A stretch of DNA of 64,000 bases. Origin: an uncultured Ignavibacteriota bacterium. GTDB lineage: Bacteria; Bacteroidota; Ignavibacteria; UBA10030; UBA8401. Positions 1 through 64,000 of this stretch are shown here, one piece after another. The notes beneath the pieces were generated by a model. The model did no database searches. It was not told the origin of the DNA and saw only the letters and a program-made list of their open reading frames with translations. The stretch is from assembly GCA_903884005.1 (NCBI GenBank), contig CAISDA010000040.1, positions 127,539 to 191,538 of the forward strand. Reading direction: 5' to 3'. Position numbers and translations under genes: made by a program. Each line of letters opens with the position of its first letter. Within the stretch, counting starts at the first letter, position 1.

Positions 1-21
1 GTTATTCAATTGAATTGATGC

Positions 22-1455
22 TTACCCGACGCTGCCTTCAAGCGACACCCCGAGCAGCTTCTGAGCTTCCACGGCAAATTCCATGGGCAAATTTTTAAAT
101 ACCGCTTTTGCAAATCCGTTGACGATCATCGATATGGCGTTCTCACCGGTGATGCCGCGCTGCTTGCAATAGAACAATTGGTCCTCGCCGATCTTTGATG
201 TGGACGCTTCATGCTCAACGCTGGACGAGGTGTTCTTCACTTCGATGTAGGGAAACGTGTTGGCGCTGCATTGATTGCCAAGCAGCATCGAATCGCATTG
301 CGTATAATTCCGTGCATTGACCGCCTTCGGGCCGACCTTCACCAGTCCGCGGTACGTGTTCTGCCCGTGACCGGCTGAGATCCCCTTCGAGATGATCGTG
401 CTCTTTGTGTTCTTTCCGATGTGTATCATCTTCGTGCCGGTGTCGGCCTGCTGACGATTGTTCACGACCGCAACCGAATAAAATTCGCCGACGGAGTTGT
501 CGCCCAGCAGGATCACCGAAGGATATTTCCACGTGATGGAAGAGCCGGTCTCAACTTGCGTCCACGAGATCTTGGCATTCTCTCCCGCGCAGATGCCGCG
601 CTTGGTGACGAAATTGTAAATGCCGCCCTTGCCATTCTTGTCGCCCGCATACCAATTCTGCACGGTGGAATATTTGATCTCGGCATTGGCCGCGGCGACC
701 AATTCGACGACTGCGGCATGCAGCTGGTTCTCGTCGCGCATCGGCGCCGTGCAGCCCTCCAGATAACTCACATACGCGCCTTCTTCGGCAACGATCAGTG
801 TGCGTTCGAACTGCCCGGTATTCAATGCGTTGATCCGGAAATACGTGGAGAGTTCCATTGGGCATCGGACGCCCTTCGGAATATAGCAGAACGACCCATC
901 GCTGAAGACCGCGGAATTCAACGCGGCAAAATAATTGTCCGTTGACGGGACGACCGATCCGAGGTACTTTTTGATCAGCTCCGGATGCTCCCTGACCGCT
1001 TCAGAGAACGAGCAGAAGATGATCCCCATTTTCGAGAGCGACTCCTTGAACGTTGTCGCTACCGAGACGCTGTCGAAGACCGCATCCACCGCGACGCCGC
1101 TCATCCGTTTCTGCTCGGTGAGGGAGATGCCAAGTTTCTCGTACGTCTCTCTCAGTTTCGGGTCGACTTCATCGAGACTCGTAAGCGTTGAAGGACTTTT
1201 CGGCGCGGAATAATACACCATCGACTGATAATCGATCGGAGGATATGTCACATTTTCCCACGACGGCTCTTTCATTGTGAGCCAGTGCCGGTACGCCTTC
1301 AAGCGCCACTCGAGCATGAACGGTGGCTCCTGTTTTTTTCGGGAGATCAGACGGACGACATCTTCGCTCAATCCCGCAGGAATGGCATCCGATTCTATGT
1401 CTGTCACGAATCCGTATTTGTATTCTTTGTTGACCAACTCTTCCATCTCTTGCAT
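22..1455 (-). CDS. sufB: Fe-S cluster assembly protein SufB
   Basis: ORF 22..1494; likely start at [16 protein letters not shown] (about 1455). SufB signatures [52 protein letters not shown]. Confidence 0.96.
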
Positions 1456-1554
1456 AATGCCGCCTTCAATTGCTGTTTCGTAATGGTGCCTCACTGAGCG
1501 CTAGAGTTCATGTCATTCTGAGTTCATGTCACTCGGAGGTATCGGCTTGTTTTT

Positions 1555-1932
1555 TTAGACGCGGAACGAACTGCCGCAGCTGCAGCTCTTCGTTGCCTGC
1601 GGATTGTTGAAAACGAATCCGCGTCCGCTCAGTCCGTCGCTGAAATCAAGCGTGATTCCGGACAGATAGAACATGCTCTTCTGATCGATGAAGACGGTGA
1701 CGCCGTTCTTCTCGAGCACAATGTCCTTCTCCGTCGATTTTTCGTCGAAAGCGAGCACATAGGTCAATCCGGAACATCCGCCGCCCTTCACTCCAAGGCG
1801 CAATCCGTGCTCTGCGGGAATCTTGTTTTCAGTCTTTATTCTGCGCACCTCGGCGGCGGCTTTTTCCGTCAGCGTGATATCATCCTCGATCACCGGGGTT
1901 TGCTGTAGTTCAATTGGGTTCATGGTCGACAT
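1555..1932 (-). CDS. HesB/IscA/SufA-type iron-sulfur assembly accessory protein
   Basis: Internal start MSTMNPIE within ORF 1555..2022; GVKGGGCSGLTYVLAFD and C-terminal SCSCGSSF cysteine motif. Confidence 0.93.
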   Translation of the reverse strand: MSTMNPIELQQTPVIEDDITLTEKAAAEVRRIKTENKIPAEHGLRLGVKGGGCSGLTYVLAFDEKSTEKDIVLEKNGVTVFIDQKSMFYLSGITLDFSDGLSGRGFVFNNPQATKSCSCGSSFRV

Positions 1933-1958
1933 TCGGTCTCCTTGCGTATTGTTGATGC

Positions 1959-2261
1959 TTATTTTTGTATGGGTGCTTGAACAACTTTGGGCGTTGTAAA
2001 TTCTGGATAAATTACCACCCATCCCTGGGCATTGACGCGTCGCAGAATGTTTCGTTTCTCAAAATTGGTGATGACTTCGTGCGTGATCGCTTCGGCCTTC
2101 GTTATGCCGACATTCACATTCCGTTTTGCAAGATATTCGGTCACGCCGTATGTGAGATCCCGGTAGAAGACGTTCGACATGTGGAATACTGAATATTTCG
2201 ACCGTAAATAATTGAGAAATTCGATGGGACTGTTGGTGATGATCTGAACATGGGAAATCAT
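1959..2261 (-). CDS. Uncharacterised 100-aa protein in the Fe-S assembly operon
   Basis: Start codon overlaps the iscS stop (2258-2261), same strand, followed immediately by the HesB/IscA gene; no family recognised. Confidence 0.75.
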   Translation of the reverse strand: MISHVQIITNSPIEFLNYLRSKYSVFHMSNVFYRDLTYGVTEYLAKRNVNVGITKAEAITHEVITNFEKRNILRRVNAQGWVVIYPEFTTPKVVQAPIQK

Positions 2262-3469
2262 GATACCTCCGTTGCTGATGGTTGATGCTGCGATAGTGAT
2301 CGGTAAGAGTGTATGAATTCAGTGAAGCGCGCGCCTGTATAGGCGATCTCGGCCTCGGTGGTAAATCTTCCCAGGCCGAAGCGCACCGTCGATGCCGCCT
2401 GTTCCCTGCCGATGCCGATGGCCTGAAGCACATGGGAGTATTGTTCCGCTGCCGCGTCTTCAAAGGCACAGGCTGAGCCGGCCGACACGGCGATCTCGCG
2501 TATGTCGGCGAGCGCGTCTTTCACTACGACGCCGTGAAAAGATACATTGAGATTGTTCGGGAGCCTGGCGGACTCGTCTCCGTTGATGCTCGTCTGACCT
2601 GCTGCTGACAACATCATTTGCAGCCGGTCGCGTAGCACGGCGATCCTCCGCTGCTCCTCCTCACCCAGCCGCATGGCCAGCGCCGCTGCCTCCGCGAAGC
2701 CGACGATGCCGGGAACGTTGAGTGTGCCGGAGCGCAATCCGAATTCCTGTCCGCCGCCGTCCATCTGAGTAATGAGCCGCACACCGTTCTGTTTCCTGCG
2801 CACGAATAATCCGCCGATGCCTTTGGGACCGTAGACTTTATGCGCAGAGATCGACATCACATCGATGTTCATCTCCTGCACATCGATCGCGATCTTGCCG
2901 TATGCCTGCGATGCGTCCGTATGGAAAAGAATGCCGCGCTCGCGGCAGATCGCTCCGATGGCAGCAATGGGGGCAATCGTGCCGATCTCGTTGTTTGCCA
3001 TCATTACCGAGACCAGGATCGTGCCCGGCGTGATGGTTCGTTCAAGTTCGTCAAGATCGATCTGTCCCCGATTGTCGACGCCCAGCACTGAAACACGAAA
3101 GCCGCAGGTTTCAAGAGTGCTGCACACATCCAGGACAGAGCGGTGCTCCGTTGCGCACGTCACGATATGTCGACCTTTGTCCTTGTATGCCTCGGCTATG
3201 CCTTTCAGTGCCAGATTGTTCGACTCTGTCGCGCTTGCAGTGAATACGATCTCCTTGCTTTCGGCGTTGACCGACCCGGCGATAATGCCGCGCGCGCGCT
3301 CGGACGATTCTTTCGCATGCCATCCCAACCGGTGCTCCCCGCTGGATGCGTTCCCGTAATGGTCTGTAAAGTACGGAAGCATCGCCTCGACAACCCTCGG
3401 ATCGACTCGCGTGGTAGAGTGATTGTCGAGATAGATCGGGAACCGTATGTCGTTCGTAACGTTCGTCAT
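2258..3469 (-). CDS. iscS: Cysteine desulfurase (IscS/NifS family)
   Basis: PLP-lysine motif SAHKVYGPKGIGGLFVRR and catalytic-loop Cys in VSAGSACAFEDA; N-term YLDNHSTTRVDPRV. Confidence 0.96.
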   Translation of the reverse strand: MTNVTNDIRFPIYLDNHSTTRVDPRVVEAMLPYFTDHYGNASSGEHRLGWHAKESSERARGIIAGSVNAESKEIVFTASATESNNLALKGIAEAYKDKGRHIVTCATEHRSVLDVCSTLETCGFRVSVLGVDNRGQIDLDELERTITPGTILVSVMMANNEIGTIAPIAAIGAICRERGILFHTDASQAYGKIAIDVQEMNIDVMSISAHKVYGPKGIGGLFVRRKQNGVRLITQMDGGGQEFGLRSGTLNVPGIVGFAEAAALAMRLGEEEQRRIAVLRDRLQMMLSAAGQTSINGDESARLPNNLNVSFHGVVVKDALADIREIAVSAGSACAFEDAAAEQYSHVLQAIGIGREQAASTVRFGLGRFTTEAEIAYTGARFTEFIHSYRSLSQHQPSATEVS

Positions 3470-3479
3470 TGTGCGGCAC

Positions 3480-3881
3480 TCATACGATTTCTGATACTTT
3501 CATGGTATTGAACACCTGATGAAGATTGTGCTGTATCTTTCCGAGCGGATTCTTGATCGTGCAGTTGTCATAGATCGAACAGATGGCATCGTTGGCTGTC
3601 AGGCATTGCACGATGCCTTCCGAGGATGTACCCTCGATCGCATTGATGACATTGGTAATGGAGATGTCGGCTGCACGCCGTGCAAGCGTGTATCCTCCGT
3701 TCACCCCCTGCTGCGACACGATGAGGCCAGCCTTGGCAAGCTTTTGCAGAACCTTCGCCACCAGGCCGTGCGATATTCCATAACGGTCTGAAATTTCCTT
3801 CGCCGACGATACAGACTGGGCCGCGGCAATATGCCTCATGGCGATGAGGCCGTATTCGACTTTTTTTGATAATTTCAGCAT
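3480..3881 (-). CDS. Rrf2/IscR-family transcriptional regulator
   Basis: N-term LSKKVEYGLIAMRHIAA, winged-HTH GLVAKVLQKLAKAGLIVSQQGVNGGY, and a three-Cys cluster CLTANDAICSIYDNC typical of Fe-S binding Rrf2 proteins. Confidence 0.94.
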   Translation of the reverse strand: MLKLSKKVEYGLIAMRHIAAAQSVSSAKEISDRYGISHGLVAKVLQKLAKAGLIVSQQGVNGGYTLARRAADISITNVINAIEGTSSEGIVQCLTANDAICSIYDNCTIKNPLGKIQHNLHQVFNTMKVSEIV

Positions 3882-3894
3882 TGGTATCTCGGAC

Positions 3895-3911
3895 TAAATA
3901 GGTCCTATTTA
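3895..3911. promoter_or_regulatory. Candidate Rrf2-family operator (17-bp palindrome TAAATAGG-T-CCTATTTA)
   Basis: Perfect inverted repeat 14 bp upstream of the rrf2 start codon. Confidence 0.5.
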
Positions 3912-4234
3912 CGGGTAAAAAAAATATTTGCTTTGATACTCTAACAGAACACTGCTCGAATTAGTTTCACAGAAATGAATATATTTTCCACAACAAGGAG
4001 CCAGTCTCTGAGCGGCGCGCACCGGAGTATTTCTTTTTCCGTTCATTTAAACGTACGAATTATTTCAATATATTCAAAATTTATTTTCTGCACGCACCGA
4101 TCAATTCCATGGATTCCGGCCGAATCCGCCCCTCCATTGCATTCGAGCGATAATTTGGCTATTTTATTCATAAAAATTCACATTGCCTTCCTCCACACAT
4201 ACTACATTCGTACAACAATATTAAGAAAACTATT

Positions 4235-5176
4235 ATGGCTGAATCACAACCTATGCATAGGATCGAAGATATACTCAGCGACATGCAATTTGCAAAACCT
4301 GTTTCCAATGAGGTCAATTCCATCGCTGTCATTGGCTTCGGCATCATGGGACAGGGAATTGCCCAAACAATTGCAGCCGCCGGCATCGAAGTCACGGCGA
4401 TCGAAAAGACACCCGAACGTCTCGCACTCATGTACCAGTCTCTGGAAGAACAGATGGACCGTGAGATCATGCGCTGGACGATGACCAAAAGTGAAAAGCG
4501 TGCCATTCTCTCGCGCATTCACGGCACCTCTGACTTTGGAAAGGTAAAGGAATGCGAGATCGTCATTGAAGCGGTGGATGAGAGCTTTGAAATGAAAAAA
4601 AATATATTTGTCGAACTTGACAGTCTCTGTCCGCCCTCCACAATTTTCATTTCGAACACCTCCACCCTGAGTCTCTCGAAGCTCGCCGCGGCAACCTCGC
4701 GTCCCGAAAAAGTCGTCGGCATGCATTTTCTGAATCCCGTTCCCAAGGTGCCGCTGGTCGAGATCGTGCGCGGCATGCAGACGTCCGACGAAGCCTTCAT
4801 GCACGTGAAGCGCCTTGCTGAACGGCTCGGCAAAACGGCGATCGAGGTGTTCGAATATCCCGGATTCGTGACGACGCGTGTGATCCTGCCGCTGATCAAC
4901 GAGGCCATCCATGTGCTCATGGAAGGCGTTGCCACCGCCGACGGCATCGATACCGCAATGAAACTCGGATATCATTTTCAATACGGTCCGTTGGAACTCG
5001 CAGACAGCATGGGGCTCAACGAAGTCCTTGCGTGGATGGAATCGCTCTTTCACGAATTGGGTGATGCGAAATATCGTCCCTGCCCTCTCCTGCGGCGCAT
5101 GGTGCGCGAAGGAAAACTCGGACGCAAGAGCGGCGAAGGATTTTTTAAGTATGATGAATCGGGAAAGAAATCATGA
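4235..5176 (+). CDS. 3-hydroxyacyl-CoA (3-hydroxybutyryl-CoA) dehydrogenase
   Basis: NAD-binding motif AVIGFGIMGQGIAQTIAAAG; GMHFLNPVPKVPLVEIVRG; KLGRKSGEGFFKY. Confidence 0.94.
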   Translation: MAESQPMHRIEDILSDMQFAKPVSNEVNSIAVIGFGIMGQGIAQTIAAAGIEVTAIEKTPERLALMYQSLEEQMDREIMRWTMTKSEKRAILSRIHGTSDFGKVKECEIVIEAVDESFEMKKNIFVELDSLCPPSTIFISNTSTLSLSKLAAATSRPEKVVGMHFLNPVPKVPLVEIVRGMQTSDEAFMHVKRLAERLGKTAIEVFEYPGFVTTRVILPLINEAIHVLMEGVATADGIDTAMKLGYHFQYGPLELADSMGLNEVLAWMESLFHELGDAKYRPCPLLRRMVREGKLGRKSGEGFFKYDESGKKS

Positions 5177-6375
5177 AAATACTGGTCTTGAATTGCGGAA
5201 GTTCCTCTGTAAAGTACCAATTGATCGATGTCGATTCAAAAGTCGCCCTCACCAAAGGAAGCATCGAACGGATCGGCATGGCCGACGCGGTGTTGACGAA
5301 CCAGCGCTCGGACGGTGACGAAATTAAAATCACGGGAGACATTCTCGAGCACACGACGGCGATCGAATACATCCTTGCCGTGCTGCTGAGCAAAAACCAC
5401 GGCGTCATCAAGGACAAGAACGAGATCGATGCGATCGGCCATCGCGTCGTCCACGGCGCCGAACGTTTCACCGATTCGGTGCTCATCGAAGATGACGTGC
5501 TCAAAGGTATACGGGACAGTTTCGACATCGCTCCGCTGCACAATCCGCACAACCTGCGCGGCATCCTTGCCTGCCAGGTGAATCTTCCCAATATCCCGCA
5601 AGTGGGTGTGTTCGACACGGCATTTCATCACAACATGCCGCCGCGGGCGTACCTCTACGGCATTCCATACTCGCTCTACACGCAATACAAGATCCGGCGA
5701 TACGGGTTCCACGGCACCAGCCATAAGTTCGTCTCGCAGCGGCTGGCGGCACTGCAGCGCAAGAACATCGAGGACCTGAAGATCATCACCTGCCATCTCG
5801 GCAACGGTTGCAGCATGGCGGCTGTGGACAAGGGAGTGTCCGTCGATACCACCATGGGCTTCACCCCCCTCGAAGGGCTCCTCATGGGCACACGCTCAGG
5901 CGATATGGACCCGTCTGTGATCCTCTACATCAGCGGCAAGGAGGAATTGACCTATGCCGAGGCCAACACGCTCTTGAACAAGCACAGCGGCCTGCAGGGC
6001 ATTTCGGGCGTCAGCAGCGACATGCGTGAGATCGAAATGGAAATGAAGACAGGAAACAAACGCGCCAGGCTGGCATTCGACGTCTTCGTCTACCGCATCA
6101 AAAAATACATCGGCGCCTACACCGCGGCCATGGGCGGCCTCGACGCCGTCGTGTTCACCGGCGGTATTGGCGAGAACAGCATGGAGATCCGCAATGCCGT
6201 CTGCAAGGACATGGAATACTTCGGCATCGAGATCGACGACGACCGGAACACGTCGAAAGACAAGGAAAAGCCAATACATAAGGACTCTGCTCGCACCAAG
6301 GTCTACGTCATTCCCACCAACGAAGAGCTCATGATCGCCATCGAAACGGAAATGGTTGTCAGGGGAAAAGGATAG
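5173..6375 (+). CDS. ackA: Acetate kinase
   Basis: MKILVLNCGSSSVKYQL; RYGFHGTSHKFV; TGGIGENS; start overlaps the preceding stop (ATGA). Confidence 0.97.
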   Translation: MKILVLNCGSSSVKYQLIDVDSKVALTKGSIERIGMADAVLTNQRSDGDEIKITGDILEHTTAIEYILAVLLSKNHGVIKDKNEIDAIGHRVVHGAERFTDSVLIEDDVLKGIRDSFDIAPLHNPHNLRGILACQVNLPNIPQVGVFDTAFHHNMPPRAYLYGIPYSLYTQYKIRRYGFHGTSHKFVSQRLAALQRKNIEDLKIITCHLGNGCSMAAVDKGVSVDTTMGFTPLEGLLMGTRSGDMDPSVILYISGKEELTYAEANTLLNKHSGLQGISGVSSDMREIEMEMKTGNKRARLAFDVFVYRIKKYIGAYTAAMGGLDAVVFTGGIGENSMEIRNAVCKDMEYFGIEIDDDRNTSKDKEKPIHKDSARTKVYVIPTNEELMIAIETEMVVRGKG

Positions 6376-6404
6376 GAACAGTGTACTCTGCACGTGCAAA
6401 GTGG

Positions 6405-6449
6405 AGAAGCCCGTCAGTTCGCTATTGAACATGACGGGCTTCTTTTTTT
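6405..6449 (+). terminator. Rho-independent terminator downstream of ackA
   Basis: agaagcccgtca ... tgacgggcttct stem followed by a T-run. Confidence 0.88.
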
Positions 6450-6469
6450 CCTCACGGCAGAGAGTACGG

Positions 6470-7492
6470 TCAATAGATCTTCGACCACTCGTATTTTTTC
6501 CGTGTCTTCCAGTTGGAATTATGATAGACGTAACTGAAGATCAGCGGCACCACTGTAGTGGCTTCGGCGAAGACCATTTGTTCGAAGGTCGTATCGACCT
6601 TGCCCCAGGAACTGGCTTCTTTCAATGTCGAACTGGAGCACGCGCCGTCTCTCACATCGGCAATGGTGATCTGCACCGCATATTTGTGCATGGGCACTTC
6701 CTTGCCAAGGCATTCGGCGCACACGACGGTATCCTGCGCAAAATTTTTCGGCACGCCTCCGCCGATCATGAACAGGCCCGATGTCTTCGCCGCCATTTTG
6801 ATCTCCGTCAGTTCGAGAAAATCCTTCGCCGAGTCGAGCGTCATGTACGGCTTCCCTTTTTTCCGGTTCTCGTACTGGTGCATCACAAGGCCGAACCCGG
6901 CGCTTGAATCGGAGAATGCGGGACAGAAGATCGGCACGTTGTGTTCGTAGGCGAGCTGCACGAGCGAATCTTTTTTCTTCGAATGCGTGACCAGATATTT
7001 TCCCATCTCGGCTATGAATTCTCGCGAGGAATACGGCCGCGGCTCGAGCGTGTCTGCGATTTTCTTGATCGTGGCGTCGCATGTCTGGAGCTGCCCTTCG
7101 TCGATATAGGTGTCGTAGATCCGGTCAACATAATTGTTGCGCAGCATCGCATCGTCGACGAACGGCGTGCCCTTGTAATGCTTGAAGCCGAGCGCTTCGA
7201 AAAAATCCATGTCCACGATCGAGGCGCCTGTCGCCACGACTGCGTCGATCATGTTGTATTTCACCATGTCTGCATACACATTCATGCAGCCGCCGGCGCT
7301 GGTGCTTCCGGCCAGGGTGAGCATGGTGGTGCATCCTTTTTCGTCAATCATTTTTTTCAGGATGTCTGCGGCACGGGCCGTATCGCGCGAGGAGAACGAC
7401 ATTTCGCGCATGGCGTTGATGATTGGTGTGGAATCGAATTTCGTTGCGTCCACTTGTGTGATCACGTGTTTCAGGAGATCTTTTTTCTTCAT
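6470..7492 (-). CDS. Deoxyhypusine synthase family protein
   Basis: Start MKKKDLLKHVITQ at 7492; TSAGG, ATGASIVD, FMIGGGVPKNFAQD (aligned active-site Lys), SSSTLKEASSWGKV motifs of the DHS family. Confidence 0.92.
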   Translation of the reverse strand: MKKKDLLKHVITQVDATKFDSTPIINAMREMSFSSRDTARAADILKKMIDEKGCTTMLTLAGSTSAGGCMNVYADMVKYNMIDAVVATGASIVDMDFFEALGFKHYKGTPFVDDAMLRNNYVDRIYDTYIDEGQLQTCDATIKKIADTLEPRPYSSREFIAEMGKYLVTHSKKKDSLVQLAYEHNVPIFCPAFSDSSAGFGLVMHQYENRKKGKPYMTLDSAKDFLELTEIKMAAKTSGLFMIGGGVPKNFAQDTVVCAECLGKEVPMHKYAVQITIADVRDGACSSSTLKEASSWGKVDTTFEQMVFAEATTVVPLIFSYVYHNSNWKTRKKYEWSKIY

Positions 7493-7553
7493 TGGTGTGT
7501 CCTTTGTAATGAGGTTTTTTTGTTTTCCATACATGTCAGCCGCCATCAGCCGC

Positions 7554-8528
7554 CTACAGATACCGTTCAGACGGATGAAGATAGTTGACCACATAGTCAT
7601 GCACTGATTCTTCGAGGCTTGTAAACTCGTGCGAGAACCCCTTTCCTCGCAATTTTGCCACAGACGCCTCCGTACGATACTGATAGGCGTTCCGGATGTT
7701 CTCGGGCATGTCGATATATTCGATCGCTGCGGGTTTTCCGAGCGCTGCGAAGATCGCGCCGGCCAGGTCGTTCCAGGAGCGCGCACGCCCCGTCCCGAGA
7801 TTATAGATGCCGTTCACTTCTTTGTGTTCCAGCAGCCACCACAGTGTTTCGGTGACGTCTTTGACGTAGATAAAATCGCGCACCTGCTCCCCGTCCTTGT
7901 ATCCGTCCCGGTGCGATTTGAACAAGTTCACTTTCCCGGTCTCCATGATCTGCCTGTATGCTTTAACGACGAGGCTCTTCATCTCCCCCTTGTGGTACTC
8001 GTTGGGGCCGAAGACGTTGAAGAATTTGATGCCTGCGACGAGGTCCATCAATCCGTTGCGCATCGCCCAGAGGTCGAACACCTGTTTCGAAAAGCCGTAC
8101 GGGTTCAGCGGCCGCAGCAGCGGCGTGACGGCGTCGTCATCGGTGAATCCCTGTTCCCCATCGCCATAGGTGGCCGCGCTGCTTGCATAGATGAACCTGG
8201 CGTCGCTCCAGGTCGCATAGTCGGCGAGGCGCTTGGAGTAGTAATAATTGTTTTGCATCAGGTAGTCGACGTTCCGTTCCGTCGTCGACGAGCATGCTCC
8301 GAGATGGATGATGGCGTCGATATCGCCGCGCGGGAACGAGCCTGCGTCGATCCCCTTCATGAATGCATCCTTGTGCATGTAATCGGCGTATTTTTTCCCG
8401 ACGAGGTTCTTCCATTTTTCCGTCGACCCGAGGTTATCCACAACAAGAATATCGTCCCGCCCGTGTTCATTGAGCTTCGCGATCATTGCGCTTCCGATAA
8501 ACCCCGCACCGCCTGTCACTACGATCAT
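7554..8528 (-). CDS. hldD: ADP-L-glycero-D-manno-heptose 6-epimerase
   Basis: MIVVTGGAGFIGSAM; HLGACSSTTE; PLNPYGFSKQVFDLW; FFNVFGPNEYHKGEMKS. Confidence 0.95.
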   Translation of the reverse strand: MIVVTGGAGFIGSAMIAKLNEHGRDDILVVDNLGSTEKWKNLVGKKYADYMHKDAFMKGIDAGSFPRGDIDAIIHLGACSSTTERNVDYLMQNNYYYSKRLADYATWSDARFIYASSAATYGDGEQGFTDDDAVTPLLRPLNPYGFSKQVFDLWAMRNGLMDLVAGIKFFNVFGPNEYHKGEMKSLVVKAYRQIMETGKVNLFKSHRDGYKDGEQVRDFIYVKDVTETLWWLLEHKEVNGIYNLGTGRARSWNDLAGAIFAALGKPAAIEYIDMPENIRNAYQYRTEASVAKLRGKGFSHEFTSLEESVHDYVVNYLHPSERYL

Positions 8529-8606
8529 AATGTGTCTTTCTTCAATAGATGAAAATGTGTCTGAACTCGTCTTCGATAATTCGCTCGTCCTTCGCGGCGC
8601 AGCATG

Positions 8607-10673
8607 TTATTTTATCGCGCTCCCGCTCGGAACGTCGTTCGTCACTGTCAGCAAAGCGAATTCCTTGCCGCTGCCGTGCGTTGCCAGGATCATTCCCTGC
8701 GATTCCACCCCCATCAGCGTAGCCGGAGCGAGGTTCGCAACAATGATGACGGATGCGCCGATGATAGCTTCCGGCGTACGTTGTTCGGCGATCCCCGCCA
8801 CGACCTGACGCTGTTCTTCACCGAGTTCGATCGTCAGTCGTAAAAGCTTCTTCGATTTCGGCACCGGTACGCATGCGGTGATTTTTCCCACGCGCAGATC
8901 GATCTTCGCAAAATCGTCGTACGTGATCACCGGTTTGATCGGCATCATGGTTTTTTTTTCGGGCTCCTGCACGGCGGCCGTTTCCACGACGCCACCGAGT
9001 TTTTCAAGTTCGGCAGCGATGGTGCCGTCCTCTATCTTCGCGAAGAGAATCGACGGTGTTCCCAGCATATGACCGTCGGGGATGCGCAGTTCGCCTGACG
9101 AGGCCCATCCTTCGGTGTGCAGGGGAACGGAAAGATTCAGCATTGACCACATCGTCTCGGATGCGAACGGGATGACCGGCGCAAAGAGGATTGCGAGACT
9201 GCGGACCGTCTGGAGGCAGATGTTAATCGTTGTCGCACAGGCATCCGGGTCGCGCTTGATCGTTTTCCACGGCTCACTGTCGTTAAAATATTTATTCGCC
9301 GCCCGCGCGAGATTCATCATTTCGGCGACGGCATCGCGGAACTTGAATCGCTCGATGAGCGTCCCGACACGGTCGGGGGCTCCTGCGATATAGGCGATGA
9401 GTTCTGCATCACGCTGGTTCAACGCGCCTCGCGCGGGAAGAGCGCTTCCGAAATTTTTGCCCGCAAACGCGAGCGTCCGATTGATGAAATTCCCAAGGAT
9501 GTCTGCGAGTTCGTTGTTGACCTTCGCCTGGAAATCCTTCCAGTAAAAATCGGAATCCTTCGTCTCGGGAAGGTTCGTTGCAAGCGCATAGCGCACCATA
9601 TCGGCGGGAAATTGTTCCAGTATGTCTTTCACGTCGATCGCATGATGCCGGCTCTTCGAAAATTTGCCGCCTTCAAGGTTCAGGAATTCATTGGCCGGCA
9701 CATTATCCGGCAGAACGTATCCCCCTTTTCCCATCAGGATCGCCGGGAAGACGATTGTGTGAAAGACGATATTATCTTTGCCGATGAAAGCCACATAGCG
9801 TGTGGCATCATCCTGCCAGTACTCTTTCCATCGTTCGGGTGTGTGCTGTGCCGCCGCCCATTCCTTCGTCGCCGAAATGTACCCGAGCACCGCCTCGAAC
9901 CACACATAGAGCACCTTGCCTTCTACGCCGGGAATGGGCACCGGGACGCCCCACGTGAGATCGCGCGTCACTGCGCGGTCCTGAAGGCCTTCCTTGAGCC
10001 AGCTGCGCGTCTGCTGCAGCACGTTTTCCTTCCAATCCGACGATTTTGTCTCGATGTAGGCTTCCAACCGCTGCTGGAACGCGCCGAGACGCAGATACCA
10101 ATGTTTCGTTGTTCGCACAACCGGCGTCTTGCCGGACACGAGACTGACCGGTTTTTTCAACTGCAGCTGATTGTAATACGCGCCGCAGCTGTCGCATTGA
10201 TCTCCCCTGGCATGTTCGCTGCCGCAGTTCGGGCAGACGCCCTCCACGTAGCGGTCGGGGAGAAACATGCCCGCCTGCTCGTCGTAAAATTGTTCTTCCT
10301 CTTTATCGATGAGAAATTTTTTCTCCAGAAGATCCAGGAAAAATTCCTTCGCTGTCTCATGATGAATCGGATTCGAGGTGCGCGAGTATATATCGAAGCT
10401 GATCCCGAACTTCCGGAAGGCTTCCTTGTTCATCTCATGGAACCGGTCCACGACCGCTTGCGGCGTGATTTTTTCCTTTTCGGCAGTGATCGTGATGGGC
10501 ACGCCATGCTCATCGGAGCCGCTGATGAACAGCACGTCGCGTTTGTGGAGCCGCTGATAACGCACAAAAATGTCGGCGGGAAGGTACGCTCCGGCAAGGT
10601 GCCCCAGATGGATCGGGCCGTTTGCGTACGGCAGAGCGGAGGTGACAAGCAAGCGTGTAAACTTATGTTCCAT
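8607..10673 (-). CDS. metG: Methionyl-tRNA synthetase with C-terminal tRNA-binding domain
   Basis: ALPYANGPIHLGHLAGAYLPADIFVRY; GKFSKSRHHAID (KMSKS variant); CxxC zinc motifs; C-term FAKIDLRVGKI EMAP-like domain. Confidence 0.97.
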   Translation of the reverse strand: MEHKFTRLLVTSALPYANGPIHLGHLAGAYLPADIFVRYQRLHKRDVLFISGSDEHGVPITITAEKEKITPQAVVDRFHEMNKEAFRKFGISFDIYSRTSNPIHHETAKEFFLDLLEKKFLIDKEEEQFYDEQAGMFLPDRYVEGVCPNCGSEHARGDQCDSCGAYYNQLQLKKPVSLVSGKTPVVRTTKHWYLRLGAFQQRLEAYIETKSSDWKENVLQQTRSWLKEGLQDRAVTRDLTWGVPVPIPGVEGKVLYVWFEAVLGYISATKEWAAAQHTPERWKEYWQDDATRYVAFIGKDNIVFHTIVFPAILMGKGGYVLPDNVPANEFLNLEGGKFSKSRHHAIDVKDILEQFPADMVRYALATNLPETKDSDFYWKDFQAKVNNELADILGNFINRTLAFAGKNFGSALPARGALNQRDAELIAYIAGAPDRVGTLIERFKFRDAVAEMMNLARAANKYFNDSEPWKTIKRDPDACATTINICLQTVRSLAILFAPVIPFASETMWSMLNLSVPLHTEGWASSGELRIPDGHMLGTPSILFAKIEDGTIAAELEKLGGVVETAAVQEPEKKTMMPIKPVITYDDFAKIDLRVGKITACVPVPKSKKLLRLTIELGEEQRQVVAGIAEQRTPEAIIGASVIIVANLAPATLMGVESQGMILATHGSGKEFALLTVTNDVPSGSAIK

Positions 10674-11784
10674 GAAGTAAGAGTCGTTTGAGGTGAACGG
10701 TCAATGATAGCAGCACTAATGGAAGATACACATTTCTACGGAGAAGTTCGAACGCGCGCTCCACGGCAACGGTGCATCCGGCCAGGTCGGCAGCGCCGAA
10801 TTTCGACACGAAGCGTTCGAGGTCGGCCAGCTGGTCGTGGTTGATGACGCCTTCGTGCCCCCGTTCCTTGAGGATAATGGCATCCCTGAACCACACCAGC
10901 AGAAGGTGCAGCAGCTGTTCTACGGGTTCCCTCTTCTTGGACGAAAAATAGTCGTCCTGGTCTTCCATGAATTTCAACACGGCATTCCCGAGGCATCCCC
11001 TGAGAAATGCAACGGCATCGGCCCGCTGCCGGTCCAGGTCGTCTGTGTGCATGGCCAGTGCGCGCGCATAATTGCCGTCCGACAGCCTCGCCAGAAGCAC
11101 GGCCCTCGCGGGATCTATCGTTTCCCTCGCTTCAAGGGCTCCGGCGATCTCGTCATCGCGCAGGCGTATGCACTGTACAGTCTGACATCGGGAGAGCACC
11201 GTCTGCCTGACTTGCTCTTTTTGCGAGGTCAGGAGCAGGAACAGCGTATCGTCCGGCGGCTCCTCAAGAATTTTAAGAAAAGCATTCGCCGACGGTTCGT
11301 TCATGGTTTCCACATCGAACAGGATGAAGATCTTCTTGCCCTGCTCCGTTGCCGTCATCGATGCTTCTTTGCGTATCGCGCGAATATCTTTGATCCTGAT
11401 CGTGGTTGCCTTGGCAATGGCGATCGGTGCGTACGGCTGCCGGGCCTTCTGCGCCATTTGTCTTCGTATTTCATCGCGCACCTCCGTATCGAGCGAATCG
11501 CCGTCGTCGTTTTTTTTCCCTTCACCGCCGGGAAGCGCGAAAATGAATTTGAGATTCGGATGCTGGAGGTGATTCACTTTTTTACAGGACGGGCAGACGC
11601 CGCAGGCGCTGACGCCGCCCGCATCGCACAAGAGGACTTTTGCGCACGCTATCGCCAGCGCCGATTTTCCGGCCCCTTCCGGTCCCCAGAAAAGATAGGC
11701 ATGCGCCAGTCGCCGCTGCTCGATCGCTTTAGCGAGCAGGGCCTTTGCGTGATGCTGGCCGATGACGATGTCCCATGAGCTCAT
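10663..11784 (-). CDS. holB: DNA polymerase III delta' subunit
   Basis: AHAYLFWGPEGAGKSALAIACAK Walker A; zinc-module cysteines CDAGGVSACGVCPSC; NAFLKILEEPPDDTLFLLLT. Confidence 0.93.
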   Translation of the reverse strand: MSSWDIVIGQHHAKALLAKAIEQRRLAHAYLFWGPEGAGKSALAIACAKVLLCDAGGVSACGVCPSCKKVNHLQHPNLKFIFALPGGEGKKNDDGDSLDTEVRDEIRRQMAQKARQPYAPIAIAKATTIRIKDIRAIRKEASMTATEQGKKIFILFDVETMNEPSANAFLKILEEPPDDTLFLLLTSQKEQVRQTVLSRCQTVQCIRLRDDEIAGALEARETIDPARAVLLARLSDGNYARALAMHTDDLDRQRADAVAFLRGCLGNAVLKFMEDQDDYFSSKKREPVEQLLHLLLVWFRDAIILKERGHEGVINHDQLADLERFVSKFGAADLAGCTVAVERAFELLRRNVYLPLVLLSLTVHLKRLLLHGT

Positions 11785-13902
11785 TTAAAATGCGTGTCCT
11801 AAACCGAAATGAAAAACGCTGTAGGTGTCCTGGAACAGGCGTTTGGAAAACACCCACTCATTGCCCGGTGTTTCCTTCGGATCGTATACACGAACGCCGA
11901 TATCGAACCTGACCGGGCCGATGAATGTTTCATAGCGCAGACCGATCCCTGCCGCGATCGCTACTTCCTTCATCGAGACGTCGGTCGGAGCATTCCACAA
12001 ATTGCCTGCATCGATAAAGAGGACCCCCCACATCGCCTCGAGATCCATGAAAAAAAACTTACCCCAGTTGCGGAAGAGCTGAAACCGATTCTCGATGCTG
12101 GCCTCAAGCAAAAGATTTCCGCCCAATTGCGACTGCGATGTATCGAGCGTAGAGAGTGAGCGGAAATTCCACCCGCGTACGCTCCCCGATCCGCCGGCAA
12201 AAAACCGGTGGTTCAACGGCACCTGCGTCGGATTATCCGTTTCGTTGTATAATTGCGCAATGCCGCCCCGCAGCTTAATGGCGAAGATGCTGGAATTCAC
12301 CCTATTCAACGGATAATACTGCCGCTCCGTAAATGACAGTTTCACATATTCCGAATACGGCAGCTTGCCGAACCGTTTGCCGAGCATGCGCGGCACCGAA
12401 CCGGACTCTTCAAGCGTCACGGAATGGAAAAATCCCGTCGTCGGCGAAAACAGATTATCGGTGACATCGCGTTGCAGGGAGAAGGACACGATCGAGTTGA
12501 ACTGACTGAGCTTGGTGGAGGACGTATCGAGCGCAGTGAGCAGCAATGGATTCAAGATAGTCGGATCGACGTACTCGAGCAACCAATCAGCATATCCCGT
12601 CGTTGATACTCCCAATTTGTGCGTGACGCCGAACTTGCCTCTGATCGCATTCATCGTATACGCCTCGAACTTCTCTCCTTCGAGACTGAGAGACACATCG
12701 GCGCTCGTCCGGTTCCCTAAAAAATACGGGAAATACAATTGCGGCGATACGTCCGCCCTCACCAACAGCGTCTTTTCCTTCAACCCATATTCGAAGGCGC
12801 GGTCGAAATCGAGGCGTTCCGGCGATTGCACGCTCACTCTGGCACGGATCGAGAATGTGCTTGCATTTCCGAAAAAATTCCTATGGCTGTATCCGAGGCC
12901 GACACCTGTCGTGAACTCATTATTCAGTTCGTTGCTGACCGCCACCTCGGGCGTGATCTCTTTCAATTCCAGCACCCGGTATGAAATCTGCATAGGGATC
13001 CGTGAAGACGTCGCCGAATCGATTCGCGTCAACGGCTTGAGCGCGGCGTTTTCCAGCAGGCCCATCCGGTTCAAATTTTGTTCGCTGATCTCTTTTTTCT
13101 CGTCGTTGTAGACCTCGCCGGACACAAAATCCAGCTGGCGCAGCACGACGTTCGGATCGACCTCCACCGTATCGCCGGCAATACTCACATTTCCAAAGAG
13201 GCACCGCCGCCCGGACTGATACTGCAGCGTGATGGTGATATTATCCGTGGAGAGGTATCGCACCGGCACAATGGCCCCAACCTGCGCATCCGGATACCCC
13301 CCGTTATGAAAAATTTTCAACGCCCGCATCTGTTCCTGCTCGAGCGCATCGGTGGAATAGGGCATTCCAGATTTGAGGGTGCAATTCGCAGTGATGTCTT
13401 CGGCGATCGCACGATCGGCCGATGCTATGCCGAGTATTTTCACCGTGTCGATGAGGGACCGGCGATTTTCTGTGATCCGAATCCCGATGGAAATTTTGTC
13501 GCTGGCCGTGAATGCGAGAGACGTATCGATCTGAGCATGGAAGAACCCGCGCTCTTGGAAATAGTCCTTCAGCCGAACGATATCCCGGTCGAATGCGACA
13601 GGGTCAAAAATAGACCGCGCCGTTCCAAGTCTCTCCCATACGTTCTCATAGAGGAAAATATAAAAGCGGTTTGGCGTCTCGACGGTATGCAGTTCCGCCT
13701 TCACCGCGGCCGGAGAAGTTTCTCCATCAACGGAAATGGCGATCGATTGAATTTCAACGCGTGGAATTCCCTCTGCTGCAGGTGTCGGTTCATGCGATGA
13801 ATACACGGTATTGCCGGACGCCGGTATGCACAGCAGGAAACCGAAGACAAGATGAAGGAAAAAATATGTGAGATGGTCCCTAATGATCGTAGTCCTGCTC
13901 AA
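11785..13902 (-). CDS. BamA/TamA-family outer-membrane assembly protein (POTRA + beta-barrel)
   Basis: POTRA-like N-terminus, barrel motif RFFAGGSGSVRGWNFRSL, C-term GPVRFDIGVRVYDP...FHFGLGHAF. Non-ATG start (TTG in the track); start site uncertain. Confidence 0.9.
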   Translation of the reverse strand: MSRTTIIRDHLTYFFLHLVFGFLLCIPASGNTVYSSHEPTPAAEGIPRVEIQSIAISVDGETSPAAVKAELHTVETPNRFYIFLYENVWERLGTARSIFDPVAFDRDIVRLKDYFQERGFFHAQIDTSLAFTASDKISIGIRITENRRSLIDTVKILGIASADRAIAEDITANCTLKSGMPYSTDALEQEQMRALKIFHNGGYPDAQVGAIVPVRYLSTDNITITLQYQSGRRCLFGNVSIAGDTVEVDPNVVLRQLDFVSGEVYNDEKKEISEQNLNRMGLLENAALKPLTRIDSATSSRIPMQISYRVLELKEITPEVAVSNELNNEFTTGVGLGYSHRNFFGNASTFSIRARVSVQSPERLDFDRAFEYGLKEKTLLVRADVSPQLYFPYFLGNRTSADVSLSLEGEKFEAYTMNAIRGKFGVTHKLGVSTTGYADWLLEYVDPTILNPLLLTALDTSSTKLSQFNSIVSFSLQRDVTDNLFSPTTGFFHSVTLEESGSVPRMLGKRFGKLPYSEYVKLSFTERQYYPLNRVNSSIFAIKLRGGIAQLYNETDNPTQVPLNHRFFAGGSGSVRGWNFRSLSTLDTSQSQLGGNLLLEASIENRFQLFRNWGKFFFMDLEAMWGVLFIDAGNLWNAPTDVSMKEVAIAAGIGLRYETFIGPVRFDIGVRVYDPKETPGNEWVFSKRLFQDTYSVFHFGLGHAF

Positions 13903-13903
13903 T

Positions 13904-13931
13904 AAAAAACCCAGCGGCTGAACTGCTGGGT
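13904..13931 (-). terminator. Intrinsic terminator between the DUF2795-like gene and the BamA-like gene
   Basis: gctgggt/acccagc stem followed by TTTTTT on the minus strand. Confidence 0.7.
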
Positions 13932-13999
13932 CTTTGCACGTCTCTGTGTTGCTCTACACGTTCGTCCGTTGTCGGTCACCGCGTGTCAAGCGCCTCTGC

Positions 14000-14224
14000 T
14001 TAATATTCGCTGTCATCTTCATAAAAAAAATAGTCATTGGATGGGTAGTCCGGCCAGATCTCTTCTATGCTTTCGTATGGCTCATCGCTGTCTTCGAGTT
14101 CCTGCAAATTTTCAATGACCTCTACAGGTGCTCCGGTTCTCGAAGCGTAATCAATAAGTTCATCTTTTGTGGCTGGCCAAGGTGCTTCTTCCAAAGACGA
14201 TGCCAACTCCATAGTCCATATCAT
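14000..14224 (-). CDS. DUF2795-like small acidic protein
   Basis: 74 aa; PATKDELIDYASRTGAPVEVIENLQELED resembles DUF2795 proteins, with an acidic C-tail. Confidence 0.75.
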   Translation of the reverse strand: MIWTMELASSLEEAPWPATKDELIDYASRTGAPVEVIENLQELEDSDEPYESIEEIWPDYPSNDYFFYEDDSEY

Positions 14225-14258
14225 ACGACAATCTCTCCTTCAAAAAATGTTGTGTCTT

Positions 14259-15221
14259 TTATTTCCGTTTTAATATTCCAAGTTGCGTGCGAATCTTGTT
14301 GTAATCAACGTCGGCCACAAAAAATTCGACCGGGTTTTTCGATTCGCCGTTTAAGCGAACCTCGTAGTGAAGGTGCGGACCGGTCGACCGTCCCGAATTT
14401 CCGGAATAGGCGATGAGCGTCCCGCGTTTTACTTTCTCTCCTGCATGAACCACCGTGCGCAGCAAATGCGCATAGTATGTGCTGTAGCCAAACCCGTGGT
14501 TGATATCCACCGCAATACCGTACGCGCTGCCGGTCGATCCGGTAAATTCCACCGTGCCGTTCCCCGTGGCATACACCGGCGTACCGACTGCGTTTTGTAT
14601 ATCGACGCCTTCATGCATGCGCGTCACGCCCAAAATCGGGTCTCGCCGGTAGCCGAATCCGTGGTACGAGAATTCACCGTCCATCGGCTTCACCGCAGGC
14701 ATCGCGGCAAATCGCACTTTGTTGGTTTCCGATTTTTGATAGATCGCTTCGGCACTCTGGCGCTGGAATGCGATTTCTTTTTCCAATTTGTCGACCATGC
14801 GCTCCGATGACGCAATGAGTTCGTTTGCATCAGCCGAGACGATTCCCTTATACGACACTTCCTTCGCACCACCGGAGCCGAGCTTCTGCACTTCCACATC
14901 AATGGCTGGAAGATCCACGGCCGATCGCAGTGAATTGTCTCTGGCGATCAATTTTTCCATCGCGCCGCCGAGCGCCACGATCTTGTCGCTGAGCATGCGG
15001 ACTTCGGCTTTGAGCATCTGGTTCTCTGTGGCAAAAGAAGAAGACCCCTTCGCTTCAATTCCTAAAAAATCCCCTCCGACATGATTAACGGCTCCGACAC
15101 AAATGATACCCAACAACACTGTTCCAATGATCTTGAGCGCATAGGTAATCTTGTATCCGCGGGCTTCGACGAATGAAACAGAGTCCTCAGAATAGAAGAA
15201 GAGTTTTTGTTTTTTGCGCAT
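14259..15221 (-). CDS. M23-family (LytM/lysostaphin-like) metallopeptidase, membrane-anchored
   Basis: N-terminal TM, coiled coil, RMHEGVDIQNAVGTPVYATGNGTV, GRSTGPHLHYEVRLNG. Confidence 0.95.
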   Translation of the reverse strand: MRKKQKLFFYSEDSVSFVEARGYKITYALKIIGTVLLGIICVGAVNHVGGDFLGIEAKGSSSFATENQMLKAEVRMLSDKIVALGGAMEKLIARDNSLRSAVDLPAIDVEVQKLGSGGAKEVSYKGIVSADANELIASSERMVDKLEKEIAFQRQSAEAIYQKSETNKVRFAAMPAVKPMDGEFSYHGFGYRRDPILGVTRMHEGVDIQNAVGTPVYATGNGTVEFTGSTGSAYGIAVDINHGFGYSTYYAHLLRTVVHAGEKVKRGTLIAYSGNSGRSTGPHLHYEVRLNGESKNPVEFFVADVDYNKIRTQLGILKRK

Positions 15222-15265
15222 ATGAACATTATTTTATTGGTGCGTGAGTAGCAATTATGCAAATG

Positions 15266-15294
15266 AAAATATAAAATTTTGAGTGGTTTGTCAA
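15266..15294 (-). promoter_or_regulatory. Candidate sigma70-type promoter for the M23 peptidase gene
   Basis: TTGACA-N17-TATTTT on the minus strand. Confidence 0.5.
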
Positions 15295-15371
15295 GGTTTT
15301 TTCTGCCCCGCTCAGTTTTAAATACGACCGTCGATATATATTCATAGGTGAAATTTCCACTCCCTGTGAGA

Positions 15372-16397
15372 TCATTCGAAATCGTGTTCGAAGTAATCGA
15401 TGGCTCTTTTCACTTCATTTCGCGACTTTTGAGCGATGAGCTGCTCTAATTTCTTTGAAAACTCCTTTGCGGCGTCATATCCGTGATGCTTCAGCAGATA
15501 ATTCAGCGCAATAACCTCTGCTATGACCGTTACATTCTTTCCGGGGAATATCGGCAGTTTGATGTGCGGGATATCCACATCCATGATCGCGATCGTATCC
15601 TGGTCGAGGCCGGTCCGTGTAAATTCTCCGTCCGATATCCACTCCATCAGTTCGACGACCACTTCGACCCGTTTCTGGAACCGAATGGATCGGATGCCGA
15701 AGATCGTCTTCACATCGATCAGGCCGAGGCCGCGTATTTCCATGAAGTGCTTCACAAGATCCGTTCCCGCACCGATGAGTATCCCTTCGCCCTTGCGCGT
15801 AATGGTCACAACATCATCCGACACGAGGCGGTGGCCGCGTTCGACGAGGTCGAGCGCGATCTCGCTCTTGCCGATCCCGGATCTTCCCACGATCAACAGT
15901 CCGATGCCATATACATCCACGAACGAGCCGTGCACTGTCGTTTGCGGCGAGAATTGGTCGTCTAAAAAATCGCTGATAAAATACGTCGCCTTCGTCGTCG
16001 CCAGCGTCGTTTGGAACACGGGAACATTGTGATCGGTCGCCAGCGTGATCAATTCAGGGTCCATGACGTTGCAGTCCGTGATGACGATGCATGGAATGGC
16101 AAATTTAAACAGCGTCTTGAATGCGTCCACACGCGCTTCCAACGGAAGACTCGCGAGGTAGAGCATTTCAGTGTTCCCGAACACCTGCACCCTGTCGTAC
16201 GTAAAGAGCGCGACGTAGCCGGCGAGGGCCAATCCGGGACGGTGAATATTCTTGTCCCGGATCGGATTCTCGAACCCCACGTTATTGAGCGCCCGAAGCT
16301 TCAGGCGCTCTTTGATTGTTTCGAAAAGGAATCCGACGGTGATGCTTTGTTTGCGGATCTCTTTTGCATTTGTTAAGGTTGTTGGTCCCTGGGACAT
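15372..16397 (-). CDS. hprK: HPr kinase/phosphorylase
   Basis: P-loop GRSGIGKSEIALDLVERGHRLVSDDVV; EIRGLGLIDV signature. Confidence 0.96.
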   Translation of the reverse strand: MSQGPTTLTNAKEIRKQSITVGFLFETIKERLKLRALNNVGFENPIRDKNIHRPGLALAGYVALFTYDRVQVFGNTEMLYLASLPLEARVDAFKTLFKFAIPCIVITDCNVMDPELITLATDHNVPVFQTTLATTKATYFISDFLDDQFSPQTTVHGSFVDVYGIGLLIVGRSGIGKSEIALDLVERGHRLVSDDVVTITRKGEGILIGAGTDLVKHFMEIRGLGLIDVKTIFGIRSIRFQKRVEVVVELMEWISDGEFTRTGLDQDTIAIMDVDIPHIKLPIFPGKNVTVIAEVIALNYLLKHHGYDAAKEFSKKLEQLIAQKSRNEVKRAIDYFEHDFE

Positions 16398-16729
16398 TAT
16401 ACTTTCTCGTACACTTTCCGGATTGTAATTCGTTCCTTTTCCTGCATCTTGCTTTTGTACCGCTGTATTTGCCGTTCGATCTTGTCGATGGCTTCGTCTA
16501 CCGATTTTGAAAAATCCTCAGATTCGCTGACCGCGCGCAGCGACGTCCCGTACACTTTTACCTGCAGCTCGACTGTCTTCACGCTGTTCTGCAGTTTTTG
16601 AAAACTCAACACCATATCCGCGTTGACAATGCCGTTATAATATCGCTCGAGTTTCTTCAGCGCCGAGTATGCATACTCGCGGAGCGAATCATTCGCCGTA
16701 AAGTGGCGAGCTGTTATGCGGATGTCCAT
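16397..16729 (-). CDS. hpf: Ribosome hibernation-promoting factor (short HPF/RaiA type)
   Basis: MDIRITARHFTANDSLREYAYSALKKLERYYNGIVNADMVLS. Confidence 0.92.
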   Translation of the reverse strand: MDIRITARHFTANDSLREYAYSALKKLERYYNGIVNADMVLSFQKLQNSVKTVELQVKVYGTSLRAVSESEDFSKSVDEAIDKIERQIQRYKSKMQEKERITIRKVYEKV

Positions 16730-16743
16730 ACGTCCTCCTTCGT

Positions 16744-17685
16744 TTATTGATGTGGTGATTCCCCACTCTGCGGTTCTCCCGATTTCGGATGCGCCTGACG
16801 ATAGATGCGCTGCAGGCGTTCGAGAGTCACATGAGTGTAGATTTGTGTCGTCGAAAGACTCTCGTGTCCGAGGAGCTCTTTGACAACGCGAAGATCTGCG
16901 CCATTATTTAACAGGTGCGTGGCGCACGTGTGACGCAGCACATGTGGACTTTTTTGCGTTAATTCCGTTACCTCCTGAAGATATTTGTGAACGATATCCG
17001 TGAGTGTTGTTGGCGGGATGATCGTCCCCCGCCTGGACAGGAACACCGGCAGAACGCGCAGCGCGTTCGTATCCGTGAGGTCGGCGCGCATGCATAGATA
17101 CTTCTGCAGCGATGCCTCCGCTTGTTTTCCAAATGGCACGATGCGCTGCTTATTCCCTTTGCCGACGACTTTCAGCGTGCGCTGCTTCAAATCGATGTCC
17201 CGGATGCGGAGCCCCAGGAGTTCGGCGCGCCGTATGCCGGTGCTGTAGAGCAGTTCGAGTATTGCCGCATCGCGCGTGCCTTCGAATGTCGATCTGTCCG
17301 GCGCCTCGAGCACTCTGCGCATTGCCGCTTCATCCACATAATGAGGAAGACGCTTCTCACGTTTGGGCGACTGCAGACGCAGCGTGGGGTCCGCCTTGAT
17401 CGCATGACGCCTCACGCAGTATTTAAAGAACGACCGCAATGCCGAGAGCTTCCGCGCCGTCGACGATCGCGCGCTGCCGTTGTCCATCAGGAGACCTAAA
17501 AACTCCCGCACAATTCCCACATCAACGAGCTGCACGTCCGTGGCGCAATCTGGATACTGCCCGAGAACAAAGTGTTTCCACTGGTCAAGATCCCGGCCAT
17601 ACGACCCTACAGTATGGACGGAATATCTGCGTTCATGTTCCAAATACCGTAAAAATTCCTGTATGAGCGTCTGCATGGGTCGCAC
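16744..17685 (-). CDS. Tyrosine recombinase XerC/XerD-like
   Basis: SAM-like N-domain; catalytic LLYSTGIRRAELLGLRIRDID, HVLRHTCATHLLNNGADLRVVKELLGHESLSTTQIYTHV. Confidence 0.94.
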   Translation of the reverse strand: MRPMQTLIQEFLRYLEHERRYSVHTVGSYGRDLDQWKHFVLGQYPDCATDVQLVDVGIVREFLGLLMDNGSARSSTARKLSALRSFFKYCVRRHAIKADPTLRLQSPKREKRLPHYVDEAAMRRVLEAPDRSTFEGTRDAAILELLYSTGIRRAELLGLRIRDIDLKQRTLKVVGKGNKQRIVPFGKQAEASLQKYLCMRADLTDTNALRVLPVFLSRRGTIIPPTTLTDIVHKYLQEVTELTQKSPHVLRHTCATHLLNNGADLRVVKELLGHESLSTTQIYTHVTLERLQRIYRQAHPKSGEPQSGESPHQ

Positions 17686-17706
17686 GTCTGTTCTACGGAG
17701 GGCAGA

Positions 17707-19980
17707 TTATACTGCCATCGCCTGGCCTTCGGCATAATATTCTTCTTTGCATTCCGGACACAGAAGATACTCTCCCTTGCGTTTGGAACTTTTCTGAATC
17801 AGATACGGATTCGCGCACTGTTTGCACGGCTGAATCACCGGCTTGTCCCACGAAATGAAATCGCATGTCGCAGCGTCTTCGACATTGTTCGAACAGCGGT
17901 AATAAAACCGCTTGCGTTTTGTCTTCCGTTCGATGATGTCGCCTTCCTTGCATTTCGGACACTTGATGCCGGTGGTGATGGGCTGCGTATTCTTGCATGT
18001 GGGATAATTGGAACATCCCAGAAACTGCCCGAACGGTCCGCCTTTGACCGTCATATCGGCGCCGCAGAGTTTGCATTTGATGCCGGCCATATGCTGGAAT
18101 TTCTCGGTCTCGTCTTGGAGCGGCTTTCTGTTTTTACACCCGGGATACCCTGAGCATGCCTTAAACTGTCCGTAGCGTCCCCACTTGATGATCATGGGCT
18201 TGCCGCAAAGATCGCAGGGCTCGCCGGCGTCCAACTGCAGCGATTTTTTGATCTTCGTGGCTTCGCCATCGATGGCGGTGAGGGCGGCGATGAACGGTTT
18301 ATAAAAATCGTCCATCACCTGCACGTAGTCATTCTTTCCGTTCGCAATGGTCTCCAGTTCATCCTCCATCAGAGCCGTAAACTTGTAGTTCACGATCTTG
18401 GGAAAACTTTCCACGAGAATTTTACTGATCACCATGCCTAAGGGAGTCGCAGAAAGTTTCCGTTCCTGCTGTTCGACGTATTTTCTGTCCAGGATCGTGG
18501 CCACGATCTGCGCGTACGTGCTCGGGCGTCCGATGCCGAGCGATTCCAATTCTTTGACAAGGCTCGCTTCGGTATATCGGGGCTGTGGTTTTGTGAAATG
18601 CTGCCTCGGCAGCATGTTCGTGACCTGTATTGCTTGTCCGGCAGCAAGCGATTTCGGCACCTTGGACGTCGGGTCTTCATCGTCCAGTGCTCCCTTTTCC
18701 TCGGCGACATCGTCGTACACCTGCAGGAAGCCGCGGAAAATCGGCAGGGACCCGGCGGCTCTGAATGTATAGTCTCCGCCGACAATATCGACAGTGACCT
18801 GTTCGAACGTCGCGGGACTCATTTGGCAGGCCACAAACCTGTTCCAGACGAGTTCGTAGAGCGCGTAGAGCTCCTTGTCCAAATATTTTTTAACGAACTT
18901 GGGCGTGTATTGGATCGACGTCGGACGGATCGCCTCATGGGCATCCTGCGACGATTTACCCTTCTTAAACAACCGCGGTTCCTTCGGAAGATATTCAACT
19001 CCGTAGGAGGTCGCAATGTAGTCGCGAACGCCGGCGACAGCATCGTCGCTCAGCCGGGTGGAATCGGTACGCATATACGTGATCAACCCGACGGTGCCTT
19101 CCTCGCCGAGGTCAATGCCTTCATACAGTTTCTGGGCGAGGATCATCGTCCGCCGCGCCGAATATCGAAGTCGGCCTGCCGCCTCCTGCTGCAGTGTGCT
19201 CGTGATGAACGGAGGCAGCGGATTCCGCTTGACCTGCCGCTTTTGCACATCGTTGATCGCGTATGTCTGCTTGAGAATGTCGTTGACATATCCTTCGGCG
19301 GTTGTTCCGTCGGACACCTCCGGATCGTCGCCGGCAACCTTCACCAGTTTTGCGAAGAACGGGTCTGATTTTTCGGTCTGGAATTCTCCCGTGATCGACC
19401 AATATTCGACCGGATTGAATTTTTTGATCGCAGCCTCGCGTTCGCAGATCAAGCGCAGCGCAACGCTCTGCACTCGCCCTGCGGAGAGGCCGTAATAGAC
19501 AGTTTTCCAGAGGAATGGAGAGATCTTGTATCCGACGATGCGGTCCATCGCCCGCCTCGCGCGCTGCGATTCGACAAGATTCGTATCCACTTTTTTGGGC
19601 TGGGACATTCCCTCCTTTACACCGGCAGGAGTGATTTCGTGAAAGAGGACCCGAAAGATATTGCTGTTTTTGGGTTTGATCTCCTCGGCAATGTCGAATG
19701 CGATCGCCTCCCCTTCACGGTCAGGATCGGTTGCGATATAGACCGATGAGGCATCGGCGGCGAGTGCTTTCAGCTTCTCGAGCACCGGTTCTTTTCCCGC
19801 TATTGTTTCGTACACCGAGGAGTAGCCGTTGTCCACGTCGACACCAAGTTTCGATTTCGGCAGGTTCTTCAAATGGCCTACCGATGCTTCAACAATATAG
19901 TCTTTGCCTAAATATTTATTGATCGTTTTTGCTTTGGAGGGTGACTCTACAATGATCAAAGATTTACTCATGTGCTTCAA
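17707..19980 (-). CDS. topA: DNA topoisomerase I with C-terminal zinc fingers
   Basis: MSKSLIIVESPSKAKTINKYLG; active-site region GLITYMRTDSTRLS; several CxxC...C zinc modules. Confidence 0.98.
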   Translation of the reverse strand: MKHMSKSLIIVESPSKAKTINKYLGKDYIVEASVGHLKNLPKSKLGVDVDNGYSSVYETIAGKEPVLEKLKALAADASSVYIATDPDREGEAIAFDIAEEIKPKNSNIFRVLFHEITPAGVKEGMSQPKKVDTNLVESQRARRAMDRIVGYKISPFLWKTVYYGLSAGRVQSVALRLICEREAAIKKFNPVEYWSITGEFQTEKSDPFFAKLVKVAGDDPEVSDGTTAEGYVNDILKQTYAINDVQKRQVKRNPLPPFITSTLQQEAAGRLRYSARRTMILAQKLYEGIDLGEEGTVGLITYMRTDSTRLSDDAVAGVRDYIATSYGVEYLPKEPRLFKKGKSSQDAHEAIRPTSIQYTPKFVKKYLDKELYALYELVWNRFVACQMSPATFEQVTVDIVGGDYTFRAAGSLPIFRGFLQVYDDVAEEKGALDDEDPTSKVPKSLAAGQAIQVTNMLPRQHFTKPQPRYTEASLVKELESLGIGRPSTYAQIVATILDRKYVEQQERKLSATPLGMVISKILVESFPKIVNYKFTALMEDELETIANGKNDYVQVMDDFYKPFIAALTAIDGEATKIKKSLQLDAGEPCDLCGKPMIIKWGRYGQFKACSGYPGCKNRKPLQDETEKFQHMAGIKCKLCGADMTVKGGPFGQFLGCSNYPTCKNTQPITTGIKCPKCKEGDIIERKTKRKRFYYRCSNNVEDAATCDFISWDKPVIQPCKQCANPYLIQKSSKRKGEYLLCPECKEEYYAEGQAMAV

Positions 19981-19990
19981 CGTGCCTTCC

Positions 19991-20449
19991 TTAGTGGATC
20001 GTATCTTTGCCGTTCAACATAATGCGGCTGCCCGAATTCAGTGATTCATCAGAATCCGAAAGGGTCATCGCAATGAGCGATTTTATTTCTTCAACACCAG
20101 CCGTCACATACCCCGAGACCATCACGCGGTCGATCACGATTTCGATGTCCGCATCAGAAATGAGACCGATCTCGCGCAGCTGCATCAGATATCCCTGCGC
20201 TGCCGGAGTGATCGCGCTGCGCTCCGCCTCATGAAGTATCCTGAACGATTGTTCCGTCGAAGGGATTTCGTCGGTGATCAATTCATCGCCCATCGAGATC
20301 TTATCGTACACCCAATTGAATGCGGCGCTGATCTCGACGGCGGTATACCCTCGTGTGGACAGTACCGATAGATCAATTTCACCCATCGGCTTGTTCTTGC
20401 GAAGTTCGCCGATCAGGTACACCAAAATTTCAACTATTTTTTCCTGCAT
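19991..20449 (-). CDS. DUF494/Smg family protein
   Basis: EKIVEILVYLIGELR... SAAFNWVYD... RILHEAERSAITPAAQGYLMQLREIGLI; adjacent to topA as in many genomes. Confidence 0.85.
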   Translation of the reverse strand: MQEKIVEILVYLIGELRKNKPMGEIDLSVLSTRGYTAVEISAAFNWVYDKISMGDELITDEIPSTEQSFRILHEAERSAITPAAQGYLMQLREIGLISDADIEIVIDRVMVSGYVTAGVEEIKSLIAMTLSDSDESLNSGSRIMLNGKDTIH

Positions 20450-20500
20450 CGCACAACGCCGTGTTGAAGTGAAGAATTCAGGAGCATACCGCCCTGAGAG

Positions 20501-20528
20501 AATGTATTAAAATTATAGCACTTGTCAA
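20501..20528 (-). promoter_or_regulatory. Candidate promoter upstream of the DUF494 gene
   Basis: TTGACA-N16-TACATT on the minus strand. Confidence 0.4.
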
Positions 20529-20533
20529 ACGAA

Positions 20534-20953
20534 TTATTTTTTCCGAAGCGCCGCTACATAGCGTTCCTGTCTGTCTGTCATTGTTTTTGCGTCGTTTTCC
20601 GTCATATCGTCGTATCCGCAGCAGTGCAGCACACCGTGCACAAGCAGCCGCGTCGCCTCGTTCAGCGGCGTAACGGAATATTCGGCCGCCTGTCGGCGCG
20701 CCTGCTGCAGATTAACATACACCTCACCTTCCAGCGGACGCTCCTCGAACGTGAAGGAAATAACGTCCGTCGTGCAGCCGTGGCCCAGGTGTTTTTTATT
20801 GATGCCTCGTATTGCTGTATCATCGGTAAAAACGACGGTAACTGTACCCGCGTTCCGTTTCTCTTTCGAACAGACATACTCAACGCAGCGTTCGGCCTCG
20901 GCCCGCGAGATGCGAACGGCGCGGCACGGAAAATGTACGCCGACGGCGATCAT
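20534..20953 (-). CDS. ybeY: Endoribonuclease YbeY (rRNA maturation)
   Basis: DVISFTFEE; LVHGVLHCCGYDDMTENDAKTMTDRQERY (H3xH5xH motif). Confidence 0.95.
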   Translation of the reverse strand: MIAVGVHFPCRAVRISRAEAERCVEYVCSKEKRNAGTVTVVFTDDTAIRGINKKHLGHGCTTDVISFTFEERPLEGEVYVNLQQARRQAAEYSVTPLNEATRLLVHGVLHCCGYDDMTENDAKTMTDRQERYVAALRKK

Positions 20954-21492
20954 CGGGTGTTCCGTTTCTTCGCAGCGGGAAGCGCTGCTTTCCTGTTCCC
21001 CGCAGGCTTCGCTGTTTTCGTCTTCGATGCGGACGTCCGCTGCAGCGCCGCCGCATTTCCATCGAGCACCGTTTCAGTCAACGAGAGCGCAATGCCCGAG
21101 AGCATGACTTCAGGCCCCATTTTTGTGAAATCACCCGAGAGGAGCGCACGGTCTACGTTCGCATAGAACGAACAGCCGCCCTCCCGCTCAACAATGATAC
21201 CGGACACGATGCCGTTGGTCTCGGCAATGAACGTGACCTCGCCGAGCATATCGCTCACGACGCATCCCGAACAAAAATGAAGCTGGAAGTGCGTGTTCGA
21301 AGTGTAGATCGACACAAGATTCCCCCTCCGGTTGCCGATCGGGATATCGGGATAAATTTCCACCACGACTCGGCGTTCCGGCGTCGCCCTGATGTCGAAT
21401 CGGTGATTGTTCGCCGTAAATTTGCCGGGAACACCAAGCACTGCAGCGATCTTTCTGATGACGCTCGGAGTAAAAACAGATTTCATTGTCAT
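20950..21492 (-). CDS. Uncharacterised protein with basic Lys/Ala-rich C-terminal tail
   Basis: Stop overlaps the ybeY start; SGCVVSDMLGEVTFI; tail TSASKTKTAKPAGNRKAALPAAKKRNTR. Confidence 0.75.
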   Translation of the reverse strand: MTMKSVFTPSVIRKIAAVLGVPGKFTANNHRFDIRATPERRVVVEIYPDIPIGNRRGNLVSIYTSNTHFQLHFCSGCVVSDMLGEVTFIAETNGIVSGIIVEREGGCSFYANVDRALLSGDFTKMGPEVMLSGIALSLTETVLDGNAAALQRTSASKTKTAKPAGNRKAALPAAKKRNTR

Positions 21493-21566
21493 CTCATCTA
21501 TGGTCTAAAAATGAACGCCGCTCGCTGAAAGACTCGCGCGATGGGCCGTGAAACGCGCATGAGTCG

Positions 21567-22463
21567 TCACCACTCAAGTTCCGCGCCCTCTCTCGCGGCG
21601 TCGCACACAAACGTATCATGCCTGCGCGCGATGATTTCCGTACAATGCCGCACAATTTCATCCACCGCATCATCGGTGCGGCTCGGTTCGTGGTGGAACA
21701 GATAGAGGCGCTTGACGTTCGCCTGACGCGCAACGTGCAGCGTAAATTCGTAGTGGGAATGCCCCCACGTTTTTTTATCGGCGTATTCTTCCGGCGTGTA
21801 TGTCGCGTCGTGGATCAGCACGTCTGCATCGCGCGCAAAGTCGTAGATCCGCTGGTTCCCGTCTCCGTTCTGCAAGCGGAACCGGTCCAGCACACTCTGT
21901 TCAAAATTTGTCGCATTCTTCATCGTCGCCGCATCGAAGGATTCGTTGTCGCTGATGTAGACGAGAGATTTGCCTGCCGATTCGATGCGATACCCCACGG
22001 TGAAGCCGGGATGGTTCACGTACATCGTGCGGATGCGCGCCGAACCGATCATGAATTCCTCTTCCAGCACGGAATGAAAGGCGATGGTCGCGTGCAATTC
22101 GTGAAGCTGGACGGGAAAATAGATGTTCGTCATCTGGTCGGCAATGATCCGCTCGAGCGGTATATCTGCTCGCTGCGGCCCGACGATCGTAATGGAATTT
22201 CCCCGTACAAAGGCCGGTTTGAAAAATGGAAAGCCCTGTATGTGATCCCAGTGCGGGTGCGTGATCAGAATCGATGCAGACAGCGGCGTGCCGGGGACGG
22301 TGAGATGATCGCCCAATCCGCGTATGCCGGTTCCCGCATCGAGTATGAAAAGCGTATCGTCGTCCGTATGGACTTCGATGCACGGCGTATTGCCTCCATA
22401 CCGGACGTATGCCGGGCCGGACGTTGGAATAGAACCGCGCACTCCCCAAAATTTAATATTCAT
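21567..22463 (-). CDS. Metallo-beta-lactamase-fold hydrolase
   Basis: MNIKFWGVRGSIPTSGP; HPHWDHIQGFPFF; DADVLIHDATYTPEEY; WGHSHYE. Confidence 0.9.
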   Translation of the reverse strand: MNIKFWGVRGSIPTSGPAYVRYGGNTPCIEVHTDDDTLFILDAGTGIRGLGDHLTVPGTPLSASILITHPHWDHIQGFPFFKPAFVRGNSITIVGPQRADIPLERIIADQMTNIYFPVQLHELHATIAFHSVLEEEFMIGSARIRTMYVNHPGFTVGYRIESAGKSLVYISDNESFDAATMKNATNFEQSVLDRFRLQNGDGNQRIYDFARDADVLIHDATYTPEEYADKKTWGHSHYEFTLHVARQANVKRLYLFHHEPSRTDDAVDEIVRHCTEIIARRHDTFVCDAAREGAELEW

Positions 22464-22475
22464 CGGATGGGCCTC

Positions 22476-23063
22476 TTACGATTGTCCGCGAAATGCCGCT
22501 ACATACTCTACGTAATTTTGTGCCGATTGAATCAGCATCGCCTTCTCCTCATCCGTCAATTTTCTCACCACCTTTGCCGGTATGCCTGCGGCCAGTGTGC
22601 CTTCGGGAATCACCGCGCCGCCGAGGACCACGGCCCCCGCGGCGACCAGGGCGAACGGCCCCACCTTCGCATCGTCGAGGACCACGGCGCCCATTCCGAT
22701 CAGACAATAATCATAGATCGTCGCTGCATGAATGACGGCGCCGTGTCCCACGGTGACATTCGCGCCGATGATGCAGGGATATTTTTTGTGCGTCACATGG
22801 ATGACCGCATTATCCTGTATGTTCGTCCGTTCGCCGATGCGGATGTAATTGACATCCCCGCGCACGACGGTGTTGAACCATATGGAACAGTCCTTTTCCA
22901 TTTTCACATCGCCGATGATGCGCGCACCGTCGGCCAGGAATACCGATGGATCGAGTTCGGGATGGATCCCTTTGAACGGCATGACGGTATACTGCACCGG
23001 AGGAAGAGTGGTCTCGCCCGGTGCCGGTTGTGCCAGTGCCGCTGATTGCAGGTTAGATGTCAT
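22476..23063 (-). CDS. Gamma carbonic anhydrase-like (left-handed beta-helix) protein
   Basis: Hexapeptide repeats; RGDVNYIRIGERTNIQDNAVIHV; VGHGAVIHAATI. Confidence 0.92.
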   Translation of the reverse strand: MTSNLQSAALAQPAPGETTLPPVQYTVMPFKGIHPELDPSVFLADGARIIGDVKMEKDCSIWFNTVVRGDVNYIRIGERTNIQDNAVIHVTHKKYPCIIGANVTVGHGAVIHAATIYDYCLIGMGAVVLDDAKVGPFALVAAGAVVLGGAVIPEGTLAAGIPAKVVRKLTDEEKAMLIQSAQNYVEYVAAFRGQS

Positions 23064-23093
23064 GTTCTAAGTATAGTTGTTGTCTGCCGGAAA

Positions 23094-23969
23094 TCACGAT
23101 TTTGCGGCATGGGGAGGCGTCCACCCCGGACGGTTCCATTTGATCAATTCAATGTGGACGCTTCCGAGAATGACCTTCATCTTCGCCACGACCGGTATCG
23201 ATGCTTCGTCGTTGCTGAAGTATCCCTTGAACGCGCCGGTCATTCCGAAGAAGCCGACAAAATCGGCATGCCCGTCGAACTCGATCGTTTCGATCGGATA
23301 TTTGACCGCATCAATTTCCTTCGTCGTCGTCGTATTCATAAAGTTGAGAAACGTGTTGACCTCTTTCTCGTCGACGAATGAAGGCACGTTCACTTCCTTT
23401 TTCTGATGCACATTCGCACGCGCGTAGTAGAAGAGAGAAAGTCCATCCACCATCGGTCCCGCGATCGGCAGGGTGCCGGAATCGGTGATCTTGTTCGCCG
23501 GTGCGATCCCCTTTTCGTACGTCACAAATTTTTTCTGGTAATCAAATTTGTAACGCACAAACTTCATTTCATCAGGATTCTTCGTTTCGTACGCGGTGAA
23601 ATAATTCGAGTGCGCCGACTGCGACATGTCGGAGAAGAAGACAAAATGGAGACTGACGAACGGCACACCGCTGTACGAATCGATATATGTTTTGGCTTTG
23701 TAAAACGTTTTGCCGTCGCGGGCATACGAATCCTCAACCACAAATTTCACCGTGCCGAGGCTGAACATGGAGTAGCTGACTTCGTACATCAGTTCTTCGC
23801 CCTTCATGAACATGCCGCCCGGCGCCTGGAATTCGAATGTTGACGGAGTGAATTCACCCGCCTGGAAATGTGCGGCATCGGCCGACGGGAACAGCGCAAT
23901 GACTGCAACGCTGATGATAAGGCTGAATATCATACGTACGGTAAAGGAGTTTTTCAATGTCGGGCACAA
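23094..23969 (-). CDS. DUF3108-like secreted protein
   Basis: Signal peptide; GEELMYEVSYSMFSLGTVKF typical of DUF3108. Confidence 0.78.
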   Translation of the reverse strand: MCPTLKNSFTVRMIFSLIISVAVIALFPSADAAHFQAGEFTPSTFEFQAPGGMFMKGEELMYEVSYSMFSLGTVKFVVEDSYARDGKTFYKAKTYIDSYSGVPFVSLHFVFFSDMSQSAHSNYFTAYETKNPDEMKFVRYKFDYQKKFVTYEKGIAPANKITDSGTLPIAGPMVDGLSLFYYARANVHQKKEVNVPSFVDEKEVNTFLNFMNTTTTKEIDAVKYPIETIEFDGHADFVGFFGMTGAFKGYFSNDEASIPVVAKMKVILGSVHIELIKWNRPGWTPPHAAKS

Positions 23970-24036
23970 CCTTTCATGTGTTGAGCAGCAGCGCCGTCGT
24001 CCGACGCACCCATGTGCACGGACGGCGGCGGGAATA

Positions 24037-25659
24037 TTATTTTTTCAAGTGCGCGAGATGTTCCGCTTCGGGGAACAGCGTCAGCGCCTTCTTCAATTGA
24101 TTGTCCACCGTCAGGATCACCGGATACCATCCGTCATTGCCCCAGAAATTGCGGGCGATGTGAGCCTTCAAGCGGGCATTGATGTACTCTTTGTCGCGGT
24201 CGTATTGACCCTGCTTGAATTCGACATTCTTCGATTTGACGAAGGCGAGGAATTCGGGAATCACATCGTTCACTTCGAACGATGTGTTGAATTGTTCGAA
24301 ATTATTCTTATAGCGTTCCTTGATGGCCGGCCCCTGCGTGGATAAATATTTCGTCACGAATTCGTAGAAGAGATTCCGGCGGCTGATGACGCGCGAGAAC
24401 TGCGTGCCCGTATCCGATTTTACGATATAGTCGGGAGTGATGCCCCCGCCGCCGTAGATCGTCCTGCCGGCACCTGTCTTAAATTTAGGACGCGTCGAAT
24501 CGGCGCTTTCTTCCTTATGCGCGAGATTCTCGCCTTCGACCTCGTCGCGTTCAAACGCTTCACGCTGATATTTTTCCTTGCCGTCGGAGTACGAACGCTG
24601 TATCAACCTGCCACTGGGCGTGTAGTATCGCGCTATCGTCAACCGAAACGCGGACTTGTCCGGCAATTCGAATTGCCGCTGGACCAGGCCTTTGCCGAAA
24701 CTGGTTTCACCGACGATCAATCCCCTGTCCCAGTCCTGCAGCGCACCGGCGACGATCTCGCTTGCCGACGCCGACCCGTTCGAGATCAGTATAATGAGGG
24801 GTGTTTTTTCAAACTCGCTTCCCGTCGTCGAAAAATATTCCTCGTTGAATTCCGTGCGGCGTCCCTTCGTATACACGATCTTCCGCGGCGCGCCATTCGG
24901 ATCGGACGCGAGGAAGATGTCCGCCATTTTCACCGCCTGGTCGAGATAACCGCCCGGATTGAAGCGCAGGTCAAGCACCAGTCGCTTCATGCCGTGCTCT
25001 TTTAATTTTTTCAACGCTTCGAGCATCTCGGTGTTCGTTGTTTCAGAAAACCGCGTCACGTTGATATAGCCCGTCTCGTCATTGAGCATTGTCGACACAT
25101 CGATGCTGTAGAGCGGGATCACATCGCGTACAATTTCAAACTCCAGCAGTTCCCTCACGCCGGCTCGAAGGATCGTGACGGAGACCTTCGTTCCTTTGGG
25201 GCCTTTGAGCGATTTCATGACCGAGTCCGTTGTGATGCCGATCGCCTTCCAGCCGTCGATCTTCACGATCTTATCGTTGGACAGAATGCCCAGCTGGGCG
25301 CTCGGCCCGCCTCCCACCGGCTGCACGACCGTGATCGTATCGTTCACGATCGCAAACTCAACGCCGATTCCTTCAAATTTGCCGCGGAAATCTTCGGTGA
25401 CCTTCTTGAGCGCCTGCGGGGGAATATACACAGAATGAGGGTCGAGATTGTTCAACAGACCGTTTACGGCGGCTTCCGTTAGTTTTGCCGCATCCACATC
25501 GTCCACGTAGAACTTTTCGGTAAGGCTGAGCACATCCTTGAATTTATTGAGCTGCTCATATACGCTATCGCCGGAAATGACCTGATTGTATTGGGTTCCG
25601 ATTGCGAATGCAAGCACAAGGGCCAGCATGAGCATCGGAATTGAAAATCGTTTTTTCAT
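24037..25659 (-). CDS. S41-family carboxy-terminal processing peptidase
   Basis: Start MKKRFSIPML; PDZ domain; ILISNGSASASEIVAGALQDWDRGLIVGETSFGKGLVQ. Confidence 0.95.
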   Translation of the reverse strand: MKKRFSIPMLMLALVLAFAIGTQYNQVISGDSVYEQLNKFKDVLSLTEKFYVDDVDAAKLTEAAVNGLLNNLDPHSVYIPPQALKKVTEDFRGKFEGIGVEFAIVNDTITVVQPVGGGPSAQLGILSNDKIVKIDGWKAIGITTDSVMKSLKGPKGTKVSVTILRAGVRELLEFEIVRDVIPLYSIDVSTMLNDETGYINVTRFSETTNTEMLEALKKLKEHGMKRLVLDLRFNPGGYLDQAVKMADIFLASDPNGAPRKIVYTKGRRTEFNEEYFSTTGSEFEKTPLIILISNGSASASEIVAGALQDWDRGLIVGETSFGKGLVQRQFELPDKSAFRLTIARYYTPSGRLIQRSYSDGKEKYQREAFERDEVEGENLAHKEESADSTRPKFKTGAGRTIYGGGGITPDYIVKSDTGTQFSRVISRRNLFYEFVTKYLSTQGPAIKERYKNNFEQFNTSFEVNDVIPEFLAFVKSKNVEFKQGQYDRDKEYINARLKAHIARNFWGNDGWYPVILTVDNQLKKALTLFPEAEHLAHLKK

Positions 25660-25808
25660 GAGAATACTCCTAAGATCGCTTCTCATTGCATGAATAGATT
25701 AAGTGATATGACACAATACGCTGCATCACGCGCCGCCAGGCAGCACGGATCAGTAGTTCAAAATAAATAAATCCGAAGACCGAAGCAACAGGACTTATTT
25801 TTTCACCG

Positions 25809-27326
25809 CTACCGCTCGGGCTTCATTTGCGGAAAGAATATGACGTCCCGTATGGACTCAGATTCCGTCAACAGCATGACCAGTCTGTCGATGCCGATGC
25901 CGAGGCCCGCCGTCGGCGGCATGCCGTACTCGAGCGACCGCAGGAAATCTTCATCCATCGTCTGCGCTTCATCGTCCCCGCGTTCCCGGAGGCGCACTTG
26001 TTCCTCGAACCTCATGCGCTGATCCACCGGATCGTTCAATTCGGAGAAGGCGTTACAGATCTCCTGGCCGTTCACGAACCCTTCAAAGCGTTCCACCAGC
26101 CCCTCTTCCGAACGGTGCTTCTTGGCCAGCGGCGAGAGTTCCACCGGATAGTCCATGATGAATGTAGGCTGTATCAAATGAGGCTGCACGGAAGCGCTGA
26201 AGATCTCATCCACGATCTTCCCTGCGCCGATCTTCGGGTCGAGCGTCAGGTGCAGGTCGTGCGCAGCCGCGCGGAGCGCCGATTCGTCATACGAGCGCAT
26301 ATTCTTGCCGGTATACTGCTCGATGGCGCCGAACATGGTGAGCCGCTTCCAGGGAGCGGTGAAATTAATTTCGTTGCCGCCCAGCGTCACCGTTTTCGTT
26401 CCGTTGAGCGCGACGGCGGCCTGTTCGATCATCTGCTCGGTCATTTCCATCATCCAGAGATAATCTTTGTACGCAACATACACTTCCATCGAAGTGAATT
26501 CCGGATTATGCGTTCGGTCCATGCCCTCGTTTCGGAAATTTTTTGAAATTTCATACACCGCGTCGAATCCGCCCACGATGAGCCGCTTGAGATATAATTC
26601 ATCGGCGATGCGCAGATAGAGTTGCATGTCGAGCGTATTGTGGTGCGTCACGAACGGACGCGCGCTTGCGCCGCCGTAGATCGGCTGCAGCACGGGAGTT
26701 TCAACTTCGAGAAAATTCCGATCATCCAGGAATGCGCGTATGCTGCGTACGAGCAGCGAACGTTTGACGAATGTCGCACGGACACCGGGGTTCACCACGA
26801 GATCGACGTACCGCTGCCGGTATCGGGTCTCCTTATCGGCGAACGGATCGAATGTCACTTTATTGCCGTCGGCGTCCGTCTTTTCCTTCACGATCGGCAG
26901 GGGGCGCAGCGATTTGGAGAGCAGCACCACGTCCTGCGCATGAACCGAAACCTCGCCCATCTTCGTCCTGAAGACGTATCCCTTCACGCCGATGATGTCG
27001 CCGATATCCATCAGCTTGAATGCGTCGTAGACTGCGCCGATATCGTCCTTCCGGAGGTATGCCTGTATCCTGCCCTGCATGTCCTGGATGTGGCAAAACG
27101 ACGCCTTCCCCATTTTCCTGATCGACATGATGCGTCCGGCAACGGCTACGATGCGCTGCGGAGCATCGTCGACGAATGACGACACGATCTCATCAGACGA
27201 CGCATCGCGCGGAAAATCGTACGGATACGGATCGATGCCCAGCGCGCGCAGCGCGCCTAATTCTTCGCGCCGGCGCGCCATGAGGGAATTCAGCTCTTCG
27301 TGATATTCGTTCGGTTGTTGTTCCAT
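25809..27326 (-). CDS. lysS: Lysyl-tRNA synthetase (class II)
   Basis: OB-fold N-domain; [36 protein letters not shown]. Confidence 0.97.
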
Positions 27327-27368
27327 AGGTCTGTTCAGTTGATCCTTCGATGGTTCGATTGTCGGTAA

Positions 27369-28859
27369 TTATTTTCGCGTGAATTCGGAAAGACGCACGC
27401 ACACGTCGTTTTGAATTTTTTCTGCCAGCCGCGTCGGCACCGTGTAGTGATTGCAGATCATGGAGAACACGAACATCTCTCCATCCGCGCTCGTCACGTA
27501 TCCGGAGAGTGCGCGCACATATCCCACAAACCCCGTTTTCGCATGAACATTATTTTCGGCCTTCGTGCCCTTCATTCGGTTCTTCAGCGACCCGTCCACT
27601 CCCGCGATCGGCAGGGATTCGTAGAACGGCTGGAAATATTTTCCGCGATACATTCCTGTCAACACAGCGGCAACATCGTTCGGCGAGACGAGATTCAGGC
27701 GCGATAGTCCGGAACCGTCAATTTCCATCAACCGCGTCGTGTCGATGCCCCACGAGGCAAAGATCGGCCGTGTCACCATGCGCGACGTCCTTTCGGAACC
27801 CACGCCGTAGCGGGTCATTCCCATCGTCCTGAAGAGCTGCTCGGCATAAAAATTCTGGCTGGGCTTGTTGATCGTCTTCACGATGTCCGCCAGCGGGATG
27901 GACGTGAACGACGCGAGCTGCACGGCGTGCGCCGGGACCGCGCTCGCAGGCGCAGCGGCGATGTCGTACGCAGCGCCGTCGACTTTGATCCCCTTGCGTT
28001 CGAAAGTTTCTTTCAACACCGTCATCGCATAGGCGGTCGGATTGTCGATGGCGATGGACTCGTGCCACGCCGGCTTGTTGACCGGAAAGGCCCCCGTCAC
28101 CGTGACCCGGTTGGTGCCCCGCGCGCGGGTGAACGTGATCGCATAGTCCGAATCCGCTGGTGTGGTCGTTGTACGGTTCACAACGTCAATGTACTTCGTC
28201 TCCGGCAACCAGCGGATCACACCGGGCGCGCCGGGGGCAGACCCGGCTTCCACCGTCATGTCCACGCAGTTGTCGTTGAACGCAATGCCGCCGAATTGCG
28301 CCGCGTAATAATCCGTCTCATACAACGCATCCCAGCCGTCGCCGTAGTATGCTTCATCGAAGCAGCGGTTGTCGCCGATGATATTCCCCTCTATCTCCCT
28401 GATCCCGGCGCCGGCGAGACTGTCCGCCCACGATTCGAATGTTTCCGTGATATGTCCGTTATTGTAACGGCCGGAGATCGTCGGATCGCCGCTGCCCTTC
28501 ACCATGACGTCGCCCGAAAGCACGCCGTTGCGCACTGTGCCGTTGGTGGACACGACGGTCGTGTACCGGAACGACGGCGTCAGCGAGGTCAATGCTGTGG
28601 ACGTCGTGAAGAGCTTCATGTTCGAAGCGGGCATGAAACTTTTTATCTCGTTGCGCGCGTAGAGAACTTCGTCATTCTTCAGCGACCGGATAACGACGCC
28701 CCACTGCGCGTTCGAAAATTTAGGGTCATCGAATGCGGCGGCCAATTCCGTGCGCAGCCGGTCTCCGTGCGCCATCGACGCGCCGGGTTTCATCACTTCT
28801 GTCTGCGAACATCCGCCGATCACGAGCGCTGCAATGGTGCATAACAATAATTTTTTCAT
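27369..28859 (-). CDS. dacB: D-alanyl-D-alanine carboxypeptidase/endopeptidase (PBP4, S13)
   Basis: Lipobox-like GGCSQ; SFMPASNMKLFTT (SxxK); DGSGLSRLN; HAKTGFVGYVRALSGYV. Confidence 0.93.
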   Translation of the reverse strand: MKKLLLCTIAALVIGGCSQTEVMKPGASMAHGDRLRTELAAAFDDPKFSNAQWGVVIRSLKNDEVLYARNEIKSFMPASNMKLFTTSTALTSLTPSFRYTTVVSTNGTVRNGVLSGDVMVKGSGDPTISGRYNNGHITETFESWADSLAGAGIREIEGNIIGDNRCFDEAYYGDGWDALYETDYYAAQFGGIAFNDNCVDMTVEAGSAPGAPGVIRWLPETKYIDVVNRTTTTPADSDYAITFTRARGTNRVTVTGAFPVNKPAWHESIAIDNPTAYAMTVLKETFERKGIKVDGAAYDIAAAPASAVPAHAVQLASFTSIPLADIVKTINKPSQNFYAEQLFRTMGMTRYGVGSERTSRMVTRPIFASWGIDTTRLMEIDGSGLSRLNLVSPNDVAAVLTGMYRGKYFQPFYESLPIAGVDGSLKNRMKGTKAENNVHAKTGFVGYVRALSGYVTSADGEMFVFSMICNHYTVPTRLAEKIQNDVCVRLSEFTRK

Positions 28860-28889
28860 CGCTGGTCCCAGAGTTGAGTGCGCATGCCG

Positions 28890-30434
28890 TTATGGCGTTG
28901 TTTTCCCCGTCGGGTATACCGGCAGTTCAAGTTTGGCGGCGCTGCACCGGTCTGCAAGTGCCGTCATCTCGTACAGTCTCGAGGCGTGCCAATATTCCAC
29001 CTGGCTCCACTCATAGCGCCATGCCCAATTGCCGAGCGCCTTTCCGGGAAAATTCATTCTGTGCTCCGTGCCCAGGCCAAGCACGTCCTGAAGCGGATAC
29101 ACCGCCATATCTGCAACGGAGACCGATGCCGCACGCATCATATCCCAATGGATCTCATGTCCGTCCGTGCCGAAATATTTTTGGGCAAAGACGCGTTCGT
29201 GATCGGTCGCAGTGGCAAACCACCCCATCGTCGTGTCGTTGTCGTGCGTTCCAGTATACACCACCGTATTGGGTTCGTACTGGTGCGGAAGGAAACTATT
29301 TTTAGCATCTCCGGCGAAGGCGAACTGAAGGATCCGCATGCCGGGGAATGCAAACTGGTCGCGCAATGCGTGTACTGCGGGTGTCATCAGCCCAAGATCT
29401 TCGGCAATGATGGGCAGTTCCCCCAGTTCCTTCTGTATGGCAAGAAACAATTGTTCTTTGGGGCCGTCTATCCATTTCCCCTTCACCGCCGTTTTTTCCG
29501 TGCCGGGGATCTCCCAATATTCCGCAAAGCCGCGGAAGTGGTCGATGCGGGCAATGTCCACAACATCGAGTGTTCGTTTGATGCGCGCGATCCACCACGA
29601 ATATTTTTGCGCGTGCATCACGTCCCATCGGTACAGCGGGTTGCCCCACCGCTGCCCTGTGGCGCTGAAGTAATCGGGCGGCACTCCGGCGACAACGCTC
29701 GGGCGCAGATCGGTCTCCTTCAAATAAAACAGCTCTGGATTTGCCCACACGTCCGCGCTTTGATACGCGATGAAAATTGGAATGTCGCCCACAATTTTGA
29801 CGCCCTTGTCATTCGCGTATTTTTTCAGCGCTTTCCATTGCCGTGCGAAACACCACTGTATGAATTTCCAGTAATTGACCTCATCGCTCAATTCTTCGTT
29901 CGCTTTTCTCATTGCAGCAGGTTTGCGGTGGACAAGGTCCGGATGCCAGTCGCACCATTCTTTCCCGTTGTTTTTTTCCATCAATGTCATGAAGAGCGCA
30001 TAATCATCCAGCCAAGCGCGCTGCTCCGTGCAGAAAGCGGTGAACGCCGCCGCATCCTCTTTTGCCGGCTTCGCAAAAAATGCGTTCGACGCGCGGCGCA
30101 GACGTTCCATTCTGTACGGTGTCACCGCTTCGTAATCGATATGCCGAGTCGGAAACGCCGGCGGGTGTTCCACGTCCTGCTCCTGCAGCCAGCCGCGAAC
30201 AACCAATTCGCGAAGATCGATCAACAGCGGATAGCCGGCAAATGCGGAGAGCCCCATATAAGGCGAGTTCCCCATGCCGACCGGCCCCAGTGGCAGCATC
30301 TGCCACAGCGTCTGGCCTGATTGCACCAGCCAATCGATGAAGTGATATGCCCCCTCGCCGAAATCGCCTGAACCGAAGGGGCCCGGAAGAGATGTCGGAT
30401 GGACTAAGATGCCGCTGCTCCGTGGAAAACGCAT
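28890..30434 (-). CDS. malQ: 4-alpha-glucanotransferase (amylomaltase)
   Basis: RSSGILVHPTSLPGPFGSGDFG; RIDHFRGFAEYWEIP; IIAEDLGLMTPAV; YTGTHDNDTTMGWF. Confidence 0.97.
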   Translation of the reverse strand: MRFPRSSGILVHPTSLPGPFGSGDFGEGAYHFIDWLVQSGQTLWQMLPLGPVGMGNSPYMGLSAFAGYPLLIDLRELVVRGWLQEQDVEHPPAFPTRHIDYEAVTPYRMERLRRASNAFFAKPAKEDAAAFTAFCTEQRAWLDDYALFMTLMEKNNGKEWCDWHPDLVHRKPAAMRKANEELSDEVNYWKFIQWCFARQWKALKKYANDKGVKIVGDIPIFIAYQSADVWANPELFYLKETDLRPSVVAGVPPDYFSATGQRWGNPLYRWDVMHAQKYSWWIARIKRTLDVVDIARIDHFRGFAEYWEIPGTEKTAVKGKWIDGPKEQLFLAIQKELGELPIIAEDLGLMTPAVHALRDQFAFPGMRILQFAFAGDAKNSFLPHQYEPNTVVYTGTHDNDTTMGWFATATDHERVFAQKYFGTDGHEIHWDMMRAASVSVADMAVYPLQDVLGLGTEHRMNFPGKALGNWAWRYEWSQVEYWHASRLYEMTALADRCSAAKLELPVYPTGKTTP

Positions 30435-30562
30435 ATGCTGGGCCTTTCTCTAAAATTTTTATAAAAAAACCGGATCGCGCTGCCAGGCGCCGAAATACTG
30501 TTCCTCGTCATTGGTCCCGCGCCGCTGTTAGAAAAACGGGATACCGAGCCGGTGACGTTCGT

Positions 30563-31387
30563 TCACTTGGCCTTTGCCAGAGCGATCCTCTGCTTCAGTG
30601 CGGTCGATAAGACCTTCACCGATTTTGGCTTCGATGTCTTCGATTTTTCAACGAGCAATTTTAATCTTTTAATTTCGGGATCTGTCAGAAACCGCCACTT
30701 GCCTCTTGCCAGTCCATCGGCCGTCACGCCACCGTAACTGACACGGTGCAATTTCATGATCTCGTACCCGAGCGTTTCGAACATCCTGCGGACCTGACGG
30801 TTGCGCCCTTCGTGGATCGTGACGACGATTTCCTTGTTTTTTGTTCCTGGAATAGGCTCGATGCTGGCCGGAGCTGTTTTCCCGTCCTCGAGGTAAATGC
30901 CCTTCTGAAGTTTGTCCCGATGGTCCTCTTCCAATGAATGGTCCAGCGAGACGTGGTATATTTTTTTCACTTCGCTCGACGGATGCATCAGCTTCGTCGC
31001 AAGAAATCCGTCGTTGGTGAACAAGAGCACGCCGGTCGTATTACGGTCGAGCCGTCCGATCGGAAATACTCTTTCCTTGATCGTGATCAGCTCGTAGACG
31101 GTGCGCCGTTCCTTTTCATCCTTCGCCGTTGTGATATAATCTTTTGGCTTGTTCATCAGGATGTAGAGCATGTGCTCGGCGATCGCCACGCGCTTGCCGC
31201 GCACTGTGACGGTATCGACAGACGGATCGACCTGTGTGCCAAGATCTTCGACGACCTTCCCGTTCACTTTCACATTTCCCGCGCGGATGACTTCTTCGGC
31301 TGCCCGGCGCGATGCGATGCCGGACATTGCAAGGAAACGGTTTATTCGAACAGTTTTTTGAAGAACGTCTTTATTTTTGTTTTCCAC
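30563..31387 (-). CDS. rluB: RsuA/RluB-family pseudouridine synthase
   Basis: S4 domain RINRFLAMSGIASRRAAEEVI; catalytic FPIGRLDRNTTGVLLFTND; EGRNRQVRRMFE. GTG start. Confidence 0.94.
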   Translation of the reverse strand: MENKNKDVLQKTVRINRFLAMSGIASRRAAEEVIRAGNVKVNGKVVEDLGTQVDPSVDTVTVRGKRVAIAEHMLYILMNKPKDYITTAKDEKERRTVYELITIKERVFPIGRLDRNTTGVLLFTNDGFLATKLMHPSSEVKKIYHVSLDHSLEEDHRDKLQKGIYLEDGKTAPASIEPIPGTKNKEIVVTIHEGRNRQVRRMFETLGYEIMKLHRVSYGGVTADGLARGKWRFLTDPEIKRLKLLVEKSKTSKPKSVKVLSTALKQRIALAKAK

Positions 31388-33348
31388 TTACTCCAGCCTT
31401 TCTCAGATGTAGGTTCTATCCCGCCGTTGTTGGAATCGGATTGCGTTCCGTCTTCGGCAGACATGGTGTGTATCTCACGTTCATCGGAGACCGTTGCGTC
31501 TCCGTCTTCTGCCATACCGCGTTCGTGTGCGGCGGCGTGGTCGCCTGCAGCGGCCATGATCTCTGCGCCCGAAGCATTGCTACCGTCAGGCACTGTGGCC
31601 ACCCCGACGTCGAGCTCTGCATCACCGGCAACGGCCTCGGCGGGTGCCGTCTCTTTAAGGACTGTCTCCGCATCCGGCGCATCATCGGCCGCGCGTTCTT
31701 CACGGTCGTCCTCTTCCGCTACGCGGTCATCGTGCACCGGTTCGTCGTGAAGCGTTTCTGTCAGCACAGCGTCTTCGTTCGGAGCGTCGTCAGGCGTTTC
31801 TGTCAGCACAGCGTCTTCGATCGGAGCGTCGTCTGATGCGGCCTCAGCAGCAAGGGCAAGATCCGCGGCCTCTTGTTCGTCTGCGATAGTCTTCAGCACC
31901 CATGCATTGGTTGCTGCGTCATCATCCTCCGCGTCTGTGCTCGCCGGGACGCGGGGCGCCGAAGCAACGTCGAGTGTTTCTGTGAGCACCGGTTCATCGT
32001 CATCAGCGTCTGCGATCGCCGTTAATTCCCGTGTTTCATCATCGCTTTGTATCCCGGCCGCTACCGGTTCATCGTCATCAGCGTCTGCGATCGCCGTTAA
32101 TTCCCGTGTTTCATCATCGCTTTGTTTCCCGGCCGCTACCGGTTCATCGTCATCAGCGTCTGCGATCGCCGTTAATTCCCGTGTTTCATCATCGCTTTGT
32201 TTCCCGGCCGCTACCGGTTCATCAACGCCCGCTTCTAAGGCATCCGGCCGTTCGATCGCTGCGGCAGGTTCCGCCGTTTCTATTTCGGCCGGTTGGAGAT
32301 TCGCGGCCTCTGTTGTTTCCGGAAGCACGATCGCCAGTGAAGCGTCGGACGGAACGACGCCCGTTACCGGGAGCGCGCCGGGTGCACCGGCCACTATCGT
32401 CCGCGGCGCATTCTGGCGCAGCGGTGGACGTGACCCGGAAGGCTTCTGTCCGCCTTCCAATTTTTGTGACAGCTCGTCCTTGAACTCAAGCTCCTGCTGC
32501 TCGGCGAGCATTCGTTTCTCGACTTCCAGTTCAGTTTCACCGATGAGTTCTTCGATCTCTCTCGGCTTCGGCAGGTCTGTGATCTCGTTCAGGCCGAAAT
32601 GTTTAAGGAATTCGTCCGTCGTTCCATAGAGCAAGGGCCGTCCCGGAGTGCTTGCACGGCCGGTAATGGTGATCAGATTCTTTTCCAGCAGCGTTTTAAC
32701 GATGTAATCGGCATTCACTCCGCGTATGAATTCAACTTCCGATTTTGTGATCGGCTGCTTGTAGGCGATGATGGCAAGCGATTCAATGGCGGTGGCCGAC
32801 AATTTCCTTCGTGCTTTTTCTTTGGCGAGCTTCCCGACAAAGACTGAATATTTCGCCTTTGTGGCAAAGACGAATCCGCCCGCAATGGGAGCAATATGAA
32901 ATGCCCTGTCGGCATATGCGGCGTTGATCGCCGCGACTGACTTTTTCACGCCGTCGGTGGAGGCACGAATCCGATTATCTTCAACCCGATCCTTATTCAC
33001 ATCGTCGATGATCTGGCGTATGAATTTGTTCGAGATGGGCTCGTCCGATGCGAAGATCAACGCTTCGACAATCGACCTGAGTTCCGATTCCTGCTCGGTG
33101 GTGATGGGCTGAACGTTTTCCTCGGCGTCATCCACAGCTGAAGTTGCATCTTCAGAGGTTTCTTCCACCGCTGCGGGAGCCGTCTCCTGTCCGATTGCTC
33201 CTGCGGCGTCAGCGTCTTCCGCCGCTGTAATTGTGGTCACGGTGCTGGGTTCGGGTATCGGCGTCAGTGCAACGGACAACCGAGTGTCTTCGGGTCCGGC
33301 ACCGGTATTGATGGGAAGCATTGCGGGCATCTCCGGTATGTCGCTCAT
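31342..33348 (-). CDS. scpB: Segregation and condensation protein B with long acidic N- and C-terminal extensions
   Basis: Core SIVEALIFASDEPIS...AYKQPITKSEVEFIRGVNADYIVKTLLEKNLITITGRASTPGRPLLYGTTDEFLKHFGL; start MSDIPEMP at 33348 overlaps the scpA stop. Confidence 0.93.
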   Translation of the reverse strand: MSDIPEMPAMLPINTGAGPEDTRLSVALTPIPEPSTVTTITAAEDADAAGAIGQETAPAAVEETSEDATSAVDDAEENVQPITTEQESELRSIVEALIFASDEPISNKFIRQIIDDVNKDRVEDNRIRASTDGVKKSVAAINAAYADRAFHIAPIAGGFVFATKAKYSVFVGKLAKEKARRKLSATAIESLAIIAYKQPITKSEVEFIRGVNADYIVKTLLEKNLITITGRASTPGRPLLYGTTDEFLKHFGLNEITDLPKPREIEELIGETELEVEKRMLAEQQELEFKDELSQKLEGGQKPSGSRPPLRQNAPRTIVAGAPGALPVTGVVPSDASLAIVLPETTEAANLQPAEIETAEPAAAIERPDALEAGVDEPVAAGKQSDDETRELTAIADADDDEPVAAGKQSDDETRELTAIADADDDEPVAAGIQSDDETRELTAIADADDDEPVLTETLDVASAPRVPASTDAEDDDAATNAWVLKTIADEQEAADLALAAEAASDDAPIEDAVLTETPDDAPNEDAVLTETLHDEPVHDDRVAEEDDREERAADDAPDAETVLKETAPAEAVAGDAELDVGVATVPDGSNASGAEIMAAAGDHAAAHERGMAEDGDATVSDEREIHTMSAEDGTQSDSNNGGIEPTSEKGWSKWKTKIKTFFKKLFE
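31752..31835. repeat. Two near-identical 42-bp in-frame direct repeats in scpB
   Basis: gcgtttctgtcagcacagcgtcttcg(t/a)tcggagcgtcgtc repeated at 31752 and 31794 (encodes DDAP(I/N)EDAVLTET). Confidence 0.9.
31991..32215. repeat. Three tandem 75-bp in-frame repeats in scpB
   Basis: Units at 31991, 32066 and 32141; read by eye only one base differs (atccc vs ttccc); encodes EPVAAG(K/I)QSDDETRELTAIADADDD. Confidence 0.95.
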
Positions 33349-34079
33349 ACGACTCCCTCGGGCATTTTCAAGATGATAATGTCGTCGAAGCATTCCACTT
33401 GACGGATAAGCACTTGTTTATTCCGAATTAATTCCAGGAGAGCAAGAAATGTGACAACGATGCGGACCTTGTCTGCGATCATCGAGGCAATTTCGTAGAA
33501 TGTCGATTCGTTTTTTTCGGCAAGGAACGCCATCACAAATGCGATCTGTTCATCCACGGTCACATTGAGCTTGTTGATCTCGTGCACGTGCTTGCGCGGC
33601 ATCCGGTCCACCGTATACTTGAACGCAGCGATGAGGTCGAAGAGCGTGACATCGCGTAGAAGATTTTCTTCCTCGTCCGCTTCCACCAGTTTCACATCGT
33701 GCTCAAAATTTCCGCGATAATAAATGCGCGCCTGCGCCCGCTGCAGCGTGTCCATTTTGATCGCCATTTCCTTGTAGCGCTTGTACTCCAGAAGGCGCCT
33801 CACCAATTCCGCCCTCGGGTCGAGCTCTTCTTCCTCGGCGCCCTCGGGTTTGGGCAGGAGCATCTGCACCTTGATCTGCATCAGTGTCGCAGCGGTCACG
33901 ATGAAATCGCCGGCGATGTCCAGGTCAAGTTGCTGGAGGTACTGCAGGTATTCAAGAAAATCTTTCGTGATCTTCGCGATCGGAATGTCATAAATATCCA
34001 GCTCGTCCCGTTTAATAAAAAACAGGAGGAGATCGAGAGGGCCTTCAAAATCAGAAAGAGAAACGCGGTACATGCGCAA
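33345..34079 (-). CDS. scpA: Segregation and condensation protein A
   Basis: FEGPLDLLLFFIKRDELDIYDIPIAKITKDFLEYL; adjacent to scpB. Confidence 0.95.
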   Translation of the reverse strand: MRMYRVSLSDFEGPLDLLLFFIKRDELDIYDIPIAKITKDFLEYLQYLQQLDLDIAGDFIVTAATLMQIKVQMLLPKPEGAEEEELDPRAELVRRLLEYKRYKEMAIKMDTLQRAQARIYYRGNFEHDVKLVEADEEENLLRDVTLFDLIAAFKYTVDRMPRKHVHEINKLNVTVDEQIAFVMAFLAEKNESTFYEIASMIADKVRIVVTFLALLELIRNKQVLIRQVECFDDIIILKMPEGVV

Positions 34080-35057
34080 TTATCCTAGCTTCATGGCAGT
34101 GTGGACTTCATCCATCGTGTGACGGGCGACGATGCGAGCCCGTTTTTCGCCGTCGGCGAGTATGTCTTCAACGTCGCCCATATGCGCTTCAAGGCCCAGT
34201 CGTTTCTCGCGTATCGGCAGCAGCACATCGGCGATCTTCATACTGCAATTTTTTTTACAGTCCACGCACCCCAGAGCGCCCGTCTCGCACCCTGCGCGGA
34301 TATCGCTCACTTCCGCAGTGTTGAACCTTTGATGGTACGAAAACACGACGCAGACATCCGGATGTCCCGGATCGTTGCGGCGCACCTTTTGGGGGTCAGT
34401 CACCGCGGTGCGCATTTTCGCCTGTATCGCCTCGGGAGGGTCGGAGAGTTCGATGGTGTTGCCGATGGACTTGCTCATTTTCTGATTGCCGTCCAGGCCG
34501 ACGAGGCGCGCGAACTTGGTCAATTTCGGTTCGGGTTCTGGAAACACCGTTCCGTAGAGGTTGTTGAACCTGCGTGCGATCTCGCGCGTGATCTCGATGT
34601 GCGGCACCTGGTCCTCGCCCACGGGGACAATGTCGCCTTTATAGAGCAGGATGTCGGCTGATTGCAATACCGGATATCCAAGATGTCCGTAGACGAGCGA
34701 ATCCAAATTGAGATCGCGGACCTGTTCCTTCAACGTCGGATTCCGCTCGAGCCGCGCAGTAGTAATAAGCATTGAGAAAAGGAGATGCAATTCGGCATGT
34801 TCCTTCATCCGGGACTGGCGGAAGATCGGGCTTTTCACGGGATCGATTCCCGCCGCCACCCAGTCGATGACCATATCGAGCGAATTGGCGTAGAGCCCGG
34901 CCGTATCGGGATTCGTCGTGAGAGCGTGATAGTCGGCAATGAGATGGTAATTGTTGTACTCATTTTGGAGCATGACCCAGTTTTCGAGCGCTCCGACAAG
35001 ATGACCGACATGCAATTTTCCGGTGGGGCGCATTCCGCTCAGTATGGTTTTCTTCAT
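34080..35057 (-). CDS. trpS: Tryptophanyl-tRNA synthetase
   Basis: SGMRPTGKLHVGHLVGALENW; GLDGNQKMSKSIGNTI. Confidence 0.97.
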   Translation of the reverse strand: MKKTILSGMRPTGKLHVGHLVGALENWVMLQNEYNNYHLIADYHALTTNPDTAGLYANSLDMVIDWVAAGIDPVKSPIFRQSRMKEHAELHLLFSMLITTARLERNPTLKEQVRDLNLDSLVYGHLGYPVLQSADILLYKGDIVPVGEDQVPHIEITREIARRFNNLYGTVFPEPEPKLTKFARLVGLDGNQKMSKSIGNTIELSDPPEAIQAKMRTAVTDPQKVRRNDPGHPDVCVVFSYHQRFNTAEVSDIRAGCETGALGCVDCKKNCSMKIADVLLPIREKRLGLEAHMGDVEDILADGEKRARIVARHTMDEVHTAMKLG

Positions 35058-35084
35058 AGGGTAGAGATTATTCAGTCAGTGACA

Positions 35085-35636
35085 TCATTGCATGAACAGA
35101 TACGGTTTCCATTTGTCTGCGACGTTTCCCACAAAATGCCGAATGAAGGTGACATGGTTCGGCTTGATCGGCTTCCGCAGCAGAGACATGCCGGCTTCCT
35201 CCGGCGTGCGGTCTCCCTTGCGATTGTTGCATCGGATGCATGCACACACGAGATTGTCCCACGAATCCGTTCCTCCGCGCGAGCGCGGGTGTATGTGGTC
35301 CACTGTCAGCAGCGGATCGGTTTTTCCGCAGTACTGACAGCGATGGCTGTCGCGCCGGAGTATATTTTTCCGCGACAGGATAATGCGCTTGAACGGAACG
35401 TGTATAAACAACGCCAGGCGCACCACGCTCGGAAACGGCAATTCTCTCGACACCGAACGCAGCACACGTCCTTCATATGCTTCGATCATTTCCGCTTTCC
35501 CGAGCAGAAGCAGGACGATCGCTTTTTTTGCGCTGCAGACATTGAGCGGTTCATAATCCTGATTCAGGACGAGAACCTTCCCATTGAGCCTGCCGTGATG
35601 AGGTTTATTTTTATAGAATGTACTGAAGACCTTCAC
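35085..35636 (-). CDS. HNH endonuclease family protein
   Basis: CQYCGKTDPLLTVDHIHPRSRGGTDSWDNLVCACIRCNNRKGDRT. Confidence 0.93.
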   Translation of the reverse strand: MKVFSTFYKNKPHHGRLNGKVLVLNQDYEPLNVCSAKKAIVLLLLGKAEMIEAYEGRVLRSVSRELPFPSVVRLALFIHVPFKRIILSRKNILRRDSHRCQYCGKTDPLLTVDHIHPRSRGGTDSWDNLVCACIRCNNRKGDRTPEEAGMSLLRKPIKPNHVTFIRHFVGNVADKWKPYLFMQ

Positions 35637-35660
35637 GCTCCTTCGCGTCGTGCTGAACGA

Positions 35661-36701
35661 TTATTCGGAGTCTGCCTTGCCCAGTCTCCGCGCTCCGCGG
35701 AGTGTTGTTGAATATTTTTTCGAATACAACGGACTTTTCACGTCGAAACTGCTGCAATGCACGGTGCCCGATTCGTGTATGAACGCATCGCCGCCGAGGC
35801 TGATCGCCACATGCGTGATGCGGGCTTTCGATGGACCGAAAAAGAGCAGGTCGCCTTCCACAAATTTCGTATAGTCGGTCCCTGCATCTTCTCCCGCTTT
35901 CCATTGCAGGCTCGCATCGCGCGGCAATTCGATGCCATTGAAGCGGAAGACCGTTTGCGTGAATCCGGAACAGTCGAACCCTTTCACCGACCGTCCGCCC
36001 CAGACGTAGGAAATACCCGAAAACATTTTTGCGGTATCGATGATGCGTTCAGACGACACGGCATCGGACACACGGACCGGTTTACGGAGCATCGACGATT
36101 CCGCCCAGCAGACCGCTCCGTCGGGCAGCATGAGCTGCATCCACGCTGCGTTTTTTTTCAGTATCGGCAAATATGTGCCGAAAAGGAACTCGGCGACAGC
36201 ATCCGCATCTTTCGCCGGGGCCGAGCGCAGAGGAACGATGAATTTTTTCGGAGTGACCTTGGCGCTCTCGATCCAATCGATCATCTCGCCAAGCGGAACC
36301 TCCGTACATTGATTGCTGCTCACCCATCCGATGTAGCCGTCGGCATGAAGCCTCACGCGTATCCAATCGGCTCCGTCTTTCTGCAGTATGTCGCCGCTTT
36401 CGCCTATCAACATTTGCGTGAGTTGTTCCGAGCGGAACGACGGCGCAGCCATCACTTGGGCCACTCCGATGCGGGCGATCGCGAAAACGTCCTTCTTGGG
36501 CACGCGCGTGATCGTTACTCTGTATCGGCGGAGCGCAGCCGTCCGTGTAAAATATGTTTCAATGCCTTCTGCGGCATAGTCACTGGACACCGTAAATTGA
36601 AATGCCGGTTTCGGTCCTTCATCGTTCACGATGCACTCGAACACTACAAACCGTGTATCGATCTGCAGTGTTCGCTGAATGTCGATTAAAATGTCTGCCA
36701 A
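35661..36701 (-). CDS. NlpC/P60 (C40) peptidase with SH3-like domains
   Basis: FSGISYVWGGRSVKGFDCSGFTQTVFRFNGIELPRDASLQ; GDLLFFG; ITHVAISLGGDAFIHESG. Confidence 0.94.
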   Translation of the reverse strand: MADILIDIQRTLQIDTRFVVFECIVNDEGPKPAFQFTVSSDYAAEGIETYFTRTAALRRYRVTITRVPKKDVFAIARIGVAQVMAAPSFRSEQLTQMLIGESGDILQKDGADWIRVRLHADGYIGWVSSNQCTEVPLGEMIDWIESAKVTPKKFIVPLRSAPAKDADAVAEFLFGTYLPILKKNAAWMQLMLPDGAVCWAESSMLRKPVRVSDAVSSERIIDTAKMFSGISYVWGGRSVKGFDCSGFTQTVFRFNGIELPRDASLQWKAGEDAGTDYTKFVEGDLLFFGPSKARITHVAISLGGDAFIHESGTVHCSSFDVKSPLYSKKYSTTLRGARRLGKADSE

Positions 36702-36758
36702 TGATGTTTTGATGTTTCCCTCTGCGTTGAGATGATTATAATTTTTTCTATGTACAAA

Positions 36759-36787
36759 AATATAGCAATCTATGCACCCAATGTCAA
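36759..36787 (-). promoter_or_regulatory. Strong sigma70-type promoter candidate for the C40 peptidase gene
   Basis: TTGACA-N17-TATATT on the minus strand. Confidence 0.7.
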
Positions 36788-36814
36788 TGAAAGCGCTTCC
36801 GCGCTCTCACCTTC

Positions 36815-38002
36815 CTATTGCACCTTTTGGCCGGGCGTGTAGCGCCTTCCGATTTCTTCGATCGAATCGCCTCCGAATTTTTCGAGCAGCGCATTTGCCA
36901 GGACCGGGGCGACGGCCGCTTCTGCGATCACTGCGCATGCGGGCACGGCGCAGACATCGGACCGTTCATAACGCGCGAGCACTTCCTTCCGTGTCTTCAG
37001 ATCGATCGACTGCAAAGGGTGTGCGAGCGTCGAAATCGGCTTCATTGCTCCTCTGATCACGATCGGTTCTCCATTGCTCATTCCGCCTTCAAGTCCTCCG
37101 GCCCCGTTCCTGGGCCGAACAATCTCATTCTTCTTCGACAAGAGAATTTCATCGTGAACCTCGGATCCGTAGCGGCGCGCATTCTCGAACGCGTCGCCTA
37201 TTTCAATTCCCTTGACGGCCTGAATGGACATCACGGCGGCGGCAAGCTGGCCGTCGAGTTTTCTGTCGTATTCCACGTAACTGCCGAGCCCCATCGGCAT
37301 ACCGGATACCCAGACCTCGAAAATGCCTCCAAGCGTATCGCCTTTCTTCTTGCACGATTTAATGGCGGCAATTGCCCTCCCCTCGGCGATCTCATCGAGC
37401 ATGCGTACTTCCGATCGGTCCGCCTCCTCTGAGATGCGATATGCCCCCGGTGCCGACCGAAGCAGCGTGGCGATCTTGACATCCACGTTCCTTCTGTGCT
37501 TCAGCGAAACAGCACCGATGCTTAAAACGTGACTGCCTATGGCAATGCCGAATGTTTCCAGCAGCTTTCGTGCGACGGTGCAGCATGCCACCCTCATTGC
37601 CGTCTCTCTCGCGCTCGCGCGGTCGATGACATTGCGTATATCGTCGAACCCATACTTCAGCGCGCCCGTCATGTCGGCATGACCCGGACGCGGAATCGTG
37701 ATCTTTTCAACAATCATGCCCGTCTTTTCGACCGCCATTCGGTCGGTCCAGTTGGCCCAATCTTTATTGCGGATCAGCATGGCAATCGGTGCTCCGGTGG
37801 TTTTCCCGAACCGCACCCCGGAATAGATCTCCACCGCATCAGTTTCGATCTTCATCCTGCCGCCGCGCCCATATCCCAACTGCCGCCGTCGAAGCTGTTC
37901 GTTGATGTACGCCGCGGTCAGTTCAAGTCCTGCCGGCACTCCTTCGACAATCCCGACGAGGCCTTGTCCGTGCGATTCACCCGATGTAAAGTATCTGATC
38001 AT
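36815..38002 (-). CDS. aroC: Chorismate synthase
   Basis: Start MIRYFTSGESHGQGLVGIVEG at 38002; GRGGRMKIETD; RPGHADMTG; RASARETAMRVA. Confidence 0.97.
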   Translation of the reverse strand: MIRYFTSGESHGQGLVGIVEGVPAGLELTAAYINEQLRRRQLGYGRGGRMKIETDAVEIYSGVRFGKTTGAPIAMLIRNKDWANWTDRMAVEKTGMIVEKITIPRPGHADMTGALKYGFDDIRNVIDRASARETAMRVACCTVARKLLETFGIAIGSHVLSIGAVSLKHRRNVDVKIATLLRSAPGAYRISEEADRSEVRMLDEIAEGRAIAAIKSCKKKGDTLGGIFEVWVSGMPMGLGSYVEYDRKLDGQLAAAVMSIQAVKGIEIGDAFENARRYGSEVHDEILLSKKNEIVRPRNGAGGLEGGMSNGEPIVIRGAMKPISTLAHPLQSIDLKTRKEVLARYERSDVCAVPACAVIAEAAVAPVLANALLEKFGGDSIEEIGRRYTPGQKVQ

Positions 38003-38073
38003 GCCGCTCTCTAAAGTGAGTGTAATACTGAATATACAAAAATAAACCGCATCGGGAACATGCGTGAATAAAA

Positions 38074-38099
38074 AACCCCAAAAGAACTCTTTTGGGGTT
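38074..38099 (-). terminator. Rho-independent terminator downstream of the htrA-like gene
   Basis: aaccccaaaag/cttttggggtt stem with a T-run on the minus strand. Confidence 0.88.
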
Positions 38100-38183
38100 G
38101 TGGCACTTTTCGCTTTGACCGGCGGAATATTTTTTCGCCGACATGCGAACTTTTCGCGTGCCGATGAGCGTCCGCGGTGTGCA

Positions 38184-39704
38184 TCAATCCTTTGGAACCA
38201 TGAGGGAGATGAAGCGCGCATTGCCATCGGCGGATTTGACGCGCATCAGGACCGCCTCTCCGGGTTTCTTTGATTTTATCATGACGTCGAATTCCCGGAC
38301 CGAGGATACATTCTCTTTGTTAACGCTGATGACGACATCGTTCGCACGCAACAGCCGGTTGAATGCTTCGCTGTATTGTTTCACATCCGTTATCATGACG
38401 CCGCCGGCTATCTGTCGTTCTTTCAAGATTTTTGGGTCGGCCTTTGCCACGGTGAACCCGAGCTTGTCGTAGACGATCGATGCCGGCGTTTTCGTGGGAT
38501 TGTCCGTTTCGTCGTCCGTGTCGCTGTTGAGTGAAATGCCCTTCTGGTCGGTGCGCGCCTTTAATTTAACGACCTTCTCCATTTGGGCGCCGTCACGCCA
38601 CAGCGTTACCGTCACCTTGTCTCCGGGGTGTTTCCCCGCGATCATTGTCTGAAGTTCGTTCGGCTCGTTCACATTACGATTGTCGACCGACAAAATGATG
38701 TCCCCTTCCTTGATGCCGGCCTCCTTTGCCGCCTCTCCCATCACGTCCTGCACGATGACCCCTTCCGCCTTCGGCAGTCCGTTCGCTTTCGCCATTGTTT
38801 CATCAACTTTCTGTATTGACACTCCGATGTACCCCCGTTCGACCTTCCCGTGAAGGATCAGGTCCGTTGCTACGGTTTTCGCCAGATCGATCGGAATGGC
38901 AAATCCATAGCCTTGGTACATGCCGTTCGTGGATTGGATCGCCGTATTGATGCCGATGACTTCGCCATAGATATTCACGAGCGCGCCGCCGCTGTTCCCC
39001 GGATTGATCGCTGCATCGGTCTGTATGAAATTTTCAATTCCGTATGTGTCGCCGATGATCCGTATGTTCCGGCCTATATAACTGACAATGCCGGCCGTCA
39101 CCGTCGAATTGAGTCCCAGCGGATTGCCGATCGCGATCGCCCACTGTCCGACTTCAAGTTCCGAAGAATTGCCGAGTATCGCGACCGGAAGGTCGGCCGC
39201 ATCGATCTTGATGACGGCAATATCGGTCATCGGATCCGTCCCGATCAGTTTCGCCTTGAAGCGTTTCGTGTCGTTCATGATCACTTCGATCCCGTTGTCG
39301 GCGGCTTCTTCAACGACATGATTGTTCGTGAGTATGTATCCGTCCTTCGTGACAATGACCCCCGAGCCTGCGCCCTGCTGCTGCTGGCCTTCAGGCGACC
39401 GAAATTTGAAATCGGGAAAGTTATGAAAGAATTCGTTCATTTCATCGGTCTTCTTCGCCTTCGTGGTCACGATGATGGATACAACGGGCGGTGTCGACAT
39501 TTTCGCCACATTGGCAAAGGCTTCGTTCATCGCCTTGAGATGATCGTCCGATTTGAGCGGCGATTTATCGGCTCCGAGTTTGATCTCCTTCGGCGATGCA
39601 TCGCTGAAACTCGTCCCGTTATAATTGGTCACCAGCACAATGCCGAACATCGCTCCCGCTGCGAGAAGAAAGACGGCCGATAGGAAATTTTTTTTCTTTG
39701 TCAT
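38184..39704 (-). CDS. degP: Periplasmic serine protease Do (HtrA/DegP), two PDZ domains
   Basis: Start MTKKKNFLSA; GSGVIVTKDGYILTNNHVVEEA; QTDAAINPGNSGGALVNIYGEVIG. Confidence 0.96.
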   Translation of the reverse strand: MTKKKNFLSAVFLLAAGAMFGIVLVTNYNGTSFSDASPKEIKLGADKSPLKSDDHLKAMNEAFANVAKMSTPPVVSIIVTTKAKKTDEMNEFFHNFPDFKFRSPEGQQQQGAGSGVIVTKDGYILTNNHVVEEAADNGIEVIMNDTKRFKAKLIGTDPMTDIAVIKIDAADLPVAILGNSSELEVGQWAIAIGNPLGLNSTVTAGIVSYIGRNIRIIGDTYGIENFIQTDAAINPGNSGGALVNIYGEVIGINTAIQSTNGMYQGYGFAIPIDLAKTVATDLILHGKVERGYIGVSIQKVDETMAKANGLPKAEGVIVQDVMGEAAKEAGIKEGDIILSVDNRNVNEPNELQTMIAGKHPGDKVTVTLWRDGAQMEKVVKLKARTDQKGISLNSDTDDETDNPTKTPASIVYDKLGFTVAKADPKILKERQIAGGVMITDVKQYSEAFNRLLRANDVVISVNKENVSSVREFDVMIKSKKPGEAVLMRVKSADGNARFISLMVPKD

Positions 39705-39924
39705 TACTGTATCCCTCCTCTGCTGATTATTCACGTATGCACATGTGTTCTTGTGTTAAACTGTTTTCCTGGCTCACTTCTCTGCCCCCGGCAGTGAACG
39801 CTGAGACAGATGATCTCACACCCGACAGACATGCAATGCACACGTCTATCGTTGCAACACCACACGCGTTCCGTTTGTTCACCTCGTGCGGCTTTTCCAT
39901 GCATCCACCAGAACATCGTCGGGA

Positions 39925-40683
39925 TCACCGGCACAACATGGACAATGACCGGAGTGTCCTCATTCCCGCAATGTGGTATCTCATGAAGGCCTGAAGCACT
40001 TCGAGCACCTCATCGCGCGCCGTCACCGAGAACGTCAATTCCGTCGATTGCGCGAGCGGAACGCGGGTCACATACCGCATCGATTTCAGGCTGCCCATGG
40101 ACAGCGGCATGCCCGATTGTGCAGACGTTGCCGCGCACGCTGCGCAGACAATCGTGCCTTCGGAGAGCTGAAAGCGCGCATGTCCCGCCGTCGCCTCAAT
40201 CGCCGTCCCGCAATGGACGCAGCGGTCAAGCGTCAGGCTCAAGCCGATCCGGTGAATAAAATTCATGATGAATGCGATGAACACATTCACCGGATTGTTC
40301 TGCGCACGGTCAATTTCACAGAGCGTTTCCACAACCGAACAATATAACTGCTCGTCTTCGTGCTCGTCGTGCATCGTCATGGACAGGAGTTCGATGACGG
40401 CCAGGCCCGCCGCCAGTTTATCCTCGACTGCGAAAATATTTTTGAGCGGCAGCGCGATCTCGCACTTCGACAAGAGCGAGAGCTCGCGGTTCTGCTTCTT
40501 GTAGAAAACGACTGAACTGATCGTCATCGGTTCAAGTGATGCCCCGACCTTGTTCTTTGCCGTTCGCACCCCTTTGGCGATGACCTTCAGCTTTCCATAC
40601 TTGCGCGTGTAGAGCGTCACGATCTTGCTCGTGTCGCCGTATTTCATCGCGTGCAGTACGATCGCGTCCGTAGAGACGATCAC
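39925..40683 (-). CDS. recO: DNA repair protein RecO
   Basis: DAIVLHAMKYGDTSKIVTLYTRKYGKLKVIAKGVR; CVHCG...CAAC zinc motif. Confidence 0.93.
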   Translation of the reverse strand: MIVSTDAIVLHAMKYGDTSKIVTLYTRKYGKLKVIAKGVRTAKNKVGASLEPMTISSVVFYKKQNRELSLLSKCEIALPLKNIFAVEDKLAAGLAVIELLSMTMHDEHEDEQLYCSVVETLCEIDRAQNNPVNVFIAFIMNFIHRIGLSLTLDRCVHCGTAIEATAGHARFQLSEGTIVCAACAATSAQSGMPLSMGSLKSMRYVTRVPLAQSTELTFSVTARDEVLEVLQAFMRYHIAGMRTLRSLSMLCR

Positions 40684-41726
40684 GCTGCGCCTCGTGTTCC
40701 AAACAGTGCGGCGATGGATTCCGTGAAGGGCGGCCTGAGTATGCCCCGCTCGGTGACAATGCCTGAAATCAATTCATGCGGGGTGACATCGAACGCCGGA
40801 TTGAACACATGAACATCCCGTGGCGCAACCATCACCGGTCCGCACATGGCCACTTCATCTCTCGATCGTTCCTCGATCGGAATGGCAGCACCGTTGATGA
40901 TTCCGCAATCGAACGTCGATGTCGGCGCGGCGACATAGAACGGTATGCCGTGATGCTTTGCCAGAATGGCGACGCCGTATGTGCCGATCTTATTTGCGGT
41001 GTCTCCGTTTGCGGCGATTCTGTCCGCCCCCACGATAGCCATGGCGATATTCTTTTTGTGAAACGATACGGCTGTAGCCGTGTCGGGGATAAGAGTTACA
41101 GGAATCCCTTCACGCTGCAATTCCCACGCTGTCAACCTGCTTCCTTGCAGGAGCGGCCGTGTTTCATCGGCAATAACGGACACCGATTTCCCCTGTCTGT
41201 GCGCGGTGATCACGATGCCGAGCGCCGTGCCGATGCCTCCTGTGGCAAGCGCACCCGTGTTGCAGTGCGTGAGTATGACAGCGTCCGTCGGCACGAGCGT
41301 CGAGCCGTGTGCTCCTATCGCCGCACACATGGCGGCATCTTCGCTGTGTATCGCCCCGGCCTCCGAGACGAGACTCCTGTAGACGTCCTCTCCCCCCATG
41401 TGAATTTTTAGACGCGCAACGCTTCGCATTCGTTCCACCGCCCAAAACAAATTTTTTGCAGTGGGCCGGGTGGCCGTGAGCAGCGCGCACGATGCGTCCA
41501 GCGCCGCCTCGAGCGCCTCGCCGGAGGCGGACGGTGCGTCTCTCATGCCAAGAACGACCCCGTATGCGGCGGCGATGCCGATAAGCGGCGCCCCCCGCAC
41601 CTGCAAGCGCCTGATCGCCTCTGCCACGGCATTGATATCGTTCGTTTCCACATACCGCTCTTCACCCGGGAGGAGCGTTTGGTCAAGAAACCTGACCCTG
41701 CCGTTGATCCATTCGATGCTGTTCAT
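40680..41726 (-). CDS. mtnA: S-methyl-5-thioribose-1-phosphate isomerase
   Basis: RGAPLIGIAAAYGVVL; ILTHCNTGALATGGIGTALG; VGADRIAANGDTANKIGTY. Confidence 0.96.
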   Translation of the reverse strand: MNSIEWINGRVRFLDQTLLPGEERYVETNDINAVAEAIRRLQVRGAPLIGIAAAYGVVLGMRDAPSASGEALEAALDASCALLTATRPTAKNLFWAVERMRSVARLKIHMGGEDVYRSLVSEAGAIHSEDAAMCAAIGAHGSTLVPTDAVILTHCNTGALATGGIGTALGIVITAHRQGKSVSVIADETRPLLQGSRLTAWELQREGIPVTLIPDTATAVSFHKKNIAMAIVGADRIAANGDTANKIGTYGVAILAKHHGIPFYVAAPTSTFDCGIINGAAIPIEERSRDEVAMCGPVMVAPRDVHVFNPAFDVTPHELISGIVTERGILRPPFTESIAALFGTRGAA

Positions 41727-41810
41727 GCTGTCGTCCTTGTGTGAACACAGAAGCCCGCTGTACGAGCGGGCTTTGGTGATAGTTCGGTGCTTGCGAATAA
41801 CAACGGCGCG

Positions 41811-42722
41811 CTATTCTTCGAAATTTGAGAGTGCGCGAAATTCCCGGTAGCGGTCCTGTATGCGAAGATAGGTCAGATCACGGAGCGCGTCAAGTGAAAA
41901 CTGTTCGACGCAAAATGACGCCATCGTACTGCCGTAGATGACGGCCTTCTTCAGATTTTCAACCGATATGTCATCGGTTTTTGCGAGATATCCGATGAAT
42001 CCCCCGGCGAACGTGTCTCCGGCGCCGGTCGGATCAAAGATGTTCTCCAGCGGGTACGCAGGCGCCGAGAACACCGTGCTTCCTGTAATGAGGAGCGCCC
42101 CGTGCTCCCCTTTTTTAATGATAAGGATGTTGACACCCAACGCCAGGATCTTCTTCGCTGCGCGGAAGAGATTGGCTTCGCCGGCCAGAAGCCGCGCCTC
42201 TGAATCGTTGATGATCAGCACATCGAGAAGCGCTATGGTCTTCAGGAGCTCGTCGCGTTTTCCTTCGATCCAAAAATTCATCGTGTCTCCGACCACCAGT
42301 TTCGGCCTCTCGATCTGCTCGAGCACGCGCCTCTGCAGAACGGGATCGATGTTGCCCAGGCAAACATACTTGCTCGTTGTATAGGCCGCAGGTATTTTCG
42401 GATCGAACTCTTTGAAGACGTTGAGGTCCGTAAAGAGTGTATCGCGCACATTCAAATCGTAATGATAACGGCCGCCCCATCGGAACGTCTTTCCGTCGGC
42501 AACCGTTTCAATGCCGTCGGTGCCGATGTTGCGCGACTGTAAAAAATCGATTCCCGATTTCGGAAAATCTCCGCCGACTACTCCCACCAGATTCACCGGC
42601 GAGGCAAAATAACTTGACGCTGTGGAAATGTACGTGGCGGAACCGCCGAGCGCATCATCCACTTTTCCGAATGGGGTTTCAATGGTATCCAACGCCAGCG
42701 ACCCTACGACTAAAAGACTCAC
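41811..42722 (-). CDS. PfkB-family sugar kinase
   Basis: ALGGSATYISTASSYF; DPTGAGDTFAGGFIGYLA signature. Confidence 0.93.
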   Translation of the reverse strand: MSLLVVGSLALDTIETPFGKVDDALGGSATYISTASSYFASPVNLVGVVGGDFPKSGIDFLQSRNIGTDGIETVADGKTFRWGGRYHYDLNVRDTLFTDLNVFKEFDPKIPAAYTTSKYVCLGNIDPVLQRRVLEQIERPKLVVGDTMNFWIEGKRDELLKTIALLDVLIINDSEARLLAGEANLFRAAKKILALGVNILIIKKGEHGALLITGSTVFSAPAYPLENIFDPTGAGDTFAGGFIGYLAKTDDISVENLKKAVIYGSTMASFCVEQFSLDALRDLTYLRIQDRYREFRALSNFEE

Positions 42723-42834
42723 GAATTCCTCCTAATATGAAATATCACGCTCTAATTTTTTTACCGAAAAAAGAATGCCTGCCAAGCGCAGAATACACTG
42801 TTATAATTAATAATAATTGGGCGATAAACAAGGA

Positions 42835-43314
42835 TTATTTACTGACGTCCGGAAATATTTCAGCCAGCGCCGCCGCGGTCTTGCCTTTGACGATATAATC
42901 GTGAACGATTTCCAACGCGCGGACTTGTCCTGGCCAGACAAGGAGAGCCTTTGCACGTTCCACCGAGCACCATTCACAGGAACGATGCTCGTGCGACAAC
43001 ACCGGTTCAGCCTCAGGTGCAGTCTGGACGGCGAACACGGGACTATGGTGGATCACATTGCTCCGATGATCATAGAAGACGTTCACATGCGGCACGACCC
43101 ACATCCGCTGGGGGAGGAGCCTCGTCTCTTCGTACAATTCGCGCAACGCCGTCTCGACAGCCGATTCGCCTGCTTCAATGCCCCCGCTAGCGATCTGCCA
43201 ACTGTCGGGATACAATTCCTCATCGAGCGCGCGGCGAAGCAGCAAATACTCGGGACTGTTATTTTGAAAGCGGAACACGCACACTTCCACGATGCGGCAG
43301 ACGACGTTCAGCAT
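42835..43314 (-). CDS. NUDIX hydrolase
   Basis: Nudix box GGIEAGESAVETALRELYEETRL. Confidence 0.93.
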   Translation of the reverse strand: MLNVVCRIVEVCVFRFQNNSPEYLLLRRALDEELYPDSWQIASGGIEAGESAVETALRELYEETRLLPQRMWVVPHVNVFYDHRSNVIHHSPVFAVQTAPEAEPVLSHEHRSCEWCSVERAKALLVWPGQVRALEIVHDYIVKGKTAAALAEIFPDVSK

Positions 43315-43318
43315 ACGG

Positions 43319-44143
43319 TCATTTCATTAATCGGTGAATTTCATTCTCGTCCAGCGTTCGCCACTTCCCTATCGCAATGCCCAGCACGGATACTGATCCG
43401 ATCGCCGTTCGGTGCAAGGCTGTGACCTCGTGTCCGATGGAGGCGAACATCTTTCGGACCTGCCGGTTTTTGCCCTCAGTGATGGTGATGGTGCACTCCG
43501 TTTCACTCTCGCGTATCTCTATGTCGCGAAGCACGGAGGGCCGCGTCGTATAACCACCGTTGATGAGAACACCGTGTTCCAGCGCACGTCGATCGTCATC
43601 GGTGAGCCGTCCCTCTGCTTCGACGCGATACGATTTCGGACACAATGATTCGGGATTGGTCAGTCGTTCTCCTAACTGCGAATCGTTGGTGACAATGAGC
43701 GCGCCCGATGTATCCATATCCAATCGCCCGACCGGAAATACGAACTGGTCGGTCTTCGGGAGCAAATCGTAGATCGTTTCCCTGCCCCGCTCATCGACGC
43801 GTGTGGTAATATACCCGGTCGGTTTGTTCAGGAGGATGTAGATGAATTTCTTTTTTGTTGCCACCTCTGTGCCGTCGACAGCGATCCGATCCTTTTCCAT
43901 GTCAACGCGCTGCGCGGCATTGTGTGCAGGCACGCCGTTCACTGTGACCCTGCCGCCGGCAATGATGGATTCGGCCTGCGTCCGGGAACAGAACCCCAAT
44001 TTTGAAAGGGCTCGGGCAAGACTCACTGCCGGAAGATATACGTTGTTGGTTTTCACTGATGCGGTCGTTACGGTTAGTTCTCGACAATTCCGGTCACCGG
44101 AGACGCACGGCTGCAAGGATGACTGCGGCAGCAGCGGCGGCAT
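43319..44143 (-). CDS. RsuA/RluB-family pseudouridine synthase (second paralogue in window)
   Basis: LARALSKLGFCSRTQAESIIAGGRVTVNG; FPVGRLDMDTSGALIVTND; EGKNRQVRKMFA. True start is probably downstream of the ORF start. Confidence 0.92.
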   Translation of the reverse strand: MPPLLPQSSLQPCVSGDRNCRELTVTTASVKTNNVYLPAVSLARALSKLGFCSRTQAESIIAGGRVTVNGVPAHNAAQRVDMEKDRIAVDGTEVATKKKFIYILLNKPTGYITTRVDERGRETIYDLLPKTDQFVFPVGRLDMDTSGALIVTNDSQLGERLTNPESLCPKSYRVEAEGRLTDDDRRALEHGVLINGGYTTRPSVLRDIEIRESETECTITITEGKNRQVRKMFASIGHEVTALHRTAIGSVSVLGIAIGKWRTLDENEIHRLMK

Positions 44144-44927
44144 TGAGCGACTCGGCTTTGCCGAATTTTGGTATCATCACGCATTCATCGAGCAATGCGA
44201 TCACGTCAGGCGCAAGGCCGTGAGCTTCGTTCCCGAACACAATCACGCTTTTCGCCGCCCATTGAATCGTCCGGATATCTGCTGCTGCATTCACATCGGC
44301 GCCATAGAGAGTAAAACCGGCGTCACGGCACGCCGTCAATGCCTGGACCAATGTCCGCAGTGGAGGCTGCGCGCCCGATTCGATCGGCAGTTCGATCACA
44401 GGTAGATGAAACAGCGACCCCATCGTTGACCGCACGACCTTGGGATTGTAGAGTTCCACAGATCCCTCGCTGAGAATAACGGCATCGGCGCCGAACCAAT
44501 CTGCGGAACGGATTATTGTTCCGACATTGCCCGGCTCCGAAATCCGGTCGAGCGCAACGATCAATCCCGCCGCCCTGGATCGCATGGCATTAAGCTCGCC
44601 GGAGAGCAGATACGAATACTGTTCCGCAATGAGCGCCGCCCCCTGCGCCGTCACGGTTTCGGTGATGGCGGACAATTCCCGCTCGGTGACCTCATACGAG
44701 GCATCGGCGCGCTTCACTGCCGAGGCAAACACCGTCGCAAATTGCGCATTCTCTTTCGCATGCGCGGTATACACGAACACTGGTATGCGCTGCAGTGTGC
44801 CGCATGCCTCTTCAATTGAACGCCAGCCTTCGACGACGAAAAGTTTTTCTTCGGCCCTGTGTTTTTTTTGCGACAGTGTCTTGAGAAATTTTAATTGCGA
44901 TTTGCTGATCTGCCGTGTCGTATCCAT
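44094..44927 (-). CDS. TrmH/SpoU-family RNA 2'-O-methyltransferase
   Basis: ALDRISEPGNVGTIIRSADWFGADAVILSEGSVELYNPKVVRSTMGSLFHLPV; VFGNEAHGL. Confidence 0.94.
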   Translation of the reverse strand: MDTTRQISKSQLKFLKTLSQKKHRAEEKLFVVEGWRSIEEACGTLQRIPVFVYTAHAKENAQFATVFASAVKRADASYEVTERELSAITETVTAQGAALIAEQYSYLLSGELNAMRSRAAGLIVALDRISEPGNVGTIIRSADWFGADAVILSEGSVELYNPKVVRSTMGSLFHLPVIELPIESGAQPPLRTLVQALTACRDAGFTLYGADVNAAADIRTIQWAAKSVIVFGNEAHGLAPDVIALLDECVMIPKFGKAESLNAAAAAAVILAAVRLR

Positions 44928-44953
44928 AATATGAATATACGCGAACTATTTAA

Positions 44954-44988
44954 AAATAAAAAACGCGATGAATGAATCATCGCGTTTA
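44954..44988 (-). terminator. Rho-independent terminator downstream of tRNA-Pro
   Basis: aaacgcgatga/tcatcgcgttt stem; on the minus strand followed by TTTTTTATTTTT. Confidence 0.85.
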
Positions 44989-44998
44989 TATGTATGCG

Positions 44999-45073
44999 TC
45001 GGGGTGAGAGGATTCGAACCTCCGACCTCCTGGTCCCGAACCAGGCGCTCTAACCGGGCTGAGCCACACCCCG
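44999..45073 (-). tRNA. tRNA-Pro (anticodon CGG)
   Basis: Cloverleaf readable on minus strand: acceptor CGGGGTG/CACCCCG, anticodon arm CCTGG-TTCGGGA-CCAGG, T arm GGTTCGAATCC; CCA not encoded. Confidence 0.95.
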
Positions 45074-45090
45074 AATAAATTTTGCCTAGA

Positions 45091-45119
45091 AATATACATA
45101 ATTTTTCCAAAAACTCAAA
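45091..45119 (-). promoter_or_regulatory. Candidate promoter for tRNA-Pro
   Basis: TTTGAG-N17-TATATT immediately upstream on the minus strand. Confidence 0.5.
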
Positions 45120-45195
45120 CTGTTATTTTACTTTTTTTACGGAACCGCGCATATTTTTTTCCATTGAGCTTTCAATCCTTCACGCAGAAACGACA

Positions 45196-46110
45196 TCATC
45201 GTTTGAATACGACGAGCAGGAGCAGAATAACCGGCAGATAGACAAGCGATGCGAAGAACAAACGCCGCGCTTTTTTGTGCGAGGAGGTTCCTGTGACCGA
45301 GCGGGCAAACGTGATTCCATACGCGAGAAAGACGCCGCCAGCGGCCGCCGCCCCCCAGAGGTACTGAACCGACGCGATCCCGAGGTAATATGGAAGGCAT
45401 CCGACGACACATAAAATGATCAGGTTTGTAATAACGTGCCCAGCGATCTTTGCACCCGAAGCGTCGATGATGGAGAGCAGCTTGAATCCGCCTTTTTCAT
45501 AATCGTTGCGGTAGAGCCAAGCCAGCGCGTAAAAATGCGGCATCTGCCAGTAATACACGACGGCAAACAGCGTCATTGCCGGAAGGGAAATTTCATTTTT
45601 CACGGCGGCCCATCCGATGAGAGTGGGCAGCGCCCCCGGTATTGCCCCTACGATGGTCGAGACGGACGAGATCCTCTTGAGCGGCGTGTAGACACCCACG
45701 TATGTCAGGATAGTTGCAGCGGTGAGGCCGGCGGCGAGAAGGTTGACAAATGCGGCAAGGAGCCCGATGCCGAAGAGCGAAATGGCGACGCCGAAAACCA
45801 ATCCTTCGCGCGGGAACAGCCTGCCCGAAGCCAGCGGCCGCTGCTGCGTGCGCTTCATGTCCGCATCGCGCCGACGTTCAAAAAACTGATTGAGAGCGCC
45901 TGCGCCTCCTCCGCCGCAGAGAGTGCCCGCACCGAGGCACACGAGCAGGACCACAGGCAGCGGAGATCCCGACGGCACTGCAATATACGCGCAGGCAACG
46001 GCGCTGAACACGGACAGCGATGTCAATTCCGGTTTCATCAGCATCCAGAAATCGGACACGATCTGCGTTGAAGAACGGCCGTGGCCGCCTCTGTGGTCGT
46101 CTGTAGGCAT
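45196..46110 (-). CDS. cyoE: Protoheme IX farnesyltransferase (heme O synthase)
   Basis: UbiA-family NQFFERRRDADMKRTQQRPLASGR; YTPLKRISSVSTIVGAIPGALPTLIGW. Confidence 0.95.
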   Translation of the reverse strand: MPTDDHRGGHGRSSTQIVSDFWMLMKPELTSLSVFSAVACAYIAVPSGSPLPVVLLVCLGAGTLCGGGGAGALNQFFERRRDADMKRTQQRPLASGRLFPREGLVFGVAISLFGIGLLAAFVNLLAAGLTAATILTYVGVYTPLKRISSVSTIVGAIPGALPTLIGWAAVKNEISLPAMTLFAVVYYWQMPHFYALAWLYRNDYEKGGFKLLSIIDASGAKIAGHVITNLIILCVVGCLPYYLGIASVQYLWGAAAAGGVFLAYGITFARSVTGTSSHKKARRLFFASLVYLPVILLLLVVFKR

Positions 46111-46243
46111 TGCTCAACACGCTCCGGGGTGATGCTCTTTCGTTCGTGTTCGAACGCGCTCATGCGGCGCTTCCGTCGAAGGGATACTGGACTGGACAGA
46201 TCCCGCCTCTGCAACGTCGCCGCGCCGATACGCGCACAACAAT

Positions 46244-46278
46244 AAAAAGGCCGATCTGTTTTTGAGATCGGCCTTTTT
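46244..46278. terminator. Bidirectional intrinsic terminator
   Basis: aaaaaggccgatct / agatcggccttttt perfect 14-bp inverted repeat. Confidence 0.88.
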
Positions 46279-46279
46279 A

Positions 46280-46765
46280 TTAAAGAAGTTTTTGTGCCGC
46301 TTCGCGAAGTTCTTTCTTCGTGATAAATTTTCTCACGAGCGGGAACAGTATCTGGTTTTCTGTGTGTATATGATTGACCATCAGCGTCACAATCTCATCG
46401 ACTGCTTCGCACAATTCGATCAACGCTATTTCGTCGTCGCGGCTTTCATCGAGTGCGGAGATCCCATGCCGCAATTTTTTATACACTTTGCCGAGCCTTA
46501 TATGATCATCGCGCAACACCGCTGTCGGCCCTTCAACATACCGTTCGATGATCGGAAAAAGCGCGTTCTCCTCTTTCCGATTGTGTTCGCGGACTTCCTG
46601 GTCCACGAACGATGAGGCTTTGATGAGTTGATTGAAAGCTTTGTCCGAAAAATCGTTCTTCCGAAGATCCTGCGATGCCTTTTTCAGGCGCTGCAAGTAC
46701 ACGAGCGCTTCATCGTGTTCCTTCATGAATAACGCGATCGGATCCAGTGCAGCCATCCCGTCCAT
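46280..46765 (-). CDS. Hemerythrin HHE-domain protein
   Basis: Likely start MDGMAALDPIALFMKEHDEALVYLQRL; FVDQEVREHNRKEENALFPIIE; HIRLGKVYKKL; NHIHTENQILFPLV. Confidence 0.88.
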   Translation of the reverse strand: MDGMAALDPIALFMKEHDEALVYLQRLKKASQDLRKNDFSDKAFNQLIKASSFVDQEVREHNRKEENALFPIIERYVEGPTAVLRDDHIRLGKVYKKLRHGISALDESRDDEIALIELCEAVDEIVTLMVNHIHTENQILFPLVRKFITKKELREAAQKLL

Positions 46766-46782
46766 TCCTTCACTCTGCTTTC

Positions 46783-47079
46783 TTAAATCGCCTCGACGTA
46801 CGTGGTATATTTCTGCTTGCCGGAAATAAACGGTGACAGTTTTTCCGCGATCTGATCGGCGACGTCGTCTTCGCTCTCTTCGAATTTTCTGTATGCAACC
46901 TCTGAGTGGGCCAGATAAATTTCGGCAAATGCGTTCTTCTTTCCCTTCTGCTCGCACACAAAGTACGACACATAAGGATTAGTAGCGTAGTGAGCCTTTA
47001 ATTCTTCAACGGCAATCAGATACGCGTCGCGCTTCGATTCGTCTACATCATAATGCATCGTGACAATCACTTTTGCCAT
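46783..47079 (-). CDS. Uncharacterised 98-aa protein (possible ferredoxin-like/ABM-like fold)
   Basis: MAKVIVTMHYDVDESKRDAYLIAVEELKAHYATNPYVSYFVCEQKGKKNAFAEIYLAHSEVAYRKFEE; gene lies just upstream of the hemerythrin gene. Confidence 0.65.
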   Translation of the reverse strand: MAKVIVTMHYDVDESKRDAYLIAVEELKAHYATNPYVSYFVCEQKGKKNAFAEIYLAHSEVAYRKFEESEDDVADQIAEKLSPFISGKQKYTTYVEAI

Positions 47080-47138
47080 CAGTTCTTCCTTTAGTAAAGT
47101 ATGCGTGATTGATTCAATAGATTCATTTCAAAGACTGT

Positions 47139-47846
47139 TCAGGATGCAAAAAGCATCAGTTGTGCGCCCAGGAAGAGCAGCGTCATACATGCCATCGATA
47201 CAAGCACTGCGACGAGAATGCTTTTCCATAAGGAAACGCTGTGGGCCAGAGCCAACCCTCGTGCGCCGATGACCAGAGACCATAACGCCATCAGTCCGTC
47301 GATGCCGATCAACACCGCATACACCAACGGCTTTACTTCGAACGGGTGCGGATTATTCGAAAAAAATAATAGGCCGAATGCAGCCAGCTCTATTGGCAAA
47401 ACAACGATTGTCGTGAACGAAAACGGAAACAACCCCCAGCCGACCATTGCATAGGTGTTCCGCCACGCTCCCCTGCCGCCGGAGAGTCTCATTAAGCCGT
47501 GTGTCATGCCTGTCATGAGAAAGAACAACGGCACGGCAATACAGAAACCGACACTCGAAGCGGCAAGGATCAGGTGAATGATGTTCGAATACTGATCGCC
47601 CGCATGCGCAGACCAAAATAGCCCAAAACCGACAGAAATCCCGAAAAACATCGCAAGCATCAAGACATAATTCTTATGCTCGGCGAGAACGATCCTTTTC
47701 AAAGCGGCGCCGGGAAATTCAATGAGCTGCCACATCGTAGCAAAAAAATCCAGCGTCGGCACCCGGTCCTGCACAAAACTACCGCATGACACACATAACA
47801 GCGCTAATTCTTCGTTCTGATGGGAACAAACCGGACATTGAATCAT
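47139..47846 (-). CDS. YIP1-like multi-TM protein with N-terminal zinc ribbon
   Basis: MIQCPVCSHQNEELALLCVSCGSFVQD followed by several hydrophobic segments. Confidence 0.72.
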   Translation of the reverse strand: MIQCPVCSHQNEELALLCVSCGSFVQDRVPTLDFFATMWQLIEFPGAALKRIVLAEHKNYVLMLAMFFGISVGFGLFWSAHAGDQYSNIIHLILAASSVGFCIAVPLFFLMTGMTHGLMRLSGGRGAWRNTYAMVGWGLFPFSFTTIVVLPIELAAFGLLFFSNNPHPFEVKPLVYAVLIGIDGLMALWSLVIGARGLALAHSVSLWKSILVAVLVSMACMTLLFLGAQLMLFAS

Positions 47847-47959
47847 AGTGTCGTTAAAATACAAAGAAAACACGTGGAGTTCAACGAGTTTTTTAAATAA
47901 ATATTACAGACAACGGTGAAGGCTGAACACCGGGATACTATGCTCTTGAGTACCACGTC

Positions 47960-49330
47960 CTACAGCGGCGCAAATTGTGCGGTAAAATGACGAAGTTGTG
48001 GGGCTTCGTATGTAATTGCATATCCCTTCATCGCCTCTCTTCGCTCAAATGTCTCGATGACCACTTCGATGACGTAATCGATGTGGCTCTGCGTGTAGAC
48101 GCGCCGCGGGATGGCCAGCCGAACAAGTTCCATCGGAGGCGACTGGAGCGAACCATCGGCCCGATACGTGCCGAACATCACGCTCCCGATTTCCACAGAG
48201 CGGATGCCTCCCTGCCTGAATAATTCGACGACTATGGACTGTCCGGGATACTGATCCGGACTGATTGCCGGAAGAAAGCGCTTGGCGTCCAGGTAGATCG
48301 CGTGGCCGCCAGGCGGCTGAAGGATCGGCACACCGGATTCCGTCAGCTTGTTCCCGAGATATTCCACTGAACGGAGCCTGTACGTCAAATAATGTTCGTC
48401 GAGCACCTCATCCAACCCCTGTGCGATCGCTTCCAGATCCCGTCCTGCCAGTCCGCCATAGGTGGGAAATCCCTCTGTGATGATCAGGAGGTTCCGCGCA
48501 CTGGATGCGATCGCCTCGTCATTCATTGCCAGGAAACCGCCCATGTTCACGATCGCATCTTTTTTCGCGCTCATGGTGCAGCCGTCGGCATAGGAAAACA
48601 TTTCGTGCACAATATCCGCCACGGGAGTGTTCGCATATCCCTCTTCACGTTTCTTAATGAAAAATGCGTTTTCCGCGAACCGGCACGCGTCAATATAGAG
48701 CGGTATGCCGTAGCGCTTAAGCACTTCTTTTGTCTCGCGAATATTGCGCATGGACACAGGCTGTCCGCCGCCCGAGTTATTCGTGATGGTGATGAAGCAG
48801 ACGGGTATATTTTCGGCACCCTTTTCCTGAATGAACTGCTCCAGGGCGGGAATATTCATGTTGCCCTTGAAATCGGCGATCAACTCGGGGCGGGTCCCCT
48901 CTTCCGTCGGGAAATCCACGGCGACAGCTCCCGAAAATTCAACGTTCGCGCGCGTCGTGTCGAAGTGCGTATTGTTGGGAATGAATTTTCCTTTGCCTCC
49001 GACCACGGAAAAAATTATTTTTTCGGCGGCGCGTCCCTGATGTGTCGGGATGATGTACTTCATGCCGGTCAACTTCTTGACGACTTTTTCGAAACGAAAG
49101 AACGACCGTGCTCCCGCATACGATTCGTCCCCTTCCATGATGCCTGCCCACTGTTTGGCGCTCATCGCAGAGGTGCCGCTGTCTGTCAACAGGTCAATCA
49201 TGACGTTTTCCGCATGGATGAGAAACGGATTATAATGTGCTTCCTCGAGGATCGCAGTCCGCTCCTCAACAGTCGTGAAACGGATGGGTTCTATCGACTT
49301 GATCTTGAACGGTTCGATGATCGTTTTCAT
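47960..49330 (-). CDS. tnaA: Tryptophanase (beta-eliminating lyase family)
   Basis: Full-length family match; PLP site MSAKKDAIVNMGG; diagnostic residues HFDTT, SVEIG, LRHFTA fit tryptophanase rather than tyrosine phenol-lyase. Confidence 0.85.
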   Translation of the reverse strand: MKTIIEPFKIKSIEPIRFTTVEERTAILEEAHYNPFLIHAENVMIDLLTDSGTSAMSAKQWAGIMEGDESYAGARSFFRFEKVVKKLTGMKYIIPTHQGRAAEKIIFSVVGGKGKFIPNNTHFDTTRANVEFSGAVAVDFPTEEGTRPELIADFKGNMNIPALEQFIQEKGAENIPVCFITITNNSGGGQPVSMRNIRETKEVLKRYGIPLYIDACRFAENAFFIKKREEGYANTPVADIVHEMFSYADGCTMSAKKDAIVNMGGFLAMNDEAIASSARNLLIITEGFPTYGGLAGRDLEAIAQGLDEVLDEHYLTYRLRSVEYLGNKLTESGVPILQPPGGHAIYLDAKRFLPAISPDQYPGQSIVVELFRQGGIRSVEIGSVMFGTYRADGSLQSPPMELVRLAIPRRVYTQSHIDYVIEVVIETFERREAMKGYAITYEAPQLRHFTAQFAPL

Positions 49331-49334
49331 ATGG

Positions 49335-49856
49335 CTATTCTTTATCGTAGGTGACCAGTGAAAAAATGTCGTATTGGTTTAATCGTTCGCGCGGATGGAG
49401 AAATGAAAGTTCTATCAGAAACGAGAGCCCGACGATCGTTCCGCCGAGTTCTTCCACAAGACCGCATGCGGCGGCCATGGTGCCTCCGGTTGCAAGGAGG
49501 TCATCCTGCATGAGGATGCGTTCTCCGGGAGCGATCGCATCGACATGGATCTCCACCGCATCGCTGCCGTATTCGAGCTGATACTCGCGCCGCAGCGTCG
49601 TTGCCGGGAGTTTCTTCGGCTTGCGCACAGGAACGAATCCGGCACCGAGCCTGTACGCGAGTATGCTTCCGAGGATGAATCCGCGCGATTCGATGCCGAC
49701 GACCTTGTCGATGCGCTCATCCTTATAATGGCCGTACAATATATCCACGCAGTACGCCAGTGCGTCCTTGTCTTTAAGCAGCGTGGTGATGTCGCGGAAC
49801 ATGATGCCTGGCGTGGGGAAATCAGGAACGGTGCGGATCGTTGAAATGAGATTCAT
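49335..49856 (-). CDS. apt: Adenine phosphoribosyltransferase
   Basis: IRTVPDFPTPGIMFRDITTLLKD; VGIESRGFILGS; ILMQDDLLATGGTMAAA. Confidence 0.97.
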   Translation of the reverse strand: MNLISTIRTVPDFPTPGIMFRDITTLLKDKDALAYCVDILYGHYKDERIDKVVGIESRGFILGSILAYRLGAGFVPVRKPKKLPATTLRREYQLEYGSDAVEIHVDAIAPGERILMQDDLLATGGTMAAACGLVEELGGTIVGLSFLIELSFLHPRERLNQYDIFSLVTYDKE

Positions 49857-49881
49857 TGGGAAGAGGATTGAGGTGCGTTGA

Positions 49882-50661
49882 TTACCATATGATCGCTTCG
49901 TTCTTGAGCAGCCCGTCGATGCCTTTCTTGCACTCCTCCGTCATTCGCACTGCGGCGTGCATGTTGGCTGCGTATTCGACCGATTCGTTAAATTTCATGC
50001 CTTCCATAGCGACGAACATCTCCTTCAACAATCCCATCGACGACCCGCTGACGGACGTGCACAATTCTTCGGCAAGGAGCGCCGTGTCGGCATCGAGTTT
50101 TTCGGGAAGCGATACCATCGTTACCAGCCCGGCCGCGATCGCCTGTGGTGCCGATAGGATGGAACCGCGGAGCAGCAATTCACGTGTCTTTCCCTCGCCT
50201 ATTTTTTTCACAAGAAACGGAACGGCGAGTGCGGGCAGCATTCCATTGCGCACTTCGGTGAAACCGAATGTCGCTTTTTTGGACGCGAGGGTATAATCGC
50301 AGATGGCCGTCAAGAGGCATCCGCCTGCATGCGCCGCACCGTTCACTTTCGCAATGACCGGCTTGCGTATCGAATACATGATCTGTGCAAGACGCATGAC
50401 CATCTTCGCATCCTCCACACAGCTGCCGAAGTCTGTTCCGTTACCTTTTTCACGGTACTCGAAATCTTCGCCGGAGCAGAAAACATCGTCTGTTCCCGTC
50501 AACACAATGACCTTCACCGCACTGTCTTTCGAGGCGCCGACAAATGCATTCGTCAGTTCCTGCACCATTGCCTGGTCCAAGGCATTGCGCCGCTCAGGCC
50601 GGTTCATGGCGATCGTGCAGACTCGTTGGTCGATGGTGTATGTGAGACGTGAATATTCCAT
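49882..50661 (-). CDS. Enoyl-CoA hydratase/isomerase family protein
   Basis: Start MEYSRLTYTIDQRVCTIAMNRPERRNALD at 50661; KPVIAKVNGAAHAGGCLLTAICDYTLAS. Confidence 0.93.
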   Translation of the reverse strand: MEYSRLTYTIDQRVCTIAMNRPERRNALDQAMVQELTNAFVGASKDSAVKVIVLTGTDDVFCSGEDFEYREKGNGTDFGSCVEDAKMVMRLAQIMYSIRKPVIAKVNGAAHAGGCLLTAICDYTLASKKATFGFTEVRNGMLPALAVPFLVKKIGEGKTRELLLRGSILSAPQAIAAGLVTMVSLPEKLDADTALLAEELCTSVSGSSMGLLKEMFVAMEGMKFNESVEYAANMHAAVRMTEECKKGIDGLLKNEAIIW

Positions 50662-50735
50662 AACGCGCCGATGATGAATAGAAAAGTTTGTATGAAAATA
50701 ACTAAATAGAATTGCAGAAGCAATCTCCGAAACAC

Positions 50736-50775
50736 AAAAACCTCGCAGTCGGAAACGCTGCGAGGTTTTTGTCAT
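50736..50775 (-). terminator. Intrinsic terminator downstream of glutamine synthetase
   Basis: aaaaacctcgcag/ctgcgaggttttt inverted repeat with flanking A/T runs. Confidence 0.88.
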
Positions 50776-50800
50776 TGACTGTACGAGTGTGAACGGCCGC

Positions 50801-52927
50801 TTAGAGTCCCACGAGCATATCGCGGTAATGTGGAACCGGCCAATGGTTGTCCGATGTATACTCTTCAAGCTCATCGACGACGGCACGCACCTTTTCGCAT
50901 TGGACCTTCACGTCCCCAAATGCCTTGCCCTTCGCTTTGATGGCAGCCTTCGTCTCTGCAGCGGCGATGAGCGTATCGAGCTTCGCCGTTTCAGTCTGCA
51001 GCGCCGCCACCTTGATGGCGATTTTTTTCGCGAGGCCGGTCAGCGACGCGACTGCCGGACTCGTTCTGCCGAGCGCGCTCTTCACGCCGGCAATCGCGTC
51101 CGTTATTTCCGTCAAATACTGAACCACACCGGGAAGATACATCGTCGTTGCCATGTCTTTTGTGATGACGGCTTCGATGCTGATCTGCTTGATGAAATTC
51201 TCCATGTCGATATGGTAGACCGCTTCAAGCTCCCGTTCGTTGAAGATCTTGTAGTCGCTGTAAAGCTTCACGGCTGCCGCCGATGTCACCGCTTCCACCG
51301 CTTCGGGCGTGGTTTTTATATTCGGCAGCCCGCGCCGCTTCGCTTCTTTCTGCCAATTGGACGAATAATTGTCGCCTTCGAACAGAATGGATTTTGATTT
51401 TTTCAGCGTTATGCGAAGCACGTCCACCACCGCCGAGTTGAAGTCCTTTCCGCCGGCAATTGCCTGTTCAAGGAGCAGACGCAGCGTATCGAGTTGCTGC
51501 GCCATGGCCGTGTTCAACGCCGTGATCGGTGTGGATGGGGATTGTGACGAACCGACTGCACGGAATTCGAATTTATTGCCGGTGAATGCGAACGGCGATG
51601 TGCGGTTGCGGTCCGTGTTGTCCCGGCGTATTTCCGGTATCTTATCGATGCCGGCCGAGAGCCATGCCTGGCCGGAATTCTCACGCGGTACGCCGCTGAG
51701 CAGATCTTCCAGAACGTTCGTGAGCGACTCGCCAAGGAAGACAGAGATGATGGCCGGCGGCGCTTCATTGGCGCCGAGACGATGATCGTTCGAGGCAGAC
51801 GCGATCGCCGCACGCAGCAACGGAGCGTGCGTGTAAACCGCATTGACGGTTGCGACAAGGAAGACCAGGAATTGCAGATTCGAGTGAGGCGTTTTACCGG
51901 GGTTGAGAAGATTCTCTCCCGTGTCGGTTGCGAGCGCCCAGTTTGCATGCTTGCCGCTTCCATTGATATGGGCGAACGGCTTTTCATGCAGCAGCACCGC
52001 AAGGTCGTGATGCGCGGCGACGCGATCCATGAGGTCCATTAAAATTTGATTGTGGTCGATGGCAACGTTTACATCCTCGAATATCGGAGCGACTTCAAAT
52101 TGATTGGGCGCCACTTCGTTATGACGCGTCTTCAGAGGAATGCCCAGCTTGTACGACTCCTCTTCGATCTCCGTCATGAAGGCGAATGCGCGTTCTGGAA
52201 TGTTGCCGAAGTATTGATCTTCCAACTGCTGATGCTTTGCCGGAGGAATGCCGAACAGCGTGCGGCCTGTCTGGCGAAGGTCGGGGCGGTCGAAATAGTA
52301 TTGCCTGTCGATGAGGAAATATTCCTGCTCGACGCCAAGCGTCGAAAATACACGCGTGGCCGGATTGTTGAACAATTGCAGCATCGTCAGCGCAGACTTG
52401 TTCAATGCCTGGATCGAACGCAGCAACGGCGCTTTTTTGTCGAGTGTTTCGCCTGTATAAGAAACAAAAATGCTGGGAATGCAGAGCGTATTGCCGTTCG
52501 GATATTCCATGACGAATGCAGGGCTCGTCGGATCCCAGATGGTGTAGCCGCGCGCCTCAAATGTCGAGCGCATGCCGCCCGACGGGAAGGAGGATGCATC
52601 GGGTTCTCCCTGGATCAGCTGCTTGCCGGAAAACGATTCGATGACATGATGGTCCTCCGCAAACTCGATGAAGGAATCGTGCTTTTCAGCGGTGGATCCG
52701 GTTAGCGGCTGGAACCAGTGCGTGTAGTGCGTGCACCCTTTTGTGAGAGCCCAGTCCTTCAGTGCCACGGCTGCAAGATTCGCCGTGTCCTTGTCCAGTT
52801 TCTCGCCTTTTTGTATCACGCTCAACACCTGGTGATACGCCTGCGCCGGCATCAGTTGCTGCATGCGCTCGAGGCTGAAAATATTCGTTCCAAAAAAATC
52901 AGAAACCAATTTATCGTTTTTACTCAT
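50801..52927 (-). CDS. glnN: Type III glutamine synthetase
   Basis: About 708 aa; FFGTNIFSLERMQQLM; FPSGGMRSTFEARGYTIWDPTSPAF; NEVAPNQFEVAPIFEDVNVAIDHNQ; HLGANEAPPAIISVFLG. Confidence 0.97.
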   Translation of the reverse strand: MSKNDKLVSDFFGTNIFSLERMQQLMPAQAYHQVLSVIQKGEKLDKDTANLAAVALKDWALTKGCTHYTHWFQPLTGSTAEKHDSFIEFAEDHHVIESFSGKQLIQGEPDASSFPSGGMRSTFEARGYTIWDPTSPAFVMEYPNGNTLCIPSIFVSYTGETLDKKAPLLRSIQALNKSALTMLQLFNNPATRVFSTLGVEQEYFLIDRQYYFDRPDLRQTGRTLFGIPPAKHQQLEDQYFGNIPERAFAFMTEIEEESYKLGIPLKTRHNEVAPNQFEVAPIFEDVNVAIDHNQILMDLMDRVAAHHDLAVLLHEKPFAHINGSGKHANWALATDTGENLLNPGKTPHSNLQFLVFLVATVNAVYTHAPLLRAAIASASNDHRLGANEAPPAIISVFLGESLTNVLEDLLSGVPRENSGQAWLSAGIDKIPEIRRDNTDRNRTSPFAFTGNKFEFRAVGSSQSPSTPITALNTAMAQQLDTLRLLLEQAIAGGKDFNSAVVDVLRITLKKSKSILFEGDNYSSNWQKEAKRRGLPNIKTTPEAVEAVTSAAAVKLYSDYKIFNERELEAVYHIDMENFIKQISIEAVITKDMATTMYLPGVVQYLTEITDAIAGVKSALGRTSPAVASLTGLAKKIAIKVAALQTETAKLDTLIAAAETKAAIKAKGKAFGDVKVQCEKVRAVVDELEEYTSDNHWPVPHYRDMLVGL

Positions 52928-52955
52928 AGTGTCTCCTGTCGGGTTATGATGAGTG

Positions 52956-53417
52956 TTATTTATGAAGTTTCGATATTTTAAGACGCATAGTTTCCTTCGA
53001 TGTCGACAGGACCACGCTGGTGCTGGTCGTCACGACGCCCTTCCATGCCTGTATGACCGACAGGAGTTTTTCGAGGCTCGCCGCATTTTCCGTTCGTACT
53101 TTGATGAGGTGGGTGCCGCTGCCCGTCACCGAATGCACTTCGAGTATTTCGTCGTTCCCTCTGGCGTGATCGAGAAAGTCAGGATAGTGCTTCGAGGAAT
53201 CCACTGTCACCGTGATGAACGCGGTGATGTCTTTGCCCACTTTTTTAGGATTCACGATCGCATGATATCCCTCCAGGATGCCGCTCTCTTCCATTTTCCG
53301 AAGGCGCTCGCTGATCGACGGGATGCTTAATCCGACCGCTGATGCGAGGTCGTTGCGGCGCGTACGCCCGTTGAGTTGAAGGATGTCGAGAATGGTCAGA
53401 TCGATGTCGTCAAGCAT
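52956..53417 (-). CDS. Lrp/AsnC-family transcriptional regulator
   Basis: DDIDLTILDILQLNGRTRRNDLASAVGLSIPSISERLRKMEESGILEGYHAIVNPK plus RAM domain. Confidence 0.95.
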   Translation of the reverse strand: MLDDIDLTILDILQLNGRTRRNDLASAVGLSIPSISERLRKMEESGILEGYHAIVNPKKVGKDITAFITVTVDSSKHYPDFLDHARGNDEILEVHSVTGSGTHLIKVRTENAASLEKLLSVIQAWKGVVTTSTSVVLSTSKETMRLKISKLHK

Positions 53418-53477
53418 AGGGGGTGGTATTTGATGTGTGCCTTAATAGTTTAAGTTTGCAGCCGTGCTGGCTTTATT

Positions 53478-53506
53478 AATATACCTTAATTGCAAAATAT
53501 AGTCAA
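53478..53506 (-). promoter_or_regulatory. Candidate promoter for the lrp-glnN unit
   Basis: TTGACT-N17-TATATT on the minus strand. Confidence 0.55.
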
Positions 53507-53514
53507 CATAAATA

Positions 53515-53555
53515 AAACAAAAAGGTGAACTATTCTTTCGAATAATTCACCTCAT
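53515..53555 (-). terminator. Intrinsic terminator downstream of nagA
   Basis: aggtgaa..attc/gaat..ttcacct stem, then TTTTTGTTTT on the minus strand. Confidence 0.75.
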
Positions 53556-53603
53556 GTAGTTCCGGGCGCCGATGCAGGGTGCCATCGCCGTGCAGCACGC
53601 ATG

Positions 53604-54791
53604 TTATGCGTGCAGTTCGTGCGTGATGATGTGTTCCTTCTGATATTTTACGATGCCTTCGCAGATCGTCGCCTGCACTTCAAAGTCGTCGTCCATGATC
53701 ACAATGTCAGCATCCTTCCCGACGGCCAGTATCCCTTTGCGATGTTCCTTTGCGATCACTTTTGCGCCGTTGAGCGATGCCATGCGCACGGCATCGCACA
53801 GAGACACGCCGACCTCCTGCACCATGTTTTTCACGGCCTTCTCCATGGTGAGCGTGCTCCCGGCGAGCGTACCGTTGGGCAGGTACGCCCGTTTTTCCTT
53901 CACGACGATCCGTTGATCCATAAAATCATAATCGCCGTCGGGCATGCCCGTTGCCCGGAGCGAATCCGTGACGAGAATGATGCCGCCGTTGCCCTTGATG
54001 TTGAAGAGCAGTTTCATGACCTGCGGATTGACATGGATCGTGTCGGCGATCAGTTCCACTTTCAGTTCGTGGCGGAGCAGCGCGCTGACCATGATGCCGG
54101 CTTCACGGTGATGAAACGGCCTCATCGCATTGAACATGTGCGTCACATGCGCTGCGCCGTTGTCGATCGCTTTTTCGATGTCTTCATACAGCGCCAGAGA
54201 GTGTCCGATGGACGGCACAACACCGCTGATCGCCGCGGCCCGTATCACGTCCAGATTTCCCGGAACTTCCGGGGCGATCGTCATGATCTTGATGTACCCC
54301 TTCCCCGCCTCATACAAACGTTTCCATGCATCGACGCTCGGCTTCCACAGATATTCGACCTTGTGCACTCCTTTCATTTCGGGATTGATGAACGGCCCTT
54401 CCATGTGGATGCCCCAGATGTTTGTCTCCGCGGTGCTCGCGGCATAATTGGCGAGGCGGCTGATTGTTTCAAGCAATTGATCGGTTGGCTTGCTGAAAAG
54501 CGAGGCAAGCATACCCGTCGTTCCATGCTTGAAAAAAAATTCGGATGCCGTGCGTATCGATTCGTCGTTGTTGTCCGAAAACCCCGCTCCACCCCCGCCA
54601 TGCACCAACAGGTCAACGAATCCCGGGGTTACCGTCATGCCGCTGAAGTCATAGCGCGGAATGCCCTGACCGATCGACACGTCTTCCATTTTTCCCAACT
54701 CTGAAATCGATTTTCCGTCGATAACAATCGCGCCGTGCTCAACGATTCGAAACGGTGTGACTATCCTTACATTGGTAATTGCGTAATGCAT
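53604..54791 (-). CDS. nagA: N-acetylglucosamine-6-phosphate deacetylase
   Basis: VTPGFVDLLVHGGGGAGF; HMEGPFINPEMKGVH; HVTHMFNAMRPFHHREAG; LVTDSLRATG. Confidence 0.95.
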   Translation of the reverse strand: MHYAITNVRIVTPFRIVEHGAIVIDGKSISELGKMEDVSIGQGIPRYDFSGMTVTPGFVDLLVHGGGGAGFSDNNDESIRTASEFFFKHGTTGMLASLFSKPTDQLLETISRLANYAASTAETNIWGIHMEGPFINPEMKGVHKVEYLWKPSVDAWKRLYEAGKGYIKIMTIAPEVPGNLDVIRAAAISGVVPSIGHSLALYEDIEKAIDNGAAHVTHMFNAMRPFHHREAGIMVSALLRHELKVELIADTIHVNPQVMKLLFNIKGNGGIILVTDSLRATGMPDGDYDFMDQRIVVKEKRAYLPNGTLAGSTLTMEKAVKNMVQEVGVSLCDAVRMASLNGAKVIAKEHRKGILAVGKDADIVIMDDDFEVQATICEGIVKYQKEHIITHELHA

Positions 54792-54812
54792 GAATTCCTC
54801 GTTGTGTGTGTG

Positions 54813-55475
54813 TTACCGTATTGCCTGCTGCAGTTCCTTAAATGATGCCTCGATGGTGCCCTGCGCAAAGACAGCGCTGCCCGCCACCAGAATGTCCGTT
54901 CCGGCTTCGGCGACAGACGCAGCATTGTCGAGCGTGACGCCGCCATCGACTTCAATGAGCGTTGACAAATTCATTGAACGGATCATCGCCGAAAGATTCT
55001 GTATTTTATCGATGCTCGTGGGGATGAACGACTGGCCGCCGAATCCGGGGTTCACCGACATGATCAGCACCAGGTCGCAGTACGGCAGGATCTCCGATAA
55101 GAATTCTATGGGCGTTGCCGGATTCAGGCTCACGCCCGGCTTCATGCCCAATTCCTTGATGCGTGTCACGGTCCGGTGAAGATGGCGGCATGCCTCGTAA
55201 TGCACCGTCAGATAGGTCGATCCTGCGCCGGCAAATGCTTCGAGATACCTGTCGGGTTCTTCGATCATTAAATGCGTGTCCAGTGGAAGGCGGGTGACCT
55301 TCCGGATCGCTTTCACCACCGGTGGCCCGATGGTGATGTTCGGCACGAAATGGCCGTCCATCACATCCACATGCAGAATCTGTACCCCCGCGTCCTCGCA
55401 TTGGCGGATGTCGTATTCAAGGTTCGCAAAGTTTGCCGATAACAGGGACGGCGCTATGATTTTTGAGTGAGTCAT
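54813..55475 (-). CDS. rpe: Ribulose-phosphate 3-epimerase
   Basis: IAPSLLSANFANLEYDIRQCEDAGVQILHVDVMDGHFVPNITIGPPVV; MSVNPGFGGQSFIP. Confidence 0.97.
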   Translation of the reverse strand: MTHSKIIAPSLLSANFANLEYDIRQCEDAGVQILHVDVMDGHFVPNITIGPPVVKAIRKVTRLPLDTHLMIEEPDRYLEAFAGAGSTYLTVHYEACRHLHRTVTRIKELGMKPGVSLNPATPIEFLSEILPYCDLVLIMSVNPGFGGQSFIPTSIDKIQNLSAMIRSMNLSTLIEVDGGVTLDNAASVAEAGTDILVAGSAVFAQGTIEASFKELQQAIR

Positions 55476-55484
55476 GTCGGTGTC

Positions 55485-56267
55485 CTAATTTTCCCGTGTG
55501 CTCTTTGATTTGTCAATCGGCGAGGCGATGATCAGGTCGACATTTTTTTCGACGGTCACGACCTCCAACGGACGTGGTACTTGTTCGATCACCGTATTGG
55601 GCAGCAGATCGGCCGACGGCTGATACACGACCGTCCCGACGGACAAGCCTTTTTCGAGAAGTCTCTTTTGCGCATCGGTCAAAGATTTTCCGATCAGATC
55701 AGGCACGGCGATGCTGTCGATCGATGTGCCCGCACTGACCATGAAATTGACGAATCCATTATGCCGTGTGTTTGTCCCCTGCGGAGGCTCCTGCGACATG
55801 ATGATGCCTTCGGGAAATTCCGTCGATATGGCATACGACACCGCGCCCTGATGCAGTCCGATCCTGTCGAGCGTGAATTTCGCGTTGCGGAGCGTGCTGC
55901 CTTTGAACGACGGAATCACGACGAGTTTCTCGCCTCCCGAGATCGTCAAATACACACGGCGTCCTTCTTTGACGTATTGCAGCGGATCCGGATTCTGCCC
56001 CACCACGCTTCCCTCGGGATATTGCTTGTCCATGCGCGTATCGCCGAGCAGCGGCTCAAGGTTCAGGGATTTCAACAGCGTGATCGCATCCGCCTCTTTC
56101 ATCCCAACGACATTCGGAATGGAAACGGTGGGCTTGTTGACATACCATGGCATGACGATGGAATCGATCACTGCTATGACGATAAGGAAAAATCCAACCA
56201 CCACATAGGTAATTTTTGCCGGCCGGGATACCGCCATTCGAAGTGCTGTTTTTTTGTACTCAGTCAT
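55485..56267 (-). CDS. Membrane-anchored PASTA-domain protein without kinase domain
   Basis: One N-terminal TM then three PASTA-like units (IPNVVGMKEADAITLL, IPSFKGSTLRNAKFTL, VPDLIGKSLTDAQKRL). Confidence 0.9.
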   Translation of the reverse strand: MTEYKKTALRMAVSRPAKITYVVVGFFLIVIAVIDSIVMPWYVNKPTVSIPNVVGMKEADAITLLKSLNLEPLLGDTRMDKQYPEGSVVGQNPDPLQYVKEGRRVYLTISGGEKLVVIPSFKGSTLRNAKFTLDRIGLHQGAVSYAISTEFPEGIIMSQEPPQGTNTRHNGFVNFMVSAGTSIDSIAVPDLIGKSLTDAQKRLLEKGLSVGTVVYQPSADLLPNTVIEQVPRPLEVVTVEKNVDLIIASPIDKSKSTREN

Positions 56268-56270
56268 GGG

Positions 56271-56858
56271 CTATCGCTTCATCAAATTTTCAATGTATTT
56301 GCCGACGAGGTCAAATTCCAAATTGACCTGCGTGCCGACGGCATAACTGCCGAATATCGTATGGTCCATCGTAAACGGAATGATCGCCACCGTGAATGTC
56401 GACGGTGCACATCGGGCTACAGTGAGGCTCACGCCGTCGACGGCTATCGAACCCACCGGGATAAGATACTTCCGGTATCGTTTTGGAAAGGCGATCGTGA
56501 TCAGCCAACTGGTCTCGAGTTGTTCGATCTTCTTCACCGTTCCAATGCAGTCCACATGCCCCTGAACGAGATGTCCACCGAGCCTCTGCTGCAGAGACAC
56601 GGCACGCTCCAGGTTTACACGCATGTCTGTGCGCAGCGCACCGAGGTTCGTCTTCGTGAGCGTTTCATGGACCGCATGGACCAGAAATCGTCCTTTGTAT
56701 TTTTGCGTCACGGTCAGGCACGTGCCATTGACTGCAATGCTGTTGTCAATGCCGAGATCGCGAGTTACCAGCGCTGCTGTAATGGCAAAATCAATCCCAT
56801 CTCCGCGCGGAGATACGAGTGTGACTATGCCCGTTTCCTCAATGATTCCTGTAAACAT
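56271..56858 (-). CDS. ribE: Riboflavin synthase (alpha chain)
   Basis: MFTGIIEETGIV; NGTCLTV; GGHLVQGHVDCIGTV; VDGVSLTV. Confidence 0.96.
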   Translation of the reverse strand: MFTGIIEETGIVTLVSPRGDGIDFAITAALVTRDLGIDNSIAVNGTCLTVTQKYKGRFLVHAVHETLTKTNLGALRTDMRVNLERAVSLQQRLGGHLVQGHVDCIGTVKKIEQLETSWLITIAFPKRYRKYLIPVGSIAVDGVSLTVARCAPSTFTVAIIPFTMDHTIFGSYAVGTQVNLEFDLVGKYIENLMKR

Positions 56859-56930
56859 TATCGTCCTGCATAGTAGTCGATGAATAATTTTGACAACGAT
56901 GCCATCATGTATTTTCCGCTGGCCGTCGTT

Positions 56931-58040
56931 TTACACGTAAGTGAGAGTATATTCATCCATCGTATCCCTTCCGAATTTCACGCGTGAGCGTAATCTCCGG
57001 CGAATTGAATCGTCACGCGCGGCTATGCCTGAAATTCCTGTCCCAAATTGGCTCGGCGATGTAAATTGATACAGAATATCCGCAGCCTTCGCCCGCAGGA
57101 AACCCCGATATACATCGGCTCCGCCTTCGACCAGGACCGAAATGATCTGCTGTTCTGCCAGATCTGCGAGGATGTCACAGACAGGAATTTTTTTATTCGC
57201 GCCGGCCCGGAGCTGCACGACAACAACACCCTTCGATTCGAGCAGCGATATCTTCTCGAGCTTTTCCACGTCGCGTGTTCGTGCAGTATAAACGATGGTC
57301 CCCGTTTCACCGGCCGTCGTCACGAGCACCGCATCGAGTGGAACACGCAGCCTGCCGTCAAGCAGTACGCGCAGCGGATTGCTACCTTTTACACTGCGCA
57401 CGGTGAGCAGAGGATCGTCCGCTATCACCGTCCCGGCGCCCACGAGTATTGCGTCGAATGATGCGCGCAGCGCATGGACTTTTTTTCTCGATTCGGCGTT
57501 CGTGATCCATTGTGAGGATCCGTCGGCTTTCGCAATGAAGCCGTCGGAGGTTTGCGCTGTCTTCAACGCAACGAACGGCCGCTTGTGCCGGCACCATGCG
57601 AAAAATTGTTCGTTCAACTGTATCGCTTCGTTGCGGCAGCGTCCCACTTCGCACCGCACTCCGGCAGCGCGCAGCCTGCGTATGCTTTTTCCGTTCACCA
57701 GCGTGTTCGGATCCTTGACCGCAGCAACAACGCGTGAAAATTTTTGCGCAATGATCAGATCGACGCACGGGGGTGTCTTGCCCTCATGAAAACACGGTTC
57801 GAGCGACACATACAGCGTTGCGCCTTCGAGCACTTCTCCACGGCGCCGCGCATCGAGCACAGCGTTCACTTCCGCATGGTTGCCGCCGAACTGCCTGTGA
57901 AATCCCGTGCCGAGCACCCGGCCATCCCGGACGATGACAGCGCCGACCATCGGATTCGGACTCACAAGACCCCGCCCCTTGGCGGCGAGTGTCAGGCAGG
58001 CCCTCATGTACTCGGCATCCTGCGTTTCCAACGTCGTCAT
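56931..58040 (-). CDS. ribD: Bifunctional riboflavin biosynthesis protein RibD
   Basis: AEVNAVLDARRRGEVLEGATLYVSLEPCFHEGKTPPCVDLI; SSQWITNAESRKKVHALRASFDAILVGAGTVIADDPLLTVR; VEGGADVYRGFL. Confidence 0.96.
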   Translation of the reverse strand: MTTLETQDAEYMRACLTLAAKGRGLVSPNPMVGAVIVRDGRVLGTGFHRQFGGNHAEVNAVLDARRRGEVLEGATLYVSLEPCFHEGKTPPCVDLIIAQKFSRVVAAVKDPNTLVNGKSIRRLRAAGVRCEVGRCRNEAIQLNEQFFAWCRHKRPFVALKTAQTSDGFIAKADGSSQWITNAESRKKVHALRASFDAILVGAGTVIADDPLLTVRSVKGSNPLRVLLDGRLRVPLDAVLVTTAGETGTIVYTARTRDVEKLEKISLLESKGVVVVQLRAGANKKIPVCDILADLAEQQIISVLVEGGADVYRGFLRAKAADILYQFTSPSQFGTGISGIAARDDSIRRRLRSRVKFGRDTMDEYTLTYV

Positions 58041-59053
58041 TTAAAAACGATCTCCCTTTTTTTTGCAGCCGACCGATACACTGCATCGACGATCTTCATG
58101 CGCTCAACGGCTTCTTCGGCGCTGGAGATCAGCGAATGAAGTCCGCGCACAGCACCGACGAAATGCTTCAATTCATTTTCAAACGACCGTGTCAGCATCC
58201 GTTGTGTCGGATCGACTTTCTCGGGCGTTACATCCACGATTCCTCCGTGCATGTCCTTGTGGATGCGCAGCGGGTTGATCTTGCCGCTGCCCTGATCTCC
58301 ATAGATATTGCAGTAATGCAGTTCGTTCTCGATCATGAAGCTCCAGCTCACTTCGATGGTGATCGTTGCACCGTTTTTCATCGAAAGGAAAACGGCCGAC
58401 GAATCTTCGACGTGCGAATTCTTGAGGGAGTAATTCACAGCGCTCACTCGCTCCACTTCCGGATAGCCCGTCATCCACAGCGCAAAGTCGAGCATCACGA
58501 TCCCGAGGTCGAGAAAGACGCCCCCGCCGGAGATCGACTTTGTCTGGAGCCACGTGTGCTCGGGAAGCGGCTTCTTCAGCCAGCCTGCTTTCACGTAGAA
58601 CACTTTTCCGATTTCGTTGTTTTCAATGAAGCTGCGCAGGAGCATGGCATCGGGACGAAAGCGGTTATTCATGCCGACCATCAATTTGCGTTTTGTCCGT
58701 TTGACGGCGTCGGCTATGAGGAGCGCCTCTTCATATTTACGGGCAACCGGCTTTTCGACAAACACGTCGCAGCCCGCCTCGAGCGCTGCAATGGAAATAT
58801 CTTTGTGACTGTCTGTGGGCGTGCAGATATCGACCGCATCCAGCTCAGCCTCTTTCAGCATCTTGTGGTGATCGGTGTAGTATTGTTTGATCCCGTATTT
58901 ATCGGCGATGGCGCGGGCGCGTCCTTTGCCCGAGTCGCAGACAGCGACGATCTCGACATCCCGCAGACGGGAAAGGATCGGCAGGTGGTAGAGCTGCGCG
59001 ATCCATCCTAATCCGATGACGCCAATGCGAATTTTTTCTTTTTTTTCTGTCAT
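58037..59053 (-). CDS. Gfo/Idh/MocA-family oxidoreductase
   Basis: Start MTEKKEKIRIGVIGLGWIAQLYHLP; DAVDICTPTDSHKDISIAALEAGCDVFVEKPVAR. Confidence 0.93.
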   Translation of the reverse strand: MTEKKEKIRIGVIGLGWIAQLYHLPILSRLRDVEIVAVCDSGKGRARAIADKYGIKQYYTDHHKMLKEAELDAVDICTPTDSHKDISIAALEAGCDVFVEKPVARKYEEALLIADAVKRTKRKLMVGMNNRFRPDAMLLRSFIENNEIGKVFYVKAGWLKKPLPEHTWLQTKSISGGGVFLDLGIVMLDFALWMTGYPEVERVSAVNYSLKNSHVEDSSAVFLSMKNGATITIEVSWSFMIENELHYCNIYGDQGSGKINPLRIHKDMHGGIVDVTPEKVDPTQRMLTRSFENELKHFVGAVRGLHSLISSAEEAVERMKIVDAVYRSAAKKREIVFK

Positions 59054-59055
59054 GA

Positions 59056-60972
59056 TCACCGTCGACTGGATTGTGTGAAAAGACAAGCGGCTTCCATGGC
59101 GATGCCCGGGGCATCGAGATGGGTCAATTGATACAATTCCGAGGGCGATCCCTGTTCCACAAATCCGTCCGGCAGGCCGATGACTTTCACATGCTTGTTC
59201 ATCATTCCGAGACGGAGGAGTTCCTCGACGACCGCGGACCCGAATCCGCCGACGACCGAATTTTCTTCGACCGTCACAATGGCGCTGAAGCGGCCGGCAA
59301 TGTCCTTCACACGCGCGGCGTCGATGGGCTTGGCAAATCGCATGTTCACCACCTCGGCGTGAATGCCCTGCTCCTTCAGCAGTGCTGCGGCATCAAGCGA
59401 GTGATGTACCATCGTTCCGATGGCGAGTATCGCAACGTCGCTGCCTTCGCGCACCACCTCACTCTTGCCGATCTCCATTGGTGTGAACCCTGTCCGCAGT
59501 GTGAGTCCGAACGAATTTCCTCTGGGGTATCGCAGCGCAATGGGGCCGCCCCGATATTCAACGGCGGTGTAGAGCATGTCGCGCAATTCCTGTTCGTCCT
59601 TCGGTGCCATGATCACCATGCCGGGAATGCAACGCAGGAATGAGAAATCAATCATGCCGTGATGCGTCGGTCCGTCCGCCCCCACAAGCCCCGCACGGTC
59701 CATCACAAAGACCGCATGCAGTCCCTGCAGGGCGATGTCGTGAATAATCTGATCATATCCCCGCTGGAGGAAAGTTGAATAGATGGCCACAACGGGAATA
59801 TACTGCTCGGTCGCCATTCCCGCGGCGAATGTGACTGCGTGCTGCTCTGCAATGCCGACATCGAAAAACCGATCGGGCATTTCCTTTTGCAATATATCCA
59901 AGCCTGTCCCGTCGGGCATTGCAGCGGTGATGCCCACGACCTTCGGATTTTCTCTGCAGATCTCCACCAGTGCCTGGCCGAATATTTTCGTGTACGACGG
60001 CGGCGCATTGCCCTTCGGCGATTTTCCCGTCTCCCGGTCGAACGGCGTCACGCCGTGCAGCTTGGCTGCATCCTGTTCGGCCGGAGCATATCCTTTGCCC
60101 TTTTCCGTGATGACATGGATCAGGATCGGTCCGTTGATCTCTTTCACATGATTGAAAATTTCGACCAGTTTTTTCACGTTATGGCCGTTGAAGGGGCCGT
60201 AGTAGCGGAAGCCGAATGCCTCAAAAAGCATTCCCGGCGTGATCACCACGCGGAGTCCTTTTTCCAATTTATGCGCCGCGATGCGGAGCCGGTCGCCGAA
60301 CGAATCCAGTTTGCCGGTGAGCTCCCAGACGTCATCCTTCAATTTTTTATAGGACGGATGCGTCAGCGCCTCTGAAAAATAATTTCTGAACGAAGAAATA
60401 TCGGGCTTGATGGACGACAGGCTCACCATATTGTTGTCGTTCAGGACGACGATAATATTTTTTTTCAGCACGCCGGCATTCGTCATGGCTTCGAAGGCCA
60501 TGCCCCCGGTCATGGAGCCGTCTCCGACAATGGCCACGACCTTGTTTTTCCTGTGGTCGAAATCCCGAGCAGCCGCCATGCCGAGAGCGGCGGAGATCGC
60601 GGTATTGGCATGGCCTGCGCCGAATGTGTCGTAGATGCTTTCGTCGCGTTTCAGGAAGCCGCTGATGCCGTGCAATTGCCTGATCGTGTCCATCCGGTCT
60701 TTGCGGCCGGTCAAAATTTTGTGGGGATATGCCTGGTGCCCGGTATCCCATACGAGCTTGTCGTCGGGAGTGTTGAATGCGTAATGCAGTGCGACGGATA
60801 ATTCAACGGCGCCGAGGCCGGCCCCGAGATGACCGCCTGTTTTCGACACCGAATCGACCAAAAATTCACGCACTTCCGCGCACACGGCCCGCAGGTCCTG
60901 CATCGATAATTTTCTCAGGTCCTCGGGAGAGTGAATTGTATCCAGTAATGGTGTTGTGGAATGTGCTGTCAT
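59056..60972 (-). CDS. dxs: 1-deoxy-D-xylulose-5-phosphate synthase
   Basis: SKTGGHLGAGLGAVELSVALHYAFNTP; GDGSMTGGMAFEA; GIAEQHAVTFAAGMA. Confidence 0.97.
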   Translation of the reverse strand: MTAHSTTPLLDTIHSPEDLRKLSMQDLRAVCAEVREFLVDSVSKTGGHLGAGLGAVELSVALHYAFNTPDDKLVWDTGHQAYPHKILTGRKDRMDTIRQLHGISGFLKRDESIYDTFGAGHANTAISAALGMAAARDFDHRKNKVVAIVGDGSMTGGMAFEAMTNAGVLKKNIIVVLNDNNMVSLSSIKPDISSFRNYFSEALTHPSYKKLKDDVWELTGKLDSFGDRLRIAAHKLEKGLRVVITPGMLFEAFGFRYYGPFNGHNVKKLVEIFNHVKEINGPILIHVITEKGKGYAPAEQDAAKLHGVTPFDRETGKSPKGNAPPSYTKIFGQALVEICRENPKVVGITAAMPDGTGLDILQKEMPDRFFDVGIAEQHAVTFAAGMATEQYIPVVAIYSTFLQRGYDQIIHDIALQGLHAVFVMDRAGLVGADGPTHHGMIDFSFLRCIPGMVIMAPKDEQELRDMLYTAVEYRGGPIALRYPRGNSFGLTLRTGFTPMEIGKSEVVREGSDVAILAIGTMVHHSLDAAALLKEQGIHAEVVNMRFAKPIDAARVKDIAGRFSAIVTVEENSVVGGFGSAVVEELLRLGMMNKHVKVIGLPDGFVEQGSPSELYQLTHLDAPGIAMEAACLFTQSSRR

Positions 60973-60973
60973 C

Positions 60974-61207
60974 TTATTCGTAATCGCTCAATTCAATTTT
61001 TCCGTTGGCGTTTTTGGTGATCTGTTGTATGCGCAATTCGGCCTTCGCCAGCGTTTCGTTCAATTGTTTCGCGAGCGCGGCGCCTTCTTCGTATAACGCG
61101 ATGGACTCTTCAAGCGAGGCGCTTCCCTGTTCGAGCGTCTCAACGATTTTACCCAAGCGCGACATCGTTTCTTCAAACGACGGTTTGACAACTTCTTTTT
61201 TAGCCAT
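60974..61207 (-). CDS. xseB: Exodeoxyribonuclease VII small subunit
   Basis: SFEETMSRLGKIVETLEQGSASLEESIALYEEGAALAKQ. Confidence 0.95.
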   Translation of the reverse strand: MAKKEVVKPSFEETMSRLGKIVETLEQGSASLEESIALYEEGAALAKQLNETLAKAELRIQQITKNANGKIELSDYE

Positions 61208-62462
61208 GTGTGTGTGTGTTGGTTGGTCGGATGTCCTTCACCACTGCGCTTGCCTCGCCGTCTGACATTTCCACGGTGATCAGATCGTTCGCCGCGAGAA
61301 CGGCAGCACTCGCAACGATCGTTCCGTTCCTGCGCACGACGGCATATCCCCGCTTCAGCGCAAGGCGCGGATCGAGTGCGGTCATTCGTGCGGCCATTGA
61401 CTCTGCGGTGTGCGACAATAGCGCGATGCGATGTGCAAGCGAAGCGGAACAGCGCCGCTCCAAATCATCGATGAACTGCATTCGTTGGCGCAGGACATCG
61501 ATCGGTCTATTGAATGCGTAGCTGCCGATGAGATGCTTGATTGTGTCTCTATGGGATTCGATGGACGATTCGAGTGCTTCCTTCATAGCATACGAATATT
61601 CGCGAACAACGTCAAATACATCATTGCGGTCCCTGACCACGAGCTCGGCCGCTGCAGACGGTGTCGGCGCGCGGAGATCGGCAACCAAATCGCTGATGCT
61701 GAAATCGATCTCATGGCCAACGGCGCTGATAACGGGAATGTGCGAATTGTAGATCGCCCGGGCGACGACTTCTTCGTTGAAAGCCCATAGGTCTTCAAGT
61801 GATCCTCCCCCGCGTCCTGCGATAATGACGTCCACGGTGTCGTCTTCGTTCAGGAGCTCGATGCCCGCAGCAATTTCTTCCGCTGCGCCGATGCCCTGCA
61901 CTTTGACGGGAACAAGCAACAGTTCCAAGAGCGGGAACCGCCTCTGGAGCACGCTAATCATATCGCGGATGGCCGCTCCCGTAGGCGATGTGACAAGACC
62001 GATCCGTTGTGGATATTCGGGCAGCGGCTTTTTGTGTGCCTGATCGAATAATCCCTCGGCGCTGAGTTTTTTTTTCAAGCGTTCCAACGCAAGCTGCAGT
62101 GCGCCAACACCATCCTGTTGAATGTGAAAACAATCGAGCTGATAATTGCCGCGGGGCTCGTACACGGTGATATTGCCGCGGATGATGACCCGCATGCCGT
62201 CCTGCACCTTAACGGCGACTGAAGCTGTGCGGCTCCGCCACATCACGGCGGAGATCTGTGCGCCTTCGTCTTTCACGGTAAAATACCAGTGCCCCGACGA
62301 GTGATGCTTGAAGTTCGAGACTTCCCCCTGCACCCATATGTCGGTGAAGCCGAGTTCAAGAACGCCTTTGATCTGGCGTGTGATCTCCGTAACGGTGACA
62401 ATCCTGCGTTCGTCATTCATAGGAAGAAATATAGCGGATATTGTGCTCATTTCAAATTTCAA
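61200..62462 (-). CDS. xseA: Exodeoxyribonuclease VII large subunit
   Basis: WVQGEVSNFKHHSSGHWYFTVKDEGAQISAVMWR; RIGLVTSPTGAAIRDM; ISAVGHEIDFSISDLVADLRAPTPSAAAE. Confidence 0.97.
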   Translation of the reverse strand: MKFEMSTISAIFLPMNDERRIVTVTEITRQIKGVLELGFTDIWVQGEVSNFKHHSSGHWYFTVKDEGAQISAVMWRSRTASVAVKVQDGMRVIIRGNITVYEPRGNYQLDCFHIQQDGVGALQLALERLKKKLSAEGLFDQAHKKPLPEYPQRIGLVTSPTGAAIRDMISVLQRRFPLLELLLVPVKVQGIGAAEEIAAGIELLNEDDTVDVIIAGRGGGSLEDLWAFNEEVVARAIYNSHIPVISAVGHEIDFSISDLVADLRAPTPSAAAELVVRDRNDVFDVVREYSYAMKEALESSIESHRDTIKHLIGSYAFNRPIDVLRQRMQFIDDLERRCSASLAHRIALLSHTAESMAARMTALDPRLALKRGYAVVRRNGTIVASAAVLAANDLITVEMSDGEASAVVKDIRPTNTHTHG

Positions 62463-62523
62463 TTATCAAAAAAATATTCTTATATTTTCATGATAGTCCT
62501 TTAACCACAAAACGGAGACCCTT

Positions 62524-63240
62524 GTGAACATAGACGTACTCGCCATCGGAGCGCATCCGGATGATATCGAATTATCATGCGCAGGAACAGTAGCCACATT
62601 AGTACGTCAGGGATACAGCGTCGGCATTGTTGATCTTACCGAAGGAGAACTCGGCACACGAGGCTCGCGCGCGCTCAGGCGTAAGGAGGCCGATGCGGCG
62701 GCGGAGATTCTAGGCGTGCAATTCAGGACGAATCTGCGCCTCCCCGATGGGAATATAGAGGTCAACACGACGAACATGAAAAAAGTGATCCAATCCATCC
62801 GCGCGCATACGCCGTCTGTCCTTCTGTTTCCGCATTGGCTGGAACGACATCCCGATCACGAACATGCCAACCGGCTCTGCCGCGAAGCATGGTTTTATGC
62901 CGGACTCGAAAAAATAAAAACAATACGCAACGGCAAGCAGCAGGAGCCTCACAGGCCGGGAAAATGCTATCACTTCATGCAGAAATTCGAATTCGTGCCG
63001 AGTTTCATCGTCGATGTCTCAGAGGTCTATGACCTGAAAAAGAAGGCGCTTGCCGCTTTTGCATCACAATTTCACAACCCGAAGAGCAGCGAACGCGAAA
63101 CTTTGCTGTCATCGGCGGTGTTCCTAGACCACGTGTACGCACGCGACATGCACTTTGGGAGCCTCATCAACAAAACATACGGTGAGCCGTATTTTGCAGT
63201 GGAGCCGATTTGCGTGAACACCTTCTTCGATATTAAATGA
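62524..63240 (+). CDS. bshB1: Bacillithiol biosynthesis deacetylase BshB1
   Basis: IDVLAIGAHPDDIELSCAGTV; TEGELGTRGS; FPHWLERHPDHEHANRL. Confidence 0.95.
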   Translation: MNIDVLAIGAHPDDIELSCAGTVATLVRQGYSVGIVDLTEGELGTRGSRALRRKEADAAAEILGVQFRTNLRLPDGNIEVNTTNMKKVIQSIRAHTPSVLLFPHWLERHPDHEHANRLCREAWFYAGLEKIKTIRNGKQQEPHRPGKCYHFMQKFEFVPSFIVDVSEVYDLKKKALAAFASQFHNPKSSERETLLSSAVFLDHVYARDMHFGSLINKTYGEPYFAVEPICVNTFFDIK

Positions 63241-63318
63241 CCGTGTTCGTCATGCAACGACGCAAAGAGAGAGAGAGAGGAAGAGCGGATGTGTGTATGA
63301 GAAACAGTTTTAAAACGC

Positions 63319-63350
63319 AAAGACCGGCGCTCGGCCGGTCTTTCTTTTTT
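63319..63350. terminator. Intrinsic terminator between convergent bshB1 and a minus-strand small ORF
   Basis: aaagaccggc/gccggtcttt stem, T-run on plus strand; weaker T-run on minus strand. Confidence 0.85.
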
Positions 63351-63522
63351 AGTGGAACGCATGACCGCCCCTGACATGGCCAACGGTCGCACTTTTTATG
63401 ATCTTCAACTGGTTCCGGTTCTGAGTCGGGGTTTGCAGTTTTTTCTCAGAACGTATAACATCCTTTGCATCCGGCTTCGCTTTATTTTTTCCCTCACCGG
63501 CGAACGGCATGGTTGATTTCAT
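63349..63522 (-). CDS. Uncalled 57-aa small protein
   Basis: Manual translation MKSTMPFAGEGKNKAKPDAKDVIRSEKKLQTPTQNRNQLKIIKSATVGHVRGGHAFH*; AAAGGAG Shine-Dalgarno 8 nt upstream of ATG. Below the length cutoff of the supplied track. Confidence 0.65.
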   Translation of the reverse strand: MKSTMPFAGEGKNKAKPDAKDVIRSEKKLQTPTQNRNQLKIIKSATVGHVRGGHAFH

Positions 63523-63653
63523 CGTTTTTCTCCTTTCAATGTATGAACGGTTTCAAACGTATGACCTGCAGGTGCCTCCACACGTGCAACCTACCAATTC
63601 CCTTCGTAAAAGTCAAGACGCTCTCTGCAGCGCCAATCAACTCACGGCATTGA

Positions 63654-64000
63654 TTATTTTGGAAATTTATTGGGAACATCCATCAGTTTGCGCTGATAAT
63701 CGTCAATCACGGGATCCAGTGATTTGTCGTGCGGCGTATCAACATTTCTGTTCATCAGCACCGTGGCAACCTGTATGACCTGTGCGATGACATCATCGCC
63801 CACATTGCGGTGATGTTTCTTAATCGCCGAAGTGATCGTCGGGGGAAAATTCCAGGATTTCAGCAGCGCAGATCCGACGTCGTCGTGCGTTGTCGTGAAA
63901 ATGTGCATTTCCGTTATATAATCGTCTCCGCGATTCTGTCCGCACAGCGAGGCAAAGCGCTTATAGAGCACCGGCTTTTCACACAGGCGCGCCACATACC
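63654..64000 (-). CDS. HDOD-domain protein, C-terminal part (runs off the window)
   Basis: MHIFTTTHDDVGSALLKSWNFPPTITSAIKKHH typical of HDOD domains; ORF open at the window edge. Confidence 0.75.
   Translation of the reverse strand, partial: YVARLCEKPVLYKRFASLCGQNRGDDYITEMHIFTTTHDDVGSALLKSWNFPPTITSAIKKHHRNVGDDVIAQVIQVATVLMNRNVDTPHDKSLDPVIDDYQRKLMDVPNKFPK

What the first reader, a model, noticed from the sequence alone, without database searches (positions are those of the whole stretch)
31991..32215. Near-identical 3x75-bp in-frame tandem repeat in the acidic C-terminal extension of ScpB
Three 25-codon units encoding EPVAAG(K/I)QSDDETRELTAIADADDD differ by one base in 225 bp as read by eye. 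Near-perfect DNA identity in a disordered acidic region implies recent expansion or homogenisation, so copy number could vary between strains and change the linker length of a condensin subunit. Typical ScpB proteins are far shorter (core domain only).
Basis: partly seen in the sequence, partly recalled or inferred. Interest (0 to 1): 0.72.

Follow-up and report, generated by a model that had tools for sequence, protein, structure and literature searches.

The report
Condensin subunit with membrane-anchor-like tail
The repeat is real: three near-identical 75-bp copies in a long floppy spacer of the condensin protein ScpB. The more informative feature is what the spacer leads to, a short conserved C-terminal helix shared by two bacterial families that looks like the membrane anchors of MinD and FtsA and may tie the chromosome-folding machine to the cell membrane.

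Summary
Window 31996-32220 (- strand) is three in-frame 75-bp units in ScpB, two identical and the third one base different. A decayed fourth copy follows. The unit occurs in none of the other 97 genomes of the order. Eight of 20 ScpB loci in this family carry in-frame tandem arrays, mostly with other units, so the array is an ordinary, lineage-private expansion in a disordered spacer. Strain-level copy-number variation could not be tested.

In every genome of two related families where ScpB was found (51 of 51), it ends in one conserved 18-residue peptide, xWxxWKxK[IVL]QxF[FI]xK[LI]F. This is absent from the rest of the order and class. It is an amphipathic basic helix, gained once. It overlaps the start of rluB, but codon analysis shows that the ScpB reading frame is the conserved one.

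Best reading: a MinD/FtsA-like membrane-targeting helix on a variable tether, giving each ScpB dimer two weak anchors. The anatomy is shown; membrane binding is inferred. I found no report of it in the open-access papers searched.

The parts
   Evidence: Translation; Pfam PF04079 160 bits, residues 93-261; PDB ScpB 1t6s E 1e-27
32566..33072 (-). ScpB core (residues 93-261), double winged-helix domain
31402..32451 (-). Disordered acidic spacer (residues about 300-649), hypervariable between species
   Evidence: AlphaFold2 pLDDT about 31-45 and no secondary structure; net charge -75 over residues 301-650; length 94-352 aa in relatives
31996..32220 (-). Three 75-bp in-frame units (32146-32220, 32071-32145, 31996-32070)
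   Evidence: identical except one A-to-T in the third unit
31921..31995 (-). Decayed fourth unit, EPVLTETLDVASAPRVPASTDAEDD
   Evidence: 42/75 identical in register, best in-frame match in the gene outside the array
31743..31833 (-). Second in-frame tandem array, period 42 bp, 2.2 copies
31345..31398 (-). Conserved C-terminal amphipathic basic helix GWSKWKTKIKTFFKKLFE (residues 651-668)
   Evidence: In 51 of 51 genomes of two families where ScpB was found; helix, pLDDT 73-81; muH 0.66, charge +5
30563..31387 (-). rluB-type pseudouridine synthase (S4 + PseudoU_synth_2); its GTG start lies inside the scpB tail, 46-bp overlap
33345..34079 (-). scpA, upstream partner in the same operon
   Evidence: Pfam SMC_ScpA 138 bits

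Best explanation
The repeat is a recent in-frame tandem expansion in a disordered spacer that joins the ScpB double winged-helix core to a conserved C-terminal amphipathic helix. The helix most likely acts as a weak membrane-targeting sequence of the MinD/FtsA type. A ScpB dimer carries two such tails, so an assembled SMC-ScpAB complex could be held at the inner membrane by avidity, while the long flexible spacer lets the SMC ring work on DNA. Spacer sequence and length are almost free, so in-frame repeats are tolerated; the ends are not free. Shown: repeat, disorder prediction, conserved tail, single origin, selection on the ScpB frame, amphipathic helix prediction. Inferred: membrane binding, two-anchor avidity, effect on the chromosome.
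For: Every genome of families f1 and f5 in which ScpB was found (20 and 31) has the tail at E of about 1e-7 or better. None of the other 47 genomes of the order reaches E 0.001, and neither does any other genome among 391 sampled from the class. In the 32 complete tails read in detail, seven positions are 100% hydrophobic and all fall in a 140-degree arc; three positions are 97-100% Lys/Arg. Helical moment is 0.46-0.71 and net charge +3 to +6; by the same measures the E. coli K-12 MinD and FtsA C-termini give 0.42/+2 and 0.56/+3. E. coli MinD ends KKGFLKRLFGG and this tail ends KIKTFFKKLFE. Of 52 long ORFs in the window it is the only one whose C-terminus passes D >= 1.34 and muH >= 0.5. AlphaFold2 makes residues 650-667 a helix with pLDDT 73-81 after 350 disordered residues. 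The tail is conserved in the ScpB frame: nearest-neighbour changes silent in ScpB but not rluB 62, the reverse 17, though 0.159 against 0.194 is expected without constraint. One gain on a ScpB+RluB tree. A single MinD helix binds membrane only weakly and works as a dimer (PMC6803595); RocS, a chromosome-segregation protein, needs multivalent C-terminal helices (PMC11500499); Noc uses a weak amphipathic helix to bring DNA to the membrane (PMC4331003).
Against: No experiment. A hydrophobic-basic helix could equally dock on a protein. FtsA in the same genomes ends in a different helix (...RMKGWFDEL), so the tail is not a shared anchor module of the lineage. The upstream part of the tail in f1 also carries a GGAG ribosome-site-like motif 7 bases before the rluB start, so some conservation there may serve rluB. 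Two small-genome members (L009, L017) have nearly neutral spacers, so acidity is not strictly kept.
Confidence: 0.58

Rival explanations
1. The tail is a short linear motif that docks on a protein partner (SMC, ScpA, ParB, or the ScpB dimer itself), and the spacer is a fishing line; membrane plays no part.
For: The same sequence features (amphipathic helix at the end of a disordered arm) fit protein docking. The position-specific conservation (W2, W5, K6, K8, F17) is tighter than many membrane helices need; FtsA in the same genomes keeps a different C-terminal helix.
Against: Several of the hydrophobic positions allow exchange within the class (F/I/L, I/V/L), with lysines flanking the face, which is the membrane-helix pattern. 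AlphaFold2 shows no second structured element in the spacer.
Confidence: 0.27
2. The tail is a basic segment that binds DNA or folds back on the acidic spacer as an autoinhibitory switch.
For: Tail charge +3 to +6; window spacer net -75.
Against: Seven invariantly hydrophobic positions are not needed for this. Two relatives (L009, L017) have the tail with near-neutral spacers.
Confidence: 0.08
3. The tail's conservation is a by-product of overlapping the rluB start (overprinting), with no function in ScpB.
For: The overlap is geometrically fixed: in every tailed locus with a readable rluB the RIN/RLN codon of RluB lies exactly 7 bp before the scpB stop end, and start codons come from the NTG|G of the Trp codons. 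A GGAG motif lies 7 bp upstream in most f1 loci.
Against: ScpB-frame residues are far more conserved than rluB-frame ones over the overlap (identity 0.61 v 0.38, BLOSUM 3.9 v 1.9 per residue); substitutions are silent in ScpB 62:17. Codon-position entropy follows the ScpB frame (0.71/0.41/1.02). Trp is kept where its NTG is not a common start codon (L023, L027, L036: CTG) and where a stop follows in the rluB frame (L001, L015, L018).
Confidence: 0.03
4. The 3x75 repeat is an assembly artefact or a mis-collapsed copy number.
For: The array spans 225 bp with identical units 1 and 2, so short reads could not fix the number. In other genomes contigs break inside this linker or next to it (G055, G021, G002).
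Against: One unit carries a distinguishing base, the frame is kept, a decayed fourth copy exists, and relatives have their own in-frame arrays in the same region.
Confidence: 0.06

Closest known systems
ScpB (Pfam PF04079), kleisin-associated subunit of SMC-ScpAB condensin; e.g. Chlorobium tepidum 1t6s, ScpAB core complex 3w6j
   Same: Core domain, operon with scpA, a full-length SMC in the genome
   Different: Adds an N-terminal disordered arm of about 85 aa, a 350-aa disordered spacer with tandem repeats, and a conserved amphipathic C-terminal helix absent from the other families of the order
MinD / FtsA C-terminal membrane-targeting sequences
   Same: Extreme C-terminal amphipathic basic helix after a variable segment; similar or higher helical moment and charge; similar letters to MinD (KKGFLKRLFGG v KIKTFFKKLFE)
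   Different: On a condensin subunit, behind a much longer spacer; membrane binding not shown
Noc and RocS (chromosome-associated proteins tied to the membrane by amphipathic helices; PMC4331003, PMC11500499)
   Same: A DNA-organising protein with a terminal amphipathic helix; weak helix made effective by multimerisation
   Different: No homology; those are separate DNA-binding proteins, not a subunit of the SMC motor
C. glutamicum MksBEFG condensin bound to polar DivIVA (PMC7083940)
   Same: A condensin-type complex brought to the cell periphery
   Different: Uses protein contact with DivIVA, not a helix of its own; a different SMC class

Membership tests
ScpB (SMC_ScpB) | Double winged-helix domain matching PF04079 | tested here: met
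   160 bits against cut-off 27.4; PDB and Foldseek hits to ScpB
ScpB (SMC_ScpB) | Operon with scpA and a canonical SMC in the genome | tested here: met
   ScpA directly upstream; SMC_prok_B 1047 bits, 1193-aa frame
ScpB (SMC_ScpB) | Dimerises and binds ScpA | not tested
   Only inferred from homologous structures
MinD/FtsA-type membrane-targeting sequence | C-terminal amphipathic helix with basic residues flanking the hydrophobic face, conserved across orthologues | tested here: met
MinD/FtsA-type membrane-targeting sequence | Homology to the MinD or FtsA anchor | tested here: inconclusive
   Too short; no PDB sequence match to the peptide at E<=10; letters resemble MinD by eye only
MinD/FtsA-type membrane-targeting sequence | Binds membrane and relocates a reporter | not testable with these tools
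   Needs bench work
In-frame coding tandem repeat (minisatellite) in a disordered region | Head-to-tail copies, period a multiple of three, near identity | tested here: met
In-frame coding tandem repeat (minisatellite) in a disordered region | Copy number polymorphic among strains | not testable with these tools
   No conspecific or congeneric ScpB held

The most novel reading that the evidence does not exclude
In two families of one order of Ignavibacteria-type Bacteroidota the SMC condensin has its own membrane anchor: each ScpB dimer carries two MinD-like helices on disordered tethers. Loop extrusion or loading would then happen at the envelope, and tether length, set partly by tandem-repeat number, would tune the reach.
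Probability: 0.5. Interest if true: 0.78.

Novelty: new variant of a known kind. Interest (0 to 1): 0.52.

Why it matters
Bacterial SMC-ScpAB is generally treated as a soluble nucleoid motor, recruited by ParB. A conserved built-in membrane-anchor-like helix on one subunit would be a direct link between chromosome folding and the envelope, and a one-peptide GFP fusion can test it. It also explains why the spacer tolerates fast repeat turnover: only its two ends are under constraint.

Tried and rejected
Same-genus comparison: G001 (71% complete) has no ScpB and no copy of the unit. PDB sequence search with the tail peptide: nothing at E<=10. Overlap-driven conservation was considered seriously and rejected by the two-frame substitution test. 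A dispersed or mobile repeat was rejected: the unit occurs only at this one locus in the genome. A lineage-wide anchor module was rejected: FtsA in the same genomes ends in a different helix, and no second protein in this genome matches the tail model even at E<=1. Paper searches for a ScpB amphipathic helix, C-terminal extension, membrane tether, disordered C-terminus or Ignavibacteria ScpB found no report of this feature, but only open-access text is held.

Full report
The observation. The window holds scpB on the - strand (31342-33348, 668 aa), in an operon with scpA upstream and an rluB-type pseudouridine synthase downstream. TRF finds one strong array, 31988-32223, period 75, 3.1 copies, 99%. 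In codon register the three units are 32146-32220, 32071-32145 and 31996-32070; the first two are identical and the third has one A-to-T change giving K to I. A fourth, decayed unit follows in register (42/75 identical; background mean 23.1, s.d. 4.5). A 42-bp in-frame array lies further on (31743-31833), and no tandem array occurs elsewhere in the 64 kb. The unit is found only here among 98 genomes of the order. So the array is real, recent and private to this lineage. Units 1 and 2 are identical, and about 170 bp separate the unique flank from the first distinguishing base, so a short-read assembly could have the number wrong; that is not checked here.

The setting. The core (residues 93-261) is a bona fide ScpB domain (PDB 1t6s and 3w6j), and the genome has one full SMC. 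AlphaFold2 with seven sequences gives a moderately confident partial core (blocks 74-81 for its N-terminal half, lower beyond), no structure for residues 300-649 (pLDDT about 31-45), and then a helix at 650-667 with pLDDT 73-81. Overall confidence is low (mean 45.9), as expected for a protein that is mostly disordered.

What relatives show. In the order, ScpB falls into two kinds. Families f2, f4 and f6 have short ScpB with about 40-85 residues after the core in the loci read. Families f1 (the window's) and f5 have long spacers, 94-352 residues in 31 measured proteins, with almost no alignable sequence in the spacer in f1 but the same last 18 residues. A model of those 18 residues finds 51 genomes of 98, all in f1 and f5, which are exactly the f1 and f5 genomes in which ScpB was found; no other genome of the order, nor of 391 sampled from the class, reaches E 0.001. 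In a 297-genome sample of the phylum most listed ScpB frames outside these families are 186-320 aa with a few up to 382; the longer ones read in full end in ordinary tails without the helix. On a tree of ScpB core plus RluB the tail needs one change, and f1 and f5 together are one side of a branch with support 100/99.

Repeats in the spacer. Eight of 20 f1 loci, and none of 14 f5 loci, have TRF arrays with a period divisible by three in the linker; the units are mostly unrelated (24, 27, 42, 48, 72, 75, 147 bp). The flanks of the same loci (113 kb) give arrays in only 4 of 97 pieces. So in-frame tandem duplication is a habit of this spacer in f1, and the window's array is the most uniform case seen.

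Is the tail a ScpB feature or a shadow of rluB? The start of rluB lies inside the tail codons, and in every tailed locus with a readable rluB the geometry is identical (RluB's R[IL]N codon 7 bp before the scpB stop end; starts at -55 or -46, both made from Trp TGG codons). This could create false conservation, so both frames were tested. Over the 33 bp between the -46 start and RIN, codon-position entropies are 0.71, 0.41 and 1.02 in the ScpB frame, that is highest at ScpB third positions, which are rluB first positions. Nearest-neighbour substitutions are silent in ScpB and not in rluB 62 times, the reverse 17 times, both-changing 31; without constraint the reverse class would be slightly the commoner (0.194 v 0.159). 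Trp is kept where the overlapping NTG is CTG, and where a stop codon follows the -55 position in the rluB frame. Caveat: f1 loci mostly carry GGAG 7 bp before the -46 start, so the WS pair in f1 may be held partly by rluB.

What the tail looks like. Seven of 18 positions are hydrophobic in all 32 tails and fall between 20 and 160 degrees on a helical wheel; positions 6, 8 and 15 are Lys/Arg in 97-100%. Moment 0.46-0.71, charge +3 to +6, discriminant D 1.43-2.59 (formula and the cut-off near 1.3 for lipid-binding helices are from memory of HeliQuest). The same measure gives 1.06 for E. coli MinD and 1.52 for FtsA, both known anchors. The letters resemble MinD (KKGFLKRLFGG) by eye; the peptide is too short to show homology.

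Mechanism. The parsimonious reading is a weak membrane anchor made effective by avidity: ScpB is a dimer in known structures (prior knowledge), so each complex has two helices, as MinD needs (PMC6803595), as RocS needs (PMC11500499) and as Noc achieves on DNA (PMC4331003). The spacer then needs length and disorder, not sequence, which fits the free repeat turnover. Membrane binding itself is an inference; docking on a protein is the main rival and is not excluded.

Known or new. I found no paper describing this in the library searched. Condensin brought to the periphery is known for MksBEFG through DivIVA (PMC7083940), not through a helix of the complex. I class the find as a new variant of a known kind: an ordinary ScpB core with a new appendage. 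The repeat alone would rate about 0.25; the conserved tail raises the interest to about 0.5.

Noticed in passing
window 31342-31387 and all tailed relatives: scpB and rluB overlap with invariant geometry; rluB start codons (ATG, GTG, TTG) are cut from Trp TGG codons of the scpB tail, while in tail-less families rluB lies at variable distance.
   Followed up: yes
L021-L049 (family f5), L002, L003, L009, L017: A short motif (K/N)SR(L/A)PHIP(K/R)(K/R)K recurs early in the spacer in f5 and in some f1 members; it is degenerate or lost in the window and its neighbours. Possible binding motif.
   Followed up: no
L102/L103 (G055), L016/L104 (G021), L019/L105 (G002): In three genomes the assembly breaks at or close to the ScpB linker, consistent with repeats or population variation there.
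   Followed up: partly
window 33090-33348: ScpB also has an N-terminal disordered acidic arm of about 85 residues (pLDDT about 40).
   Followed up: no
L118-L138: FtsA of the same family ends in its own conserved C-terminal helix (RMKGWFDEL), after a variable segment.
   Followed up: partly
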